Positions 1-64,000 of a DNA stretch of 64,000 nt are shown here, one piece after another. Under the pieces are notes generated by a model. The model was not told the DNA's origin. It did no database searches and saw only the letters and a program-made list of their open reading frames with translations. Position numbers and translations under genes: made by a program. Source of the DNA: Streptococcus parasanguinis (GTDB lineage Bacteria; Bacillota; Bacilli; Lactobacillales; Streptococcaceae). Every line of letters begins with the position of its first letter. Position 1 is the stretch's first letter. The stretch lies in contig NZ_CABFMD010000011.1 in the NCBI RefSeq assembly GCF_901875555.1, positions 248,001 to 312,000 of the forward strand, in the 5' to 3' direction.

Positions 1-1185
1 AAGTCCAACATTCCCTACACGATGGTAGGGGGTACCAAGTTCTACAGCCGGAAGGAAATTCGGGATGTCATTGCTTATCTGAACTTGATTGCTAACCTCA
101 GTGACAATATCAGTTTTGAGCGCATTATCAATGAACCTAAGCGGGGAATCGGACCGGGTACAGTGGATAAGATTCGTGATTTTGCGCAAATGCAAGAATC
201 CTCGCTCCTGGATGCTTCGGCCAATATCATGCTCTCAGGTATCAAAGGAAAAGCATCCCAAGCCATCTGGGACTTTGCCAATCTCATTCTTGATTTGAGA
301 GAAAGATTGGACCAGCTGACCATTACAGAGTTAGTCGAAGAAGTCCTTGACAAGACAGGCTATATGACTGCCTTAACCAATCAGGGAAATTTGGAAAGTC
401 AAGCCCGCATTGAGAATATCCAAGAGTTCCTGTCTGTTACCAAGAATTTTGATGAAAACGGGGAAACCGTCGAAGACGAAACAGGTGTGGAAACCTTGAG
501 TCGTTTCTTGAACGACTTAGCCTTGATTGCCGATACAGATGATGGGGCGCAAGAAACTTCAGAAGTGACCTTGATGACCCTTCACGCGGCTAAAGGCTTG
601 GAGTTTCCAGTTGTTTTCTTGATTGGGATGGAAGAAAATGTCTTTCCTCTTAGTCGGGCAGCAGAGGATCCAGATGAGTTGGAGGAAGAACGTCGTCTGG
701 CTTATGTGGGGATCACACGGGCAGAGAAGGTTCTCTTCTTAACCAATGCCAATTCTCGTTTGCTCTTTGGTCGTACCAGCTACAACCGACCAACGCGTTT
801 CATCAATGAAATTAGCTCGGATTTATTAACCTACCAAGGATTAGCGCGTCCGGCTAACACCAGCTTTAAGGCTTCTTATAGCAATGGTGGCGGAACGACC
901 TTTGGAAAAGGAATGAGCCTGTCACAAGCCCTTCAAGAACGAAAGAGACAAGCAGCCCCAAGTGCCCTCACGTCATCAAGCCTTCCCTTCGGCAATGGGA
1001 ACCAAGCTGGTGCTAAAGAAAGTGTCGCTTGGTCCATTGGCGACATTGCCCTTCACAAGAAGTGGGGAGAAGGAACCGTGCTGGAAGTATCTGGTAGTGG
1101 CAATACCCAAGAACTCAAGATTAACTTCCCAGAAGTGGGGCTCAAGAAACTCTTGGCCAGCGTTGCTCCGATTGAGAAGAAATAA
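1..1185 (+). CDS. pcrA: ATP-dependent DNA helicase PcrA/UvrD, 3' part
   Basis: This is the C-terminal half of the superfamily 1A helicase used in repair and replication; the reading frame is open from the first base, so the start lies outside the window. The visible part begins in domain 2 (motif GGTKFYSRKEI) and contains the helicase motif V/VI region: VTLMTLHAAKGLEFPVVF, then LEEERRLAYVGITRA, whose arginine contacts ATP. The last ~110 residues are a low-conservation linker followed by the small C-terminal domain (IALHKKWGEGTVLEV), typical of Gram-positive PcrA rather than Rep. A terminator-like hairpin follows directly. Identification is firm; only the 5' portion is missing. Confidence 0.95.
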   Translation, partial: KSNIPYTMVGGTKFYSRKEIRDVIAYLNLIANLSDNISFERIINEPKRGIGPGTVDKIRDFAQMQESSLLDASANIMLSGIKGKASQAIWDFANLILDLRERLDQLTITELVEEVLDKTGYMTALTNQGNLESQARIENIQEFLSVTKNFDENGETVEDETGVETLSRFLNDLALIADTDDGAQETSEVTLMTLHAAKGLEFPVVFLIGMEENVFPLSRAAEDPDELEEERRLAYVGITRAEKVLFLTNANSRLLFGRTSYNRPTRFINEISSDLLTYQGLARPANTSFKASYSNGGGTTFGKGMSLSQALQERKRQAAPSALTSSSLPFGNGNQAGAKESVAWSIGDIALHKKWGEGTVLEVSGSGNTQELKINFPEVGLKKLLASVAPIEKK

Positions 1186-1188
1186 ACT

Positions 1189-1217
1189 GAAACCAGTAAG
1201 CTTAGCTTGCTGGTTTT
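1189..1217 (+). terminator. Intrinsic terminator after pcrA
   Basis: The stem AACCAG-t-AAGC pairs with GCTT-g-CTGGTT around a 3-nt loop and is followed by TTGCCTTTTAT, just after the pcrA stop. A related hairpin recurs at 1439-1467 beyond the structured element. Confidence 0.6.
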
Positions 1218-1226
1218 GCCTTTTAT

Positions 1227-1365
1227 AAAACTTCCCTTAGGTGAGGACGGACGGTAGCGACTCCCTTTGGGATTCCATACCTTAGATTTGAGCCTTCCGT
1301 CTCAAATCTACCGAGCAGGAGAAACAAATCTGTTTCTGTTACTTATCTCACGGCGGGAAGTTTCA
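1227..1365 (+). ncRNA. Structured RNA element, copy A (asd-motif-like?)
   Basis: This ~139-nt element is closed by a perfect 9-bp stem (1228-1236 with 1355-1363). Inside are three local hairpins: 1262-1272, 1284-1309 (AGATTTGAG/CTCAAATCT) and 1321-1336 (GAAACA/TGTTTC). A second copy lies at 63049-63186. The unpaired segments (GACGGACG, AGCGA, TTCCAT, CCGAG, TCTCAC-GCGG) are nearly identical between copies, while stems change on both sides, which argues for a selected RNA structure. The layout recalls the asd RNA motif of lactic acid bacteria, but I cannot confirm that family from memory. It may be an independent small RNA or part of a 5' UTR for the next gene. Confidence 0.55.
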
Positions 1366-1438
1366 ATGGTTCGCCTTCCGTTTCCTCAAATGCTTCTTAT
1401 GTTCACTATTTCTGTTATAAACTTTATTTCGAAAGTAG

Positions 1439-1467
1439 GAGCAAAGCCTAGTTTGCTGGTTTTGATT
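1439..1467 (+). terminator. Terminator-like hairpin downstream of structured element A
   Basis: AGCAAA pairs with TTTGCT around a short loop and is followed by GGTTTTGATTTTA. It repeats the 3' flank of the pcrA terminator (TTTGCTGGTTTTG against CTTGCTGGTTTTG). The structured element is therefore bracketed by similar terminators, as expected for a separate transcript. Confidence 0.4.
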
Positions 1468-1482
1468 TTACTGGTAGCATGA

Positions 1483-1488
1483 TATAAT
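1483..1488 (+). promoter_or_regulatory. -10 box for the DUF2130 gene
   Basis: A perfect TATAAT lies 28 bases before the next start codon. A TTGATT at 1462-1467 is a weak -35 with 15-bp spacing. Confidence 0.5.
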
Positions 1489-1516
1489 AGACTAAGAATA
1501 GAGAAAGAGGCATGCT

Positions 1517-2791
1517 ATGAACGAAATCAAGTGCCCCAACTGTGGGGAAGTCTTTATAGTCAACGAGAGTCAATACAGCGAACTCTTGTCACAGGTAAGG
1601 ACAGCAGAGTTTGACAAGGAAATCCACGAGCGGATTCGGCAAGAGTTGGCTTTAGCTGAGCAAAAAGCCCTTAATGAGCAACAAGAGAAGTTAGCTAAAA
1701 AGGACCAAGAAATTGCTCGGTTACAAAATCAGGTTCAACAGTTTGATACCGAAAAAGAATTGGCCAAAAAAGAGGTGGAGCAAACCGCTAGTCAAAGTTT
1801 GTTAGAGAAGGAAAAAGAAGTTCAGGCACTGGAGAATCAGTTGGCTACCTTGCGCTTGGAGCATGAGAACCAACTACAAAAGACTTTATCTGACCTAGAA
1901 AAAGAACGGGATCAGGTCAAAAATCAGCTTCTTTTACAAGAAAAAGAAAACGAGCTTTCTCTTGCTTCGGTGAAACAAAACTATGAAGCACAGCTCAAGG
2001 CGGCTAGTGAGCAAGTTGAGTTTTACAAGAATTTCAAGGCCCAACAATCAACCAAAGCTATTGGGGAAAGTCTGGAGCAGTATGCGGAGAGTGAGTTTAA
2101 TAAGGTTAGAAGTTTCGCTTTTCCAAATGCTTATTTTGAAAAGGACAACAAGGTTTCTGCGCGTGGTTCTAAAGGAGACTTCATCTTCCGTGATTTTGAT
2201 GAAAATGGGCTAGAATTCATTTCCATTATGTTTGAGATGAAAAATGAAGCAGATGGAACGGAGAAGAAGCACAAGAATGCCGATTTCTATAAGGAATTGG
2301 ACAAGGATCGTCGAGAAAAGAACTGTGAATATGCGATTTTAGTGAGCATGTTAGAGGCAGACAATGACTACTTTAACACAGGGATTGTGGATGTCAGTCA
2401 TGAGTATGAGAAAATGTACGTCGTGCGTCCTCAGTTCTTTATCCAACTGATTGGGCTCTTGCGTAATGCGGCTCTTAACTCCTTAAAATACAAGCAGGAG
2501 TTAGCACTGATCCGTGAACAAAATATTGATATTACTCATTTTGAAGAAGACCTGGATGCATTTAAAGTTGCCTTTGCTAAGAACTACAATTCAGCTTCAG
2601 TCAATTTCGGCAAGGCTATCGATGAAATTGACAAGGCCATCAAACGGATGGAAGAGGTCAAGAAATTCCTCACCACATCCGAAAATCAACTCCGCCTCGC
2701 TAACAACAAGCTGGATGATGTATCAGTCAAAAAATTGACCCGCAAAAATCCAACAATGAAGGCCAAGTTTGATGCGCTGAAGGAAGAATAG
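1517..2791 (+). CDS. DUF2130 domain-containing protein
   Basis: This is a 424-residue protein of unknown function. It starts with a zinc-ribbon-like KCPNCGEVF (one CxxC pair). A long charged coiled coil of Glu/Lys/Gln heptads follows over roughly residues 30-180. The globular DUF2130 region covers residues ~185-424 and includes GSKGDFIFRDFDENGLEF and an EMKNE segment, a pattern reminiscent of restriction-endonuclease-like folds. The start ATG is preceded by AGAGG. It is followed 9 bases later by an acetyltransferase and probably shares its transcript. The coiled coil suggests a scaffold or DNA-associated protein, but that is inference. Confidence 0.85.
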   Translation: MNEIKCPNCGEVFIVNESQYSELLSQVRTAEFDKEIHERIRQELALAEQKALNEQQEKLAKKDQEIARLQNQVQQFDTEKELAKKEVEQTASQSLLEKEKEVQALENQLATLRLEHENQLQKTLSDLEKERDQVKNQLLLQEKENELSLASVKQNYEAQLKAASEQVEFYKNFKAQQSTKAIGESLEQYAESEFNKVRSFAFPNAYFEKDNKVSARGSKGDFIFRDFDENGLEFISIMFEMKNEADGTEKKHKNADFYKELDKDRREKNCEYAILVSMLEADNDYFNTGIVDVSHEYEKMYVVRPQFFIQLIGLLRNAALNSLKYKQELALIREQNIDITHFEEDLDAFKVAFAKNYNSASVNFGKAIDEIDKAIKRMEEVKKFLTTSENQLRLANNKLDDVSVKKLTRKNPTMKAKFDALKEE

Positions 2792-2800
2792 GAGGATCCT

Positions 2801-3244
2801 ATGCAGATACGAAAAGCAACTATGAAAGATGCTGAAGCCCTACTGTCTTTATACGAAGACTTAGGCTATCCAACGACCGCTTCTAAGCTGTCTCGACGTT
2901 TAGAAATGATTCTTTCTCAACCGCATTATGGCTGTCTTCTAGCTGAAAGAAACGGAGAAATTTTAGGTTTCTTAGGTTATGCAAAGCTCTTATTTTTTGA
3001 AGCAGATAGATCTTACTATCGTATTTTAGCTTTGTCAGTTTCAAAAGAAACAAGACGCCAAGGAATTGCTAGTAGGCTAATCGATGAATTGAAAAAACAA
3101 GCGGTAAAAGAAGGAGTTGAGGCACTGGCTTTAAATAGTGGATTAACCGCTGAACGAAATGCTGCACATCAGTTTTATCAGGCAGTTGGATTTGAAAAAG
3201 TGACTGCCGGCTTTGCCTTGCATTTAAAAACCCAACATAAATAA
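2801..3244 (+). CDS. GNAT family N-acetyltransferase
   Basis: This 147-residue single-domain GNAT enzyme would transfer an acyl group from acyl-CoA to an unidentified amine. Motif A is visible as ALSVSKETRRQGIASRLI (the pyrophosphate-binding R-x-x-G-I/A loop, near residue 85), and the C-terminal motif B is AHQFYQAVGFEKV. It begins 9 bases after the DUF2130 gene with AGGAGG in the gap, so the two are probably co-transcribed. The substrate cannot be told from sequence. Confidence 0.85.
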   Translation: MQIRKATMKDAEALLSLYEDLGYPTTASKLSRRLEMILSQPHYGCLLAERNGEILGFLGYAKLLFFEADRSYYRILALSVSKETRRQGIASRLIDELKKQAVKEGVEALALNSGLTAERNAAHQFYQAVGFEKVTAGFALHLKTQHK

Positions 3245-3275
3245 ATCATGAAAAAATAGTAGAGGGAACGAAATA

Positions 3276-4076
3276 ATGTCTTCAACAAAAGGGAAAACCT
3301 TATATTTTAACGATAAGAGCATGGACTATGTGACCTTTGGTAAAGGTAAGCAGCCATTAGTGATCATACCAGGCTTGGGGGATGGGTTGCAGACGGTTAA
3401 AGGAAAGGCCCAGCTCTTTTCCCTCTCTTATCGTCTACTTGCCAAGCGCTATAAAATCTATGTTTTTTCTCGAATCAATGAGCTGAGACAGGGCTATACG
3501 ACGCGGGATATGGCAGCAGATGTAGCAGAAGCAATGGAGACACTAAACCTAGATACCGCCTATGTCATGGGGATTTCACAAGGTGGAATGATTGCTCAAT
3601 GGTTAGCTGTAGATTTTCCAGAAAGGGTTCAAAGGCTTATCCTAGCTGTTACAACAGCGAAACCTAGTCAACTTGCTAGAGAACGAATTGAGCATTGGCA
3701 AAAGCTTAGTCAATCTGGAAATTTTAAAGACCTCATGCTGGATATTGCAAAGTATTCCTATACGCAAAAGAGTTATCATAAATGGCGATTACTTTATCAT
3801 ATTATGGGTCGCCTGGGACGAATGAAAGATGAAAAACGAATTGTCATTCAGTCTCAGTCTTGCTTAGAACATAATAGCCTTGAGGTCTTAAAAGAAATTC
3901 ATTGTCCGACCTTGGTTCTTGGTGCACTTGAAGATGATGTGATCGGTGTGAAGGGATCCAAAGAACTGGCAAAAGCGATTTCGGGTTGTCAGCTCCTTAT
4001 TCTTAAGCATTCAGGTCATGCTCTGTATGAAGAAAATAAAGCATTTCAAGAGGCTGTCTGTGGATTTTTACATTAA
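3276..4076 (+). CDS. Alpha/beta hydrolase
   Basis: This is a cytosolic alpha/beta-hydrolase of 266 residues. The oxyanion region is IIPGLGDG (~30-37), the nucleophile elbow is GISQGG with Ser101, the likely acid is in LGALEDDVIG (~residue 220), and the catalytic His is in KHSGHALYEE. No signal peptide is present. The substrate (ester, lactone or thioester) is unknown. The gene is the last of the DUF2130-GNAT-hydrolase group and ends at a bidirectional terminator shared with the convergent flavoenzyme gene. Confidence 0.85.
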   Translation: MSSTKGKTLYFNDKSMDYVTFGKGKQPLVIIPGLGDGLQTVKGKAQLFSLSYRLLAKRYKIYVFSRINELRQGYTTRDMAADVAEAMETLNLDTAYVMGISQGGMIAQWLAVDFPERVQRLILAVTTAKPSQLARERIEHWQKLSQSGNFKDLMLDIAKYSYTQKSYHKWRLLYHIMGRLGRMKDEKRIVIQSQSCLEHNSLEVLKEIHCPTLVLGALEDDVIGVKGSKELAKAISGCQLLILKHSGHALYEENKAFQEAVCGFLH

Positions 4077-4078
4077 AA

Positions 4079-4107
4079 AACGCTGGAAAAATTTTCCAGC
4101 ATTTTTT
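4079..4107. terminator. Bidirectional terminator between convergent genes
   Basis: A perfect 9-bp stem GCTGGAAAA/TTTTCCAGC (4082-4090 with 4092-4100) is flanked by an A-tract on the left and a T-tract on the right, so it can end transcription from both sides. Confidence 0.85.
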
Positions 4108-4111
4108 CTAT

Positions 4112-5428
4112 TTAAATCGCAAAGAGATCGTTTAGGTTTTCTGCCATGGTTGGGTGGGTAAAGATTTGTTTTGCGATGTAAGTATAAGGAATCTTGTTGT
4201 CCATGGCCATGGTGATCAGGTTGATGAGTTCACCAGCAGCTTCTCCAAAGAGAGTCGCTCCAAGAATTTCTTTGGTTTCTGGGTTGACCACGGCTTTAAA
4301 AGCACCACGAAGGTCTGCATTGACATGTCCGCGAGGCATGGCAGCAACTGGCAATTCTTTGACAGCAACTGGAAGTCCTTTGTCGCGTGCTTCTTGCTCA
4401 GTCAAGCCGACTTGGGCCAATGGAGGAGCAATGAAGAGTGTCGTCGCATAATTTCTACGTGTTTCGAGATTGTAGCTTCCATCGCCTGTAAGGTAATTAA
4501 AGACGATGCGGAAGTCATCAAGTGACATGTAGGTGAATTGAGGACCACCATTGACATCCCCAACTGCAAAGACACCAGGAACACTGGTTTCTAAATGACG
4601 GTTGACTTGAACCGCTCCACGATCCGTAACTTGGATGTCTGTGTTTTCAAGACCAAGGCCAGCTGTGTTTGGCTTACGTCCGGTTGCGTAAAGAAGAATA
4701 TCAAATTCGAAATCCCCTTTATCTGTTACAACCGTTAAGCTGTTTTGGCCATCTTTAATTTCTTGGGTATGAACACCTTGAAGGAACTGAATACCATCTT
4801 CTTCAAGGTAGCCTTTTGCAAGAGCTGCGATGCTTGGCTCAATCCGTGGCAAGAACGTGTCCGCAGCATCCAATACTGTTACTTGACTACCTAAGGTATT
4901 GTAGAGATGAGCAAATTCCAATCCAATTGGTCCACCACCAAGGACACCCAGGCGTTTAGGTAGATTTTCCAACCGTTGAATACCGGTGGAGTCTACAGCA
5001 AATTTACTTTCAGCCAATCCTGGGATTGGAAGGACAGTTGGTACTGCACCAGTATTAATAATAATGGTTTCAGCAGTCAATTCTTCCTTTTCGTCACCAG
5101 CTTGAATTTCGATGACCTTGTTGGAAACGAAACGAGCTGTTGCATCGATAACGTCTACACCCGTTCCAGCAATGGTTGCGTAGTTCTTGCCGTTGAGACG
5201 AGTGGTGACCGCATTTTTTTCGCTCATGGCTTGCTCAAAATCCAAGCCTTTTTCCGCTGCGACAATCAAGGTCTTAGTTGGAATACAAGCGATATTGATA
5301 CAGGTACCACCGTACATGGACTTGCTCTTTTCAATCAGAGCGACTTTTTTCCCATGGCTTGACAATTTTGCGGCCAAAGTTTTCCCGGCTTTCCCGAAGC
5401 CGACAACGATTACATCATACGTTAACAT
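4112..5428 (-). CDS. RclA-like FAD-dependent disulfide oxidoreductase
   Basis: This group I pyridine-nucleotide-disulfide oxidoreductase has 438 residues. It has an N-terminal FAD site (VVGFGKAGKTLAAKL) and a redox-active pair in GGTCINIACIPTK (Cys43 and Cys48). The NAD(P)H-binding site is LGGGPIGLEFAHLYNTLGS, the second FAD motif is VFAVGDVNGGPQFTY, and the C-terminal dimer domain has IFTHPTMAENLNDLF. As I recall it, E. coli RclA, a copper reductase protecting against hypochlorous acid, is strongly similar along its whole length, including the phrase VGFGKAGKTLA. I place the start at the ATG at 5428, 8 bases after AAGGAAGG, rather than an upstream in-frame GTG at 5437. Oxidant defence is inferred. 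Confidence 0.85.
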   Translation of the reverse strand: MLTYDVIVVGFGKAGKTLAAKLSSHGKKVALIEKSKSMYGGTCINIACIPTKTLIVAAEKGLDFEQAMSEKNAVTTRLNGKNYATIAGTGVDVIDATARFVSNKVIEIQAGDEKEELTAETIIINTGAVPTVLPIPGLAESKFAVDSTGIQRLENLPKRLGVLGGGPIGLEFAHLYNTLGSQVTVLDAADTFLPRIEPSIAALAKGYLEEDGIQFLQGVHTQEIKDGQNSLTVVTDKGDFEFDILLYATGRKPNTAGLGLENTDIQVTDRGAVQVNRHLETSVPGVFAVGDVNGGPQFTYMSLDDFRIVFNYLTGDGSYNLETRRNYATTLFIAPPLAQVGLTEQEARDKGLPVAVKELPVAAMPRGHVNADLRGAFKAVVNPETKEILGATLFGEAAGELINLITMAMDNKIPYTYIAKQIFTHPTMAENLNDLFAI

Positions 5429-5550
5429 ATTATACACCTTCCTTTGATTTTCATTTTATCAAATGAAGGAAAAATTGTCTGAAATCTGCTACGGAATTTT
5501 TTTGAAACACCTTGGAGACGGGAATCAGCGACAAGAGAGAGCTTTCATGG

Positions 5551-5556
5551 TATAAT
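5551..5556 (+). promoter_or_regulatory. -10 box for truB-ribF
   Basis: TATAAT lies 53 bases before the truB ATG, in the gap between truB and the divergent flavoenzyme gene. Confidence 0.5.
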
Positions 5557-5609
5557 AAAGGATCGGTGACTTGGATGATCACACAATCAGTTAGAAAGAG
5601 CAAATCAAG

Positions 5610-6506
5610 ATGGACGGAATTATTAATGTAAAGAAAGAAGCGGGTATGACCTCGCACGATGTGGTCTTTAAACTGCGCAAAATTCTGGGGACCAAGAAGA
5701 TTGGCCATGGGGGGACCCTGGATCCGGATGTGGTAGGAGTGCTTCCCATTGCCGTTGGAAAGGCGACTCGGATGGTTGAATTCATGCAAGATGAGGGCAA
5801 GATCTACGAGGGTGAAATCACTTTGGGATTTTCTACCACGACGGAAGATGCCAGTGGGGAAATCGTTGAGCGGACGCCAGTAGAAGCACCCTTAGATGCA
5901 GCAGAGGTCGACCGTATGATTGCTCAGATGGTGGGTGAAATCAAGCAAGTACCTCCTATGTACTCAGCAGTCAAGGTCAATGGGCGCAAGCTCTATGAAT
6001 ATGCGCGTGCAGGAGAAGAAGTGGAACGTCCTGTCCGAAAAGTGACCATTTATGAGTTTGCAAGGACCGGAGAGATTGTTTATGAAGAGAAAACAGCCCG
6101 ATTTCCCTTCCGTGTCAAATGCAGTAAGGGGACCTATATCCGGACCTTGTCGGTGGATTTAGGGCAGAAACTGGGTTATGCAGCCTATATGTCCCACTTG
6201 ATCCGCACCAGTGCAGCCGGTTTGTCCCTTGAAGATGCCTTGACTTTAGAAGAAGTGGCTGAAAAAGTGGCGCAAGGAGATTTGAGCTTCTTTCGTCCTC
6301 TTGAAATTGGGACAGGAGATCTGGAAACAGTAGAGCTGACAGTAGAAGAGGTTGGCGAAGTCCAAGTGGGACGCTTTATTCCGGTTGAGAGTGAGGCAAA
6401 AGAGTTGGCTGCTTTTTACCAAGGAAAACTAGTGGCTATTTTAGAGAAAAGGGAAGAACTTTACAAACCTCGCAAGGTTTTTCTGACAGAAAGTGTGTTA
6501 CAATAA
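5610..6506 (+). CDS. truB: tRNA pseudouridine(55) synthase TruB
   Basis: This enzyme makes pseudouridine at position 55 of the tRNA T-loop. The N-terminal signature [15 protein letters not shown] holds the catalytic Asp38. [21 protein letters not shown] and [15 protein letters not shown] (near residues 110-135 and 170-185) are the other family blocks. A C-terminal TruB domain ends the 298-residue protein, the normal length. It is followed 4 bases later by ribF, the common Gram-positive pairing. Confidence 0.95.
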
Positions 6507-6510
6507 ATTC

Positions 6511-7431
6511 ATGAATATTCGTACGATAACTACTGCAAATCAGATCCACGTGGAGTGTGAGACGGTTTTGGTCTTGGGCTACTTTGATGGCCTGCATCTG
6601 GGGCATCAAGAACTCTTTAAAAAGGCACGTCAGATAGCAGATAAAAAAGGCTTGAAGGTCGCTTTGTTAACCTTCCCGGAATCTCCTAAGTTAGCCTTTG
6701 TCCGTTACCAGCCTGAATTATTGCTCCATCTGCAAAGTCCAGAGGATCGCTTTCAAACCTTAAGAGAACTTGGAGTAGATGAGCTCTATCTCATTGATTT
6801 TACGACTGATTTTGCTTCTAAAACAGCTAAAGAATTTATTCAGCATTATGTGAGGGCACTAAAGGCCAAGGTCTTGATTGCTGGTTTTGATTATAGTTTC
6901 GGTTGTGATAAGAAAACAGCCTCCGATTTATCCGCTTATTTTGGAGGCCAAGTGGAAGTCATTGAACCCGTACTGGATCAAGGTGAGAAGATCAGCTCAA
7001 CCCGTATTCGTAAAGCAGTTGTAGAAGGGCGCGTCAAGGAAGCAGCCCGTCTGCTGGGACGTCCCTTAGCTAGTCGAGGGATTGTAGTGCACGGGGATGC
7101 GCGTGGTCGTACCATTGGCTATCCAACGGCTAATCTAGCCCCGATTGATCGGACTTATCTACCATCTGATGGCGTCTATGTAGTCGATATTGATTTTAAA
7201 GGGCAGACCTATCGGGGAATGGCCTCTGTCGGGAAAAATGTCACCTTTGATGGTAAAGAATTGCGTTTTGAAGTCAATCTCTTCGATTTTACAGGTGATA
7301 TCTACGGTCATACCCTAACCATTCACTGGTTGGACAAGATTCGAGAAATGGTCAAGTTTGATGGTGTAGCGTCTTTAGTAGCTCAATTAGAAGAGGACGA
7401 AGCAGTCGCACGCAAGTGGTCAAAAACATAA
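6511..7431 (+). CDS. ribF: Bifunctional riboflavin kinase / FAD synthetase
   Basis: RibF converts riboflavin to FMN and then FAD. The N-terminal nucleotidyltransferase domain carries GYFDGLHLGHQELF (the HxGH type motif) and the ISSTRIR signature. The C-terminal flavokinase domain has GRTIGYPTANL. I start it at the ATG at 6511, giving 306 residues; a GTG at 6493 would overlap the truB end and has no better ribosome site. The gene ends just before a copy of the intergenic palindromic repeat. Confidence 0.94.
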   Translation: MNIRTITTANQIHVECETVLVLGYFDGLHLGHQELFKKARQIADKKGLKVALLTFPESPKLAFVRYQPELLLHLQSPEDRFQTLRELGVDELYLIDFTTDFASKTAKEFIQHYVRALKAKVLIAGFDYSFGCDKKTASDLSAYFGGQVEVIEPVLDQGEKISSTRIRKAVVEGRVKEAARLLGRPLASRGIVVHGDARGRTIGYPTANLAPIDRTYLPSDGVYVVDIDFKGQTYRGMASVGKNVTFDGKELRFEVNLFDFTGDIYGHTLTIHWLDKIREMVKFDGVASLVAQLEEDEAVARKWSKT

Positions 7432-7436
7432 TCTCA

Positions 7437-7613
7437 AGAGAGTGGGACAAAAGTCCTAGCCTCTCAATTGTTTTTGGATTGTCGAGCAAGACGCAGTGGT
7501 TGAGTGGGCTCTACTACGCTGATTTTATCAGCTTTTACAGCCCTACTCAACTGTGCGGAGGTGGGACGACGAAATCGAATTCTAACGAATGACCGATTTC
7601 TGTCCCACTCTCT
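7437..7613 (+). repeat. Palindromic intergenic repeat, copy 1 (177 bp)
   Basis: The ends are a perfect 13-bp inverted repeat, AGAGAGTGGGACA and TGTCCCACTCTCT. The interior holds a second dyad (GTTGAGTGGGCT with AGCCCTACTCAAC) around GCTGATTTTATCAGC, so the whole unit can fold into nested hairpins. Other copies are at 18250-18440 (inverted), 26227-26408 (same orientation) and 60471-60653 (inverted). It has no coding capacity that looks real. It resembles a non-autonomous MITE-like element or an extended terminator unit. It starts 5 bases after the ribF stop. Confidence 0.85.
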
Positions 7614-7725
7614 TTTTCTTCGTCTTACCATGTTAAGGAAAATGAAAGTGCTTCCTGATTTCCACTGAAATTCAGAAAAATAGCCGAGAAATCAAAAAAG
7701 CCTTTTCAAGCCTCTCTTTTTTTTG

Positions 7726-7731
7726 TATAAT
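7726..7731 (+). promoter_or_regulatory. -10 box for spxA
   Basis: TATAAT follows a T-run, 38 bases before the spxA start. No convincing -35 was seen. Confidence 0.45.
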
Positions 7732-7769
7732 AGAGTTAAATAGTTAGATACAATAAAGAAGTGAAATAC

Positions 7770-8171
7770 ATGATTACATTATTTTTATCACCGAGTTGTA
7801 CATCATGTCGAAAAGCACGGGCTTGGTTAAAGAAGCACGATGTTCCATTTAAAGAACACAATATTATGACAAGTCCTTTGAGCAGTCAGGAGTTGACAAG
7901 TATTTTGGCCTTAACCGAAAATGGAACGGACGACATCATTTCAACTCGCTCAAAAATTTTTCAAAAATTAGACGTTGATGTGGAGGATTTGTCGATTTCT
8001 GCCTTGATCCGACTGATTGAGGAAAATCCAAGTCTCTTGCGTAGACCCATTATTTTGGATAACAAACGCATGCAAATCGGCTTTAATGAAGACGAAATTC
8101 GGGCCTTTTTGCCACGAAGTTATCGCAAACAAGAGTTACGCTCTGCCACTCTGAGAGCAGAAATAAACTAA
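7770..8171 (+). CDS. spxA: Spx-family transcriptional regulator SpxA
   Basis: This ArsC-fold regulator binds the RNA polymerase alpha C-terminal domain and controls oxidative-stress and competence-linked genes in streptococci. The redox CxxC is Cys10-Cys13 in [10 protein letters not shown], and the RPI motif ([17 protein letters not shown]) lies near residue 90. I chose the ATG at 7770 (133 residues), which gives the canonical [10 protein letters not shown] start, instead of an in-frame GTG 9 bases upstream. Many streptococci carry two spx paralogues; this one looks like the SpxA1 type, but only one is in the window. Confidence 0.9.
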
Positions 8172-8183
8172 GAAGTATGTCGA

Positions 8184-8462
8184 ATGCAAAAAAATTATAG
8201 TTACCCACTGGACTTATCGTGGAGCACTGAAGAGCTTGCTTCAGTGCTTTCTTTTTTCAATAAAGTCGAAGAAGCCTATGAAAGTAAGGTAGAGGCTAAA
8301 GAATACATGGAAGTCTACCGTGCTTTTAAGAAGGTTGCGCCAAGTATTGGAGAAGAAAAACGTCTTGGACGGGAGTTCGAAGAAGTGAGCGGTTATTCTC
8401 TCTATCGTGCAACCCAGGCTGCAAAGCAAAAAGAGGAAGGATGGTTTTCTCTTGAAGAATAA
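8184..8462 (+). CDS. UPF0223 family protein
   Basis: This 92-residue cytosolic protein opens with [22 protein letters not shown], typical of the small helical UPF0223 family conserved next to spx and the IMPase-like gene in streptococci. No function is established. AAGAAG upstream of the ATG may act as the ribosome site, and its 3' end overlaps the start of the next gene, so the two are translationally coupled. Confidence 0.85.
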
Positions 8463-9222
8463 ATTAGAGTTTGCCAAACAAATCGTATTAGAGGCTGGAG
8501 AGTATATCCGGCAGCATCTCAATGATTCGTTGAAAATCATGAGAAAGACAGGGCCAACTGATTTGGTAACCCAGATGGACCAGCAGGTCCAAAAGGATTT
8601 GGTTGAAAAGATCACCCGTCGTTACCCAATGGATCAGATTTTTGCGGAGGAAGATGGCCTTCGCTCGCCCATTTCAGAAGGTTCTGTTTGGGTGATTGAT
8701 CCGATCGATGGTACCAATAATTTCGTAGCCCAAAAAGAAGATTTTGCTGTGATGGTGGCTTACTTTGAAGAGGGCCATGGTCAATTTGGCCTGATTTATG
8801 ATGTGATGCGCGATCAGCTTTTTTATGGTGGCGGTGAGTTTCCAATATACCGTAATGAGGTTGAACTGAAGCCCTTTGCGGACCAGCCTTTGGAAAACTT
8901 TATGATTGCTTCAAATGTCGGTATGCTTGAGAAAAATGACTGGGGCATGGCTGATCTTGGGATGAAATGCCTCGGGATTCGGGTCTATGGAAGTGCGGGT
9001 ATTAGTTTTTCAAAAATTCTCTCAGGTGGCATACTAGCGTATTTTAGCTATATTTGGCCATGGGACTATGCAGCCGCAGCGATCATGGGCGAACGCTTAG
9101 GCTATACCGTTTTGAATCTCAATGGAGATCAGCCAAATTACCAAACCCTTGAGCCCATCATGATGGTGCCAAAGGCCAAGTTGTCTGAAATCCAGACCTA
9201 TCTGAAGAAGGGGAGAAAGTAG
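8452..9222 (+). CDS. Inositol monophosphatase family protein
   Basis: This Mg-dependent sugar or nucleotide phosphatase of the IMPase/FIG superfamily carries the three metal-site motifs: [18 protein letters not shown] (D-P-I-D-G-T) and [16 protein letters not shown] start it at a TTG (8452) preceded by AGGAAGG, giving 256 residues that begin [12 protein letters not shown], the usual family length. A GTG at 8407 lies further upstream without a good ribosome site. It overlaps the UPF0223 gene by 11 bases and abuts the rRNA methylase gene. Substrate unknown; inositol phosphate, fructose bisphosphate and 3'-phosphoadenosine phosphates are all possible. Confidence 0.85.
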
Positions 9223-10527
9223 ATGAATTTTCCCAATGGCTTTAAAGAAAAATACCAGCATCTTCTAGGTGAGGATGCTGCTGCTTTTTTTGCGACCTTT
9301 GAGCAAGAGGCAGTAGCAGCCTTTCGCATCAATCCCTTAAAAGAAAATCAAAAAGCCTTTTCGGACCCCATTCCCAATACCCCTTGGGGCCATTATGGAA
9401 AGGTGTCTGGTAAATCGATCGAGCATGCGACAGGCTTGGTCTATTCGCAAGAGCCAGCAGCTCAGATAGTGGCGCAAGTAGCTCAGCCAAAGCCTGGAAT
9501 GAAGGTACTTGACTTAGCCGCAGCACCTGGTGGTAAGACGACGCAACTTTTGTCTTATTTGGATAATCAGGGACTCTTGGTCTCCAATGAAATCCACAAG
9601 GGACGCTCGAAAATTCTCGTAGAGAATGTCGAACGCTTTGGTGCGCGAAATGTACTGGTGACCAATGAGTCTGCCGATCGTCTGACAAAAGTTTTCTCAG
9701 GCTTTTTTGATCTGATTGTATTAGATGCCCCTTGTTCGGGTGAGGGGATGTTTCGTAAGCAACCAGACGCTATGGACTATTGGTCTGTCGAATATCCTCG
9801 AGAGTGTAGTCTTCTTCAAAGAGAAATTCTGGAAGATGCCCTTAAGATGTTGGTCCAAGGTGGTTCCTTGGTTTATTCAACCTGTACTTGGGCTCCAGAG
9901 GAAAATGAAGAAATTGTATCCTGGCTTTTGGAAAACTATGATCTGGAGCTGGAAACGATCGAGAAGATCAATGGTATGGCAGAAGGCATTGACTATCCAG
10001 AAACCGCGCGTATGTATCCTCATCGCTTTAAAGGGGAGGGCCAATTTGTCGCTAAGTTTCGTTATCTTGGTGAGAATCGAGCTGCGAAACTTCCTTCTAA
10101 GAAAGACCAATTAACTGCTGAACAAAAGAAATGGTGGCAAGATTTTGCCAAAAAACACCTATTCATTACACTCGATGGAGTGCTAGAAACTTTTGGAGAA
10201 GAGCTCTATCTGGTGCCGAAAGGTTTGCCAGATCTTCGAAAAGTAAAAATTGCCCGCAATGGCTTGCACCTCGGAACCTTCAAAAAAAATCGATTTGAAC
10301 CTAGTTTTGCCCTTGGTCTAGCTCTGAAACCGAGTGAAGTCAAAGAGACCGTTTCGATCACGCCTGAGGACTTTGTTCATTATGTGGCGGGAGAGACAGT
10401 TCAATTGAAGGAAACGCATCCAAATGGATGGTACCAGGTCCTTGTCGAAGGCAATGGTTTGGGCTTTGCAAAAGTGACCGGGCAAACCCTGAAAAATTTC
10501 TATCCAAAGGGGCTTCGTTTTAGGTAA
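9223..10527 (+). CDS. RsmF-like 16S rRNA m5C methyltransferase
   Basis: This NOL1/NOP2/Sun-family RNA cytosine-5 methyltransferase has 434 residues. The SAM-binding motif is VLDLAAAPGGKTTQLLS (~residues 95-112), followed by motif IV LDAPCSGEGMFRK with the first catalytic Cys and motif VI YSTCTWAPEENE with the second. The C-terminal ~140 residues form the extension seen in streptococcal RsmF-type proteins, probably for RNA binding. It starts directly after the IMPase-like gene. The exact target base is inferred from family, not visible. Confidence 0.88.
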   Translation: MNFPNGFKEKYQHLLGEDAAAFFATFEQEAVAAFRINPLKENQKAFSDPIPNTPWGHYGKVSGKSIEHATGLVYSQEPAAQIVAQVAQPKPGMKVLDLAAAPGGKTTQLLSYLDNQGLLVSNEIHKGRSKILVENVERFGARNVLVTNESADRLTKVFSGFFDLIVLDAPCSGEGMFRKQPDAMDYWSVEYPRECSLLQREILEDALKMLVQGGSLVYSTCTWAPEENEEIVSWLLENYDLELETIEKINGMAEGIDYPETARMYPHRFKGEGQFVAKFRYLGENRAAKLPSKKDQLTAEQKKWWQDFAKKHLFITLDGVLETFGEELYLVPKGLPDLRKVKIARNGLHLGTFKKNRFEPSFALGLALKPSEVKETVSITPEDFVHYVAGETVQLKETHPNGWYQVLVEGNGLGFAKVTGQTLKNFYPKGLRFR

Positions 10528-10633
10528 AATGCTGGGCAAAGACCCCGTTCTATGATATAGTGGAAGTACAGTTTTTTTTGAAAAAACTTGTCAAAATCAT
10601 AAGTGAAATAGTGAAATATCAAGGAGACATGAT

Positions 10634-11500
10634 TTGAAAAAGTCTAAAAAGCTGATCCTAGGACTAGCGACGATCGCATTAGCAGGAAGTTTATCTGCTT
10701 GTGCTTCTTGGATCAACCGAGGAGAATCCATCACTGCTGTTGGATCCACTGCCTTGCAACCCTTGGTTGAAGGAGTGGTAGATCGCTACATTGAAGAACA
10801 TCCTGGTAAGATTGTGAATGTACAAGGAGGAGGTTCTGGTACAGGACTTTCACAAGTTCAATCAGGTGCTGTGGACATCGGAAATAGTGACCTGTTTGCA
10901 GAGGAAAAGTCTGGGATCGATGCCTCTAGTCTGGTCGATCATCAGGTAGCCGTAGCAGGGACAGCCATCATTGCCAATAAAAATATCTCGGTCGACAATC
11001 TGACAGCGGAGCAATTGCGAAAGATCTTTACGGGTGAATATACCAACTGGAAGCAATTGGGTGGTCCAGATCTTGAGATCACGATTGTGAACCGTGCCGT
11101 AGGTTCTGGTAGCCGGGCTGTCTTTGATGCTATTATCATGGATGGCAAACAACCCAAGCAGGCCCAAGAGCAAGACTCTAATGGAATGGTAAAAAACATC
11201 GTTTCTCAAACTCCAGGAGCCATCTCTTATTTGGCCTTTACCTACCTAGATAGCAGTGTCAAAACTATGAAGCTCAATGGTTACCAACCCACCAAAGAAA
11301 ATGTCATCAGCAACAAATGGCCGATCTGGTCCTACGAACACATGTATACGAAAGGGAAACCCAATGAGTTGTCTAAAAAATTCATTGACTACATGATGAC
11401 CGATGAGGTTCAGCAAAAGGTTGTTGGCAAGATGGGCTATATCCCGATCAATGACATGAAAGTCACCCGTGATTTAAAAGGGAATGTGACAAAAAAATAA
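10634..11500 (+). CDS. pstS: Phosphate ABC transporter substrate-binding lipoprotein PstS
   Basis: This high-affinity phosphate receptor is anchored outside the membrane. The signal peptide ends in a lipobox LSAC, with the lipidated Cys near residue 23. The mature protein has the phosphate-binding signatures [32 protein letters not shown] and GSGSRAVFD. Translation starts at TTG (10634), 7 bases after AAGGAG; the nearer ATG at 10629 hits a stop after two codons. It heads the pst operon. A TATAGT about 75 bases upstream and two AGTGAAA repeats at 10602-10617 are possible promoter or regulator sites. Confidence 0.94.
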
Positions 11501-11516
11501 AAGAATTAGGTAAAAA

Positions 11517-12428
11517 ATGAACGAAGTAGCAAAAAAAATGCTGACGAAATCAAAAAACTCCCGCCTAGAAAAATTTGGGAAAACCATTACCTTTCTATGT
11601 ATGAGTTTGATTGTTGTCGTCGTTGCCATGATTTTGATTTTCGTGGCCCAAAAAGGTTTATCGACTTTCTTTGTCAATAAAGTCAATATCTTTAGTTTTC
11701 TATTTGGGAGTACTTGGAATCCTGCTGCAAAGGAATTTGGAGCCCTACCCATGATTCTAGGTTCCTTTATTGTAACCTTGCTTTCTGCCCTCTTGGCAAC
11801 GCCGTTTGCCATTGGTGCAGCAGTTTTCATGACAGAAGTCTCCCCTAAAGGGGCTCGTTTCTTGCAACCAGCGATTGAGCTTTTGGTGGGAATTCCTTCC
11901 GTTGTTTATGGATTCATTGGTCTTCAAGTGGTCGTCCCATTTACGCGTAGTCTCTTTGGAGGGACTGGTTTTGGGATCCTCTCAGGGGTCTTTGTCCTCT
12001 TTGTTATGATCCTACCAACTGTTACCTTTATGACGACCGATAGCCTCCGAGCTGTACCCCGTCATTACCGTGAAGCTAGTATGGCCATGGGAGCGACCCG
12101 CTGGCAAACCATTTGGCATGTCACGCTCAAGGCAGCCCGCTCTGGAATCTTTACAGCAGTTGTCTTTGGAATGGCGCGTGCCTTTGGGGAAGCCTTGGCT
12201 ATCCAGATGGTAGTCGGAAACTCTGCAGTGGTGCCAACCTCGCTCACAACACCAGCTTCTACCCTCACCTCTATTTTGACCATGGGAATCGGAAATACCG
12301 TCATGGGTACGGTCAATAACAATGTTCTTTGGTCACTCGCCTTGGTATTGCTCCTCATGAGTCTTGCCTTTAACAGTGTGATTAAACTGATTACGAAAGA
12401 AAGAGGTAAGAAGAACTATGCACGCTAA
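11517..12428 (+). CDS. pstC: Phosphate ABC transporter permease PstC
   Basis: This 303-residue inner-membrane permease has about six transmembrane segments. The conserved cytoplasmic EAA-type coupling loop is HYREASMAMGATRWQTIWHV, and FGMARAFGEALAIQMVVGNS is a PstC signature. A Lys/Arg-rich N-terminus precedes the first membrane helix (FLCMSLIVVVVAMILIF). It lies 16 bases after pstS and overlaps pstA by 11 bases, so the permease subunits are translated together. Confidence 0.93.
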   Translation: MNEVAKKMLTKSKNSRLEKFGKTITFLCMSLIVVVVAMILIFVAQKGLSTFFVNKVNIFSFLFGSTWNPAAKEFGALPMILGSFIVTLLSALLATPFAIGAAVFMTEVSPKGARFLQPAIELLVGIPSVVYGFIGLQVVVPFTRSLFGGTGFGILSGVFVLFVMILPTVTFMTTDSLRAVPRHYREASMAMGATRWQTIWHVTLKAARSGIFTAVVFGMARAFGEALAIQMVVGNSAVVPTSLTTPASTLTSILTMGIGNTVMGTVNNNVLWSLALVLLLMSLAFNSVIKLITKERGKKNYAR

Positions 12429-13302
12429 ACGAATGGATAAAATTGCAACAGGAGTACTGTATGCTATTTCAGGGATCATCGTTGCGATTCTTGCCTCATT
12501 GATCCTTTATATCTTGGTCCGTGGCTTGCCCCATGTATCCTGGCACTTCTTGACTGGGAAATCCTCTTCTTATCAAGCAGGAGGAGGGATCGGAATTCAA
12601 TTGTATAATTCCTTTTTCCTCTTAGTCATTACCTTGGTGATTTCCTTCCCACTTTCTCTTGGGGCTGGGATTTACCTTTCTGAGTACGCTAAAAAGGGGC
12701 ACTTGACCAATTTGGTTCGTACCTGTATTGAGATCTTGTCTTCCTTGCCATCTGTTGTTGTAGGTCTCTTTGGTTACTTGGTCTTTGTTGTCCAGTTCAA
12801 ATATGGATTTTCGATCATTTCAGGGGCCTTGGCCTTGACCGTCTTTAACTTGCCACAGATGACCCGCAATATCGAAGATAGCTTGCAGCACGTCCACCAT
12901 ACCCAGCGTGAAGCAGGTCTTGCCCTAGGCTTGTCTCGCTGGGAAACGGTGATTCATGTCGTGGTACCGGAGGCTCTTCCAAGCATTATTACTGGGGTCG
13001 TTTTGGCATCAGGACGGATCTTTGGGGAAGCCGCTGCCTTGATCTATACAGCAGGTCAGTCAGCTCCAGCGCTTGACTGGTCTAACTGGAATATCTTTAG
13101 TGTGACCAGTCCGATTTCGATCTTCCGTCAGGCTGAAACCTTGGCCGTCCATATCTGGAAGGTCAACAGTGAAGGAACCATTCCAGACTCGATCGAAGTC
13201 TCAGCTGGTTCTGCCGCCGTTCTTTTGATCTTTATCTTGATCTTTAACTTTGGAGCACGCAAACTCGGAAGTTACCTCCATAAAAAACTAACATCTGCTT
13301 AA
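12418..13302 (+). CDS. pstA: Phosphate ABC transporter permease PstA
   Basis: This is the second permease subunit, 294 residues and about six membrane helices. The coupling loop HTQREAGLALGLSRWETVIHV and the following GVVLASGRIFGEAAALIYTAG identify PstA. It overlaps the end of pstC and is followed 10 bases later by the first ATPase gene, with AAAGGAG before that start. Confidence 0.93.
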   Translation: MHAKRMDKIATGVLYAISGIIVAILASLILYILVRGLPHVSWHFLTGKSSSYQAGGGIGIQLYNSFFLLVITLVISFPLSLGAGIYLSEYAKKGHLTNLVRTCIEILSSLPSVVVGLFGYLVFVVQFKYGFSIISGALALTVFNLPQMTRNIEDSLQHVHHTQREAGLALGLSRWETVIHVVVPEALPSIITGVVLASGRIFGEAAALIYTAGQSAPALDWSNWNIFSVTSPISIFRQAETLAVHIWKVNSEGTIPDSIEVSAGSAAVLLIFILIFNFGARKLGSYLHKKLTSA

Positions 13303-13312
13303 AGGAGAAGAA

Positions 13313-14116
13313 ATGTCAAAATACAATTGGGATGAGCGACACATCATTACTTTTCCTGAAGAAAAGGTGGTCCTATCGACCAAAGATTTGCATGTCTATT
13401 ATGGAACGAACGAGTCCATTAAAGGCGTCGACATGCAGTTTGAAAAGAATAAGATTACAGCCTTGATCGGTCCTTCAGGATCTGGGAAATCAACCTACCT
13501 TCGTAGTTTGAACCGGATGAATGATACCATCGATATTGCGCGTGTTACGGGTGAAATCTGGTATGAAGGAATCGATGTCAATCGTCCGGATATCAATGTT
13601 TATGAAATGCGCAAGCATATTGGGATGGTTTTCCAACGGCCCAATCCTTTTGCCAAATCAATATACAAAAATATCACCTTCCCGCATGAACGTGCTGGGG
13701 TGAAAGACAAGAAGGTCTTGGATGAATTGGTTGAAACATCCTTGAAACAGGCTGCTTTATGGGATCAGGTAAAAGATGATCTCCATAAATCTGCCTTAAC
13801 CCTTTCAGGTGGTCAGCAGCAGCGACTCTGTATTGCGCGTGCCATCTCTGTGAAGCCAGACATCTTACTGATGGACGAACCTGCTTCAGCCTTAGACCCC
13901 ATCGCAACAGCGCAATTGGAAGAAACCATGCTTGAGTTGAAAAAAGATTATACCATTGTCATTGTGACCCACAGCATGCAACAAGCAGCCCGTGCTAGTG
14001 ATTATACCGGTTTCTTTTATCTTGGAAACCTCATCGAGTACGATAAGACCTCGAATATTTTCCAAAATGCGAAATTGCAATCGACCAACGATTATGTATC
14101 TGGTCACTTTGGATAA
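13313..14116 (+). CDS. pstB: Phosphate ABC transporter ATPase PstB (first copy)
   Basis: This ATPase drives PstCA. It shows Walker [11 protein letters not shown]-loop VFQRPNPF, signature [14 protein letters not shown], Walker B ILLMDEPASALDP and H-loop VTHSMQQAARASD. It is 267 residues, with a ~20-residue N-terminal extension ahead of the usual PstB start. Streptococci commonly carry two tandem pstB genes; this copy has a fully canonical active site, including the switch histidine. Confidence 0.93.
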   Translation: MSKYNWDERHIITFPEEKVVLSTKDLHVYYGTNESIKGVDMQFEKNKITALIGPSGSGKSTYLRSLNRMNDTIDIARVTGEIWYEGIDVNRPDINVYEMRKHIGMVFQRPNPFAKSIYKNITFPHERAGVKDKKVLDELVETSLKQAALWDQVKDDLHKSALTLSGGQQQRLCIARAISVKPDILLMDEPASALDPIATAQLEETMLELKKDYTIVIVTHSMQQAARASDYTGFFYLGNLIEYDKTSNIFQNAKLQSTNDYVSGHFG

Positions 14117-14145
14117 AGTAGAATGACAACAAAAAGGAAAATAGA

Positions 14146-14904
14146 ATGACAGAACCAATTTTGCAAGTCAAGGACTTGTCGGTTTATTACAATAAAAAGA
14201 AGGCTTTGAATAGTGTCTCTTTGGATTTTGCTCCAAAGGAGATTACAGCCTTGATTGGTCCTTCAGGATCAGGGAAATCTACCCTTTTAAAAGCCATTAA
14301 CCGCATGGGGGACCTGAACCATGAGGTCACCACCACAGGAACCATCCTCTATAATGGACATAATATCTATGGACCTCGTACCGATACGGTCGAATTGCGC
14401 AAGGAAATCGGAATGGTCTTCCAACAGCCCAATCCCTTCCCAATGTCCATTTATGATAATGTGACCTATGGCTTGATGATTAATGGGGTCAAGGATAAGG
14501 CTGTCTTAGATGAGGCAGTTGAAACCTCATTGAAACGCGCTTCCATCTGGGATGAAGTCAAGGATCGACTGCATGATTCAGCGATCGGACTTTCCGGTGG
14601 TCAGCAACAGCGGGTCTGTGTGGCGCGGGTTCTTGCGACTAGTCCAAAGATTATTCTTTTGGATGAACCAACTTCAGCGCTGGACCCGATTTCAGCTGGT
14701 AAGATCGAAGAAACCTTGTATGGACTAAAAGATCGCTACACCATGCTCTTGGTGACACGCTCCATGCAGCAAGCGAGTCGGATTTCTGATAAAACAGCCT
14801 TTTTCTTGGATGGCGATTTGATTGAGTACAATGATACCAATGAAATGTTCATGAACCCAGCTAAGAAAGAAACAGAGGACTATGTCTCTGGTAAATTTGG
14901 ATAG
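14146..14904 (+). CDS. pstB: Phosphate ABC transporter ATPase PstB (second copy)
   Basis: This tandem paralogue of the preceding ATPase has 252 residues. Walker A (GPSGSGKST), the Q-loop [15 protein letters not shown], the signature [14 protein letters not shown] and Walker B ([13 protein letters not shown]) are intact. The switch histidine is replaced by arginine ([15 protein letters not shown]). The two copies may form a heterodimer in which one H-loop is degenerate, or they may be used under different conditions; both ideas are inference. It starts 29 bases after the first copy and is followed by phoU. Confidence 0.93.
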
Positions 14905-14917
14905 GAAGAAAAAGAAA

Positions 14918-15571
14918 ATGTTACGAATTCAATTTGAAGAAGATTTAGAAAAGTTGCATAACCAGTTTTATGCAATGGGAAACGAAGTGTTGAGCCAGAT
15001 CAACCGTACAGTAAGAGCTTTTGTCACACATGACCGTGAATTGGCCCGTCAAGTCATCGAAGACGATGCCAAGATCAATGATTTTGAAGTGAAGTTAGAG
15101 CGCAAATCCTTTGAGATCATTGCCCTCCAACAGCCAGTGTCACAAGACCTTCGCGTAGTCATGACCGTCTTAAAAGCGGTCTCTGACCTAGAGCGGATGG
15201 GTGACCACGCAGTATCAATTGCCAAGGCAACGATTCGCATGAAAGGTGAAGTGCGCATCAAATCTGTTGAGGAAGAAATCAGCAAGATGGGGCGTGAGGT
15301 CAAAGACTTTGTAGAAGCGACCCTTGATGTCTACCTCAAAGGTGATGTCGATTTGGCCTATGAAGTTGCGACACGAGACGAAGTCATCAACCATTACTTC
15401 GATAGTATCCAAGAATTAGCAACAGAAGAAATTCGCAAAAATCCTGAGTCTATCGTAACCGGTCGTGATTACTTCCAAGTGATCAACTTCTTGGAACGTA
15501 TCGGAGATTATGCAAAAAACATCTGTGAGTGGGTGGTTTACTTTGAAACAGGTAAAATTATCGAAATGTAA
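14918..15571 (+). CDS. phoU: Phosphate signalling protein PhoU
   Basis: This is a two-repeat all-helical PhoU of 217 residues. Each repeat carries the metal-binding E/DxxxD-type pattern, visible as LERMGDHAVSIAKATI (~residues 80-95) and LERIGDYAKNICEWVVYF near the C-terminus. It links Pst activity to the phosphate-sensing kinase and dampens uptake. I use the ATG at 14918 behind AGGAAG; an in-frame upstream start would overlap pstB without need. It is the last gene of the pst operon. Confidence 0.93.
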   Translation: MLRIQFEEDLEKLHNQFYAMGNEVLSQINRTVRAFVTHDRELARQVIEDDAKINDFEVKLERKSFEIIALQQPVSQDLRVVMTVLKAVSDLERMGDHAVSIAKATIRMKGEVRIKSVEEEISKMGREVKDFVEATLDVYLKGDVDLAYEVATRDEVINHYFDSIQELATEEIRKNPESIVTGRDYFQVINFLERIGDYAKNICEWVVYFETGKIIEM

Positions 15572-15699
15572 GATCATAGAGTCTTTTCGATATCAGGCAG
15601 GCATTGTCATGCTTGTCTTTTCTTTTATCCCGACTTTGTGATAAAATAGTCCTATTAGGGCTTTTGATAGGAAAGCATCGAAATAAAAAGGAGGAAATT

Positions 15700-18243
15700 A
15701 TGCAAGCAGTTGCACATTTTGTAGAAACATTCGTTCCAGAACATTATGACGTGTTTTTGGATTTAAGTCGTAAAACTAAGACCTTTAGTGGTCGTGTGGT
15801 GATCACAGGTCAAGCCAAGGCGGACAAGATCTCGCTTCACCAAAAGGATTTGACCATCGAAACAGTAGAAGTAGCCGGTCAAGCCCGTCCCTTTACGGTA
15901 GATGATGCCAATGAAGCGGTTTACGTAGAATTAGTGGAAGCTGGTCAAGTAACAGTTACCTTGACTTATTCAGGTAAGATCACTGACAATATGACTGGGA
16001 TTTACCCATCTTACTACAGCATTGATGGCGTGAAGAAGGAAGTCCTCTCTACCCAGTTTGAGAGCCACTTTGCGCGTGAAGCTTTTCCAAGTGTGGACGA
16101 GCCTGAAGCCAAAGCAACGTTCGATCTGTCTTTGAAATTTGACCAAGAAGAAGGTGAAATTGCCCTCTCAAATATGCCTGAAATCGATGTGGAAAACCGC
16201 AAAGAAACAGGTATCTGGAAATTTGCTACGACTCCACGGATGTCTTCTTACCTCCTTGCCTTTGCTGCTGGGGATCTTCAAGGTGTGACTGCCAAAACAA
16301 AAAATGGCACTCTCGTAGGTATCTACTCAACCAAGGCCCATCCTTTGAAAAACTTAGAATTTTCATTGGATATTGCCGTTCGTGTCATCGAATTTTATGA
16401 AGACTACTATGGCGTTAAGTACCCAATTCCTCAATCTCTTCACGTGGCGCTTCCAGACTTCTCTTCTGGAGCCATGGAAAACTGGGGCTTGGTGACGTAC
16501 CGTGAAGTTTACCTCCTGGTCGATGAAAACTCAACGGCAGTTAGCCGTCAACAAGTCGCTCTTGTAGTCGCTCACGAATTGGCTCACCAATGGTTCGGTA
16601 ACCTCGTTACGATGAAGTGGTGGGATGACCTCTGGTTGAACGAAAGTTTTGCCAACATGATGGAATATGTCTCTGTCAATGCTATCGAGCCAAGCTGGAA
16701 TATCTTTGAAGACTTCCAGACTACTGGTGTGCCATTGGCCTTGAAACGCGATGCAACCGATGGGGTGCAATCGGTCCATGTGGAAGTTAAACACCCGGAC
16801 GAAATCAATACTCTTTTTGACCCAGCCATCGTCTACGCGAAAGGTAGCCGTCTCATGCATATGCTCCGTCGTTGGTTAGGTGATGACGCATTCCGTAAAG
16901 GACTCAAAGCTTACTTTGAAAAACACCAATACGGCAATACCATCGGTCGTGACCTTTGGAATGCCCTAGGTGATGCATCTGGCCGTGATGTAGCTGCATT
17001 CATGGATTCTTGGTTGGAACAACCGGGTTATCCAGTCCTTTCAGCAGTGGTAGAAAATGATACCTTGAAGATCAGCCAAAAACAATTCTTCATTGGGGAA
17101 CATGAAGATCAAGGCCGTAAATGGGTTGTGCCATTGAACAGCAACTGGTCTGGTATTCCAGATACACTTGAAACAGAAACCCTTGAAATTCCAGGTTATG
17201 CTGCCCTTGCTGCTGCAAATAAAGAACCTCTTCGTTTCAATACGGAAAATACAGCCCACTACATTACTGATTACCAAGGAGAGCTCTTGGATGCGATTGT
17301 AGACAACATGGCTTCCTTGGATAACACCAGCAAGCTTCAAGTTGTACAAGAGCGCCGTCTCCTAGCAGAAAGTGGTGTCATCTCGTATGCAAGCCTCTTG
17401 CCAGTTATCGAGAAATTAACGCAAGAAAGTTCTTATTTGGTTGTATCTGCGGTTTCATCCATTCTTCAAGGTCTCAGCCTCTTTGTGGATGAAGGGACTG
17501 AAGTCGAAGCAGCCTATAAAGCCTTGTTGGTAACCTTTAACCAATTCAACTTTGAACGCCTTGGTTTTGAACCAAAAGCTGGAGAAGCCGATGAGGATGA
17601 AATGGTTCGTCAATTGGTGATTGCCAATATGATCAAGGGGGATGATGCAGAAGCAAGCGCCAAAGCAAGCGAAATCTATGCAGCCCATGCAGACAATATT
17701 AGCAAGCTTCCAGCAGCCATTCGTTTGCAAATCTTGATTAACCAAATCAAACACCATGAAAGCAAAGAATTGACTGATTTGTACTTGACGACTTATGCCC
17801 AAGCGACAGATGGCAACTTCAAGCGTCAATTGTCTACAGCTTTGGCTTATACAACCAATGCAGACACAGTTGAAAAGATTTTGACAGAGTGGAAGAACAA
17901 AGATGTTGTGAAACCACAAGACTTGGCAATGAGTTGGTATTTCACTTTCTTACATCATGACTTCACCCAAGAATCTGCCTGGACTTGGGCGCGTGAAAAT
18001 TGGGAATGGGTCAAAGCAGCTCTTGGCGGAGACATGAGCTTTGACAAGTTTGTCATCTACCCAGCCAATACCTTTAAAACAGCAGATCGCTTAGCAGAAT
18101 TCAAAGCTTTCTTTGAACCACAATTGTCTGATATGGCTATCAGCCGAAACATCAGCATGGGAATCAAGGAAATCGCAGCACGTGTGGATTTGATCCAACG
18201 GGAAAAAGCAGCAGTAGAAGCAGCAATTCTTGCGACGAAATAA
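15700..18243 (+). CDS. pepN: Aminopeptidase N (M1 family lysyl aminopeptidase)
   Basis: This cytosolic zinc metallopeptidase removes N-terminal residues from peptides. The exopeptidase motif GAMENW is at residues 257-262, the zinc site HELAHQWFGN at 292-301, with the third ligand in WLNESFANMMEY. An ERAP1-like C-terminal domain fills the second half. The start ATG at 15700 sits behind AAGGAGG and gives 847 residues, the family norm; upstream in-frame starts lie in the promoter region. In pneumococcus I recall pepN directly before ciaRH; here about 5.5 kb of other genes intervene. Confidence 0.95.
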   Translation: MQAVAHFVETFVPEHYDVFLDLSRKTKTFSGRVVITGQAKADKISLHQKDLTIETVEVAGQARPFTVDDANEAVYVELVEAGQVTVTLTYSGKITDNMTGIYPSYYSIDGVKKEVLSTQFESHFAREAFPSVDEPEAKATFDLSLKFDQEEGEIALSNMPEIDVENRKETGIWKFATTPRMSSYLLAFAAGDLQGVTAKTKNGTLVGIYSTKAHPLKNLEFSLDIAVRVIEFYEDYYGVKYPIPQSLHVALPDFSSGAMENWGLVTYREVYLLVDENSTAVSRQQVALVVAHELAHQWFGNLVTMKWWDDLWLNESFANMMEYVSVNAIEPSWNIFEDFQTTGVPLALKRDATDGVQSVHVEVKHPDEINTLFDPAIVYAKGSRLMHMLRRWLGDDAFRKGLKAYFEKHQYGNTIGRDLWNALGDASGRDVAAFMDSWLEQPGYPVLSAVVENDTLKISQKQFFIGEHEDQGRKWVVPLNSNWSGIPDTLETETLEIPGYAALAAANKEPLRFNTENTAHYITDYQGELLDAIVDNMASLDNTSKLQVVQERRLLAESGVISYASLLPVIEKLTQESSYLVVSAVSSILQGLSLFVDEGTEVEAAYKALLVTFNQFNFERLGFEPKAGEADEDEMVRQLVIANMIKGDDAEASAKASEIYAAHADNISKLPAAIRLQILINQIKHHESKELTDLYLTTYAQATDGNFKRQLSTALAYTTNADTVEKILTEWKNKDVVKPQDLAMSWYFTFLHHDFTQESAWTWARENWEWVKAALGGDMSFDKFVIYPANTFKTADRLAEFKAFFEPQLSDMAISRNISMGIKEIAARVDLIQREKAAVEAAILATK

Positions 18244-18249
18244 ATTTAT

Positions 18250-18440
18250 AAAAGATGAGAGTGGGACAGAAATCGGTCATTCGTTAGAATTCGATTTCGT
18301 CGTCCCACCTCCGCACAGTTGAGTAGGGCTGTAAAAGCTGATGAAATCAGCTTAGTAGAGCCCACTCAACCACTGCGTCTTGCTCGACAATCCAAAAACA
18401 AAAGATGAGGCTAGGACTTTTGTCCCAGCCTCATCTTTTG
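18250..18440 (-). repeat. Palindromic intergenic repeat, copy 2 (inverted)
   Basis: This is the inverse orientation of copy 1. The outer inverted ends extend to AAAAGATGAG/CTCATCTTTT. The distal part (18400-18440) forms a very strong hairpin, AGATGAGGCTAGGAC paired with GTCCCAGCCTCATCT, followed by TTTTGTTTTT, and so acts as an intrinsic terminator for pepN. The interior dyad (AGTAGGGCT...AGCCCACT) and GCTGATGAAATCAGC hairpin are as in copy 1. Confidence 0.85.
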
Positions 18441-18482
18441 TTTTTCAATGAATCATCTGTATTGGATATCGAAGGAGAAGGA

Positions 18483-19763
18483 TCATTCGTTTATTGGACT
18501 TGGTAAGAGAATCTCCGTTCGATAGTGGCCATTTTCTTTGAAACGCTTGATAGTTCCTTGGTATTCTTGTACTAGAGCATCAACGTTTCGTAAGCCCCAA
18601 CCATCTCTTTGACGTGTTTTACGAGTCTCTTGTTCTTGTTCATTAAAGGTATTGTTGATCGAAATAAATAGGTTTTGTTGAAAATAACGTATATTCAGAG
18701 CCAATATTCTCTCCGATTTATCAGTTATTCGAAGACAGGCTGAAATACTATTATCTAAACAATTTCCTAAAATAACAGCTAGAATATCGGGCTGAATAGA
18801 TAATTCTTGAGGGACAAAGCAGTCAATTTCCAATTCAATTTCATCTTCCACATTGTGCAGTTTTTGATTCAGTAAAAAATTAATTGTTGGATTTTTGGAG
18901 TAAAAAGTTTGTTTTCCCGAAATACTATCGGTTAACGAGTGAAGATACTCTCTAGCCTCATCAGGATTTTCTTCTAGAAGTGCCAACAGAGTTAAATGTT
19001 TATTTTTTAAGTCATGCCGAAGACTTTGCAATCGTTGGTATTCCTCTTGAGACTGTTGTGTTTCTCTTAATTGGAATTGAAGCTGTTCTTTATCTAATTT
19101 ATTTTGATAATAAGCGTGCTGTTGTTGAGAAAGATGTAAGGTAAAATAAAGTGAGGAAAATGACAATACAATAAGAGAAAAGAGTGAAATGACAGAAAGA
19201 TAATCTGGTCCAAATACTTGTCCTTGAATAGCAGATACAGTAAAGGCAAAAATAATCGACAAAATCGGCACGATAAATTGATACAGCCAATTTCTTTTAG
19301 ATGTTGGCATGGTTAACTTTTGATGTGTTCGGAATAACTGTCGAAGAACTAGAGTGATCACAGTTGAAAAAAGAAAACTGATGACAAGGTAACCACTAAT
19401 CATTCCTAAATTTTTTGATACTTTTGACAGTGGAAGAAAAAGTTGGATAGCTTGATTGAGGACAGCTCCTGCTAATAATGTCAGGCTTGTCTGTAAGAAT
19501 ATCCAAAAGGAAGAATCACGAAAGGAGTAGCCAAAATAGAGTCCTACAAGAGAGGATTCTAACATACTAAGGAGGAGATTGCTCACTAAAAAAACGCGAC
19601 TTTCTAAAAATAGAAACACAAGAGCCACATGAAAAAGAAAGCAACAACAAAGGACTAAAAGGGTTTCTTTTGAATGTTTATTTTTGGATATTGGCCTAAA
19701 AAATAAAACAGTTGCCAGAAATAAGTCGAACAAGATACTAATGATCCGTAATCCTATTAGCAT
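18483..19763 (-). CDS. Sensor histidine kinase, AgrC/ComD type (GHKL ATPase)
   Basis: This 426-residue kinase has five to seven predicted membrane helices in residues 1-210, a coiled-coil linker, and a phosphoacceptor motif LRHDLKNKH with His250. The GHKL ATPase domain has an N-box NCLDNSISA and a G-box RDGWGLRNV. This HPK10-like architecture is typical of kinases that sense peptides or cell-envelope compounds and pair with LytTR regulators. It overlaps the regulator gene by one base at 19763 and is read away from the ABC operon. The signal is unknown. The region is visibly AT-richer than pepN. Confidence 0.88.
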   Translation of the reverse strand: MLIGLRIISILFDLFLATVLFFRPISKNKHSKETLLVLCCCFLFHVALVFLFLESRVFLVSNLLLSMLESSLVGLYFGYSFRDSSFWIFLQTSLTLLAGAVLNQAIQLFLPLSKVSKNLGMISGYLVISFLFSTVITLVLRQLFRTHQKLTMPTSKRNWLYQFIVPILSIIFAFTVSAIQGQVFGPDYLSVISLFSLIVLSFSSLYFTLHLSQQQHAYYQNKLDKEQLQFQLRETQQSQEEYQRLQSLRHDLKNKHLTLLALLEENPDEAREYLHSLTDSISGKQTFYSKNPTINFLLNQKLHNVEDEIELEIDCFVPQELSIQPDILAVILGNCLDNSISACLRITDKSERILALNIRYFQQNLFISINNTFNEQEQETRKTRQRDGWGLRNVDALVQEYQGTIKRFKENGHYRTEILLPSPINE

Positions 19764-20473
19764 TAGAAATTCCTTTCACTGAGGTAGTTATAGTATTTTT
19801 CTTTAAAAGAAGACTGGAACTTACGACTAATTGGAAGTAGATGCTCCTCGGTTCCATTTAGCAAAATAGTCACGGTTTTCGCATCAAAATCTTTGATATA
19901 TTTGGGATTTACAATATAAGAAGCATGTATTTGAATAAAATAATCAGGTAGTTTATTTAGAATGTCTTGGGTTTTCAGTAAGGACTTATAGGTATCTGCT
20001 AGCGTGTAAATAAAAACAGAACGCTTATCCTTCTCAAAATAGGTAATGTCACTTAAAGGAATAGAGTAACTTTGTTTTCCAAATGAGAAGTTAAAGATGG
20101 TTTGTCCTAAATCTAAATAACGTAAAACTCTGTCTACTACCTTATTTAGCCTTTGAGGTTCAATTGGTTTTACTAAGTAATCAAAAGTCTGTACTTCAAA
20201 AACTTGTTCCATGTAATCACGATAGCTGGTCACAAAAATAATGGGGATAAAAGGATTGAACTGCCGAATTTCACGTGCAAGGTCAATTCCAGTAATTTGT
20301 GGCATATCAATATCCAAAAAAACACAATGAGTATCCCTTGTTAACTGTTCTAGCATTTTTTGTGGATTGGTATATAGTTTCGTTTCTACAGGAACCTTGT
20401 CGTAAGAAAGTAAATACTGTTCTAACTGACTAGCATCTCTAGTTGAGTCATCACAAATAACGACGTTTAACAT
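19763..20473 (-). CDS. LytTR-type response regulator
   Basis: This regulator has 236 residues. The receiver domain carries Asp8/Asp9, phosphoacceptor Asp54 in VFLDIDMPQ, Thr/Ser in FVTSYRD and Lys in YLVKPIEP. The C-terminal LytTR DNA-binding domain (residues ~135-236) has FEKDKRSVFIYT and FIQIHASYIVNPKYI. Such regulators bind pairs of 9-bp direct repeats about two helical turns apart; one such pair lies at 20502-20531, between this gene and the divergent ABC operon. Start ATG at 20473, preceded by AAGGGGG on the minus strand. Confidence 0.9.
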   Translation of the reverse strand: MLNVVICDDSTRDASQLEQYLLSYDKVPVETKLYTNPQKMLEQLTRDTHCVFLDIDMPQITGIDLAREIRQFNPFIPIIFVTSYRDYMEQVFEVQTFDYLVKPIEPQRLNKVVDRVLRYLDLGQTIFNFSFGKQSYSIPLSDITYFEKDKRSVFIYTLADTYKSLLKTQDILNKLPDYFIQIHASYIVNPKYIKDFDAKTVTILLNGTEEHLLPISRKFQSSFKEKYYNYLSERNF

Positions 20474-20501
20474 AAGTCCCCCTTATCAAATTGAATTGGC
20501 T

Positions 20502-20531
20502 AATTATGACACTAAAATGGTAAATCATGAC
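20502..20531 (+). promoter_or_regulatory. Candidate LytTR operator (9-bp direct repeat)
   Basis: AATTATGAC (20502-20510) and AATCATGAC (20523-20531) match at 8 of 9 positions and are 21 bp apart centre to centre, the geometry known for ComE/BlpR-type LytTR regulators. The pair ends 7 bp upstream of the -35 element of the ABC operon promoter and lies in the intergenic region of its own regulator gene. Confidence 0.55.
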
Positions 20532-20538
20532 GTAAACC

Positions 20539-20566
20539 TTGGAAAGTCATATGTTTATTATACAAT
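20539..20566 (+). promoter_or_regulatory. Promoter of the ABC operon
   Basis: TTGGAA (20539-20544) and TACAAT (20561-20566) are separated by 16 bp. Initiation would fall near 20573, upstream of the chosen ATPase start. Confidence 0.5.
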
Positions 20567-20621
20567 AATCTTATCAAAAATGAAGGAAGCTGGGAAAATC
20601 TTCTCAGATTTGAGTGATGAG

Positions 20622-21536
20622 ATGAAGACATTTGCGACACTGACTATTAGAGATTTGACAAAATCATTCGATAAGCAACATTTTGCTAATAACCATATTT
20701 CCTTAGAAATAGAAGCTGCTAAAATTACAGCCTTTTTAGGACACAATGGTGCTGGTAAGTCCACCCTCTTAAATCAAATGATTGGTTTTACCAAACCTGA
20801 TCGAGGAGACGTTTGTTATGGAGATATTTCTTTTGTTCAAAATCGTAAACAAGCTCGCTCAATGATGAGCTATATGTCACAGCAGTATGCACCACTTGAA
20901 AAATTAACAGTGGAACAAAATTTAGAAATGCTTGGAAGAATGAGAGGATTAAACACCTTAGAACTCCAAAAGGAACTTGACCAACTCCTAACTGATTTAG
21001 AAATTAAAGAATATCGGAGAAAACAAGGAAAGGACCTTTCAGGTGGTTTAAAGCGCCTGACCTCTTTTGCAATGGCTTTAATCGGATCTCCGACCATCAT
21101 TCTTCTTGATGAGCCGACGAACGATGTTGATCCAATACGTCGTGAAAAACAATGGCAATTATTACAGAAGCTAGCGCATAAAGGTCATACCATTATTATC
21201 GTGACGCATAATCTCTTAGAAGTTGAAAAATATGCTGACAACTATGCCTTATTTAACCATGGGAAGTTAATCAAATCAGGACCTGTTCAGCAAATAACCT
21301 ATCAAAAACAGTATCAAATCTCTTTTGAGTTTAGGAATGAAGATAGCTTAGCTCTGTTCCAAGATTACACCATTATCAACGGTTCGGTTTGCCAGATTGA
21401 AATAGAAGAGAAGGAGTTAACGAGATTGCTACCAAAAATCACACAGGAATTGGATCGAAAGAATATTTTTAATCTGTCACTTACTCAGAAAAACATATCC
21501 ATTTCAGATCTTTATAGAGAGGAGTTGATAAACTGA
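20622..21536 (+). CDS. ABC transporter ATP-binding protein
   Basis: This ATPase has Walker A LGHNGAGKST, Q-loop YMSQQYAPLEKLT, an atypical signature LSGGLKRLT, Walker [14 protein letters not shown] and H-loop VTHNLLEVEKY. A ~80-residue C-terminal extension follows. I start it at the ATG at 20622 (MKTFATLTIRD), because residues further upstream would overlap the promoter. In-frame TTG 20610 and ATG 20580 remain possible, since no candidate has a strong ribosome site. It abuts the permease gene and forms a two-gene exporter, probably for a peptide or lipid, under the divergent LytTR system. Confidence 0.85.
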   Translation: MKTFATLTIRDLTKSFDKQHFANNHISLEIEAAKITAFLGHNGAGKSTLLNQMIGFTKPDRGDVCYGDISFVQNRKQARSMMSYMSQQYAPLEKLTVEQNLEMLGRMRGLNTLELQKELDQLLTDLEIKEYRRKQGKDLSGGLKRLTSFAMALIGSPTIILLDEPTNDVDPIRREKQWQLLQKLAHKGHTIIIVTHNLLEVEKYADNYALFNHGKLIKSGPVQQITYQKQYQISFEFRNEDSLALFQDYTIINGSVCQIEIEEKELTRLLPKITQELDRKNIFNLSLTQKNISISDLYREELIN

Positions 21537-21537
21537 T

Positions 21538-22260
21538 ATGACTCAATTTTTTTACTTACTTCGTTGGAACTATCTTCGTCAAAAAGATTTATTTCTACTC
21601 TTTACGCTAGCTCAGGTTCTGTTATCCATTTCACTTCTTTTTGGTTATCCACTAGTGATCGGTGAGATTGATAGGACAGCTGCCTACTATCTCTCTTCTG
21701 GTTCAGTTCTGATAGGAATTATTTCTATTGGCTGTACTATCTCATCGCCTGTTATAGCAAATGCGAAGTCAGAAGGACATGTAGACTATGTACGAGCCCT
21801 TCCAATACCACGAATTCTTATTTCCTTAGCAGATCTTTGGATGTGGATGATTGCTATTTTACCTGGAGTGTTCATTTCTGTTATACTGGGCTATTTTCGT
21901 TTTTCTGTCCGCTTAAATGTATCTATTCTAGCTGTTTTCATCCTATTTCTTATCTGTCTTACGATGATCAGTCTTGGATTTGCCATTGCTTATACTTTTT
22001 CTCCCAATATTGTCACGTTGATATCTCAGTTGATTCTTATGATCGGTTTGATGTTTTCGCCAATCATGTACCCAGCAAGTCGTCTTCCAGATTGGATAAA
22101 TCATCTCTACCATGTTCTTCCTTTTGTCCCTTCTGTCAACCTCTTACGAGCTAGTGTCTATAGTCATGGTCACGTCTCATTTTTTGACTTGGCTATTCTG
22201 ATTATCTGGATTTTTCTAACACAGCTACTGATCTTGAGAGTTCTTTATAAGGAAAAATAA
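21538..22260 (+). CDS. ABC-2 type transporter permease
   Basis: This 240-residue membrane protein has about six transmembrane helices and the ABC-2 fold: a cytoplasmic N-terminus (RWNYLRQKDL), a conserved stretch AYTFSPNIVTLISQLILMIGLMFSPIMYP near residue 160 (shown here only as positions ~148-178), and a short positively charged C-terminus. It starts one base after the ATPase stop, behind AGAGGAG, and must be its membrane partner. The substrate is not evident; regulation by an AgrC-like kinase suggests peptide export or self-protection. Confidence 0.85.
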   Translation: MTQFFYLLRWNYLRQKDLFLLFTLAQVLLSISLLFGYPLVIGEIDRTAAYYLSSGSVLIGIISIGCTISSPVIANAKSEGHVDYVRALPIPRILISLADLWMWMIAILPGVFISVILGYFRFSVRLNVSILAVFILFLICLTMISLGFAIAYTFSPNIVTLISQLILMIGLMFSPIMYPASRLPDWINHLYHVLPFVPSVNLLRASVYSHGHVSFFDLAILIIWIFLTQLLILRVLYKEK

Positions 22261-22321
22261 AGGAAGGAGGGTAGATAGAAGGTTCTTCTACGAAACAGGA
22301 ATCCATTAAAAAGGAGTTCAA

Positions 22322-22405
22322 TTGAAGAGATATCCCTACAACAAAAAGCAACAACTGTGTTCAGATGTTGCTTATTTTAGTATATTCGTACCCTTGATAT
22401 CTTAA
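22322..22405 (+). CDS. Possible 27-residue peptide after the ABC operon
   Basis: A small frame starts at TTG (22322), 5 bases after a strong AAGGAG site, and encodes a basic N-terminus (MKRYPYNKKQ) with a single Cys and a hydrophobic tail (YFSIFVPLIS). It would be the third gene of the ABC operon. Against it: part of the frame coincides with a hairpin (22346-22373), and it overlaps the bioY 3' end by 4 bases. Treat it as a candidate only. Confidence 0.25.
   Translation: MKRYPYNKKQQLCSDVAYFSIFVPLIS
22346..22373. terminator. Hairpin between the ABC operon and bioY
   Basis: AAGCAACA pairs with TGTTGCTT around a 12-nt loop. There is only a weak T-run on the + side (TATTTTAG) but TTTTTGT on the minus side, so it fits best as the bioY terminator. 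Confidence 0.45.
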
Positions 22406-22935
22406 TTAAAATACCAGTGGTGTTTGAGGCTGGCAAAAATAGCTTTGCTAGTGATCGTGGTGATGATCAGTTTGATGAGGTCGGCAAGGATAAAGGGAGC
22501 AACGACTAAAGCAAAAGCTTTTTGGATATCGGTATGCGTGACCAGCATAAAGCCGATAGCTCCAGCTACAAAGAGGAGAACACTACTAAATAAATTAGCA
22601 AGGAAAATGGTCAGCACGCTGGATTTAGCATTTGTAAATAGAGACGTGATCCATGCTCGGAATGGGAAGAAGAGGAGGAAACCAGCAGTAGGGCCAAGGA
22701 AATGCGAAGCACCACTAGCACCACCTGCCAATACTGGGAATCCTAAGAAGCCAAGAAGTAGGTAGAGGCAGACGGTGACAAAGGCATGACTGGGTTTATA
22801 GATGGTCCCGATAATCCCGATCATGAGCGTTTGCAGGGTTAAAGGAATTGGACCAAATGGAAGGGTAAATTGAGATAGGACGGAGATCATAGCTACTCCA
22901 ATGGAGATGAGCACTAAAGGAAAGATTTTCTTCAT
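22402..22935 (-). CDS. bioY: Biotin ECF transporter substrate-binding component BioY
   Basis: This is the 177-residue S component of the energy-coupling-factor biotin importer. It has six membrane helices and the BioY signature VLAGGASGASHFLGPTAGFLL (positions ~72-92, including the conserved GPTAG). It works with the shared EcfAA'T module, which is not in this window. I start at the ATG at 22935, 9 bases after AGAGG. A loose inverted pair upstream (GTTACC ... GGTTGAC, 22940-22970 region) could be a degenerate BirA operator, but the match is poor. It stands alone on the minus strand. Confidence 0.9.
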   Translation of the reverse strand: MKKIFPLVLISIGVAMISVLSQFTLPFGPIPLTLQTLMIGIIGTIYKPSHAFVTVCLYLLLGFLGFPVLAGGASGASHFLGPTAGFLLFFPFRAWITSLFTNAKSSVLTIFLANLFSSVLLFVAGAIGFMLVTHTDIQKAFALVVAPFILADLIKLIITTITSKAIFASLKHHWYFN

Positions 22936-23010
22936 AACAGTCAACCTCTATTTTATTTTATGGTAACTATTCTACAATATCGGTTTCATCCTGTCAATAG
23001 TCCCAGTCGT

Positions 23011-23064
23011 TTTAGGTTGTTTTAAGTAAAAATTTAGGCCTGTTTAAGACTTCTAAAGTATAAT
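23011..23064 (+). promoter_or_regulatory. Tandem half-site array and promoter
   Basis: TTTAGG-N4-TTTAAG occurs twice, at 23011-23026 and 23033-23048, 22 bp apart, followed 10 bp later by TATAAT (23059-23064). The array sits where a -35 would be. Its TTTAAG core resembles the CiaR box (TTTAAG-N5-TTTAAG), with spacing off by one. It would drive the Gly/Gln-rich gene and possibly read into ciaRH. Confidence 0.5.
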
Positions 23065-23139
23065 CGCCTTACTTAAAGGATCGAGCTCCCTTTAAAATTT
23101 AAAAGACAAGTACTTGTAAAAAAGATAAAAGGTAAAAAG

Positions 23140-23652
23140 ATGAATCAAAAAGAAACAAAACAAGTAGTCGAAACGCAAGAATCCAAAGAAAAAATGGTCG
23201 TCCTCAAACGAAGCCCTAAGTGGTGGATTGGAATGGCAGCAGTTGGTGGATTATTGGTCGGTGCTGGAAGTGGCTTTGGTGTCGGTGTCATCGCCTCACA
23301 ATCTTCTAATAACCAACAATTTTCTCAACCGGTCCAAACGGGTCAAAACCAAGGGTCCAATCAGCAACAAAATAGTCAAAATGGCCATGCTTCACAAGGA
23401 AACCAGCAAAATGGTGGCCCCCAGGATGGTGGTCCTCAAGGTGGTGGTCAAGGACAAGGTGGCGGACCTGGTCAGATGCCACAAGAAGGCAATGGTGGCC
23501 CTCAAGGGAATGGTCCAGAAAATGGCATGAACCAATCTGGCGGACAAGAAGGGAACCAGGGTTCCTCTAAAAAGTCCAATAAGAAGAATTCAAAAAATAA
23601 AAACAAGACGAGTGATAGTCAAAGTAACAAAGAAAACACGACAAACTCATAG
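23140..23652 (+). CDS. Membrane-anchored Gly/Gln/Asn-rich protein
   Basis: This 170-residue protein has no recognised domain. It has a charged cytoplasmic N-terminus (~30 residues), one Gly-rich transmembrane helix (WWIGMAAVGGLLVGAGSGFG, residues 28-47) and an extracellular tail of low complexity. The tail is rich in Q, N, G and P repeats (GGPQGGGQGQGGGPGQ) and ends in a Lys/Asn/Ser-rich segment. The tail looks disordered and could reach into the wall. There is no LPXTG. It lies just upstream of ciaRH behind an unusual promoter array; a role in envelope stress is only a guess. Confidence 0.7.
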   Translation: MNQKETKQVVETQESKEKMVVLKRSPKWWIGMAAVGGLLVGAGSGFGVGVIASQSSNNQQFSQPVQTGQNQGSNQQQNSQNGHASQGNQQNGGPQDGGPQGGGQGQGGGPGQMPQEGNGGPQGNGPENGMNQSGGQEGNQGSSKKSNKKNSKNKNKTSDSQSNKENTTNS

Positions 23653-23786
23653 AATATGCCTTCCTCAGGCAGTCTGAATTTGATCATCAAACCAGGTTCT
23701 AACTATAGGAAATGAAGGCAAGTCGTGTTATAATAGTTTGGAATAGATTAGAAAGACTCACTCAGGAAAGAGAAGAGGATACGACA

Positions 23787-24467
23787 ATGATTAAAATTCT
23801 ATTGGTCGAAGATGACCTTGGTTTATCAAATTCAGTATTTGATTTTTTAGATGATTTTGCGGACGTTATGCAGGTCTTTGACGGAGAAGAAGGCCTTTAC
23901 GAAGCAGAAAGCGGAATCTATGATTTGATTCTGCTGGACCTCATGTTACCAGAAAAAGACGGCTTCCATGTCTTGAAAGAATTGCGTGAAAAAGGCGTGA
24001 CGACTCCTGTTTTGATCATGACAGCCAAAGAAAGTTTGGATGACAAAGGGCACGGCTTTGAGCTAGGGGCAGACGATTACCTCACCAAGCCTTTCTATCT
24101 TGAAGAGCTTAAGATGCGGATTCAAGCCCTTTTGAAGCGCTCAGGAAAGGTCAATGAAAATACCCTCAATTATGGCAATTTGAAGGTCAACTTATCTACC
24201 AATTCGACTTACGTGGACGATAAGGAAGTGGAACTTCTTGGGAAGGAATTCGATCTCTTGGTCTATTTCCTTCAAAACCAAAATGTCATCCTTCCAAAGA
24301 CACAGATCTTCGATCGTCTCTGGGGCTTTGACAGTGACACGACTATCTCAGTGGTTGAAGTCTATGTTTCAAAAATCCGTAAGAAATTAAAAGGTACTGA
24401 TTTTGTTGAGAGCTTGCAAACATTACGCAGTGTGGGGTATATCTTAAAAGATGCTAACAAGGATTAA
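23787..24467 (+). CDS. ciaR: Response regulator CiaR
   Basis: This OmpR-family regulator has 226 residues. The receiver domain has phosphoacceptor Asp51 in [15 protein letters not shown], and the winged-helix output domain has [21 protein letters not shown] and [15 protein letters not shown]. The sequence [16 protein letters not shown] and the [17 protein letters not shown] segment match pneumococcal CiaR as I know it. CiaRH controls competence, beta-lactam tolerance and small csRNAs. Start at 23787 behind AGAGG; TATAAT about 50 bases upstream may be its own promoter. It overlaps ciaH by 17 bases. Confidence 0.95.
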
Positions 24468-25803
24468 GAAAACAGTCGGAGAAGATGATTTTTCTTACTT
24501 CGTCCGATATTTTGGTCTCTTCACCTTGATATTCTCAGCCATGACCTTAATTATTATTCAGGTCATGCGCTCGAGTCTCTATACAACGGTCGATGAGAAT
24601 CTCAAGACCTTGAGTCAGGATCCTTATTCCATTATAGCTATTGCCAACCGGGATCAGAAACAGTCTAATTCCAAAGAGGGTGATGAGCATGAGATGATGC
24701 CTGATCATAACAAATCGGAACCCAAAGGAGATGTTACTTCCAATACCACTGTTGTTCTACTGAACAAAAAATATCAAAACTTAACAACGGGAAATGGGTT
24801 TTTAAACTTCAAAACTGTAACTTTTGGTCGTAAATTGCTTAACAAGGTTTCCCAACTCCAAATCACAAATAGTTACGGGAAAAAAGAAAGTTACCGGGCT
24901 TACATGACGGATTTGGGCTTGTCAGATGGTGATGAGAGTGATGTCAAATACGCGGTCATCATGACCAATATTAGCCAGTTGGAGCAGACGAGCGAAAAGA
25001 ATGAGAACCAAATTGCACTCGTTATGATCTGCTTCTGGGGGATTTCACTGTTTGCTAGTCTCTTCCTAGCACGTCTCAGTGTTAAGCCCCTACTTGAGAG
25101 TATGCAAAAGCAAAAGGCATTCGTGGAAAATGCTTCACATGAGTTACGGACGCCTCTAGCAGTCCTTCAAAATCGCCTCGAAACGCTTTTTAGAAAGCCC
25201 GAAGCGACCATTATGGAGTCAAGCGAGAGCATTGCATCTAGCTTGGATGAAGTTCGAAATATGAAGCTCTTGACCACCAACCTTCTCAATATCGCCCGAA
25301 GAGATGATGGCTTGAAACCAGAGATGGAAGACATCGAACCAAGCTTTTTCGATCAGACCTTCTCGAATTTTGAGATCATTGCGGAAGAAAATGATAAAAT
25401 TTTCCGAGGAGACAATCAAGTGGACAAAGTCATTTGTTCGGATAAGACATTGCTTAAGCAGTTGATGACCATTCTCTACGACAATGCCTTGAAATATACC
25501 GATGAAGATGGTGAGATCCAGTTTGAAGTCCAGTTGAAGGACAAAAATCTTCTTCTAAGGGTGCTGGATAATGGTCCAGGGATTCGAGATGAGGATAAGA
25601 AACGGATCTTTGATCGTTTTTACCGCGTGGATAAGGCCAGAACCCGTCAAAAAGGTGGATTTGGTTTGGGACTATCTCTTGCGAAGCAGATCGTAGAATC
25701 CTTCAAAGGAACCATCCAAGTCAAAGATAATAAACCAAAAGGGACCATCTTTGAAGTGAAATTATCCGTCAAGACGGAAAGTCGTAAAAAAAATCGTTCA
25801 TAA
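24451..25803 (+). CDS. ciaH: Sensor histidine kinase CiaH
   Basis: This is the partner kinase of CiaR, 450 residues. It has two membrane helices (about 22-42 and 185-205) flanking an extracellular sensor region with a Ser/Lys/Glu-rich insert around residues 66-95. The HisKA motif is [16 protein letters not shown] with His230. The HATPase domain shows N-box [10 protein letters not shown]1 DNGPGI, F-box FDRFYRVD and G2 [14 protein letters not shown]. Translation starts inside the ciaR end, giving coupled expression. Confidence 0.94.
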
Positions 25804-25832
25804 TCTTTAAAAAATAGAAAAGAGAAATACCT

Positions 25833-26213
25833 ATGAGTTCAAAAATGTTGCACACTTGCCTTCGTGTGGAAAACTTAGAAAAATCAATCGCTTTTTACCA
25901 AGATGCGTTTGGTTTTGAAGAAAAACGTCGGAAAGATTTCCCAGACTACAAGTTCACGATTGTCTATTTGGCCTTGCCTGGAGATGACTATGAGTTGGAA
26001 TTGACGTACAATTATGGTCATGGTCCATATGTGATCGGAGATGGCTATGCTCACGTCGCATTGAGTACTCCTGATCTAGAAGGTTTGAATGCTGAACACA
26101 AGGCTAAAGGCTATGAAGTGACAGAACCAAAAGGTCTTCCAGGAACACAACCGAATTACTATTTCGTTGTAGATCCGGATGGTTATAAAGTAGAAGTCAT
26201 TCGTGAAAAATAA
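25833..26213 (+). CDS. gloA: Lactoylglutathione lyase / VOC family protein
   Basis: This 126-residue vicinal-oxygen-chelate protein resembles glyoxalase I, which isomerises the hemithioacetal of methylglyoxal. It has two beta-alpha-beta-beta-beta units; metal ligands are expected at His7 (LHTCLRV), Glu56 (YELELTY), His74 (YAHVALS) and Glu122 (YKVEVI). Length and residues fit GloA. It follows ciaH by 30 bases but looks functionally separate, and ends before repeat copy 3. Confidence 0.85.
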   Translation: MSSKMLHTCLRVENLEKSIAFYQDAFGFEEKRRKDFPDYKFTIVYLALPGDDYELELTYNYGHGPYVIGDGYAHVALSTPDLEGLNAEHKAKGYEVTEPKGLPGTQPNYYFVVDPDGYKVEVIREK

Positions 26214-26226
26214 GAGTAATCAAAAA

Positions 26227-26408
26227 TAGGGGGCTGGGACAAAAGTCCTAGCCTCTCAATTATTTTTGGATTGTCGAGCAAGACGCAGTGGTTGAGTGGG
26301 CTCTACTACGCTGATTTCATCAGCTTTTACAGCCCTACTCAACTGTGCGGAGGTGAGACGACGAAATCGAATTCTAACGAATGACCGATTTCTGTCCCAC
26401 TCCCTCTT
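26227..26408 (+). repeat. Palindromic intergenic repeat, copy 3
   Basis: Same orientation as copy 1. It begins with AGGGGGCTGGGACA and ends with TGTCCCACTCCCTCT, so the outer bases have changed on both sides and still pair. The proximal hairpin GGCTGGGACaaaaGTCCTAGCC directly follows the gloA stop and can act as its terminator, as TTATTTTTGG follows. Confidence 0.85.
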
Positions 26409-26452
26409 TTTTATGAAACCATTTACAGAAAAGGAATGTTTTTTCGAGAGAA

Positions 26453-26464
26453 ATTTGCTATAAT
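26453..26464 (+). promoter_or_regulatory. Extended -10 promoter giving a leaderless pgdA transcript
   Basis: TTTGCTATAAT (extended -10, TGC-TATAAT) ends 6 bases before the pgdA ATG. Transcription would start at or next to the A of the start codon. No ribosome site fits in the remaining bases. Confidence 0.6.
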
Positions 26465-26470
26465 AAAGTT

Positions 26471-27853
26471 ATGAGATTCAAATACACGAAAACTATTTTA
26501 TTAATCATTATAAATCTCCTTTTACTGAGTCTTTTGTATATCGGCTATCAAAAGATCCAAAGGGTTCGTGAACAGAAAGTCTATCAGGATCAGTTTGCCA
26601 AGGTCACTCAATTAGAGAAAAGCTCTGAAAAAGGAAAAGATGCCCAGGTTCAGGAAGGAATTTTAGGAACTTCCTATGTGACAGCTTACTATCCTACTAA
26701 GGATGGACAGCCTGTTGAGATTATTAAAGCGAAGATCCAAGAAGATCTTCAGCGTCTAGGATCTGATGAGAAAACCAAAGAGCCGAAGCATCTGACCTTC
26801 TACCATAGTGAAGAAGCAGAAGCGCCTTTTGTTGGTTATCATCCCATCCAAATTAAACGCTCTGAATACCAGTACAAAAAAGGGAAATTCATCAAAGATG
26901 AGACGGTGAAGTTGCCCCTCTTTTACTTGGATGATGAGAGTAACCCTCTGACCTTGAGCCAAGTCTTTGCGGATCCAGATGGAGCCAAGCAGATCTTTTT
27001 GGAGGAATTACGGGGAAATCTAGCCTTTCGTCAGTTGGATGAGGAAAGCATTGATCAAATGGTTGCCCACTTCTCAGAGTTGGACTTGAGCCAATGGGAA
27101 TTCCAATATGAAAAAGGGAATTTCACCATTCCATTTCCAAGCAAGGTTAAAGGAGACGATACCTTTACTGTTCCCTTATCTAAATTCTATGACGTGATTG
27201 ATACAGAACGCTTGCTTCCTGATGATCTAGCTTCTTACCAATCCTATATTGAAGAACGCCACCGTAAGATGATTGCCCTGACCTTTGATGATGGACCGGA
27301 TCCAACCACGACCCCTCAGGCGCTGGCTATCTTAAAGAAATACAATGCCAAAGCTACCTTCTTTATGGTCGGAAAAAATGTCAGTGCGAATCCGGATATT
27401 GCTAAGCAAGTCCGCAAAGAAGGTCATCAAATCGGGAACCATACCTGGGATCACCCTCAATTGCCAAAATTGAGCTTGGATAATGCCAAGAAAGAGATCT
27501 TGGATACCCAAGAAGCTATTCAAAAAGCGACAGGTGTGCAGACCAAGATCACGCGCCCTCCATATGGAGCCATCAATAACGCCATCCAATACGGTGTAGA
27601 CCAATCCTTCATCATGTGGGATGTAGATAGCCTAGATTGGAAGACACATAATACGACGGCTATTCTCAATGAAGTGAAAAAAGAAGTCAAACCGGGGTCG
27701 ATTATCCTCATGCATGATATCCATCAAACCACGATTGATGCTCTTCCGACCGTCCTTGACTACCTTAAATCACAAGGCTATACCTTTGTAACGGTAGATG
27801 AATTGTTGGATTACCAACTTGAAAGTCATCGCATTTATTACAATGGAAATTAA
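26471..27853 (+). CDS. pgdA: Peptidoglycan N-acetylglucosamine deacetylase
   Basis: This membrane-anchored CE4 enzyme removes acetyl groups from peptidoglycan GlcNAc, giving lysozyme resistance. It has an N-terminal anchor (residues 8-27), then two extracellular domains of unknown detail, then the catalytic NodB domain from ~residue 265. Motif 1 is TFDDGPD with Asp273/Asp274, motif 2 HTWDHP with His324 and His328, motif 3 RPPYG, and motif 5 IILMHDIH. Its 460 residues match pneumococcal PgdA. The start has no ribosome site and is almost on the transcription start. Confidence 0.93.
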   Translation: MRFKYTKTILLIIINLLLLSLLYIGYQKIQRVREQKVYQDQFAKVTQLEKSSEKGKDAQVQEGILGTSYVTAYYPTKDGQPVEIIKAKIQEDLQRLGSDEKTKEPKHLTFYHSEEAEAPFVGYHPIQIKRSEYQYKKGKFIKDETVKLPLFYLDDESNPLTLSQVFADPDGAKQIFLEELRGNLAFRQLDEESIDQMVAHFSELDLSQWEFQYEKGNFTIPFPSKVKGDDTFTVPLSKFYDVIDTERLLPDDLASYQSYIEERHRKMIALTFDDGPDPTTTPQALAILKKYNAKATFFMVGKNVSANPDIAKQVRKEGHQIGNHTWDHPQLPKLSLDNAKKEILDTQEAIQKATGVQTKITRPPYGAINNAIQYGVDQSFIMWDVDSLDWKTHNTTAILNEVKKEVKPGSIILMHDIHQTTIDALPTVLDYLKSQGYTFVTVDELLDYQLESHRIYYNGN

Positions 27854-27856
27854 CGT

Positions 27857-27890
27857 AAAAATCCTCTGCTGGAAATAGCAGAGGATTTTG
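27857..27890. terminator. Bidirectional terminator between pgdA and helicase gene
   Basis: A 13-bp stem AAAATCCTCTGCT/AGCAGAGGATTTT with a 6-nt loop separates two convergent genes; A and T tracts lie in the stem base. Confidence 0.85.
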
Positions 27891-28976
27891 TTAGTCATTA
27901 AGATAGAGTTCTGAATTTTTTAAAACAAGTTCACGTACAGAAGCGTACTTTTTCAAGGTTTTGAGTTCTTCTGGGTGGGTGATAAAGGTGATCACATAGC
28001 CCTCACAGCCCATCCGTCCCGTACGACCGGCGCGGTGGGTATAGGTCTCCACATCACGGGGGATATCGTAGTTAATCACACATTCAAGATGTTCAATATC
28101 GATTCCACGAGCGACCAAATCGGTGGCCAGTAAGAGGGTTAGCTGATGATCTTTGAAGCGTTCCAGGATGACCTTGCGGTACTTAACATTGACATCACTA
28201 GCCAGCGACACGGCCTCAACACCCCGGTATTGTAGTTTTTCTTCAGCACTACCCAGATCAGATAGGCTGTTGAAAAAAGCCAGACCACGAAAATCTTCGA
28301 CGTAGGCGAGCTTACGGAGCAATTCGACCTTGTCACGCCGATCCACCTGCATATAAAAATGTTGGATATTGTCTAAAGAAACTCCATCAACCGTAATGCG
28401 AAGGGTATTTTCTTCTAGCTGATCTGGATCGACCTTGGCTGTGGCGCTCATGTAGACATATTGGTGGTCACGGGGAGCATAGTGGCTGATCTTGTCGACG
28501 AAGTGGTACTGGGAATCGCTCAGTAATTGGTCAAATTCATCTAAAATGATGGTTTCCACATTCATCATTTTGATCTTTTTCAGCTTGATCAATTCAAAGA
28601 TCCGACCAGGCGTCCCAACCAGAATTTCGGGTCCTTTTTTGAGGCGTTCGATTTGCCGTTTTTGACTGGATCCTGAAAGGAAGAGTTGGGTCTGGAGACC
28701 GAGAGGCTCTGCCCATTGTTTGGTGACATCAAAAATCTGTCCTGCTAACTCTGTATTAGGAGCTAGAATCAAGAGTTGTTGGACCTTCTTCGGTTTGAGT
28801 TTGAGCAAGCTTGGAAAGAGGTAGGCAAGTGTCTTACCAGTACCGGTAGGACTGATCCCGAGGACATTTTCTCCTTCATAGATAGGGGTGAAGATTTGCT
28901 CTTGAATTTCAGTGAATGCATCAAATCCGAGTGTTTCTAGCTGATCTTTCCAGCTTTGTGGAAATTGTTCTTTCAT
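27891..28976 (-). CDS. Small DEAD-box-family RNA helicase
   Basis: This 361-residue protein has only the two RecA domains. The Q motif is at FDAFTEIQEQIF; motif I is SPTGTGKT, Ia LAPNTELAGQ, II ILDEFDQLL, III SAT, V ATDLVARGID and VI HRAGRTGR. Motif II reads DEFD rather than DEAD, a deviation at the third position. There is no C-terminal RNA-binding tail. Role probably RNA remodelling or cold adaptation, like CshB, by inference. It overlaps the oxidoreductase gene by 4 bases and follows it in one transcript. Confidence 0.85.
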   Translation of the reverse strand: MKEQFPQSWKDQLETLGFDAFTEIQEQIFTPIYEGENVLGISPTGTGKTLAYLFPSLLKLKPKKVQQLLILAPNTELAGQIFDVTKQWAEPLGLQTQLFLSGSSQKRQIERLKKGPEILVGTPGRIFELIKLKKIKMMNVETIILDEFDQLLSDSQYHFVDKISHYAPRDHQYVYMSATAKVDPDQLEENTLRITVDGVSLDNIQHFYMQVDRRDKVELLRKLAYVEDFRGLAFFNSLSDLGSAEEKLQYRGVEAVSLASDVNVKYRKVILERFKDHQLTLLLATDLVARGIDIEHLECVINYDIPRDVETYTHRAGRTGRMGCEGYVITFITHPEELKTLKKYASVRELVLKNSELYLND

Positions 28977-29953
28977 TCTTTTTCATCCTTAAATTTTATT
29001 CCAGCGCTTTGACGCATCTGGTAGAGGGTTTCATGGACCTGCGCAGCCGTTTGTATCCATTCGAGATAAGTAGCCTCCTTGTGACCAGCCATGGCATGGG
29101 CAAAGGCTTCCGCCTCTTCTTGCATGACATGACTACAAGGCGTAAGAGGAAGATCGATGACCTCACCAGCATGGCTGACAAATTGGGCCTGGTTGATAGC
29201 TGCTACAGCATTTAGAGTCAGCGTTCCAGTCTTGGTATAGATTTCAGCAGGTAGATGGCTGGTGATATTTTTCCCCGCCTGAATGGCAACCTGAAACTCT
29301 GGATAAATCAAGACACCCTGACCATAGAGATCAACCGAATTGGGTAATTGCTGAGCGGCGTAGTGGCTGGAGATTGGAACTCCAAAGAAGCCAATGGCCA
29401 GGTAGAGGCAGTAGACACCCAGATCCATCAAGGCCCCACCTGCATAGACATCTGAGAAAATATTGGGTATCTCACCTGCTAGAAGAGCAGGCAACTTGGA
29501 AGAATATTTGGCAAAGGTAAAGTTGGCGCCGAGTATTTCCTGATTAGAGAGGAAGTCTTTAACCACTTGAAAGGCTGTTTCTTGGTAATTTCTAGCAGCT
29601 TCAAAGAGATAGACCTGGTGCTCCTTAGCAAGCTTGACCAGTTCCTTCCATTCAGAAGGCTTCGTCACAGCCGGTTTTTCAAGGATGACATGCTTCTTTG
29701 CTAAAATAGCAAGCTTGGCCTGAGCGAAGTGAAGAGAATTAGGGCTGGCAATGTAGACCACATCCAGCTCACTGTCTAAGAAGTCGACCAAGTCGGTGTA
29801 GCAAGAGATCACCCCATAAGGGTCACAAAAATCTTGAGCAGTCTTCATTTTTCTCGAATACACAGCCTGCAAACCATAGTGACCCGTTTGGTGAGCAGCA
29901 TTTATAAATTCATGTGAAATCCAGCTCGTTCCAATAATTCCCAGCTTTAACAT
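28973..29953 (-). CDS. Gfo/Idh/MocA family oxidoreductase
   Basis: This NAD(P)-dependent dehydrogenase has 326 residues. The N-terminal Rossmann site is LGIIGTSWISHEF, the conserved EKPAVTKPSEW (EKP motif, ~residue 95) is present, and the second half is the MocA C-terminal domain with GGALMDLGVYCLYLA. Substrate is probably a sugar or polyol derivative but cannot be named. I start at the ATG at 29953 behind GGAAGGA, 21 bases inside the longest frame. It is the first gene of a two-gene unit with the helicase. Confidence 0.85.
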   Translation of the reverse strand: MLKLGIIGTSWISHEFINAAHQTGHYGLQAVYSRKMKTAQDFCDPYGVISCYTDLVDFLDSELDVVYIASPNSLHFAQAKLAILAKKHVILEKPAVTKPSEWKELVKLAKEHQVYLFEAARNYQETAFQVVKDFLSNQEILGANFTFAKYSSKLPALLAGEIPNIFSDVYAGGALMDLGVYCLYLAIGFFGVPISSHYAAQQLPNSVDLYGQGVLIYPEFQVAIQAGKNITSHLPAEIYTKTGTLTLNAVAAINQAQFVSHAGEVIDLPLTPCSHVMQEEAEAFAHAMAGHKEATYLEWIQTAAQVHETLYQMRQSAGIKFKDEKE

Positions 29954-30041
29954 AAAGTGTCCTTCCGTCATCAATTCACTCTATTATACCATGAAAAGTG
30001 GGAGGGGACAGTATAAAGTAGAAAATATGCACTGATTATTG

Positions 30042-30047
30042 TATAAT
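30042..30047 (+). promoter_or_regulatory. -10 box at the head of the polysaccharide side-chain module
   Basis: TATAAT lies 34 bases before the chosen TTG start of the first glycosyltransferase. It is the only recognisable promoter before the AT-rich block. Confidence 0.45.
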
Positions 30048-30080
30048 GAAGTGATATGCTTAGAAGGGAAAACAAGAGGA

Positions 30081-30791
30081 TTGAGAAATTCAGAATTATT
30101 GATCATTATTCCTGCTTATAATGAGAGTGGAAATATTGAAAAAACAATCAAGATGATTAAAGAACATACGCCTGAATTTGATTATGTCATTATCAATGAT
30201 TGTTCTACAGATCATACACTTGAAATTTGTCGCAATAATAACTTTAATGTTATCGATTTACCGATCAATTTAGGAATTGGTGGTGCTGTCCAGACAGGGT
30301 ACCAATTTGCAGTTAAAAATGGCTATCAATATGCTGTTCAAGTGGATGGAGATGGGCAGCATAATCCTGAATTTATCAGAAAGATGCTTCAAGTCCTTCA
30401 AGAGAAGAATGTGAACATGGTGATTGGCTCTCGTTTCATTGAAAATCAAGGTTTCCAATCCTCCTTCGCTCGGCGGATTGGAATTTCATTTTTTGAAAAA
30501 TTAATTAAGATTTTAACTGGTCAAAAGGTAACAGATCCAACATCAGGATTGCGGGTAGCAGATCGAAAAGTGATAGAAGAATTTGCCAAGCAATATCCGA
30601 GTGATTATCCAGAACCAGAGACGATTGTGTCCCTCTTAACCTCAGGCTATTCCGTTGCAGAAGTACCTGTATTAATGAACGAGCGAGAACACGGAGAATC
30701 ATCGATTACATTAAGCAAGTCTGTTTACTATATGATCAAAGTGACAATGGCAATGCTATTGGCTAGAATTGGTGGAGGATATAAGAAATAA
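30081..30791 (+). CDS. GT2 glycosyltransferase, polyprenyl-phosphate sugar synthase type
   Basis: This single-domain GT-A enzyme of about 236 residues resembles dolichol-phosphate-mannose synthases: LLIIIPAYNESGNIEKTI, IINDCSTDHT, and the metal-binding QVDGDGQHNPEF. It should load a sugar onto undecaprenyl phosphate. With the following DUF2304 gene it mirrors the GacI/GacJ pair of the group A carbohydrate locus, where the small protein stimulates the synthase. The start is uncertain: TTG 30081 is preferred because a TATAAT at 30042 excludes the most upstream codons; GTG 30051 is possible. Confidence 0.82.
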   Translation: MRNSELLIIIPAYNESGNIEKTIKMIKEHTPEFDYVIINDCSTDHTLEICRNNNFNVIDLPINLGIGGAVQTGYQFAVKNGYQYAVQVDGDGQHNPEFIRKMLQVLQEKNVNMVIGSRFIENQGFQSSFARRIGISFFEKLIKILTGQKVTDPTSGLRVADRKVIEEFAKQYPSDYPEPETIVSLLTSGYSVAEVPVLMNEREHGESSITLSKSVYYMIKVTMAMLLARIGGGYKK

Positions 30792-30792
30792 C

Positions 30793-31128
30793 ATGCTAAA
30801 TATTTGGTTAACCCTTATTGTAATTATTTTTATCGTTTATATTCTACGCCTAGTTGCAAATAAAGTCGTTGAAATGAGAAATGTCATTTCTTGGCTCATT
30901 CTTTGTATACTCTCGTTGCCAGTCATTTGGTTTCCCAATTTGATTGGAGCAATATCTTCATTTCTTGGTATTCAGACGCTAAGTAACTTTATTTTTTTAT
31001 TAAGTACATTTTTATTAATATTTTTAATTTTTTCATTAACTCGTACTGTATCAAAACAATCAGTACAGATTAAGAAATTGTCACAAACAATCGCCTTATT
31101 AAGAAGTGAGAATGAAAATGAACAATAA
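30793..31128 (+). CDS. DUF2304 membrane protein (GacJ-like)
   Basis: This 111-residue protein has three membrane helices (about 3-22, 30-50 and 62-85) and a short Lys/Glu-rich helical tail. DUF2304 proteins sit beside polyprenyl-phosphate glycosyltransferases; in Streptococcus pyogenes the equivalent GacJ binds and activates GacI. I use ATG 30793, one base after the upstream stop. Its last bases overlap the flippase start. Confidence 0.85.
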   Translation: MLNIWLTLIVIIFIVYILRLVANKVVEMRNVISWLILCILSLPVIWFPNLIGAISSFLGIQTLSNFIFLLSTFLLIFLIFSLTRTVSKQSVQIKKLSQTIALLRSENENEQ

Positions 31129-32395
31129 AACAAATAGGAGTGTTTATTTTTGGAATTTTGCAGGGAATATAGCAGCGGCTGCAGTTTCTATATTGTATTT
31201 GATTATTGTCTCTCGATATACTTCCGCAAGTGATGCTGATAATTTTAGTTTAGCTTATGCAATTGGGAATCTCTGGATTGTAATTGGTATGTTTCAAGTA
31301 AGAAATTATCAGGCGACTGATTTGAAAGAAGCATACTCGTATTTGGAATATTGGCTAACTAGGGTTATTACAGTTTGTTTAATGTTAGTTACATTATTTC
31401 CATATTTACTTTTTAGTGGAAATAATGTTGGAAAAGGGGATTTATTTTTAATTATAATCCTAACGGTGCTTTATCGTTCATGTGATGCTTTTTCTGATTT
31501 ATTCCAAGGTTTATTTCAACAACATGAACGTTTAGATATTGCAGGGAAATTAATGGTACTGCGTTATGGTTCGAGCACAATCATTCTCCTAATTAGTTTG
31601 TTACTTTCAAATTCTTTAATTTTTTCTTTAATTTGTTTATGTTTTTTTAATGTTCTTTTTGTTTTTGGGGGTGATTACGTTCAATCCAAACAAATTAGAA
31701 CGATACCTTTTAATCAGATTTCATATGCTACATTTAAGCGATCAATTAGTATCATGAAAACTTGCCTTCCCTTGTTTGTTAACGGATTTTTATTGGTATA
31801 TGTTTTGAATTATCCAAAACAAGTGATTGATAAATTGTTAGTCGAGGGTGTATTACGTGAAGGTGCTCAAAGGGATTTCAGTATTCTATTCATGCCTGTT
31901 TTCTTTATGAGTTTATTTGTATTAGCATTAAGACCGTTAATTACCGATTTGGCAAAACAATGGTCGGAAAAAAAGTTTCATACGTTTAATGCTATGGTTC
32001 GAAAGATTATACTGTTACTTGTGATTTTGGGACTGGTAGTATCAATACTGGCCTATTTGATAGGGATCCCTATTTTGAATATTATAAGTGGTATTGATTT
32101 ATCAAACTATAGTTTATTACTTACTATTTTAGTGCTTTCTGGCTTTTTATATTCTATAGCTTCTGTCATAGGTGATTTTTTAATTATATTGAGGAAACAA
32201 GTCTATCTACTCTATGTTTATATCGTAATGGCGTTATTGACGAATATTCTTACGCCTTTAGCGATGAGGAAGTTTGGCTTGTTTGGTGCGGGGCTTAGTT
32301 TTGTTATTGTTATGTTATTTTACACAATTGCGAGTTGGATTGTCTTTGTAATTATGAGAAGGAAGGAAATTCAAAAATATGAATCATTGGAATGA
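31112..32395 (+). CDS. Wzx-like lipid-linked sugar flippase (GacK-like)
   Basis: This membrane protein of about 428 residues has 12 predicted helices, belonging to the MOP/PST exporter superfamily. It should flip an undecaprenyl-linked sugar across the membrane. Its position after the GT2/DUF2304 pair matches GacK. ATG 31112 and ATG 31118 are both near the AAGAAGTGAG site; the difference is two residues. Codon use is strongly AT-rich, as in the rest of this module. It overlaps the next GT gene by 17 bases. Confidence 0.82.
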   Translation: MKMNNKTNRSVYFWNFAGNIAAAAVSILYLIIVSRYTSASDADNFSLAYAIGNLWIVIGMFQVRNYQATDLKEAYSYLEYWLTRVITVCLMLVTLFPYLLFSGNNVGKGDLFLIIILTVLYRSCDAFSDLFQGLFQQHERLDIAGKLMVLRYGSSTIILLISLLLSNSLIFSLICLCFFNVLFVFGGDYVQSKQIRTIPFNQISYATFKRSISIMKTCLPLFVNGFLLVYVLNYPKQVIDKLLVEGVLREGAQRDFSILFMPVFFMSLFVLALRPLITDLAKQWSEKKFHTFNAMVRKIILLLVILGLVVSILAYLIGIPILNIISGIDLSNYSLLLTILVLSGFLYSIASVIGDFLIILRKQVYLLYVYIVMALLTNILTPLAMRKFGLFGAGLSFVIVMLFYTIASWIVFVIMRRKEIQKYESLE

Positions 32396-33161
32396 TCATA
32401 CATTTGTAATCTGTGCTTACGGGGATAGCCCTTATTTAGAGGATTGTATAAAATCGTTATTAAGCCAAACCGTAAAAAGTAATATCATTTTGTATACCTC
32501 TACTCCAAGTGTATTTATCGAAAGTATTTGCCAAAAATATGCTATTCCGTTTAATACAAGTGTAGGTGGTGGGATTGGGAAAGATTGGAATAATGCTTTA
32601 TCTTTTGTTACTACCCAATATGCTACAATTGCCCATCAGGATGATTATTATGAGCCAACCTATTTGATGGAAATTAAAGAGAGATTAAAGAATCATAAAG
32701 ATGCTATCATTCTTTATTCTGATTATTTTGAAGAAAAAAATGGAGAGGTCATTAAACCGACTTCAAATCTAAAAATCAAATCATTAATGTTAAAAACAAT
32801 CTCATTATTCCCTAAAACTAAGTGGTGGAGAAATCGTATTCTTGCTTTTGGAAATCCGATTTGTTGCCCTGCTGTAACTTATAACTTACAATTGGTTAAG
32901 GGCTTTAGATTTGATGAGGAGTGGAGAGTTAGTCTAGATTGGCTTGCCTGGTATCATTTGGCTAAATTTGATGGCAGATTTGTATATGTTCCTAAGAAAT
33001 TAATGTGCCATCGTATTCATGAAGATTCTGAAACGAGTAATACCATTAGTGATAACACTCGAACTAAAGAAGATTACCTGATGTTTAAACTCTTTTGGCC
33101 AACCGGATTAGCGAAATGTTTAAATCGATTTTATAAAAAGAGTCAGGATACAAATGGGTAA
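32379..33161 (+). CDS. GT2 family glycosyltransferase
   Basis: This 260-residue GT-A enzyme opens with FVICAYGDSPYLEDCIKSLL and has an HQDDYYEPTYL metal-binding region (~residue 87). It lacks membrane helices, so it would act in the cytosol on a lipid-linked precursor. GacI-L loci of group A streptococci have no equivalent at this place, so this is an extra transferase, probably extending a side chain. The acceptor and donor cannot be predicted. Confidence 0.8.
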   Translation: MNHWNDHTFVICAYGDSPYLEDCIKSLLSQTVKSNIILYTSTPSVFIESICQKYAIPFNTSVGGGIGKDWNNALSFVTTQYATIAHQDDYYEPTYLMEIKERLKNHKDAIILYSDYFEEKNGEVIKPTSNLKIKSLMLKTISLFPKTKWWRNRILAFGNPICCPAVTYNLQLVKGFRFDEEWRVSLDWLAWYHLAKFDGRFVYVPKKLMCHRIHEDSETSNTISDNTRTKEDYLMFKLFWPTGLAKCLNRFYKKSQDTNG

Positions 33162-33260
33162 AGATTGCGCACTTGAGGTTTGATAACAATATAAAAGTTC
33201 TATTATCTTACTTATCTGCAAAAACTATGAGTGATATTATAAAATTAAAAGGATAAGATT

Positions 33261-34253
33261 GTGAAAGAAGCGCCTAAAATTAGTGTCATTATTCCTGTAT
33301 ATAATGCAGAATTATATCTAAAAAGATGTATAGATTCCATTTTGAATCAAAGTTTTAAATCATTTGAAATTATTGCAATTGATGATGGGTCAAAAGATAG
33401 TTCGTTCAAAATTTTGAGTGGATACCAACAATTTTCTCCAAATATTAGAATTTTGAGTAGAGAAAATAAAGGTGCGGCTTACACTAGAAATGAAGGTATT
33501 AAGCTTGCGAAAGGTGAATTCATCATGTTTATTGACAGTGATGATTACATAAACCCAGACTACTTGCAAGTATTTTACGATGAAATCTCAAGAGGGATGG
33601 ATGATGCAGTTATTGGTGGACTTCAGAGAGTAAACCAAGATGGTAAACAACTATTTTCTATCCAATTAGGTAAAGATAAATGGTCGAAATATAGATCAAT
33701 TTCACCATGTGCTCGCATCTATAGAAAAAAATTCTTACAAGATAACAATCTTCATTTTCCGGAATTTCCTTTGGGTGAGGATTTATTATTTAGTTTAAAA
33801 GTGTATTCAAAGTCAAAAAATATAAATACGATTAGTTATTGTGGTTATTTTTGGTTTTATAATGAAAATAGTGCATCTAATACACTTAATAAAGGTTTTA
33901 ACCCAGACGTAAATATTATTGATCTATTAACTGAAATTTCTAAAATTATTCCGAAAGACTATTACGATCTAGATCTAATCAAATTCTTTATTAAAAAATT
34001 CACACTATATTGGTTATTAGATGGCGGAAGAAACTCGAGTAGTGATGAATTTTTATCACAATATAAAAAAATAAATGAGTGGGTGATAAATCATGATATG
34101 CAAAGTAAGATTTCAGTTTTAAATCCAAAAATCAAAAGTGAAAGATTAATCGTGAAAGTAGCCATTGTATTTACTGATTTGTTGAATAGATTTAAATTAA
34201 TGAAATTGTTTTCAAAAGTATATTGTAAAGGTCATATTAAGAATAAAAAGTGA
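33261..34253 (+). CDS. GT2 family glycosyltransferase
   Basis: This is a typical capsule/wall polysaccharide GT2 of 330 residues. It shows ISVIIPVYNAELYLKRCIDS, AIDDGSKDSS and FIDSDDYINPDYL (DxD, residues ~91-104), then a C-terminal part without clear membrane helices. It starts at GTG 33261 behind AAGGAT. About 100 bases of AT-rich DNA without a clear signal separate it from the previous gene. Together with the preceding GT2 it implies an oligosaccharide branch rather than a single residue. Confidence 0.82.
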   Translation: MKEAPKISVIIPVYNAELYLKRCIDSILNQSFKSFEIIAIDDGSKDSSFKILSGYQQFSPNIRILSRENKGAAYTRNEGIKLAKGEFIMFIDSDDYINPDYLQVFYDEISRGMDDAVIGGLQRVNQDGKQLFSIQLGKDKWSKYRSISPCARIYRKKFLQDNNLHFPEFPLGEDLLFSLKVYSKSKNINTISYCGYFWFYNENSASNTLNKGFNPDVNIIDLLTEISKIIPKDYYDLDLIKFFIKKFTLYWLLDGGRNSSSDEFLSQYKKINEWVINHDMQSKISVLNPKIKSERLIVKVAIVFTDLLNRFKLMKLFSKVYCKGHIKNKK

Positions 34254-34327
34254 TATCTATTATTGCTATTAAATTACCATTCCTTTGGCTATTGTAGAAT
34301 CTAAATTATATCTATAGTGAGGTTATC

Positions 34328-36451
34328 TTGAATAAAATATTTAGAAATATTGGAATCGCAGGTTTATTTACTTCTTTGATTTCAATTTGGTTATTATTAA
34401 CTACTGTAAAAAAAATAGGTGCCCCAGATGCGTCTATTAAAATTATACATTGGATAACAAAATATGAAAATATCTTGTTGATTTTAATGTTATTCGTCGC
34501 TTTATTATCTGTTGTTTTTTTGATAAGTTCTTCCAAAAAAATTAGAGAGTTATTATTTAAATATAGGTATATCTTAGCTTTAGTAATACTATTTATTGCT
34601 GTTTTATTTAAAATTAATGGGTCATCCATGGGAATTTTAGGTATCTTTTTAAATAATACTGATAAAGATCATATATTACTTGGTGTAAGTAGGACTTTAC
34701 GATCGGATGAGTGGTCAGTAAGTCTTCCATTTCAATTATCTCAATCATTTAATCATTATGCTTATTACTCATCTTTGATAAGGGGTGGAGGTACAGATAC
34801 TTTTATTTTGAGTGGTTTAGCATCATGGGATTTTGCTACCTTATTTAGACCAGCGAACTTAGGATTCCTATTTTTAGGTTTTGAGCGTGGCCTTTCATTT
34901 TTATGGACCTTCAAAATACTATTTCTATTCATGTCTGTGTTTGAAATGGGCCGGGTTGTGACGAATGATAATAGAAAGTTATCATTGTTTCTATCATTTA
35001 TGATAACATTTAGTGCCGTCGTTCAATGGTGGTATGGCATGATCGAAATGATTGCGGCAGGTAGTATTTTTATTGTCTTATTTGATAAATATTTGAAAGA
35101 AAATAGGCCTTTTCTAAAATTAATTTATACAGTAATTATGTCATGGACGGGAAGTGTATATATTCTTACCTTCTATCCGGCCTGGCAAGTACCATTGGCT
35201 TATATTTTCTTTGTATTATTAGTTTATATTATCATTGAAAATTACAAGACTTTTAATTTCAATTATAAACTTGATTTATCACTGCTCACTTTAATGACAG
35301 TCCTCATCATTACTTCCTCATATATAGTATTAAGTAAGGCATGGCCTACTGTTCAAACAACAATGAATACTGTCTATCCAGGTAATAGGGTTTCTTTTGG
35401 AGGTGGAGCTTTTAAATGGATATTTGACTATGTTTATCAGATTTTCTATCCTATAACTGATATTATTGATGAGCGTGCAATGGATTCAGTTTATGATCTG
35501 TTTCCAGTCACACAGGTTTTAGCAATTTTAGCAATTATTAAAACAAAAGATAAATTGTTAAGTATGCTAATGATGATTGATGCCCTGTTCTTGTTTTATA
35601 TCTCATTTTCTATTCCCAAAATTTTTGCAAGAATTACGTTATTGTCTTTTACAACCCCTGCAAGATTACTGAGTGTCTTTGGAATTTTGAACTTAATAAT
35701 ATTAGTTCGTTTTCTAACGATTTCAACAAAAAGATGTTTATCAAGGATTGGCTCTTTTATCACTGCTATCCTGTTATCAGTAGGAATCGTTTTTATTTCT
35801 AAAGGGGAGATTAGAGAGTACTTATTGACAACAATAGGGGGAGTTGATCAACAGACTTACTTTAGATTATTTACTTTAGTTGCAATTTTTGTATTGTTTG
35901 CTATCCTGTATTTTGTATTTCGTAGAAATTTAAATGGAATCTTAGTTATGGGAATTTCCATTAGTTTCCTAGCTGGTGTACTTGCGAACCCAGTTCGTGT
36001 TGGAAGTGATGTAGTAACAAAAAGTCCTTTAGTAGAACGTATTAAATCTATAAATAGTTCTGATCCAGGATTATGGATCGTCGAAGGAGGACTTCCTGCA
36101 TTACCATACAATAATGTACCATTATTAGGAGGAGCTTCTGTTTTAAATTCTACAAATGCATATCCGAATATCAAATTATGGAAGAAAATTGATAAAGAAA
36201 ATGATGATTCGAAAGTATACAATCGTTATGCACATATTAGTTTTAATCTAATAGATGAAAATTCTGAAGCAAAATTTAAATTGAATAGCCCAGATTCTTA
36301 TACTGTTTCACTACCAATCACTGAATTGAAAACACTGAAAATTAAGTATATTATGACTGATCGGAATCTTGAAGATCTCTCTAATGGCATGATAAATTTT
36401 GAACAGATAGCTGATGTGAATGGAATTAAAATATATACAGTTAAGTATTAA
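34328..36451 (+). CDS. Large polytopic membrane protein, GT-C-like (GacL-like)
   Basis: This 707-residue protein has about 12 membrane helices followed by an extracellular C-terminal domain (residues ~560-707). The early loop RTLRSDEWSVSLPFQLSQ contains the acidic pair expected of GT-C enzymes. Such proteins transfer a sugar from undecaprenyl phosphate to an exported polymer, the role of GacL in group A carbohydrate. Start TTG 34328 behind GAGG. Strong AT bias. I do not recognise a named family with certainty; the assignment rests on topology and gene order. Confidence 0.7.
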   Translation: MNKIFRNIGIAGLFTSLISIWLLLTTVKKIGAPDASIKIIHWITKYENILLILMLFVALLSVVFLISSSKKIRELLFKYRYILALVILFIAVLFKINGSSMGILGIFLNNTDKDHILLGVSRTLRSDEWSVSLPFQLSQSFNHYAYYSSLIRGGGTDTFILSGLASWDFATLFRPANLGFLFLGFERGLSFLWTFKILFLFMSVFEMGRVVTNDNRKLSLFLSFMITFSAVVQWWYGMIEMIAAGSIFIVLFDKYLKENRPFLKLIYTVIMSWTGSVYILTFYPAWQVPLAYIFFVLLVYIIIENYKTFNFNYKLDLSLLTLMTVLIITSSYIVLSKAWPTVQTTMNTVYPGNRVSFGGGAFKWIFDYVYQIFYPITDIIDERAMDSVYDLFPVTQVLAILAIIKTKDKLLSMLMMIDALFLFYISFSIPKIFARITLLSFTTPARLLSVFGILNLIILVRFLTISTKRCLSRIGSFITAILLSVGIVFISKGEIREYLLTTIGGVDQQTYFRLFTLVAIFVLFAILYFVFRRNLNGILVMGISISFLAGVLANPVRVGSDVVTKSPLVERIKSINSSDPGLWIVEGGLPALPYNNVPLLGGASVLNSTNAYPNIKLWKKIDKENDDSKVYNRYAHISFNLIDENSEAKFKLNSPDSYTVSLPITELKTLKIKYIMTDRNLEDLSNGMINFEQIADVNGIKIYTVKY

Positions 36452-36467
36452 TTTTATAGTGTATAAC

Positions 36468-36497
36468 AAAAAACTAGGGGAAACCCTAGTTTTTTGT
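36468..36497 (+). terminator. Terminator at the end of the AT-rich module
   Basis: AAAAACTAGGG pairs with CCCTAGTTTTT around GGAAA-like loop bases and runs into TTTTTTG. It cleanly separates the variable module from the GtrB-type gene. Confidence 0.85.
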
Positions 36498-36531
36498 TAC
36501 AATAGAAAGTGAATAAGTCAAGGAGTAAGAG

Positions 36532-37458
36532 ATGACCATATCAGTTGTAGTCCCATGTTTTAACGAAGAAGAATCGATTCCATTGTTTTATAGAGAGATG
36601 GAACGCGTTCGGATGGAGATGGGAGAAAAATTTGAATATATTTTTATAAATGATGGTTCCTCAGATGGTACGCTATCCGTTCTTCGAAAGATACATGTTA
36701 CAGATTCAAATGTGCACTACCTTTCTTTTTCTCGAAATTTTGGAAAAGAGGCTGCACTATATGCTGGACTTGAGCGTGCTAGTGGTGAATACGTGACCGT
36801 CATGGACGTGGATCTACAAGATCCTCCAGAGCTATTGATCGAAATGAAGCAGAAGTTGGATCAGCAGCCAGATCTAGACTGTATCGGGACTCGTCGAGTG
36901 ACTCGTGATGGGGAACCACCGATTCGTTCCTTCTTTGCACGGATGTTTTATAAATTGATCAATCATATTAGCCAAGTGGAAATGGTCGATGGAGCGCGTG
37001 ATTTCCGTTTGATGCGTCGTCCTATGGTCGATGCCATTATGGAGTTATCGGAGTACAATCGTTTTTCAAAAGGGATTTTTGCTTGGGTAGGATTTGAGAC
37101 AGAATACCTCGAATATAAAAATGTAGAGCGCGTGGCAGGAGAGACGTCTTGGAATTTTTGGTCTCTCTTCAAATACTCGATTGAAGGGATCGTTAACTTC
37201 TCAGATGCCCCACTAAATATTGCCTTTATTGGTGGACTTCTATCTTGGATTTTAGCATTTGTCATGATGATCTTGATTGTGATTCGTACTTTAGTATTTG
37301 GAGATCCTACTTCTGGATGGCCATCCCTCATGACAGTGATTCTTTTCCTAGGAGGGTTCCAATTATTAACCATCGGGATTTTAGGGAAATATATCGGTAA
37401 GATCTTTATGGAAACCAAGAAACGTCCAATCTATGTTATCAAAGAGAAAAGTGAGTAA
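36532..37458 (+). CDS. GtrB-type undecaprenyl-phosphate glycosyltransferase
   Basis: This 308-residue GT2 has a catalytic domain with ISVVVPCFNEEESIPLFY, FINDGSSDGT and VMDVDLQDPPEL. Two C-terminal membrane helices follow (about residues 228-252 and 262-285). This is the GtrB/Csb architecture that makes undecaprenyl-P-glucose or similar donors. It sits between a terminator and rmlD with its own promoter region, and its base composition matches the core genome, unlike the preceding block. It is the second such synthase in the locus. Confidence 0.85.
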   Translation: MTISVVVPCFNEEESIPLFYREMERVRMEMGEKFEYIFINDGSSDGTLSVLRKIHVTDSNVHYLSFSRNFGKEAALYAGLERASGEYVTVMDVDLQDPPELLIEMKQKLDQQPDLDCIGTRRVTRDGEPPIRSFFARMFYKLINHISQVEMVDGARDFRLMRRPMVDAIMELSEYNRFSKGIFAWVGFETEYLEYKNVERVAGETSWNFWSLFKYSIEGIVNFSDAPLNIAFIGGLLSWILAFVMMILIVIRTLVFGDPTSGWPSLMTVILFLGGFQLLTIGILGKYIGKIFMETKKRPIYVIKEKSE

Positions 37459-37460
37459 AA

Positions 37461-37483
37461 AGCAGAAAACTTCTGCTTTTTTT
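37461..37483 (+). terminator. Terminator between GtrB-type gene and rmlD
   Basis: AGCAGAA/TTCTGCT with an AAC loop and a run of seven T. Confidence 0.85.
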
Positions 37484-37491
37484 GCTATAAT
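37483..37491 (+). promoter_or_regulatory. Extended -10 promoter of rmlD
   Basis: TGCTATAAT is an extended -10 immediately after the terminator, 32 bases before the rmlD ATG. Confidence 0.5.
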
Positions 37492-37523
37492 GATAAGGAA
37501 AGAGCATTTGAAAGGAACGTAAC

Positions 37524-38375
37524 ATGATTTTAATTACAGGAGCAAATGGTCAACTTGGAACAGAGCTTCGCCATTTGTTAGATGAACGAAATGAAGAATA
37601 TGTAGCTGTAGATGTAGCTGAAATGGACATCACAAATGCAGAGAAAGTAGACGAAGTATTTGCGGAAGTAAAACCAACCTTGGTATATCACTGTGCTGCT
37701 TACACAGCTGTTGATGCTGCTGAAGATGAAGGAAAAGAGTTGGACTATGCCATCAACGTGACTGGTACGGAAAATGTAGCAAAAGCGTCTGAAAAACACG
37801 GTGCAACCTTGGTTTATATCTCAACCGACTATGTTTTTGATGGTAAAAAACCAGTGGGACAAGAATGGGAAGTAGACGATCAACCAGATCCTCAAACTGA
37901 GTACGGTCGTACAAAACGTATGGGGGAAGAATTGGTTGAGAAGCATGTTTCTAACTTCTATATCATCCGTACAGCTTGGGTCTTCGGGAACTACGGTAAG
38001 AACTTTGTCTTCACCATGCAAAACCTTGCGAAGACTCATAAGACTTTGACGGTCGTTAATGACCAACATGGTCGTCCAACCTGGACACGTACCCTTGCTG
38101 AGTTCATGACTTATTTGGCTGAAAACCGTAAGGAGTATGGTTATTACCACTTGTCTAACGATGCGAAAGAAGATACAACTTGGTATGACTTTGCAGTTGA
38201 AATCCTCAAAGATACGGATGTTGAAGTGAAGCCAGTGGATTCTAGCCAATTCCCAGCCAAGGCGAAACGCCCTCTTAACTCAACCATGAGCTTGGCAAAA
38301 GCAAAAGCTACAGGGTTCGTCATTCCAACTTGGCAAGATGCCTTGAAAGAGTTTTACAAACAAGAAGTGAAATAA
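37524..38375 (+). CDS. rfbD: dTDP-4-dehydrorhamnose reductase (RmlD/GacA)
   Basis: This enzyme makes dTDP-L-rhamnose, the donor for the rhamnan backbone, in the last step of the pathway. It is a short-chain dehydrogenase of 283 residues with NAD(P) motif ITGANGQLGTELR, STDYVFDG and the catalytic Tyr-x-x-x-Lys in YGRTKRMGE (residues ~128-136). The streptococcal GacA type lies directly before the rhamnan operon, as here; rmlABC are not in this window. AAAGGAA precedes the ATG. Confidence 0.93.
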   Translation: MILITGANGQLGTELRHLLDERNEEYVAVDVAEMDITNAEKVDEVFAEVKPTLVYHCAAYTAVDAAEDEGKELDYAINVTGTENVAKASEKHGATLVYISTDYVFDGKKPVGQEWEVDDQPDPQTEYGRTKRMGEELVEKHVSNFYIIRTAWVFGNYGKNFVFTMQNLAKTHKTLTVVNDQHGRPTWTRTLAEFMTYLAENRKEYGYYHLSNDAKEDTTWYDFAVEILKDTDVEVKPVDSSQFPAKAKRPLNSTMSLAKAKATGFVIPTWQDALKEFYKQEVK

Positions 38376-38385
38376 GTGAAAATTG

Positions 38386-38410
38386 AAGCGACCCTTGTGG
38401 TCGCTTTTCT
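38386..38410 (+). terminator. Terminator after rmlD
   Basis: AAGCGACC/GGTCGCTT with a 5-nt loop and TTTTC tail. Confidence 0.75.
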
Positions 38411-38441
38411 GTTTGGATTAGGCAAAAAGCCTAGAAAATGG

Positions 38442-38447
38442 TATAAT
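38442..38447 (+). promoter_or_regulatory. -10 box of the rgp operon
   Basis: TATAAT lies 35 bases before rgpA. A small palindrome AGGC-aaaaa-GCCT (38420-38432) occupies the -35 area and could be an operator. Confidence 0.5.
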
Positions 38448-38481
38448 TGAATAGACTGTAAATTGTTAGAAAGGGAATCAT

Positions 38482-39630
38482 ATGCAACACGTTTTTATTA
38501 TCGGAAGTCGTGGGCTTCCGGCTCAATATGGCGGTTTTGAGACTTTTGTGGACCAATTGGTTTCGCGTCAAGTGTCTCCAGATATCCAGTACCATGTTGC
38601 TTGCCTTTCTAATGATCAAGCCTATCATCATTTTGACTATAAGGGTGTCGATTGTTTCACGATTAAAGCACCCAAGCTTGGACCTGCGCGTGTCATCGCT
38701 TATGATATGATGGCCATCAACTATGCCTTGAAGGTTATCAAAAAGCAAGGAATTGCACAGCCGATTTTTTATGTTTTGGGCAATACTATTGGGGCCTTTG
38801 TGGCACCCTTTGCGCGTAAGATTCATAAGATGGGTGGTCAATTCTATATCAATCCAGATGGACTGGAGTGGAAGCGGGCCAAGTGGGCTAAACCGATCCA
38901 AGCCTATCTCAAGTATTCTGAAAAGATCATGACGCGCCATGCAGATTTGGTGATTTCTGACAACCCAGGAATCGAGTCCTATATCAAAGAAGCCTACCCT
39001 TGGTCCAAGACGACCTATATTGCCTATGGGACGGACTTATCTCCGACCAGCCTGACCAGTCAGGATAGGAAGGTCAGAGAACTCTATCAGAAGTGGCAGA
39101 CACAAGAGAAAAACTATTACTTGATCTTGGGTCGCTTTGTTCCAGAAAATAATTACGAGACTGCCATTCGTGAATTCCTGGCCTCTTCTACCAAGCGGGA
39201 TTTGGTCATTATTTGTAACCATGAAGGCAATCCCTATTTTGAAGAGCTTCGAACTCGAACAGGCTTTGATCAGGATCCACGTGTAAAATTTGTAGGAACG
39301 GTCTATGACCAAGACCTGTTGAAGTATATCCGTAAAGAAGCCTTCGCCTATATTCATGGTCATGAAGTGGGAGGAACCAATCCGGGACTCCTAGAGGCTC
39401 TTGCTCAGACGGATCTGAATTTGGTTTTAGGTGTTTCCTTTAACCAAACGGTCGCAAAGGACACAGCTCAATATTGGACCAAAGAAACTGGGAATTTGGC
39501 GCATTTAATTGACCAGGTCGATTCTTTAGAAGATGTATCTAAATGGGGTCAATTAGCCAAAGCCAATATGAAACAAAACTTTACCTGGGAAAAAATTGTA
39601 GGTGAGTACGAGGAATTATTCTTATCATGA
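38482..39630 (+). CDS. rgpA: Rhamnosyltransferase RgpA/GacB (DUF1972, GT4)
   Basis: This first rhamnosyltransferase of the backbone adds L-rhamnose to the lipid-linked GlcNAc primer. The N-terminus MQHVFIIGSRGLPAQYGGFE is the DUF1972 signature; the C-terminal GT-B half has LGRFVPENNYETA and GGTNPGLLEALA (donor-site Glu). It is 382 residues, the family norm. It overlaps rgpB by 4 bases and starts the co-transcribed rgp operon. Confidence 0.93.
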   Translation: MQHVFIIGSRGLPAQYGGFETFVDQLVSRQVSPDIQYHVACLSNDQAYHHFDYKGVDCFTIKAPKLGPARVIAYDMMAINYALKVIKKQGIAQPIFYVLGNTIGAFVAPFARKIHKMGGQFYINPDGLEWKRAKWAKPIQAYLKYSEKIMTRHADLVISDNPGIESYIKEAYPWSKTTYIAYGTDLSPTSLTSQDRKVRELYQKWQTQEKNYYLILGRFVPENNYETAIREFLASSTKRDLVIICNHEGNPYFEELRTRTGFDQDPRVKFVGTVYDQDLLKYIRKEAFAYIHGHEVGGTNPGLLEALAQTDLNLVLGVSFNQTVAKDTAQYWTKETGNLAHLIDQVDSLEDVSKWGQLAKANMKQNFTWEKIVGEYEELFLS

Positions 39631-40568
39631 AAGTAAATATCTTGTTGTCCACCTATAATGGTGAACAGTATCTAAAAGAGCAGGTCAAAAGTATCCAAGA
39701 CCAGACTTATCAAGACTGGCAACTCTTGATCCGGGATGATGGGTCAACAGATGGGACAGTGGAGATCATTCAAGAGCTGGTAGCTCAGGATGAGCGTATT
39801 CGCTTTATCAATCAAGGAGCCATCGAAAATCTGGGTGTCATCAAGAGTTTTCACACACTGTTAAAATATGAAAAGGCTGATCTTTATTGCTTTAGTGACC
39901 AAGACGATGTTTGGCTACCAGAAAAGATTGCCCTACAAGTGGAAGAAGCAGAGAAACATCTGCAAGAAGAACCTTTGCTGGTCTACACAGATTTAAAAGT
40001 GGTCGATGAGAACTTGAATGTGCAGCATGAAAGTATGATTCGCACCCAGTCTGATCATGCAAATACGGAACTCATTCAAGAATTGACGGAAAATACAGTA
40101 ACTGGTGGAGTAGCCATGATTAACCATGCCCTGGCGGATTTATGGACAGGTCAGGAACAACATGCGCTTCTCATGCATGATTGGTACCTATCATTGTTGG
40201 CAACTGCCTTTGGGAAGCTCATCTATATCGATCAGCCGACAGAGTTGTACCGTCAGCACAGTAGCAACGTTCTAGGAGCTCGAACCCTAAGAAAACGGGT
40301 TAAAAACTGGGTTCGCCCTCATATTTTGTTTGCTAAATATTGGAATCTCATCGAGTCCAGTCAAGAACAAGCAAAAAATTTATTGGATCTGCCAATCAGT
40401 CCCCAAAATAAAGAAATTATTGAAAACTTTGTGACCATCATTGACGTTCCGCTAAGAGAACGTTTGAGACGGATTCGTCAGTATGGTTATCGCAAGAACC
40501 GAGCTTTTCATACCTTTGTGTTTACTAGCTTAATTCTGACAAAGTTTGCATATCGAGGTAAAAAATAA
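39627..40568 (+). CDS. rgpB: Rhamnosyltransferase RgpB/GacC (GT2)
   Basis: This GT-A rhamnosyltransferase extends the rhamnan chain. It shows VNILLSTYNGEQYLKEQVKS, RDDGSTDGT and CFSDQDDVWLPEK (DxD ~residues 91-96), and a WYLSLLATAFG segment around residue 190. 313 residues. It overlaps rgpA and abuts rgpC by one base, the order conserved from Streptococcus mutans to Streptococcus pyogenes. Confidence 0.93.
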   Translation: MKVNILLSTYNGEQYLKEQVKSIQDQTYQDWQLLIRDDGSTDGTVEIIQELVAQDERIRFINQGAIENLGVIKSFHTLLKYEKADLYCFSDQDDVWLPEKIALQVEEAEKHLQEEPLLVYTDLKVVDENLNVQHESMIRTQSDHANTELIQELTENTVTGGVAMINHALADLWTGQEQHALLMHDWYLSLLATAFGKLIYIDQPTELYRQHSSNVLGARTLRKRVKNWVRPHILFAKYWNLIESSQEQAKNLLDLPISPQNKEIIENFVTIIDVPLRERLRRIRQYGYRKNRAFHTFVFTSLILTKFAYRGKK

Positions 40569-41374
40569 TGTTTGACGTTTTTAGTCAGAAAAATCGAATT
40601 TTATTACGAGAGTTAATTAAAACAGACTTTAAATTACGCTACCAAGGTTCAGCGATCGGTTATCTTTGGTCGATTTTAAAGCCCTTGATGACTTTCACCA
40701 TCATGTATATTGTCTTCATCCGATTCTTACGCTTGGGTGGAGATGTACCCCATTTCCCAGTTGCCCTCTTGTTGGCCAATGTAATCTGGGGCTTCTTCTC
40801 AGAAGCAACTTCTATGGGGATGGTGTCGATCGTTAGTCGAGGCGACCTATTACGGAAGTTGAACTTCTCCAAACACATCATTGTCTTGTCCGCAATTTCA
40901 GGAGCAGCGATTAACTTTGTCATTAACCTGATTGTGGTCTTGATTTTTTCATTCTTTAATGGGGTGACATTTTCTTGGACAGCCTTGATGGTGATTCCGC
41001 TATTCTTTGAGTTATTCTTGATGGCGACAGGATGTGCATTGATCTTAGCGACATTTTTTGTCCGTTTCCGTGACCTAGGTCAAGTTTGGGAAGTGCTCTT
41101 ACAAGCAGGCTTGTATGCGACGCCAATTATCTATCCGATTACCTTTATCGCAGACCGCAATCCATGGGCTGCTAAGTTGGTCATGATGAATCCCTTGGCT
41201 CAAATTATTCAAGACATGCGTTATTTCTTGATTGATAAGGCCAACACCCCAGTCTGGCTTTTGGTGGAGAATAAGTTCTTGGTACTGATTCCTTATGTCT
41301 TGCCAATTCTTATTTTTATCGCTGGCTTTGCTTACTTTAACAAACATGCTAAGAAATTTGCGGAGATCCTCTAA
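40568..41374 (+). CDS. rgpC: Rhamnan ABC transporter permease RgpC/GacD
   Basis: This ABC-2 permease has 268 residues, six membrane helices and the Wzm-type N-terminus LIKTDFKLRYQGSAIGYLWS. It exports the finished rhamnan on undecaprenyl diphosphate. Its start shares a base with the rgpB stop and its stop shares one with the rgpD start, so translation is tightly coupled. Confidence 0.93.
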   Translation: MFDVFSQKNRILLRELIKTDFKLRYQGSAIGYLWSILKPLMTFTIMYIVFIRFLRLGGDVPHFPVALLLANVIWGFFSEATSMGMVSIVSRGDLLRKLNFSKHIIVLSAISGAAINFVINLIVVLIFSFFNGVTFSWTALMVIPLFFELFLMATGCALILATFFVRFRDLGQVWEVLLQAGLYATPIIYPITFIADRNPWAAKLVMMNPLAQIIQDMRYFLIDKANTPVWLLVENKFLVLIPYVLPILIFIAGFAYFNKHAKKFAEIL

Positions 41375-42576
41375 TGACAGATAAACAAATTGCAGTAAAA
41401 GTAGACCATGTCAGCAAGTACTTTAAGTTGCCAACAGAAGCAACCAATAGTCTTCGGACAGCTATGGTTAATCGCTTCAAAGGCATTAAAGGCTACAAAG
41501 AACAGCACGTTCTTAAGGATATTTCTTTTGAAGTAGAAAAAGGAGACTTTTTCGGGATCCTCGGAAGAAATGGTTCTGGAAAATCAACCCTCTTAAAAAT
41601 TATTTCTGAAATCTATGTGCCGGAAAAAGGCACCGTCACCATCGATGGGAAGTTGGTATCCTTTATCGAGCTTGGAGTGGGCTTTAACCCTGAACTGACA
41701 GGTCGTGAAAATGTCTATATGAATGGGGCTATGCTGGGCTTCTCAACAGCTGAAATTGATGCCATGTATGATGACATCGTAGACTTTGCTGAGTTGCATG
41801 ACTTCATGAACCAAAAACTCAAGAACTACTCATCAGGGATGCAGGTTCGTCTGGCCTTTTCGGTTGCCATCAAGGCCCAAGGTGATATCTTGATTTTGGA
41901 CGAGGTCCTAGCAGTAGGAGATGAAGCCTTCCAACGCAAATGTAACGATTATTTCCAAGAACGCAAGAAATCAGGTAAAACCACGATTCTAGTTACCCAC
42001 GATATGGGAGCCGTTAAGAAATATTGTAACAAGGCTGTTTTGATTGAAAATGGTTTGGTGAAAGCCATTGGTGATCCTTTTGACGTTTCTGATCAATATA
42101 GTTTTGACAATTTGGAATCGAGCTCCCATCCTAATGGAAATGAAGATGAGGACTTGGTCACAGCGGAAGTTAAAGATTTTACTGCTAGACTGCTTTCTCC
42201 TAAGAAAGTAACTCCTGATGATGAGGTTGTTATTGAGTTTTCATTTGATCTATTAGATGATTCTGTGAATCCTCATATAGCCTTTTCATTTGTTGATATT
42301 TCTACTGGGAATGGGCTTTATAATGATAATTCCATGGATATTCCATTATCTGGTGTCGGACCTAAAAAAATCACCTATAAGTGTAAACTACCGTACTTTA
42401 ATCATGTGAAATTAAGATTAGTAGCATTTTTAAGAGACGAAAATCAAGAAAACTTAGCAATATTGTCGACAACGAACCCTCCAGTTTTTTCAATTGATCG
42501 GGTTGTGGATCGGACAAATCGTTCAGAGTTGGATTCTTCTACTGGATTGTTAATCCGTCAAGGCAAGTGGGAATAA
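41374..42576 (+). CDS. rgpD: Rhamnan ABC transporter ATPase RgpD/GacE with Wzt-like C-terminal domain
   Basis: This is the 400-residue ATPase. Walker A LGRNGSGKST, the Wzt-type SFIELGVGFNPELTGRENVY, signature YSSGMQVRLAF, Walker B ILILDEVLAVGD and VTHD are present in residues 1-245. Residues ~260-400 form a beta-rich C-terminal domain like the polysaccharide-binding domain of Wzt. The DNA becomes clearly AT-richer from about 42130, exactly where this domain begins, which suggests exchange of the specificity domain. Confidence 0.93.
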   Translation: MTDKQIAVKVDHVSKYFKLPTEATNSLRTAMVNRFKGIKGYKEQHVLKDISFEVEKGDFFGILGRNGSGKSTLLKIISEIYVPEKGTVTIDGKLVSFIELGVGFNPELTGRENVYMNGAMLGFSTAEIDAMYDDIVDFAELHDFMNQKLKNYSSGMQVRLAFSVAIKAQGDILILDEVLAVGDEAFQRKCNDYFQERKKSGKTTILVTHDMGAVKKYCNKAVLIENGLVKAIGDPFDVSDQYSFDNLESSSHPNGNEDEDLVTAEVKDFTARLLSPKKVTPDDEVVIEFSFDLLDDSVNPHIAFSFVDISTGNGLYNDNSMDIPLSGVGPKKITYKCKLPYFNHVKLRLVAFLRDENQENLAILSTTNPPVFSIDRVVDRTNRSELDSSTGLLIRQGKWE

Positions 42577-42593
42577 TTTCTTTGGTGTAGGCT

Positions 42594-44252
42594 ATGAAAA
42601 TTTTATTTGTATCTCCTGTTGGAGCCATGTTTAGTGGAGCGGAAGTATCGATTGTGAACCTAATGAAGTTGTTAGTTCAAGAAGGTCACGAAGTATATAA
42701 TGTGATCCCGGATAATACTCCACACATCGATAAAGACTATCTCCGTCATATGGATGCAACTGGAATTAAACTATTTCAGTTAAAAACCAATCAGTGGTGG
42801 TGGCCTGAGTCTAAAACGCTGGATATTTCGGATTTAGAAATCCAAGCTTCTCAACAAAAGAATATTGATGAAGTAAGAGAAATCATTCAGAATGAACAGA
42901 TTGAACTGGTTATTTCGAATACAGTAAATGTGTTTCAGGGAGCAATAGCTGCTGCATGTGAAAAGGTGAGACATTTTTATATTATTCATGAATTTCCTTT
43001 TGGCGAGTTTGGCTATTATAAAGAGTTAATTCCCTTAATTGATGATCTGTCTGATAAAATTTTTGTAGTCGAAGGGGAATTGTACCACACTCTTACGAAT
43101 TATTTTACGACTGATAAATTGATTCCGTTTATTCCTTATACAGAAGTTCAAGAGCGTCCGCTCAAGAATTCTACTATTTCTCGTTTTGTATCCATTGGTG
43201 GGATTAATGAACGGAAAAATCAGCTTGAATTGCTCGCAGCTTATCATCAATTAGATCGGAAAGATATTGAACTGGTCTTTATCGGAGGATGGGATGAACA
43301 GTACAAAAGGTTGATGGATGACTATATTCAAACGCATCATCTAGATCGTGTGACGTTTGTTGGGTTTCACTCGGATCCATGGTCCTTGGTGACAGACAAA
43401 GATATCCTCGTTTTGCCTGCTACATTAGAAACATTTTCTTTGGTATTTGTGGAATCAGTCCTAAATGGTGTTCCCGCAATCATTTCCGATAATTTAGGTC
43501 ATTTATCTTCGAGTAAATTTTTAGAATCTGGGAATTTATATTCACTAGGGGATAGAGATTTGCTAAGTCAACAAATGGCTACAGTGATTGAGAATTTTGA
43601 TAGCTATAAAGAAAAACAATTACTGGATCAAGAACTTGCTCGAAAAAAATATAATCTAAAGACGATCTATGCCGTTTTTAAAGATAACATTGAAGTAGAA
43701 ACACCAATTGTGAACCAAAAGCTATCCTCTAAGTATGCTCGATTTTTGGGGATGAAATTCAAGAATCGTGATATCGAAGTGATTGGTAAATCTCAAGTGG
43801 TAATTTCAGCTTCTAATGATGGGCTCCATTCAGCCTACCATGAAATAACAAAAGAGAGAATGGAAAATAAGGGCACCATTATCTTTCAGCTTGAAAATGA
43901 AAAAAGTCTAAAAATATTACTTTCAGAATTTCCTAGCTCCTATAAAAAATTGTCATTGATAGCATTGGAGGATCAGAGAGAAATTCCTCTTGTAACTTCA
44001 AATGGAATTGATTTCGAAGATGTTTTGGTTTTCTTTAATACCCATCCACATATTCTTTTTGATCTTTCGAATAGTTCAGGTAATCAATTTCAATTCTCCT
44101 ATGAAAAAGAAAGTGACGAAGAATTTAGCAGGCACCTATTCAACTTACATGAGAAACATAAAAAATTATCTCATGAATACAATTCCGTCATCCATTCTCG
44201 CCGTTGGACGATTCCAACAAAGATCTTGAAATTCTTAAGAATAAGGAAATAA
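42594..44252 (+). CDS. GT4 family glycosyltransferase with C-terminal extension
   Basis: This 552-residue enzyme has a GT-B fold in residues 1-360: N-terminal MKILFVSPVGAMFSGAEVSI, and donor site LPATLETFSLVFVESVLNG with the E-x7-E pair. Residues ~370-552 are an extension of unknown function ending in a Lys/Arg-rich segment. It occupies the place of rgpE (a GT2 glucosyl side-chain enzyme in S. mutans) between rgpD and rgpF but is a different family. It probably sets a strain-specific linkage. Confidence 0.8.
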   Translation: MKILFVSPVGAMFSGAEVSIVNLMKLLVQEGHEVYNVIPDNTPHIDKDYLRHMDATGIKLFQLKTNQWWWPESKTLDISDLEIQASQQKNIDEVREIIQNEQIELVISNTVNVFQGAIAAACEKVRHFYIIHEFPFGEFGYYKELIPLIDDLSDKIFVVEGELYHTLTNYFTTDKLIPFIPYTEVQERPLKNSTISRFVSIGGINERKNQLELLAAYHQLDRKDIELVFIGGWDEQYKRLMDDYIQTHHLDRVTFVGFHSDPWSLVTDKDILVLPATLETFSLVFVESVLNGVPAIISDNLGHLSSSKFLESGNLYSLGDRDLLSQQMATVIENFDSYKEKQLLDQELARKKYNLKTIYAVFKDNIEVETPIVNQKLSSKYARFLGMKFKNRDIEVIGKSQVVISASNDGLHSAYHEITKERMENKGTIIFQLENEKSLKILLSEFPSSYKKLSLIALEDQREIPLVTSNGIDFEDVLVFFNTHPHILFDLSNSSGNQFQFSYEKESDEEFSRHLFNLHEKHKKLSHEYNSVIHSRRWTIPTKILKFLRIRK

Positions 44253-44253
44253 T

Positions 44254-46002
44254 ATGCAACGTTTACTTTTGTACGTTCACTTCAATAAATTTAACTTTAT
44301 CAGTGGACATGTACTCTATCAATTAGAAAAAATTCGTCCCTTGTATTCACGGGTGGTCTTTATCTCTAATAGTCAACTACCAGAAGATGTGAAGGATCAT
44401 TTGTCTTCCCAACAGTTGGTGGATGATATTCTTGAACGCCAAAATAGTGGCTTTGACTTCGCTGCTTGGCGGGATGGAATGAAGACAGTCGGCTTTGATC
44501 AACTGGCTCACTTTGATTCTGTTACCCTTATGAATGATACCTGCTTTGGACCTCTTTGGGATTTAGAACCCATTTATCAGCAGTTTGAAAATGACCCTGA
44601 AGTAGATTTCTGGGGAATGACCAATTACCGGAAAGACAAGGATTTTAACGAGCATATTCAAAGTTATTATCTTAGCTTTAAAAAACAGGTGCTGACATCG
44701 AGCGCCTTTCATGAGTTTTGGCAGGGCGTTCAAGACTTTACTAATGTCCAAGATGTAATTGATAACTACGAGACTAGGGTCACAACGAATTTTTTGGATG
44801 CTGGTTTTCGCTATAAAACTGTCTTTAATACCATCCATGAAGATACAACTGGGATGCTCTATCCAGACTTTTCTTATTACAATCCTACAGCGATTCTCAA
44901 ACATAAGGTTCCTTTCATCAAAGTTAAAACCATTGCAAACAATGAAGGAATCATGCCTTATATTTTTGATGAATTGGAGCGTGTATCGGACTATCCATTG
45001 GATTTGATTCTTAACCACATGTCTATGATTGACCGTCCGGACTATCCTTATCTCTTATCCCGTAAGTATTTGAAGGATCAAGACTTAGGAGATACATTTG
45101 ATAAAAAAATTGCGGTTCATCTCCATGTCTTTTATGTGGACCTCTTGGAAGAATTTCTAGATGCTTTCCAAGCTTTTCATTTCACCTATGACTTATGGAT
45201 TACGACAGATGTAGAAGAGAAGAAGCAGGCTATTGAGGAGATTCTTTCTAATCGGGCCCAAGTTGCGACAGTTGTGGTGACTGGAAACATTGGACGAGAT
45301 GTGTTACCAATGTTACTCTTAAAAGAGCAACTCTCTCACTATGATTATGTCGGCCATTTTCATACCAAGAAATCCAAAGAAGCAGATTTCTGGGCAGGTG
45401 AATCTTGGCGGAATGAATTGATTGAGATGCTGATCAAGCCAGCGGATCAAATCCTTGCCAACATGGAGGCCAATCCAAAAGTTGGAATCGCCATCGCAGA
45501 TATTCCAACCTTCTTCCGATACAATCGAATAGTGGTTGCCTGGAATGAAGCCCTCATTTCACCAGAGATGAACAAGCTATGGGAACGGATGGGAGCGACC
45601 AAGTCGATTGATTTCAAGAATCTCAATACCTTTGTCATGAGTTATGGAACCTTTGTTTGGTTTAAATATGATGCTTTGAAACCACTCTTTGAGTTGAATT
45701 TGACAGCAGCAGATGTCCCGGCTGAACCTCTTCCTCAAAATTCGATCCTGCATGCGATTGAACGCTTATTAGTCTACATTGCCTGGGATCAAAAATATGA
45801 CTTTAGGATCTCCCAAAATCCACACGTTCTCACACCATTTATCGATAATAAGCAGTTGAACAATCGTGAGGATCTCCAACCACATACCTTCGTGGACTTT
45901 AATCAAATCGGTGGGATTAAAGGAGCCTTGAAGTATATCGTGATCGGTCCAGCAAGAGCTGTGAAATATATACTAAAAAGAATGATAAAGAAAGTGAAAT
46001 AA
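44254..46002 (+). CDS. rgpF: Rhamnan synthesis protein RgpF/GacF
   Basis: This 582-residue RgpF-family enzyme polymerises rhamnose. The first half has LLLYVHFNKFNFISGHVLYQ and LMNDTCFGPLWDL; the second half has KIAVHLHVFYVDLLEEFLDAF, NIGRDVLPMLL and VGHFHTKKS, so it looks like two glycosyltransferase lobes. It starts one base after the GT4 stop and shares a base with the next gene. Composition returns to core-genome values. Confidence 0.92.
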   Translation: MQRLLLYVHFNKFNFISGHVLYQLEKIRPLYSRVVFISNSQLPEDVKDHLSSQQLVDDILERQNSGFDFAAWRDGMKTVGFDQLAHFDSVTLMNDTCFGPLWDLEPIYQQFENDPEVDFWGMTNYRKDKDFNEHIQSYYLSFKKQVLTSSAFHEFWQGVQDFTNVQDVIDNYETRVTTNFLDAGFRYKTVFNTIHEDTTGMLYPDFSYYNPTAILKHKVPFIKVKTIANNEGIMPYIFDELERVSDYPLDLILNHMSMIDRPDYPYLLSRKYLKDQDLGDTFDKKIAVHLHVFYVDLLEEFLDAFQAFHFTYDLWITTDVEEKKQAIEEILSNRAQVATVVVTGNIGRDVLPMLLLKEQLSHYDYVGHFHTKKSKEADFWAGESWRNELIEMLIKPADQILANMEANPKVGIAIADIPTFFRYNRIVVAWNEALISPEMNKLWERMGATKSIDFKNLNTFVMSYGTFVWFKYDALKPLFELNLTAADVPAEPLPQNSILHAIERLLVYIAWDQKYDFRISQNPHVLTPFIDNKQLNNREDLQPHTFVDFNQIGGIKGALKYIVIGPARAVKYILKRMIKKVK

Positions 46003-48539
46003 TGAAACGGAAAAAAGAGTTTAATATTAAAGAATTTATCCTCTCAGCTTTATCGAAACTTTCAAGAACTCAGTGGTATTACATTGCAACTTTATTTTTA
46101 TTCTATTTCATTAATGTTTTTCTTTTAAATTGTCGACTAATTGATACCTTAGGATCCACAACTTCTGTTAGGGAATTGAATAATAATTTTGGAATAATTT
46201 TTGGAATAGCAATTTTATTTATTGCTTATTTGAGTTCAAAATTTGATTTTAAGTGGTTCTTTCTGTTGAAATGTATTGTAGGGTATTTTATATATACAAG
46301 TTTATCGTATTTAGTAGATGTTACTACTAACATTAATAACCCTAAATTTAAATTATGGAATTTTAAAAATAATCCGTTTCTTCAAACAAATGGATTATGG
46401 ACTTTGTTTTCAATTATTTTAATTTCTAGTCTTTGTTTCTTTTTTAGAAAATATTATGAAAATAAAACTCATCGTGGAAGAGTTACTGTTGCAATTAATA
46501 AAGAGTTTGAATATTTACTATTAGGACAATTTTTGACTTTATTAATATTTTTGGATAGTAAAATTCCATCATTTATTTCAAAAACAACTACTTTTATAAA
46601 GATTGGGGATAAATATAATTTAGGAAAGTATTCAGAAGCTCAATTTTGGTCTCTCTTTCCAACTACTTTTGGTTTGTTTATTTTATTAAGTTTTGTCACG
46701 TTTTTGTTTATGAAAGGTCAAAGTGATTTTATAAAAAACAAACCATCCTTCTCTTTATCTGTATTCTTTAGTGCTGTATTTGCTATAGTATTCAATTTTA
46801 CTTTGCAAATTGGGATGGGAAATAGTGAAAAATTTTTAGGTTATTCATTTCTACCAGGAGCTTTGTTATTTCAATTTATAACACTATTTCTTTTATTTAT
46901 TTCAGTTTTTTTGGTAACTAATAAGGTTGTTTTAAGTACTTTAATCATTCTTTCCTTTGGTACAGTCTTTTCTATTGCTAATGCAATTAAATTTTCAATG
47001 AGGAATGAACCAGTTTTGCCAAGTGATTTATCTTGGTTGTCATCTGTTGATCAATTATTTGGTTTTGTAGATCCGTCTATTGTATTTTACAGCATTTTAT
47101 GTTTGGTATTATTACCATTGCTATATATTATTTTAAGAAAACTTTTCTTTCAAGGTCGAATCTTGAGAAGTTTCCTTTTTAGAATTCTGCTATTATTAAC
47201 CATTATAATAGTTTATGTTAATGTTTTTGATATATTGAGTAATAAAGAACAAAATGGTCAAGTTAGAGATGGTGTTCCGATTGTTTCACAATTAAATAAC
47301 TTTCAAAATATTGTTTGGATGGGAAATACTGTTAATGCTAGATATAAATCAATTTCATATGTTTGGTTTAATCAAATGGCGACGGAAGTGGTTCCTATCC
47401 CCGAGGGATACTCTAAAGCACGGATAAATAAAATAAAAGAAAAGTATGCATCAATAGCTTCGGAATTGAATAAGACAAGAAATTCAAATATACAAGATAA
47501 TACAATTATTTATATTTTGAGTGAGAGCTTTTCAGATCCGTCACGAATTGATACTGTTAAGTTAAATAAAGATGTTATTCCGAATATAAGATCCATAAAG
47601 AATAATACAACAAGTGGTTTAATGCAATCAGATGGTTACGGGGGTGGAACTGCAAATATGGAGTTTCAGACTTTGTTTGGACTTCCATATTACAATATGT
47701 CTCAAAGTGTTGCTGTATTACATACAGAGGTATTTCCTAAGTTAATAGAAAAACCATCGATAAGCAACAGTTTTAATGAGAAAGATAGAATTGCTATTCA
47801 TTTTAATGATCCTAGAAATTACTCTAGAAATGTTGTATATAAAGATTTAAAATTTAATAAATTTATTACTTCTCCTGCAAAAGGGGTAGAACATGAAAAA
47901 CAAGGTGCGTATTTAAGTGATAGGACTCTTTATAATACGATTCTACGAAATATCTCAGCTAATAAAAATGAAAATCAATTTTTTTCAATTATTACAATGC
48001 AGAACCACGCTCCTTGGTCTGAGTCTACTCCAGAGGATTTAACTGCTATTGGAGAAAAATTTTCAGATGAAGAGAATGCAAAATTATTAAATTATTCTAG
48101 ATTGTTAACACATACTGATAGTGATACCCAATCCTTCCTGGAAAGTCTTTCTAAAATAGATAAGAAGATTACAGTGGTCTTCTATGGAGATCACTTGCCT
48201 GGTCTCTATCCGGAGTCGGCCTTTAAGAACAACCCAGAAGGTCAGTACCAGACAGATTATTTCATTTGGAGTAATTTTGATGCACCGAAATTGAATTATC
48301 CTTTGGTCAATTCAAGTGATTTCTCTGCTATGGTCTTTGAACAGACCAATTCAAAAGTTTCACCTTACTATGCTTTGTTGACGGAAGTATTGAAAAAAGC
48401 AAGTGTCGATAAAAAGGCCTTAGAAGGGGAAGCACAAGAGATTGCAGAGGATTTGAAAATGGTTGAATACGACCTGATTAGTGGGAAAGGTTACCTTTCT
48501 AAAGACTTCTTTAAAGTCCCAACCAACAAATCCAATTAA
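46002..48539 (+). CDS. GacH/SccH-like glycerol phosphate transferase (LTA synthase family)
   Basis: This 845-residue protein has about 11-12 membrane helices in residues 1-440, then an extracellular sulfatase-fold domain. That domain shows YILSESFSDPSRID, the nucleophile region GYGGGTANMEFQT, TMQNHAPWSE and FYGDHLPGLYP, the LTA-synthase metal and phosphate-binding motifs. GacH/SccH add sn-glycerol 1-phosphate to the polysaccharide side chain, which affects zinc and phospholipase A2 sensitivity. The first 2.1 kb are AT-rich, and a sharp change to core composition occurs near 48130, suggesting a recombination joint. Confidence 0.87.
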   Translation: MKRKKEFNIKEFILSALSKLSRTQWYYIATLFLFYFINVFLLNCRLIDTLGSTTSVRELNNNFGIIFGIAILFIAYLSSKFDFKWFFLLKCIVGYFIYTSLSYLVDVTTNINNPKFKLWNFKNNPFLQTNGLWTLFSIILISSLCFFFRKYYENKTHRGRVTVAINKEFEYLLLGQFLTLLIFLDSKIPSFISKTTTFIKIGDKYNLGKYSEAQFWSLFPTTFGLFILLSFVTFLFMKGQSDFIKNKPSFSLSVFFSAVFAIVFNFTLQIGMGNSEKFLGYSFLPGALLFQFITLFLLFISVFLVTNKVVLSTLIILSFGTVFSIANAIKFSMRNEPVLPSDLSWLSSVDQLFGFVDPSIVFYSILCLVLLPLLYIILRKLFFQGRILRSFLFRILLLLTIIIVYVNVFDILSNKEQNGQVRDGVPIVSQLNNFQNIVWMGNTVNARYKSISYVWFNQMATEVVPIPEGYSKARINKIKEKYASIASELNKTRNSNIQDNTIIYILSESFSDPSRIDTVKLNKDVIPNIRSIKNNTTSGLMQSDGYGGGTANMEFQTLFGLPYYNMSQSVAVLHTEVFPKLIEKPSISNSFNEKDRIAIHFNDPRNYSRNVVYKDLKFNKFITSPAKGVEHEKQGAYLSDRTLYNTILRNISANKNENQFFSIITMQNHAPWSESTPEDLTAIGEKFSDEENAKLLNYSRLLTHTDSDTQSFLESLSKIDKKITVVFYGDHLPGLYPESAFKNNPEGQYQTDYFIWSNFDAPKLNYPLVNSSDFSAMVFEQTNSKVSPYYALLTEVLKKASVDKKALEGEAQEIAEDLKMVEYDLISGKGYLSKDFFKVPTNKSN

Positions 48540-48540
48540 A

Positions 48541-48598
48541 AGGAGAGCTAGCAGTTAAAAATCTTTGTGATTTTGGCTGTCTGGCTCCCTTTTTTTTG
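48541..48598 (+). terminator. Terminator at the end of the rgp operon
   Basis: An imperfect long stem joins GGAG-AGC-TAG-CAG with CTG-TCT-GGCTCC, and a run of eight T follows. Confidence 0.6.
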
Positions 48599-48633
48599 TT
48601 TTTTATGCTAAACTATTAGATGGGGGTACGCTC

Positions 48634-49110
48634 ATGATTAAGATATTTGGAAAGGTCCATTATCATTGGCAACCGGACTTATCTGTTCTTGTGACTTATT
48701 GGTCCATTGCAGTGATTCCGGTCTTTATTGGACTGGCCTTGATGTATGAGAGCTCTAGTGTGCCAACGCTAGTTTTGTTTTCTTTCTTTTTATTTATGGC
48801 CTTGCTCGCGATTGGGGTCCATCGTTACTTCACGATTTATGAGGATGGGATCTTGCGGATTATTACTGCCAATCCTTTTACTCCAATCAAGGTGAAGATT
48901 GACTCGATCGAAAAGGTCGAAGTAAATAAGAAGTCGATCAAGCTCATTTTTAATGATGGTTCGCGCAGTCGGACATTCTGTATGCGCAAATGGCCGAAAA
49001 AATACTTTATCAATGCACTTGCCTTAAATCCCTATTTTAAGGGAGAAGTAATCTTGACGGATAATTTCATCCATGTGGATTACTATGAGATGTATTATGC
49101 AGACAAATAA
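48634..49110 (+). CDS. ebsA: EbsA family membrane protein
   Basis: This 158-residue protein has two membrane helices (about 21-40 and 44-62) followed by a PH-like beta-rich cytosolic domain. I recognise the streptococcal EbsA family by this layout and its place next to ferredoxin and cmk. The function is unproven: the family was named as pore-forming or related to enterococcal aggregation-substance genes. GGGGG upstream of the ATG is the ribosome site. Confidence 0.72.
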   Translation: MIKIFGKVHYHWQPDLSVLVTYWSIAVIPVFIGLALMYESSSVPTLVLFSFFLFMALLAIGVHRYFTIYEDGILRIITANPFTPIKVKIDSIEKVEVNKKSIKLIFNDGSRSRTFCMRKWPKKYFINALALNPYFKGEVILTDNFIHVDYYEMYYADK

Positions 49111-49111
49111 A

Positions 49112-49138
49112 AAGCCCTCTTAATCTTTTAAGAGAGCA
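49112..49138. terminator. Bidirectional terminator between ebsA and ferredoxin
   Basis: GC-CTCTTAA pairs with TTAAGAG-GC around TCTT; it overlaps the last codons of the ferredoxin gene. Confidence 0.6.
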
Positions 49139-49320
49139 TGAGTGGGGCATTCTTTAATAGCCTCGAGAACATCGTTTGTGACAGGGACTTCCTTTTCAAG
49201 GAGGTCGTCGTCTTCAGTAGCAAATTTAACGATGCCATTGTCATGGTAATCAAATAATTCAGAATAGGTCTGACAGAGACCACAAGCGATGCAACGATCT
49301 GGTATTAACGTAACTTTCAT
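49120..49320 (-). CDS. fer: Ferredoxin, single [4Fe-4S]
   Basis: This 66-residue electron carrier has Cys10, Cys13 and Cys16 in RCIACGLCQ and the fourth ligand Cys58 in KECPTHALL. Only one cluster is possible, as in the Bacillus Fer type. A streptococcal redox partner is not identified. It is read opposite to its neighbours, and its start is back to back with the LysM-like gene. Confidence 0.88.
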   Translation of the reverse strand: MKVTLIPDRCIACGLCQTYSELFDYHDNGIVKFATEDDDLLEKEVPVTNDVLEAIKECPTHALLKD

Positions 49321-49365
49321 ACTTCTATTGTAATGATTTTTACGAGAAAAAACAAGGAGGAAGTC

Positions 49366-49821
49366 ATGGCAAAAGAACCATGGGAAGAAGATATTTACGA
49401 TGATGGAGAAGAAACATTGAAAAGAACGAGTAAGTTAAACGGAATCAAGGCAGATCGTCTATTGACGATTTTAGCCATTATTTTCTTTGTAATAGTAGTG
49501 GCGATGGTTTGTTTGTTGATTTTCCTTTCAACAGGTGGCAGCAATAAATCCAAACAAATGTCTGGTTTCTACAATGGTGAGACCAAGGTTGAACAGAAAT
49601 CATCGGCTCCTGCAGCACAAACTGACCAAGCAGCTACTGAAGATAGTTCAAAAGATGAGAAATCTGAAGAAGGTACGATCACTGTTCAAGCAGGTGAAGG
49701 GGAAGCAGCGATCGCTGCGCGTGCTGGTATTTCCATTGCCCAATTGGAACAGTTAAATCCTTCTCATATGTCTACAGGATCATGGTATGCGAATCCTGGA
49801 GATGTCGTTAAGATTCAGTAG
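49366..49821 (+). CDS. SAG1386/EF1546-type surface protein with LysM-like end
   Basis: This 151-residue protein has a charged cytosolic N-terminus, one membrane helix (about 32-54), a low-complexity Ser/Ala/Glu-rich linker and a C-terminal degenerate LysM motif ([20 protein letters not shown] to NPGDVVKI). The LysM end probably binds peptidoglycan. I choose ATG 49366 behind AAGGAGG rather than an earlier start. It is 14 bases upstream of cmk and probably co-transcribed. Confidence 0.82.
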
Positions 49822-49835
49822 GAGTTGAGGTTAGC

Positions 49836-50516
49836 ATGAAACAAATTCAAATTGCCATTGATGGACCGGCTTCTAGTGGAAAGTCCACGGTTGCAAAGAT
49901 CATTGCCAAGGATCTAGGCTATACGTATCTAGATACGGGGGCTATGTATCGAGCAGCGACCTATTTAGCGTTGCAAAACAACTTTTCTGCGGAGCAAGTG
50001 GAGGACTTGTTGGCTCTGTTGGATCAGTATCCGATCAGCTTTGGTCGTTCGGAAGAAGGAGAGCAGCTTGTTTTTGTAGCAGACGTGGATATTACCCATC
50101 CAATTCGTGATAACCAAGTGACCAACAATGTTTCATGGGTTGCGGCGCTTGCGCCTGTCCGTGAAAAGTTAGTGGCTCTTCAGCAAGTGATTGCAGAGAA
50201 GGGTGGAATCGTCATGGACGGTCGCGATATTGGGACAGTTGTCTTGCCAAATGCAGAGTTGAAGATCTTCTTAGTGGCATCCGTGGAAGAACGTGCAGAA
50301 CGTCGCTACAAGGAAAATGTTGAAAAGGGCATCACAGCGGATCTTGAATTGTTAAAAAAAGAAATCGCTGAACGTGACTATAAGGACAGCCACCGTGCTG
50401 TGTCTCCTTTGAAACCTGCAGCAGATGCCATTCATTTTGACACAACGGGTGTTGGAATTGCAGACGTTGTGGCCTTTATTGAAGAAAAAGCGAAAAAACT
50501 TCTTGACAAAGAATAA
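49836..50516 (+). CDS. cmk: Cytidylate kinase
   Basis: This enzyme phosphorylates CMP and dCMP. P-loop [21 protein letters not shown], the CMP-site [14 protein letters not shown] and the lid [10 protein letters not shown] are all present. 226 residues, standard. It follows the LysM-like gene and precedes the IF3 operon leader, the common streptococcal order. Confidence 0.94.
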
Positions 50517-50539
50517 AAAACTTGATATCATATAAAAGT

Positions 50540-50675
50540 TGAGAAAAGCAGAAGTGAGAACTTCTCGCCTTGTGACGCAAGTTGCCTGGCCCCTACGGAT
50601 CAAGTTTCAGTAATGAAATACATCATGTAGTTCGGGCCTGTATTGCAGGTCCGTTCTTTGTTTTTCTCGAATAAT
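50540..50675 (+). promoter_or_regulatory. L20-type ribosomal protein leader of infC-rpmI-rplT
   Basis: The 170-base gap before infC holds a structured leader. It includes AGAAGTGAGAACTTCT (hairpin), and a terminal hairpin GGCCTG-TATTG-CAGGTCC followed by GTTCTTTGTTTTT, which looks like an attenuator. This matches the known firmicute L20 leader, where ribosomal protein L20 binds and causes premature termination. The assignment rests on position and hairpins, not on a covariance search. Confidence 0.7.
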
Positions 50676-50693
50676 AAAAAAGAGGTGAAAACC

Positions 50694-51215
50694 ATAGCAA
50701 AGCAAGACTTATTCATCAATGATGAAATTCGTGTACGTGAAGTTCGCTTAATCGGTCTTGAAGGTGAGCAATTGGGTATCAAACCACTTAGCGAAGCGCA
50801 AGCACTTGCGGACGACGCTAATGTTGACTTGGTTCTCATTCAACCTCAAGCTAAACCTCCTGTTGCGAAAATTATGGACTACGGTAAGTTCAAATTTGAG
50901 TACCAGAAGAAGCAAAAAGAACAACGCAAAAAACAAAGCGTTGTGACCGTGAAAGAAGTTCGTTTGAGCCCAGTGATTGACAAGGGTGATTTCGATACAA
51001 AACTTCGCAATGCTCGCAAATTCCTTGAAAAAGGAAATAAAGTGAAGGTATCCATTCGCTTTAAGGGTCGTATGATTACCCACAAAGAGATTGGTGCTAA
51101 AGTTTTAGCCGACTTCGCTGAAGCGACACAAGATGTGGCGATCATCGAACAACGTGCTAAGATGGATGGACGTCAAATGTTCATGCAATTGGCGCCAGCA
51201 ACTGACAAGAAATAA
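50694..51215 (+). CDS. infC: Translation initiation factor IF-3 (AUA start)
   Basis: IF-3 selects the initiator tRNA and start codon. The protein has the usual N domain ([14 protein letters not shown]), linker helix ([16 protein letters not shown]) and C domain ([15 protein letters not shown]). No ATG fits. The strong ribosome site GAGGTGA (50683-50689) is followed 4-6 bases later by ATA (50694), which gives 173 residues, aligned with Bacillus IF-3. A GTG at 50685 lies inside the ribosome site itself. Non-AUG starts are the rule for infC because IF-3 discriminates against its own message. Confidence 0.9.
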
Positions 51216-51248
51216 TCTGTCAGAAAGTTAAAAAAAGGAGAAAATATC

Positions 51249-51449
51249 ATGCCAAAACAAAAAACACACCGCGCATCAGCTAAACGTTTCAAACGTACAG
51301 GTTCTGGTGGACTTAAACGTTTCCGTGCTTACACTTCTCACCGTTTCCACGGAAAAACTAAGAAACAACGTCGTCATCTTCGTAAAGCATCTATGGTGCA
51401 TGCAGGAGATTTCAAACGTATCAAAGCAATGCTTACTCGCTTGAAATAA
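51249..51449 (+). CDS. rpmI: 50S ribosomal protein L35
   Basis: This 66-residue basic protein begins [18 protein letters not shown] and matches bL35 throughout, including the [12 protein letters not shown] segment. It lies between infC and rplT, with AAAGGAG before the ATG. Confidence 0.95.
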
Positions 51450-51498
51450 TCGCGTATTTGTAAGTAAAGAATTCTAGGAAATATTGGAGGAAATATAA

Positions 51499-51858
51499 AT
51501 GGCACGTGTTAAAGGTGGCGTTGTATCACGCAAACGTCGTAAACGTATTCTTAAATTAGCTAAAGGTTACTATGGAGCTAAACATATCTTGTTCCGTACT
51601 GCAAAAGAACAAGTAATGAACTCTTACTACTATGCATACCGTGACCGTCGTCAAAAGAAACGTGACTTCCGTAAATTGTGGATCACACGTATCAATGCGG
51701 CAGCTCGTTTGAACGGACTTTCATACTCACAATTGATGCATGGTTTGAAATTGGCTGAAATCGAAGTGAACCGTAAAATGCTTGCTGACTTGGCTGTTAA
51801 CGATGCAGCAGCTTTCACAGCTCTTGCAGATGCAGCGAAAGCAAAACTTGGTAAATAA
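51499..51858 (+). CDS. rplT: 50S ribosomal protein L20
   Basis: This 119-residue bL20 begins [18 protein letters not shown] and has the typical [16 protein letters not shown]. It is an assembly protein and the probable repressor of its own operon through the leader before infC. It ends the operon at a strong terminator. Confidence 0.95.
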
Positions 51859-51865
51859 TGTTTAT

Positions 51866-51897
51866 AAGACTGGGAAGATTTTCTCAGTCTTTTTTTC
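51866..51897 (+). terminator. Terminator after rplT
   Basis: AAGACTGGGAA pairs with TTCTCAGTCTT around GATT and runs into seven T. Confidence 0.9.
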
Positions 51898-51901
51898 TTG
51901 C

Positions 51902-51925
51902 TGATTTCATGCTATAATGAAATCA
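51902..51925 (+). promoter_or_regulatory. Promoter with inverted repeat over the -10
   Basis: TATAAT (51913-51918) of the deaminase gene is framed by a perfect 8-bp inverted repeat, TGATTTCA (51902-51909) and TGAAATCA (51918-51925). A repressor bound there would block the promoter. Confidence 0.4.
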
Positions 51926-51962
51926 ATTATAGGAGTAATTATATTAGATGGAGGACCGAAAG

Positions 51963-52430
51963 GTGACACACAATCGACTAGCATGGGATGAGTATTTTGC
52001 AGCTCAGGCCTTACTGATTTCGAATCGGGCGACCTGTAATCGGGCGAAAGTAGGGGCTGTTCTGGTTAAGGATAATAAGGTCATTGCAACCGGCTATAAT
52101 GGATCTGTTTCTGGAACAGATCATTGTTTAGAGGATGGTTGTTTGATGGTCGAGGGACACTGTGTCCGGACCATTCATGCAGAAGTTAATGCGATCTTGC
52201 AGGGAGCTGAAAGAGGAATTCCCAAAGGTTTCACAGCTTATGTCACGCATTTTCCTTGTCTCAATTGCACCAAGCAATTGCTTCAAGTCGGCTGTAAGCG
52301 GGTGGTATACATCCATCAATACCGCATCGATGAATATGCAGAATACCTCTACCGTGAAAAAGAGGTAGAACTGGTTCATCTGCCGATTGAAGAAGTCAAA
52401 AAGGCTATTGCAGAGGCAGACTTCATTTAA
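51963..52430 (+). CDS. dCMP deaminase, ComEB family
   Basis: This zinc enzyme converts dCMP to dUMP for dTTP synthesis. The catalytic site is THAEVNAIL-like (TIHAEVNAILQ: zinc His and general-acid Glu) with HFPCLNCTKQ supplying two Cys ligands. GTG 51963 follows GGAGG by 8 bases and yields MTHNRLAWDEYFAAQ, the usual family start, at 155 residues. ATG 51948 would add five residues with a more distant AGGAG. Confidence 0.88.
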   Translation: MTHNRLAWDEYFAAQALLISNRATCNRAKVGAVLVKDNKVIATGYNGSVSGTDHCLEDGCLMVEGHCVRTIHAEVNAILQGAERGIPKGFTAYVTHFPCLNCTKQLLQVGCKRVVYIHQYRIDEYAEYLYREKEVELVHLPIEEVKKAIAEADFI

Positions 52431-52525
52431 AAAAGAAATCCTGACCAACAACTTGATATAGAACTAATAGCAAGCTTGTTTTTGAAATCACGCTTGGCTG
52501 ATTCGTGTAGAGGAAGGAGAGTGTG

Positions 52526-52591
52526 ATGATACGTAAAATTTGTTATCTAATTTTCTTATTCGCTCAGAGACCTGGGCTTGTTGTTATATGA
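52526..52591 (+). CDS. Possible 21-residue hydrophobic peptide
   Basis: An ATG follows AGGAAGGAG by 7 bases and opens a 21-codon frame: a basic start (MIRKIC), a hydrophobic centre (YLIFLFAQ) and a short tail. It ends 16 bases before the next membrane protein start. It may be a leader peptide coupling translation, a small membrane peptide, or a gene remnant. No homology is recognised. Confidence 0.35.
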   Translation: MIRKICYLIFLFAQRPGLVVI

Positions 52592-52607
52592 AAGGTAGGA
52601 AACCGTG

Positions 52608-53048
52608 ATGACAGACCAAGAGAAACATTTTGAAGAAAATAAGGAACCTAGTAAGATCAGTGAAGATCATCCCAATTCTGTATTTGTTCAGAATCCTCCA
52701 AAAGAAAATAGCTTACATTCTATTCTTCTTTCAGTGACCTTTTACTTATCCATTATCTATCTTGTATTGTTTGTCTCTCTCTTTGCACTTTCGGGTTATG
52801 GATGGGGATTTGTCGTTTTGATTTTCCTTGGTCCAAACTTATTAAGTCTTGCGATTGGGGCCTTTCTAATTCGACTAGGGATGAAGAAGGGGAATAAAAG
52901 CCTTCTTTATGCGAGTATTGGACTCTATCTGCTGTCTATCATCTTGGCTTTTGATCCAGACTGGGAAATATTTCGAATTGCTCCCTTATGTTTAGGTGTT
53001 TTGGATTTAATTGGAACACTCCTTGTTAAAGAAGAGAAAAGCTTTTAA
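52608..53048 (+). CDS. Four-helix membrane protein, first of a tandem pair
   Basis: This 146-residue protein is of unknown function. A hydrophilic, acidic N-terminus of ~38 residues (MTDQEKHFEENKEPSK) is followed by four membrane helices (about 42-66, 70-93, 101-117 and 125-140). A related gene follows at 53186, so it is one half of a tandem duplication. ATG 52608 is used, with GTAGGA upstream. I found no motif that suggests catalysis. Confidence 0.75.
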   Translation: MTDQEKHFEENKEPSKISEDHPNSVFVQNPPKENSLHSILLSVTFYLSIIYLVLFVSLFALSGYGWGFVVLIFLGPNLLSLAIGAFLIRLGMKKGNKSLLYASIGLYLLSIILAFDPDWEIFRIAPLCLGVLDLIGTLLVKEEKSF

Positions 53049-53185
53049 TTAAAAGATAGGTATGGGCCACTTTACTTAATAAAAAGTATTCGCGTCGATC
53101 AAAGCGATAGTTAAATCAATTCTTTTTGTCGATTTTTGAGTACTATTATTTTAAAGGATAACTAAGAACTTTAGGAGGAAATGAA

Positions 53186-53617
53186 ATATTAGATCAACCA
53201 AAACATTCTGAAGTAAAAAAAGAAAAAGAGGAAAGGATTACAGATGAAGTTCGTTCACCTGTTGGTGAATTTGATTCAGAAAAGAGAATTTGGAAATCTG
53301 GAATCCTTGCTTTTGCCTCGGTCCTAGCCATTGCTTATATCGTTTTGCTTTTATTAGGTCTCTTTTCACTAGGATCATGGGTTGGTGGTTTTTTGTACCT
53401 TTTGGGAATCCATATGATTAGCTTTATGATTGCAACTATATTACTCTTCATAGGTATGAGAAAAGGAAGTAAAGGACTCCTAAATGCGGCAGCTATCTTA
53501 TTTATTATTTCCATTATAGGTACGCCAGATACTTATTGGATAGGTCCAAATAGTTTATCCTTTATTCTGGGAGTTTTAGTATTTATTGGAACTATATTAT
53601 TTAAAAATGGAGACTGA
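53186..53617 (+). CDS. Paralogous membrane protein, apparent AUA start
   Basis: This frame encodes 143 residues and has no ATG, GTG or TTG before its membrane part. A perfect AGGAGG (53173-53178) stands 7 bases before an ATA, and translation from there (ILDQPKHSEVKKEKEE) lines up with the start of the neighbour at 52608 (MTDQEKHFEENKEP). The ATG at 53181 reads a stop after three codons. So either the start mutated from ATG to ATA and the gene is dying, or AUA is used. The membrane part (YIVLLLLGLFSLGSWVGGFL onwards) is intact; an internal TTG at 53345 would lose the N-terminus. Confidence 0.55.
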   Translation: MLDQPKHSEVKKEKEERITDEVRSPVGEFDSEKRIWKSGILAFASVLAIAYIVLLLLGLFSLGSWVGGFLYLLGIHMISFMIATILLFIGMRKGSKGLLNAAAILFIISIIGTPDTYWIGPNSLSFILGVLVFIGTILFKNGD

Positions 53618-53659
53618 TCAAAGTAGATAGGGTTGAAAATTTTTAAAGATATATTATCA

Positions 53660-53801
53660 TTTAAGTAGATGGTAGGTCATCGTGCACCCATAGGTGCGCG
53701 GTTACCTACCATTTGTGAAGATAAAAAAGCATCGTGTGAGGGTGCTAGATCTTACCTGCTGAACTCGTAAATTGATAGATACCCCACGGGGTATTTTTTT
53801 G
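53660..53801 (+). other. Hairpin-rich non-coding stretch, possible small RNA
   Basis: The ~320 bases before the metK promoter contain no plausible gene. There is a long two-part hairpin: ATGGTAGGT/ACCTACCAT (53669-53677 with 53704-53712) enclosing CGTGCACC/GGTGCGCG (53681-53700). Some 65 bases later a perfect terminator follows. That pattern fits an independent small RNA, but no convincing promoter was found upstream. Confidence 0.35.
53779..53801 (+). terminator. Terminator upstream of metK
   Basis: ATACCCC/GGGGTAT with a 2-nt loop (a perfect palindrome apart from the loop) and a run of seven T. Confidence 0.8.
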
Positions 53802-53896
53802 TGAACTTTTTAGGAACTTTGAGGACTGTTTAAGTTTGTTTAATTGGGTAGTGCATAGCCCAAAAAACTGATCTAATGGGTTACTTGAAAAATAAT

Positions 53897-53925
53897 TTTT
53901 CATATCATTGGTATTGTGTTATAAT
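53897..53925 (+). promoter_or_regulatory. metK promoter
   Basis: TTTTCA (53897-53902) and TATAAT (53920-53925) with 17-bp spacing. Confidence 0.55.
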
Positions 53926-53934
53926 GAAGTGTTA

Positions 53935-54013
53935 TATGGTCCCGATAAGATGATAGACTGTCTATCAGTACTTTGTAACTCTATAACAATATTTTTTTAA
54001 GGGGGGACATTTT
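53935..54013 (+). promoter_or_regulatory. metK: Probable SMK-box (SAM-III) riboswitch of metK
   Basis: The leader has TGGTCCCGATAAGATGATAG early, a GATAGAC-TGTCTATC hairpin, TTTGTAACTC, and ends with the ribosome site GGGGGGACA. The early GTCCC can pair with GGGGAC of the ribosome site, the mechanism by which SAM-bound SMK RNA blocks translation of metK in Lactobacillales. The identification is by position and pairing; it was not tested with a covariance model. Confidence 0.65.
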
Positions 54014-54014
54014 T

Positions 54015-55205
54015 ATGTCAGAACGTAAACTTTTCACGTCTGAATCAGTATCTGAGGGGCATCCAGATAAGATTGCAGACCAAATTTCAGATGCTATTTT
54101 AGATGCTATTTTAGAGCAAGATCCAGAAGCACACGTGGCTGCTGAAACAGCTGTTTATACAGGTTCAGTCCATGTTTTTGGTGAAATTTCAACAAATGCC
54201 TATGTCGATATTAACCGTGTTGTTCGCGATACCATTGCAGAAATTGGCTATACCAATACAGAATATGGTTTCTCTGCTGAAACTGTTGGAGTACACCCAT
54301 CATTGGTGGAACAATCTCCTGATATCGCTCAAGGGGTAAACGAAGCCCTAGAAGTTCGTGGAAATGCGGATCAAGATCCACTCGATTTGATCGGTGCAGG
54401 AGACCAAGGTCTCATGTTTGGTTTTGCGGTGGATGAAACAGAAGAACTCATGCCATTGCCAATTTCATTGAGCCACAAGTTGGTTCGTCGCTTGGCAGAA
54501 TTGCGTAAGTCAGGTGAAATCAGCTACCTTCGTCCAGATGCGAAATCGCAGGTCACTGTTGAGTACGATGAAAACGACCGCCCAGTGCGCGTGGATACGG
54601 TTGTTATTTCAACCCAACACGATCCAGATGTCAGCAACGAACAAATCCACGAAGATGTGATTAACAAGGTCATCAAAGAAGTGATTCCAGCTTCTTACCT
54701 AGATGATGAGACTAAATTCTTCATCAACCCAACAGGACGCTTTGTTATCGGTGGACCTCAAGGGGACTCAGGTTTGACGGGTCGTAAGATCATCGTGGAT
54801 ACCTATGGTGGTTACTCACGTCACGGTGGAGGCGCCTTCTCTGGTAAAGATGCGACTAAGGTTGACCGTTCAGCTTCTTATGCAGCTCGCTACATTGCCA
54901 AAAACATCGTTGCAGCTGGTCTTGCTAAGAAAGCAGAAGTGCAGCTTGCCTATGCCATCGGTGTTGCACAACCTGTATCTGTTCGTATTGATACCTTTGG
55001 TACTGGAACAGTCGCTGAGAGCAAATTAGAAGCAGCAACACGTCAAATTTTTGACCTTCGTCCTGCAGGAATCATCCAAATGTTGGACCTCAAACGTCCG
55101 ATTTACCGTCAAACAGCAGCTTATGGCCATATGGGACGGACAGATATCGATCTTCCATGGGAACATTTGGACAAGGTAGAAGCCTTGAAAGAAGCTGTAA
55201 AATAG
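54015..55205 (+). CDS. metK: S-adenosylmethionine synthetase
   Basis: This enzyme makes SAM from methionine and ATP. Signatures are [16 protein letters not shown] (His16), [12 protein letters not shown] and [17 protein letters not shown]. 396 residues, three-domain MetK fold. It is controlled by the upstream leader, and ends in a terminator of its own. Confidence 0.96.
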
Positions 55206-55220
55206 TTAGTTAAAATGGAA

Positions 55221-55252
55221 AAGTTAGGGTCAAGATGATCCTAGCTTTTTTT
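55221..55252 (+). terminator. Terminator after metK
   Basis: AAGTTAGGGTC pairs with GATCCTAGCTT (two mismatch/wobble positions) and runs into seven T. Confidence 0.75.
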
Positions 55253-55296
55253 CGTATTGAAAATTCCTACAGATGGAAAAATAGGGCGATCTGTGG

Positions 55297-55302
55297 TATA
55301 AT
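55297..55302 (+). promoter_or_regulatory. -10 box for murA
   Basis: TGTGGTATAAT carries an intact TATAAT 86 bases before the murA start; the leader between shows no clear structure. Confidence 0.45.
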
Positions 55303-55387
55303 AGATGCAGTATTTTGAATACATTGTCCCTTTTATTTCCGTTGAAAAAACGATAGTAAAAGGAAAAAGACTTGAAAGAGCTAATGA

Positions 55388-56656
55388 ATGATTGAGATGA
55401 AAAAAATTGTAATAAATGGTGGTCGCCCTCTAAAAGGAGAGGTGACCATTAGTGGTGCAAAAAACAGCGTAGTAGCCCTGATTCCGGCGACCATTCTGGC
55501 GGACGATATCGTGACCCTTGATGGGGTACCGGATATCTCAGATGTTGCAAGTTTGATTGACATCATGACCATCATGGGGGCCAAGATCGAGCGCAAAGAA
55601 GACAGTTTGATCATTGATCCACGTGGGGTGAAGAATATGCCCATGCCATTCGGAAAAATCAATAGTCTGCGGGCTTCCTATTATTTCTATGGCAGTTTAT
55701 TAGGGCGCTACGGTCAAGCAACGGTTGGGCTTCCTGGCGGGTGTGACCTTGGCCCACGTCCGATCGATTTGCATTTGAAAGCTTTTGAAGCCATGGGGGC
55801 TGCCATGACGCAGGATGGCTCCAGTATGAAACTTGCGACCGATGGTAAGCCACTAAAGGGTGCCAATATCTTTATGGATACCGTAAGCGTTGGTGCAACG
55901 ATCAATACGATTTTGGCAGCTGTAAAGGCTGAAGGACGTACCGTCATTGAAAATGCGGCGCGAGAGCCTGAAATTATCGATGTGGTCACCTTACTGAACA
56001 ATATGGGAGCCCACATTCGTGGTGCAGGGACAGATATCATAACCATTGATGGCGTTGCTCATCTGCATGGGACGAGACACCAGGTGATTCCTGACCGCAT
56101 TGAAGCAGGAACCTATATTGCTTTAGCTGCGGCTATCGGTGAAGGAATTCAGATTAACAATGTCTTGTATGAGCATTTGGAAAGTTACATTGCCAAGTTA
56201 GAAGAAATGGGAGTGCGTATGACCATTTCTGAAGATAGCATCTTTGTAGAAAAGCAAACAGGCTTGAAGGCGATCCAGATCAAAACGTCCCCTTATCCTG
56301 GTTTTGCGACGGATTTGCAACAACCGATCACACCTTTGCTCTTAACGGCTGCAGGTCGTGGGCGAATTGTGGACACGATTTATGAAAAACGGGTAAATCA
56401 TGTTCCGGAATTAGCCAAGATGGGGGCTACAATTTCGACATTGAACAACCATATTATCTATGAGGGTCCGAATCAACTAACAGGATCAAGTGTAAAAGCA
56501 ACAGATCTTCGTGCAGGGGCTGCCTTGGTGATTGCTGGGCTAATGGCCTCTGGAACAACAGAAATTACAAATGTGGAATACATCCTTCGCGGGTATTCAG
56601 ATATTATTCAAAAATTGACCCAACTTGGAGCAGATATCCAGTTGGTAGAGGAATAG
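55388..56656 (+). CDS. murA: UDP-GlcNAc 1-carboxyvinyltransferase, MurZ type
   Basis: This enzyme catalyses the first committed step of peptidoglycan synthesis and is the fosfomycin target. [12 protein letters not shown] and [20 protein letters not shown] (with active-site Cys119) are present; 422 residues in the inside-out alpha/beta barrel. The N-terminal [20 protein letters not shown] is closer to Bacillus MurZ (MurAB) than to MurAA, so a second MurA is expected elsewhere in the genome. ATG 55388 follows GAAAGAG; ATG 55397 is an alternative. Confidence 0.94.
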
Positions 56657-56712
56657 TGACAGAACTAGGGATCTGATAGTGGTGGCTAGTTACACGAACA
56701 ATGGAGTTTGAG

Positions 56713-57264
56713 ATGAATATTTGGACGCACTTAGCTGCCTATTCACTAATTGAAACACAAAGGTTGTATTTACGACCTTTTCTCTTTGAGGATGCGGAAG
56801 ATTTTTATAAGATTGCTTCGAATCCTGATAATCTACAATTTATCTTTCCTGCACAAGCTGATCTTGCTGAAACTCAATATGTACTAGCCAACTATTTCAT
56901 GAAAAATCCTTTGGGGGTTTGGGCCATCTGTGATAAGGAAACCAAGCAGATGATCGGCTCCATCAAGTTTGAAAAGTTGGATGAAATCAAAGGTGAGGCT
57001 GAGTTAGGATACTTTTTGCGCAAAGATTTTTGGGGAAAGGGCCTGATGACTGAAGCGGTCAAAGAGTTGGTTTATCTCTCATTTGAGAAATTTCAACTGA
57101 AGGAGCTTAAGATTGTCACCCATGTTGAAAATGCAGGGAGTCAAAAGGTCGCTTTAAAGGCTGGCTTTCGTCTCTTTCGTCAATTTAAAGGGAGTGACCG
57201 TTATACGCGTAAAATGCGCGATTATTATGATTTCCGCCTAGGTAGAGGGGACTTCTATGAGTAA
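56713..57264 (+). CDS. GNAT acetyltransferase, RimJ/RimL-like
   Basis: This 183-residue GNAT of the ribosomal-protein-alanine acetyltransferase-like type has the opening LIETQRLYLRPF, EAELGYFLRKDFWGKGLMTEAV (acetyl-CoA loop) and VENAGSQKVALKAGF. The substrate is unknown. ATG 56713 sits 6 bases after GGAG and is preferred over ATG 56701. It overlaps the next gene by 8 bases, so the two are coupled. Confidence 0.85.
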   Translation: MNIWTHLAAYSLIETQRLYLRPFLFEDAEDFYKIASNPDNLQFIFPAQADLAETQYVLANYFMKNPLGVWAICDKETKQMIGSIKFEKLDEIKGEAELGYFLRKDFWGKGLMTEAVKELVYLSFEKFQLKELKIVTHVENAGSQKVALKAGFRLFRQFKGSDRYTRKMRDYYDFRLGRGDFYE

Positions 57265-58534
57265 ACACCAAGAGATTTTAGACTATCTCGAAAAATTACC
57301 GATTGGAAAACGGGTCAGTGTTCGGAGTATTTCCAACTTTTTGAATGTCAGTGATGGGACAGCCTATCGTGCCATTAAAGAAGCTGAAAATCAAGGAATT
57401 GTCGAAACGCGTCCTAGAAGTGGGACCATCCGTGTGAAATCGCAAAAGGCTGTACTAGAGCATTTGACGTATCGGGAAATCCAGGAAATTACCGGTTCGG
57501 AAATTTTAGCTGGTAAAGAGGGACTCGAAAAAGAATTTAATAAATTTTACATCGGTGCCATGACGGAGAAGCACGTCCTAGACTATGTGTCTGAAGGTGG
57601 GCTTTTGATCGTGGGTGACCGCACTAGCATCCAACGATTGGCTCTTAAGCATGACAATGCAGTCTTGGTGACAGGTGGCTTTGAGGTGAGTGAAGATGTG
57701 ATTGATCTGGCCAATCAGGTGCAAATCCCGGTCATCCGAACTTCACACGATACCTATACCGTTGCGACCATGATCAATAAGGCTTTGTCTAACATGCAGA
57801 TCAAGACAGATATCTTGACAGTCGAGCAGGTCTATCGTCCCTTCCATGAATACGGCTATCTTTCTGAAACGGATACGGTAAGGGATTATTTAGATTTGGT
57901 TCGAAAAAATCGTTTTAGTCGTTTTCCGGTTGTCAATCAGCACCAGATGGTGGTGGGCGTCGTGACCATGAGAGATGCTGGAGATAAGGCGCCTCAGACG
58001 ACCCTTGATAAGGTGATGTCACGGACCATTTTTACCACCAATCTATCCACCAGCATTGCGACCATTAGCCAACGGATGATTGCTGAAGATTATGAGATGA
58101 TTCCTGTTGTTCGCACTAACCAGACCTTGCTGGGGGTTATTACGCGGCGGGATGTCATGGATCGAATTAGCAAGGTGCAATTTTCAAGCTTGCCAACCTT
58201 TAGTGACCAAATTGGTCAAAAGATTCAAACAGAGAACGACCATTACCAATTCACGGTAGAACCAAGTATGCTGGAGAAAAGTGGTGTTTTGGCCAATGGA
58301 GTCATGATCGAAGTGCTGATGAAGGTTGTTCGCAAGATGATGCAACACAGTGGGCGTAGCCTGATCGTAGAACAGCTGATCATCAATTTTTTACAGGCTG
58401 TGCAGGTGGATGATGGGATCCGCATTGAACCACAGCTGGTTCGGCGAACCAGACGTTCGGCCTTGGTTGATTTTAGCTTGTATTTAGATTTGCAGCTGGT
58501 CGCGAAAGCAACCATTACGATTAAGATTAATTAA
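57257..58534 (+). CDS. DRTGG/CBS-domain regulator (YtoI-like)
   Basis: This 425-residue cytosolic protein has four parts: an N-terminal winged helix (residues ~1-65, KRVSVRSISNFLNVSDGTAYRA), a DRTGG domain (~70-185, GDRTSIQRLALK), two CBS domains (~190-310) and a thioesterase-like C-terminal domain (~315-425). The same architecture occurs in Bacillus YtoI. The CBS pair suggests sensing of an adenosine nucleotide or c-di-AMP, which is inference. Its DNA target is unknown. Confidence 0.86.
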   Translation: MSKHQEILDYLEKLPIGKRVSVRSISNFLNVSDGTAYRAIKEAENQGIVETRPRSGTIRVKSQKAVLEHLTYREIQEITGSEILAGKEGLEKEFNKFYIGAMTEKHVLDYVSEGGLLIVGDRTSIQRLALKHDNAVLVTGGFEVSEDVIDLANQVQIPVIRTSHDTYTVATMINKALSNMQIKTDILTVEQVYRPFHEYGYLSETDTVRDYLDLVRKNRFSRFPVVNQHQMVVGVVTMRDAGDKAPQTTLDKVMSRTIFTTNLSTSIATISQRMIAEDYEMIPVVRTNQTLLGVITRRDVMDRISKVQFSSLPTFSDQIGQKIQTENDHYQFTVEPSMLEKSGVLANGVMIEVLMKVVRKMMQHSGRSLIVEQLIINFLQAVQVDDGIRIEPQLVRRTRRSALVDFSLYLDLQLVAKATITIKIN

Positions 58535-58555
58535 ACAAAAAGAAATGAGGAGACA

Positions 58556-59416
58556 ATGATTACATTAAAATCACAACGTGAAATTGAAGCAATGGATCGT
58601 GCAGGAGATTTCCTTGCCAGTATCCATATTGGATTACGTGACTTGATCAAGCCAGGGCTTGACCTTTGGGAAGTAGAAGAATATGTCCGTCGTCGCTGTA
58701 AAGAAGCTAATGTCTTGCCACTTCAGATCGGTGTAGAAGGTAGTCTCATGGACTATCCTTATGCGACTTGTTGTGGCTTAAATGACGAAGTAGCCCATGC
58801 TTTTCCACGTCACGTCATTCTCAAAGATGGTGATCTCCTCAAGGTAGACATGGTCTTATCAGAACCACTCGACAAGTCTGTTTTAGATGTTTCAAAATTG
58901 GATTTTGATAATGTTGCGCAAGTCAAGAAATACACTGAGTCTTATACTGGTGGCTTGGCGGACTCTTGCTGGGCTTATGCGGTCGGCAATGTTTCTCAAG
59001 AAGTCAAAGATTTGATGGACGTGACTAAAGAATGTCTCTATAAAGGAATTGAGAAAGCAGTCGTAGGCAATCGCTTGGGAGATATTGGCGCAGCGATTCA
59101 AGAGTATGCAGAAAGCAAAGGCTATGGGGTGGTGCGTGACTTAGTCGGCCACGGTGTCGGGCCTACCATGCATGAAGAGCCAATGGTCCCACATTATGGT
59201 CGTGCTGGACGCGGTCTTCGCTTACGTGAAGGCATGGTCTTGACGATTGAGCCAATGATCAATACTGGTACTTGGGAGATTGATACTGATATGGAAACTG
59301 GTTGGGCCCATAAGACGCTCGACGGTGGCCTTTCTTGTCAATACGAGCATCAATTTGTGATTACAAAAGATGGTCCAGTGATCCTAACTAGTCAAGGTGA
59401 AGAAGGAACTTACTAA
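58556..59416 (+). CDS. map: Methionine aminopeptidase type I with streptococcal insert
   Basis: This enzyme removes initiator Met from nascent proteins. The metal ligands are Asp in LLKVDMVLSE and in GGLADSCWAYAVG, His in VGHGVGPTMHEEP, Glu in LTIEPMI and the last Glu in YEHQFVIT. Between the first two Asp lies an insert of about 27 residues (LDKSVLDVSKLDFDNVAQVK, part of it), known from pneumococcal MetAP1a. 286 residues. AGGAG precedes the ATG. Confidence 0.94.
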   Translation: MITLKSQREIEAMDRAGDFLASIHIGLRDLIKPGLDLWEVEEYVRRRCKEANVLPLQIGVEGSLMDYPYATCCGLNDEVAHAFPRHVILKDGDLLKVDMVLSEPLDKSVLDVSKLDFDNVAQVKKYTESYTGGLADSCWAYAVGNVSQEVKDLMDVTKECLYKGIEKAVVGNRLGDIGAAIQEYAESKGYGVVRDLVGHGVGPTMHEEPMVPHYGRAGRGLRLREGMVLTIEPMINTGTWEIDTDMETGWAHKTLDGGLSCQYEHQFVITKDGPVILTSQGEEGTY

Positions 59417-59433
59417 AAGATAGAGAGGAAAGA

Positions 59434-59496
59434 ATGGAGCTGAAGGCACGTGTCTGGTTTCGCTCTTTGCTCTTTTTTAGTAAAATGGGGAGGTGA
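59434..59496 (+). CDS. Possible 20-residue coupling peptide before yihY
   Basis: An ATG after GAGAGGAAAG opens a 20-codon frame (MELKARVWFRSLLFFSKMGR) whose stop TGA lies inside the ribosome site of the next gene (GGGGAGGTGA). That arrangement suggests translational coupling rather than a functional peptide. No homologue is recognised. Confidence 0.3.
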   Translation: MELKARVWFRSLLFFSKMGR

Positions 59497-59499
59497 CGA

Positions 59500-60471
59500 A
59501 TGAAAAAGGTCCTACAAAAAGTGTTCGATCAACCATTTATAAAGGGCTTCGTGCGGTTTTATCAGAGTGCTGAGTCTGATATCACTAGCATTGCTGTAGC
59601 CTATTATTTGTTGATCTCTATTTTCCCTTTGATGCTGATTGCAGCCAATATTTTACCTTACTTTCACATTCGTCCCACTCAGATTCTTTTGAGTCTAGAA
59701 GAAGTCCTGCCCGCTTCCTTGTATCGGACGGTGGCGCAGATGATCTCGAGTGTGTTGACCAAGCCTTCGACAGGCTTACTGAGTTTCTCGATTATTTCTG
59801 CCTTGTGGATCTTCTCACAGAGCATTGCCTACCTTCAAAAAGCCTATAATAAGAGTTATGGGGTGGAAAAGGAGCGTGGTATTATATGGGGGCGACTCTT
59901 TAGCTTTCTGATCAGTTTTGCCTTGCAGGGCTTGTTTGGACTTTCGCTCATCCTTTCCATGTTTGGAAAAATGATCGTTCGCTATCTCTATCAGATCTTT
60001 TCATTTGATCGGACGATCTATGTGCGCTTACTGAAATTGACAGAGCCGACCATCTACCTCTTGCTCTTTGTCAGCTTGGTTTTGCTCTATTACACCCTTC
60101 CAAATGTCAAAATCCCAAAATTTAGATATGTATTGCCAGGGGCGACTTTTGTGGTTGTTGTCCTGTATGCAATCTTGAATATCTTTTGGAAATATGTGGA
60201 TCGCTATGTGAGTCATTTCTTAGATGCTCGTTTCTTCGGTTCGGTCGTCCTAGCGGTTATCATGTTCTGGTTCATCTTGGTGGCAAAAATCATGATTATT
60301 GGTTGTATTTTAAATGCCAGTGTCCAATTTGCCAGAGAAGCCAAATTCCAAACACGCAGTGGAGAAATTGTCTCCAAATTAAACTCAGAAGAAGTGGCCT
60401 TTCGGCATAAAAAAGTTTCACAAAAATTAAAGCGTCGCTTACGCTTGATAAAAAAAGATAAAACGGAATAA
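59500..60471 (+). CDS. YihY/virulence factor BrkB family membrane protein
   Basis: This 323-residue protein has six to seven membrane helices. The YihY signature region is DITSIAVAYYLLISIFPLML at residues ~28-47, and the basic C-terminus carries KLKRRLRLIKKDK. The earlier view of this family as RNase BN was wrong; it is now treated as a transporter-like membrane protein of unknown role. It is followed at once by repeat copy 4. Confidence 0.87.
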   Translation: MKKVLQKVFDQPFIKGFVRFYQSAESDITSIAVAYYLLISIFPLMLIAANILPYFHIRPTQILLSLEEVLPASLYRTVAQMISSVLTKPSTGLLSFSIISALWIFSQSIAYLQKAYNKSYGVEKERGIIWGRLFSFLISFALQGLFGLSLILSMFGKMIVRYLYQIFSFDRTIYVRLLKLTEPTIYLLLFVSLVLLYYTLPNVKIPKFRYVLPGATFVVVVLYAILNIFWKYVDRYVSHFLDARFFGSVVLAVIMFWFILVAKIMIIGCILNASVQFAREAKFQTRSGEIVSKLNSEEVAFRHKKVSQKLKRRLRLIKKDKTE

Positions 60472-60653
60472 GGGAGAGTGGGACAGAAATCGGTAATTCG
60501 TTAGAATTCGATTTCGTCGTCCCACCTCCGCACAGTTGAGTAGGGCTGTAAAAGCTGATGAAATCAGCGTAGTAGAGCCCACTCAACCACTGCGTCTTGC
60601 TCGACAATTCAAAAATAATTGAGAGGCTAGGACTTTTGTCCCAGCCTCTTTTT
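60471..60653 (-). repeat. Palindromic intergenic repeat, copy 4 (inverted)
   Basis: Same orientation as copy 2, starting at the yihY stop. Its distal hairpin (60614-60650) pairs GAGAGGCTAGGAC with GTCCCAGCCTCTT and is followed by a T-run, so it serves as the yihY terminator. The interior matches copies 1-3 with scattered substitutions (for example GTAATTCG for GTCATTCG). Confidence 0.85.
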
Positions 60654-60722
60654 TGTCATCTATTTTATTGCATTTGCAACAAAAATATGTTACTCTATTT
60701 CTAACAAGAAAGGAGGAGTGGG

Positions 60723-61187
60723 ATGAGTATTTTGCGTGAGATTGGTATCATTGCGCGCGCTCTGGATTCTATTGCAAATATCGAATTTAGAGATTTAGAT
60801 TTAGCACGTGGTCAATATCTCTACCTGGTGCGAATTGCAGAGCAACCTGGAATGATTCAGGAAGAACTCTCTGAAGTCTTGAAAGTAGATCGATCCACCG
60901 TTGCAAGGTCCGTAAAAAAACTAGAAGAGCGTGGCTTGATTCAGCAACGTCCGAGAGGGGAAAATCTCAAAACAAAGGAATGGGAGTTAACTGAAAAAGG
61001 TAAGCAGATTTACCCCTTTATTTTAGGGGAGCATCTTTACTCTGAGAGAACTGCTTTAAAAGGATTTTCCAAAAAAGAAGTCGCACAGTTAGAAGAGTAT
61101 CTCATCCGAGTTCGTGAGAATATCACCTTGGATTGGGAACTGGTTAAGAAAGGTAAAAAAAGAAATTATAGTGAGGTAAAGCAATGA
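60723..61187 (+). CDS. MarR family transcriptional regulator
   Basis: This 154-residue winged-helix regulator has MarR elements: recognition region LSEVLKVDRSTVARSVKKLEERGLI (~residues 45-70, given in part) and wing RGENLKTKEWELTEKG. AAAGGAGGAG precedes the ATG. It overlaps the B3/B4-domain gene by 4 bases, so that protein is its likely partner or target operon. Ligand unknown. Confidence 0.88.
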   Translation: MSILREIGIIARALDSIANIEFRDLDLARGQYLYLVRIAEQPGMIQEELSEVLKVDRSTVARSVKKLEERGLIQQRPRGENLKTKEWELTEKGKQIYPFILGEHLYSERTALKGFSKKEVAQLEEYLIRVRENITLDWELVKKGKKRNYSEVKQ

Positions 61188-61891
61188 AAGTAACAGTCGA
61201 TCAAGCATTTTGGTATTTGTTCCCAACAGCTAGAATTAAAGTGATGTCCTTGTATGGCATTGATAATACAGTAGATGAAGCCAAGGATCCGTATTTCAAA
61301 AAATTGTTATATGAGGGTGCTAAGCGCGCTTGGGAATTTATTGATGAAGACAACTATACCCAGAGTGAATTTGTCCAAGAGTGGCGTCAGGCTTTTAGCA
61401 AGTTTAAAACAAAAAAAGGAGCGCGATCTTCGATCGAAGCCCTCTTAAAAAGAGTACACCAAGGACGTGAATTCTACCCGATTAATCCCTTAGTCGATTT
61501 ATACAATAGTGTATCTATGGCTTACGCCCTTCCTTGTGGAGGTGAAGACATGAGCAAATTGGTTGGAGGACTCTCTCTGGGACAAGCAAAAGGAGGCGAA
61601 CCGTTCTTCCCACTAGGGGCTGAAGAGGATGCTCCGGCTTTGGAAGGGGAGATCATTTACTATGACCAAGAAGGTGCCGTTTGTCGTTGTTTGAATTGGC
61701 GTGAGGCCCAAAGAACCATGCTAACAGAAGATACCAAGGACGCTATTTTGGTGATTGAAGCTATCAATGAAGAGCAGGCCAAACGAGCACAAACAGCCAT
61801 GCAGGAATTGAAAGATCTAGCCAAGGATTATTTTGGGGTTGAAGGAACGATCTATCAATTAAGTGCAGAACAAGCAAGTATAGAAGTTTAA
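61184..61891 (+). CDS. B3/B4 tRNA-binding domain protein
   Basis: This 235-residue stand-alone protein is related to the B3/B4 editing domain of phenylalanyl-tRNA synthetase beta chain. The core LVDLYNSVSMAYALPCGGED (~residues 107-126) and the following LGGLS-like and EIIYYDQEGAVCRCLNWREA segments are typical. It may hydrolyse mischarged tRNA or free aminoacyl compounds, but this is unproven. Co-expressed with a MarR regulator. Confidence 0.85.
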   Translation: MKVTVDQAFWYLFPTARIKVMSLYGIDNTVDEAKDPYFKKLLYEGAKRAWEFIDEDNYTQSEFVQEWRQAFSKFKTKKGARSSIEALLKRVHQGREFYPINPLVDLYNSVSMAYALPCGGEDMSKLVGGLSLGQAKGGEPFFPLGAEEDAPALEGEIIYYDQEGAVCRCLNWREAQRTMLTEDTKDAILVIEAINEEQAKRAQTAMQELKDLAKDYFGVEGTIYQLSAEQASIEV

Positions 61892-61896
61892 ATTAA

Positions 61897-61932
61897 CAAG
61901 GCTTGAAACAATCGTTTCAAGCCTTGTTTTTA
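61897..61932. terminator. Bidirectional terminator between B3/B4 gene and gtrA
   Basis: A perfect 13-bp stem CAAGGCTTGAAAC/GTTTCAAGCCTTG around AATC with T-runs on the + side; it overlaps the last codons of the convergent gene. Confidence 0.88.
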
Positions 61933-62360
61933 TTTTTAAAGACAAAGAGTTTACTAAAGACATAATTGAGGACTACAATAGCCACTTGCGCAAAGAGGGT
62001 TTCAATCAGATTGATCTGGCTCTTGTTATTGTGGACAAATTGGCCGATAATTCCTGGGAATTGCTTGACAAAGATCTCGGTCAAGGCCATGTCTAGTATA
62101 AAGGTCCCAGAGCGCGCAATTGCAAATCGGATCAAGCGCTGAAACCAACCCTTTCTTTCTTGTTTAAAGACAATGGTATCGTTGGTCGCAAAGGCAAAGA
62201 GGATCCCAGCTATGTTTCCTATCGCAGTTGCTAAACGTTCATCGCTAGTCATTTGGTAGACGAAAAGGCGCGTGATGACGGAAACAAGAGTCGTTGCCAC
62301 ACCAAAGAAGAGATAGGATAAAATTTCATTATCAAAAAATTTTTTAATGAGTGTTTTCAT
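61917..62360 (-). CDS. GtrA family membrane protein
   Basis: This 147-residue protein has four membrane helices and the GtrA signature (YLFFGVATTLVSVITRLFVY, AFATNDTIVFKQER, LNYVFSKLFVFKNK). GtrA proteins are thought to flip undecaprenyl-phosphate sugars made by GtrB-type enzymes. It stands alone here, far from the polysaccharide locus, and may serve the GtrB-type enzyme at 36532. The basic RKGWFQRL loop is in the centre. Confidence 0.87.
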   Translation of the reverse strand: MKTLIKKFFDNEILSYLFFGVATTLVSVITRLFVYQMTSDERLATAIGNIAGILFAFATNDTIVFKQERKGWFQRLIRFAIARSGTFILDMALTEIFVKQFPGIIGQFVHNNKSQINLIETLFAQVAIVVLNYVFSKLFVFKNKNKA

Positions 62361-62404
62361 AAATTCAGTCTACCATAAAACCTCAAAATATGCTATACTT
62401 GAAA

Positions 62405-62488
62405 GGTTGAAGAAATCAAACCTTCAACCCTTGGTGCTTAAGATCCTTTCGCCAAGCATATTACACGCGGAAAAACCGCTAAAGGAGA
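62405..62488 (+). promoter_or_regulatory. preQ1-II riboswitch of queT
   Basis: The core CTTGGTGCTTA (62430-62440), CGCCAAGCATATTACACGCGG (62450-62470) and AAACCGCTAAAGGAGAA match the streptococcal COG4708/preQ1-II class. The pseudoknot would cover the ribosome site AAGGAG. A 5' accessory hairpin GGTTGAA/TTCAACC precedes it (62405-62428), as in the wider form of this class. Confidence 0.9.
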
Positions 62489-62492
62489 ATAG

Positions 62493-63002
62493 ATGAAACA
62501 GTTAACTGCTCGTGATATGGCGCAAATTGCCATTGTTGCTGCGATTTATATCGTATTAACCATAACCCCACCTCTCAATGCCATGGCCTACTATGGCTAT
62601 CAATTCCGTGTTTCGGAGATGATGAATTTCTTAGCTTTCTACAATAAGAAGTACTTGATTGCGGTAACCATCGGTTGTATGATTGCTAACTTATTTAGTT
62701 TTGGATGGATCGATGTCTTTGTCGGTGGAGGTTCAACCTTTGTCTTCTTAGGACTTGGACTCATTCTATTTGGTCGTTTCAAAAACAAGTTCTTATTCGA
62801 CGGTCTTATTCGCTTAGACCATTTCTTGTTTGCGATTTTCTTTTCCATTTCCATGTTTACGATTGCCTTGGAACTTTATTACCTTCAAGGCCAACCATTC
62901 TTCTATAACTGGTTGACCATGGGAGTGGGTGAATTTGCATCCTTGATTTTTGGAGCGATTGTGATCAATCAACTTTCTAAACGGATTGATTTTACAAAAT
63001 AA
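62493..63002 (+). CDS. queT: Queuosine precursor ECF transporter QueT
   Basis: This 169-residue membrane S component of an energy-coupling-factor importer for preQ1/preQ0 carries five to six helices and the family phrases IYIVLTITPPLNAMAYYGYQFRVSEMMNF (residues ~18-46). The riboswitch directly upstream confirms the substrate class. It lacks its own ATPases and uses the shared ECF module. Confidence 0.92.
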   Translation: MKQLTARDMAQIAIVAAIYIVLTITPPLNAMAYYGYQFRVSEMMNFLAFYNKKYLIAVTIGCMIANLFSFGWIDVFVGGGSTFVFLGLGLILFGRFKNKFLFDGLIRLDHFLFAIFFSISMFTIALELYYLQGQPFFYNWLTMGVGEFASLIFGAIVINQLSKRIDFTK

Positions 63003-63048
63003 GAAAAGGGAGCTTTGTCTCCCCTCAAATGAAGGAAATTACTTCTTT

Positions 63049-63186
63049 GAAACTTTCCTTAATCGAGTACGGACGTCAGCGAACTTCGGAGAAGTTCCAT
63101 GACTAATGATTGAGTCTAAGGTCTCAATCATCCGAGTGCCTGAAACAATTGTGTTTCAGGCACTTTTCTCACAGCGGAAAGTTTCA
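63049..63186 (+). ncRNA. Structured RNA element, copy B
   Basis: This is the second copy of the element at 1227-1365. The closing stem GAAACTTTCC/GGAAAGTTTC is a perfect 10 bp. Hairpins are AACTTC/GAAGTT (63082-63096), ATGATTGAG/CTCAATCAT (63106-63131) and GTGCCTGAAACA/TGTTTCAGGCAC (63136-63163). Stems differ from copy A by paired changes while single-stranded blocks are kept. It lies between queT and ligA with no gene of its own; a TTTTTTTAATA run near 63300 follows. Confidence 0.55.
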
Positions 63187-63352
63187 GTATAAGTTTGAAA
63201 AACTCAAAATTAGAATCGTTATTTTTCAGATTTGATTTTTCATAGGTTATATTTGAATGGCTGATTTGTCTACGTTTTTAGAAGGAGCTTTGGCTCTTTT
63301 TTTAATACTAAGAATGCACTAAATTCAAGGCTAAATTAAGATTTTATGATAA

Positions 63353-64000
<648 letters not shown>

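Follow-up and report, generated by a model that had tools for sequence, protein, structure and literature searches.

The window analysed here, a 64,000-nucleotide stretch of Streptococcus parasanguinis DNA, carries near either end a short sequence that closely resembles the other. The pair raises the question of whether their common structure is a selected RNA fold, as the initial annotation proposed, or belongs to some other kind of element, and how it came to stand in both places.

Two folded cores and their family

The two sequences had been placed at 1227-1365 and 63049-63186 and described as aligning end to end. Pairwise alignment bore this out, with the core ends trimmed to 1364 and 63185. 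One five-helix fold is common to the cores at 1227-1364 (copy 1) and 63049-63185 (copy 2), in which P1 is the outer stem, P2 is short, and the multiloop holds the hairpins P3, P4, and P5. Three stem exchanges in which both strands had been said to change are correct in sequence and alignment. The fold is imperfect in each copy: copy 1 is mismatched at the first pair of P1 and within P4 and P5, and two P2 pairs are broken in copy 2. Folding energies compared with dinucleotide shuffles gave z values of -4.3 (plus strand) and -5.6 (minus strand) for copy 1 and of -7.6 and -9.3 for copy 2.

An alignment of 50 diverse cores (A3) was used to build a covariance model (R1), which scores 135.7 bits at copy 1 and 138.0 bits at copy 2; both are among the 50 rows, so these scores are not independent of the model. 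The third-best match in the window, at 9.6 bits (E 1.6), is noise. Standard pairs make up 93.0% of the 2,488 pair cells in A3, 303 cells are changed on both sides (shuffle mean 80.4), and 37 of the 50 pairs include such a change. The covariation score is 0.361, compared with 0.134 for shuffles and at most 0.098 for slid structures, and all measures lie above those of 500 shuffles and of all slid structures. Stem changes mostly keep pairing, and the fold is real and has the appearance of selection. The joining segments that had been called conserved are upheld in the 50 cores. Two loci (L115, and L148 with a match at 6036 on the plus strand) have an extra insertion within the P4 hairpin.

The initial annotation also suggested that the pair might belong to the asd RNA motif or be a multicopy family of its own. 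The asd RNA motif was described from streptococci. Its covariance model matched neither place in the Rfam search, even with E values up to 10 allowed, and it was rejected; the nearest Rfam relative is SSRC8_2 (RF02616), on the other strand and below threshold. The multicopy family was found. Tens of copies occur in several Streptococcus genomes (blastn, 59 genomes of the order), and a pattern scan of genome contigs recovered at least 120 stretches, with Streptococcus only among the 80 matches listed and no hits in viral contigs. R1 matches 257 of 284 Streptococcus genomes (E <= 1e-3); no more than 11 candidates were scored per genome, so copy numbers are lower bounds.

Among 198 genomes of the order Lactobacillales, 27 match R1, comprising 26 Streptococcus genomes and one from another family (G397), which has 48 matches. 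Its 22 distinct copies are 95.0% paired with a covariation score of 0.532 (shuffles 0.152), in an alignment that was fitted by R1 and so leans towards the model. The five-helix layout returns in this family with other stem sequences. The left gene points to the element in 19 of 20 G397 loci, and nine of the 20 copies begin 8-12 nt behind its stop. Copies at these loci (L357-L376) are partly in tandem and many lie directly behind a stop codon; at L362, L366, L369, and L370, locus-specific arms flanking the core pair like terminator halves when inspected by eye.

Terminators and ends around the cores

Flank alignments placed the cores in a larger unit that the initial annotation missed. Each copy follows a terminator hairpin, a conserved end (CAGATTGAAGACAAAGTC) sits between hairpin and core, and just beyond a right end (GTTTGTCTACATTCTAA) that hairpin occurs a second time. 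Relaxed patterns located both ends in 98 of 117 distinct copies. Both ends and complete flanks were available for 94 copies; in 46 of them the left-right terminator repeat (10-31 bp) lies above the 99% point of mismatched-pair controls; the other 48 fail this control because some ends were misplaced by the relaxed patterns and some copies are old. Judged by sequence, both places are cores of a ~250-bp non-autonomous insertion element (MITE) with IS1182-like ends, lying between two copies of a host terminator. Copy 2 and most other copies share their terminal inverted repeats with an autonomous element, the target is duplicated, relatives have empty sites, and the elements hold no transposase gene. 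A tblastn search for an IS1182 transposase within the window also gave no hit. At L202, L207, L222, and L226, IS1182-type ends stand ~320 bp apart around a core variant with much longer hairpins.

Copy 2 retains all parts of this arrangement on the plus strand. The left terminator copy (63003..63025) lies behind a queT-like ORF and is single in 16 of 25 relatives; a terminator-like site is also read on the minus strand at 63026-63005. It is followed by the left terminal repeat (63026..63048; 16 of 24 letters of CAGATTGAAGACAAAGTCTTCTTA), the core, an AT-rich right arm (63186..63262), the right terminal repeat (63263..63280; GATTTGTCTACGTTTTTA, with 14 of 22 aligned letters matching AATAGTTTGTCTACATTCTAA over 63261-63281), and the right terminator copy with its T tract (63281..63303), recognised from the duplicate GGAGCTTTGTCTC / GGAGCTTTGGCTC and from empty sites.

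Copy 1 is more worn. Its left terminator copy (1188..1218, plus strand), picked up by a terminator scan behind a pcrA-like gene, is a single hairpin in the element-free orthologs L302, L306, and L309; the core, a right arm (1365..1439), and a diverged right terminator copy (1440..1464), identified by sequence and by empty sites in relatives, follow on the same strand. Terminal repeats are not recognisable at either end of copy 1, which has lost them (11 of 23-24 letters, about chance). The gene names used here (pcrA, rmuC, queT, and ligA) are presumptive, taken from sequence features and position. The window also contains a preQ1-II riboswitch ahead of the queT-like ORF (62389-62495) and an L20 leader (50540-50668).

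The two loci differ in relatives. Of 26 relatives, 25 could be inspected at the copy 2 locus and none has the core: 16 have a single plain terminator, two have another plain terminator, and seven have a different repeat of ~180 bp. Since the window reads terminator-element-terminator at this locus, copy 2 is a recent insertion. At the copy 1 locus the core is present in the same orientation in seven of the 26 relatives and in the opposite orientation in 13; the remainder have a single terminator (n = 3), a remnant (n = 1), masked sequence (n = 1), or another context (n = 1). The opposite orientations are seen in L308, L312-L318, and L320-L324 versus L301, L304, L310, and L311, and could have arisen either by inversion between palindromic terminator copies or by two insertions. 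Three of the seven same-orientation copies have P5 replaced by the 180-bp repeat. This repeat (GAGAGTGGGACAGAAATCGG ... GGACTTTTGTCCCAGCCTC) takes the place of a terminator hairpin or of P5, as an inverted-repeat-replacing element would, at L275, L285, L290, L291, and L298-L300 (copy 2 locus) and at L303, L305, and L307 (copy 1 locus).

A candidate mover is found in the same genus. The transposase family PF13751 is present in four of eight genomes tested, and an intact copy in G027 (L195) codes for a transposase of the IS1182 family (443 bits on the curated family model, cut-off 270) bounded by the same ends as the element and set between two terminators. Homologs of this transposase occur in 80 of 284 Streptococcus genomes, including two (G085 and G190) in the group nearest the window. 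Both ends could be located in 19 of 30 fetched IS loci, and in 14 of these a stem-loop of 18-38 bp is duplicated with a score above the control maximum; L327, L342, L345, and L354 are IS copies without the duplication. The nearest genomes (G001, G025, and G031) gave no IS1182 transposase, and the window has none, so mobility in the window's own strain is putative, as is a transposase of that strain as the mover.

The end repeats shared with IS1182 copies, the terminator duplication, and the empty sites are visible in the sequences compared; from the shared ends and the type of target, we infer that an IS1182-family transposase moves the element in trans. It would recognise end repeats of the type CAGATTGAAGACAAAGTC / GTTTGTCTACATTCTAA and attack an intrinsic terminator at the 5' feet of its stem-loop, in an order of strand joining that we also infer, and repair would duplicate the whole stem-loop on both sides, so that the upstream gene would keep its terminator. 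The element resembles the IS1182 family and IS1272 of staphylococci in using inverted repeats (here terminators) as targets, and streptococcal IS1182 copies in its ends, but it has no transposase inside. The IS1272 model of Wan 2017 (PMC5678879) predicts stem-loop duplication if joining takes place at the 5' feet (pathway b), while IS1272 itself is reported there to replace its target stem-loop without target duplication; the element described here duplicates the stem-loop. These loci would be natural examples of a duplication that was previously only drawn as a possible IS1182-type pathway.

Divergence of core and arms after insertion

Orthologous copies at the pcrA locus allow the core to be compared with the rest of the element. 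In the opposite-orientation set (12 of 13 copies; L322, which has an internal deletion, was dropped), the core shows a mean pairwise divergence of 0.049, compared with 0.144 and 0.150 for the arms and 0.082 and 0.077 for adjacent coding pieces. Variable sites number 24 of 138 in the core versus 53 of 127 in the arms (Fisher p 1.4e-5). The same-orientation set (four copies and the window, with three copies bearing nested repeats dropped) diverges by 0.040 over the core and by 0.207 over the right arm, with a left arm that is too short for measuring. The stretch from the terminator to rmuC diverges as little as the core (0.055-0.058), and the core therefore behaves like adjacent functional non-coding DNA. 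Compensatory changes also occur within the locus, in P4 (TAGATTTGAG/CTCAAATCTA versus TATATTTGAG/CTCAAATATA) and, in the same-orientation set, in the arm pairs of P5, where the window's own P5 is a mixture of two arm types.

Another locus, from the mitis group, has 10 distinct filled sites (11 including a duplicate of the query strain) and 21 empty ones; here the core diverges by 0.054, the upstream flank by 0.085, and the arms by 0.094-0.105. The 138-nt five-helix core stays constrained after the ends decay, clearly at the pcrA locus and with a weaker contrast at the mitis-group locus.

Strand symmetry of the fold and its relation to SSRC8_2

Selection on one RNA strand should tolerate G-U oppositions in helices but not A-C. 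Mismatch gains mapped on a tree of 200 distinct cores were 39 G-U and 49 A-C in P2, P4, and P5, beside 127 double-change events; P3 was left out of this count since it is touched by the search pattern. For P2-P5 together the gains were 42 G-U and 62 A-C (p 0.06), and this includes an asymmetry in P3b (10 A-C, 0 G-U) that is biased, the pattern used for finding many copies having fixed one P3b base. The RNase P RNA control (30 of 40 Streptococcus genomes searched) gave 57 G-U and 1 A-C with 12.9% G-U cells, on a structure predicted from its own alignment by a program favouring canonical pairs. On internal branches only, the element has 9 G-U, 7 A-C, and 83 double changes and RNase P has 19, 0, and 60; the element's numbers are small here, mismatches on terminal branches may reflect dead copies decaying, and recombination between copies blurs the tree. 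In G397 the events are 16 G-U and 10 A-C. P5 has at its base a nearly fixed G-T opposition (175 of 200 cores), which was excluded from the pair counts; if it is a pair, it would favour a plus-strand RNA.

The large surplus of G-U over A-C at paired sites that marks a structured RNA read from one strand is not found in the element, and a plus-strand RNA was rejected for lack of any G-U excess. The initial annotation's "strong evidence for a selected RNA fold" is therefore doubtful; what is supported is a fold that looks selected, and a one-strand RNA is in doubt. Because nearly all retained pairs are Watson-Crick and mismatches are even on both strands, the core is most likely folded DNA or is used through both strands, and there is moderate evidence for a strand-symmetric fold that is probably at the DNA level. 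As the least certain step of the proposed mechanism, the core would act as folded DNA, in the form of extruded hairpins or of a single strand that a protein recognises, or else via both strands. The joining segment AGCGA may resemble the CS-6 motif of plasmid single-strand origins. Abundant compensatory change alone is not proof of RNA, and the ratio of G-U to A-C should be checked first.

Covariation could also arise at replication by template switching, with one hairpin arm corrected from the other and no selection on structure. The 127 double-change events beside symmetric single mismatches are of the kind that this process would leave, as is the mixed P5 of the window. It is nevertheless improbable, since the alignment has 24 invariant columns out of 152, including many unpaired ones, the five-helix layout occurs in another family of the order with different stem sequences, and the arms drift around a constrained core.

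A structure between convergent genes that serves RNA 3' ends on both strands, such as one protecting or terminating both mRNAs, would likewise demand Watson-Crick pairs only and fits the strand-symmetric mismatch gains. Gene context was compared in 74 of the 117 distinct copies that had two usable neighbour frames (three further copies lie inside a frame and one is far from genes; frames were called mechanically). In 61 of these the left gene is oriented towards the element, in 49 the right gene is, and in 37 both are. However, 24 of the 74, including both window copies, and 14 of 20 copies in G397 lie between two plus-strand genes, a setting that does not require reading of the minus strand, and the pcrA locus keeps the core in either orientation (seven and 13 of 26 genomes). 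We consider such a role unlikely.

The remaining RNA reading is tied to SSRC8_2, a relationship that the initial annotation did not recognise. On the minus strand, RF02616 has a match in each window copy, at 1252-1314 (48.2 bits) and 63074-63132 (37.7 bits), scores below the gathering score of 72 bits. On sequence, the two are homologs of this family, and we do not file them as members. Across the genus, minus-strand matches of the element to RF02616 occur in 244 of 284 Streptococcus genomes and exceed the threshold in 31 of them, including G001 (74.1 bits). The best locus (L261 in G212, a S. pyogenes-like genome; 340.8 bits for RF02616 and 69.5 bits for R1) reads in order terminator copy, end repeat, arm, core, end repeat, and terminator copy, and the structure that Rfam gives for SSRC8_2 pairs its outer ends, which are the terminator copies and repeats. 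SSRC8_2 therefore shares with the element a homologous core, end repeats, and two terminator copies at L261; it differs in being filed by Rfam as an sRNA gene and in not being described as mobile in the portion of PMC3675131 at hand. That portion reports S. pyogenes SSRC8 on northern blots with a 3' probe only, its mapping by circular RACE, and partial homologs in many streptococci, S. parasanguinis included; S. pyogenes is the only species from which a discrete RNA is known. The Rfam model is presumably that RACE sequence.

A family of small regulatory RNA genes of the SSRC8 type could accordingly lie on the minus strand, with the mobile ends merely spreading the gene. The S. pyogenes transcript and the genus-wide minus-strand matches speak for this, as do better folding on that strand in 140 of 200 cores and A-C gains slightly above G-U over P2-P5. 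A minus-strand RNA should, however, show a large A-C excess, comparable to the 57 to 1 of RNase P, and the excess is slight, with its strongest part in the biased P3b. Strand fold energies were set aside because a backward-read control shifted them as much or more (3.40 vs 1.62). Copy 1 has no minus-strand sigma-70 promoter and copy 2 has one weak 9-of-12 site (63368-63341), both results being near chance. We regard this reading as fairly unlikely.

We favour, as probable on balance, a MITE moved by an IS1182-family transposase that duplicates terminators and carries a constrained core acting as folded DNA or through both strands. A more tentative version, possible but the less probable of the two, makes the core a folded-DNA module of its own (extruded or single-stranded) that settles in or beside terminator hairpins, has IS1182-type ends in Streptococcus and none visible by eye in the G397 loci, is kept by selection after its vehicle decays, and was catalogued as an sRNA because transcripts cross it.

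IS1182 targeting of inverted repeats and SSRC8 as an RNA are already known. A search of the open-licence PMC literature by titles and abstract starts, with subscription journals outside its scope, found no report of SSRC8 as a mobile element or of an IS1182-type MITE in Streptococcus. Within that literature, SSRC8_2 as such an element, its genus-wide spread, its constraint after insertion, and its strand-symmetric covariation appear to be new, and an Rfam sRNA family would be recast as the transcript of a mobile element found in 257 of 284 streptococcal genomes. BOX, RUP, and SPRITE of pneumococcus are likewise short interspersed folded streptococcal repeats; according to PMC3049150, they are nearly confined to pneumococcus and S. 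mitis, whereas the element described here is genus-wide, and it is set apart from them by description. At L261, a match to SSRC8_1 (RF02529; 1056-1205, minus strand) adjoins the SSRC8_2 match.
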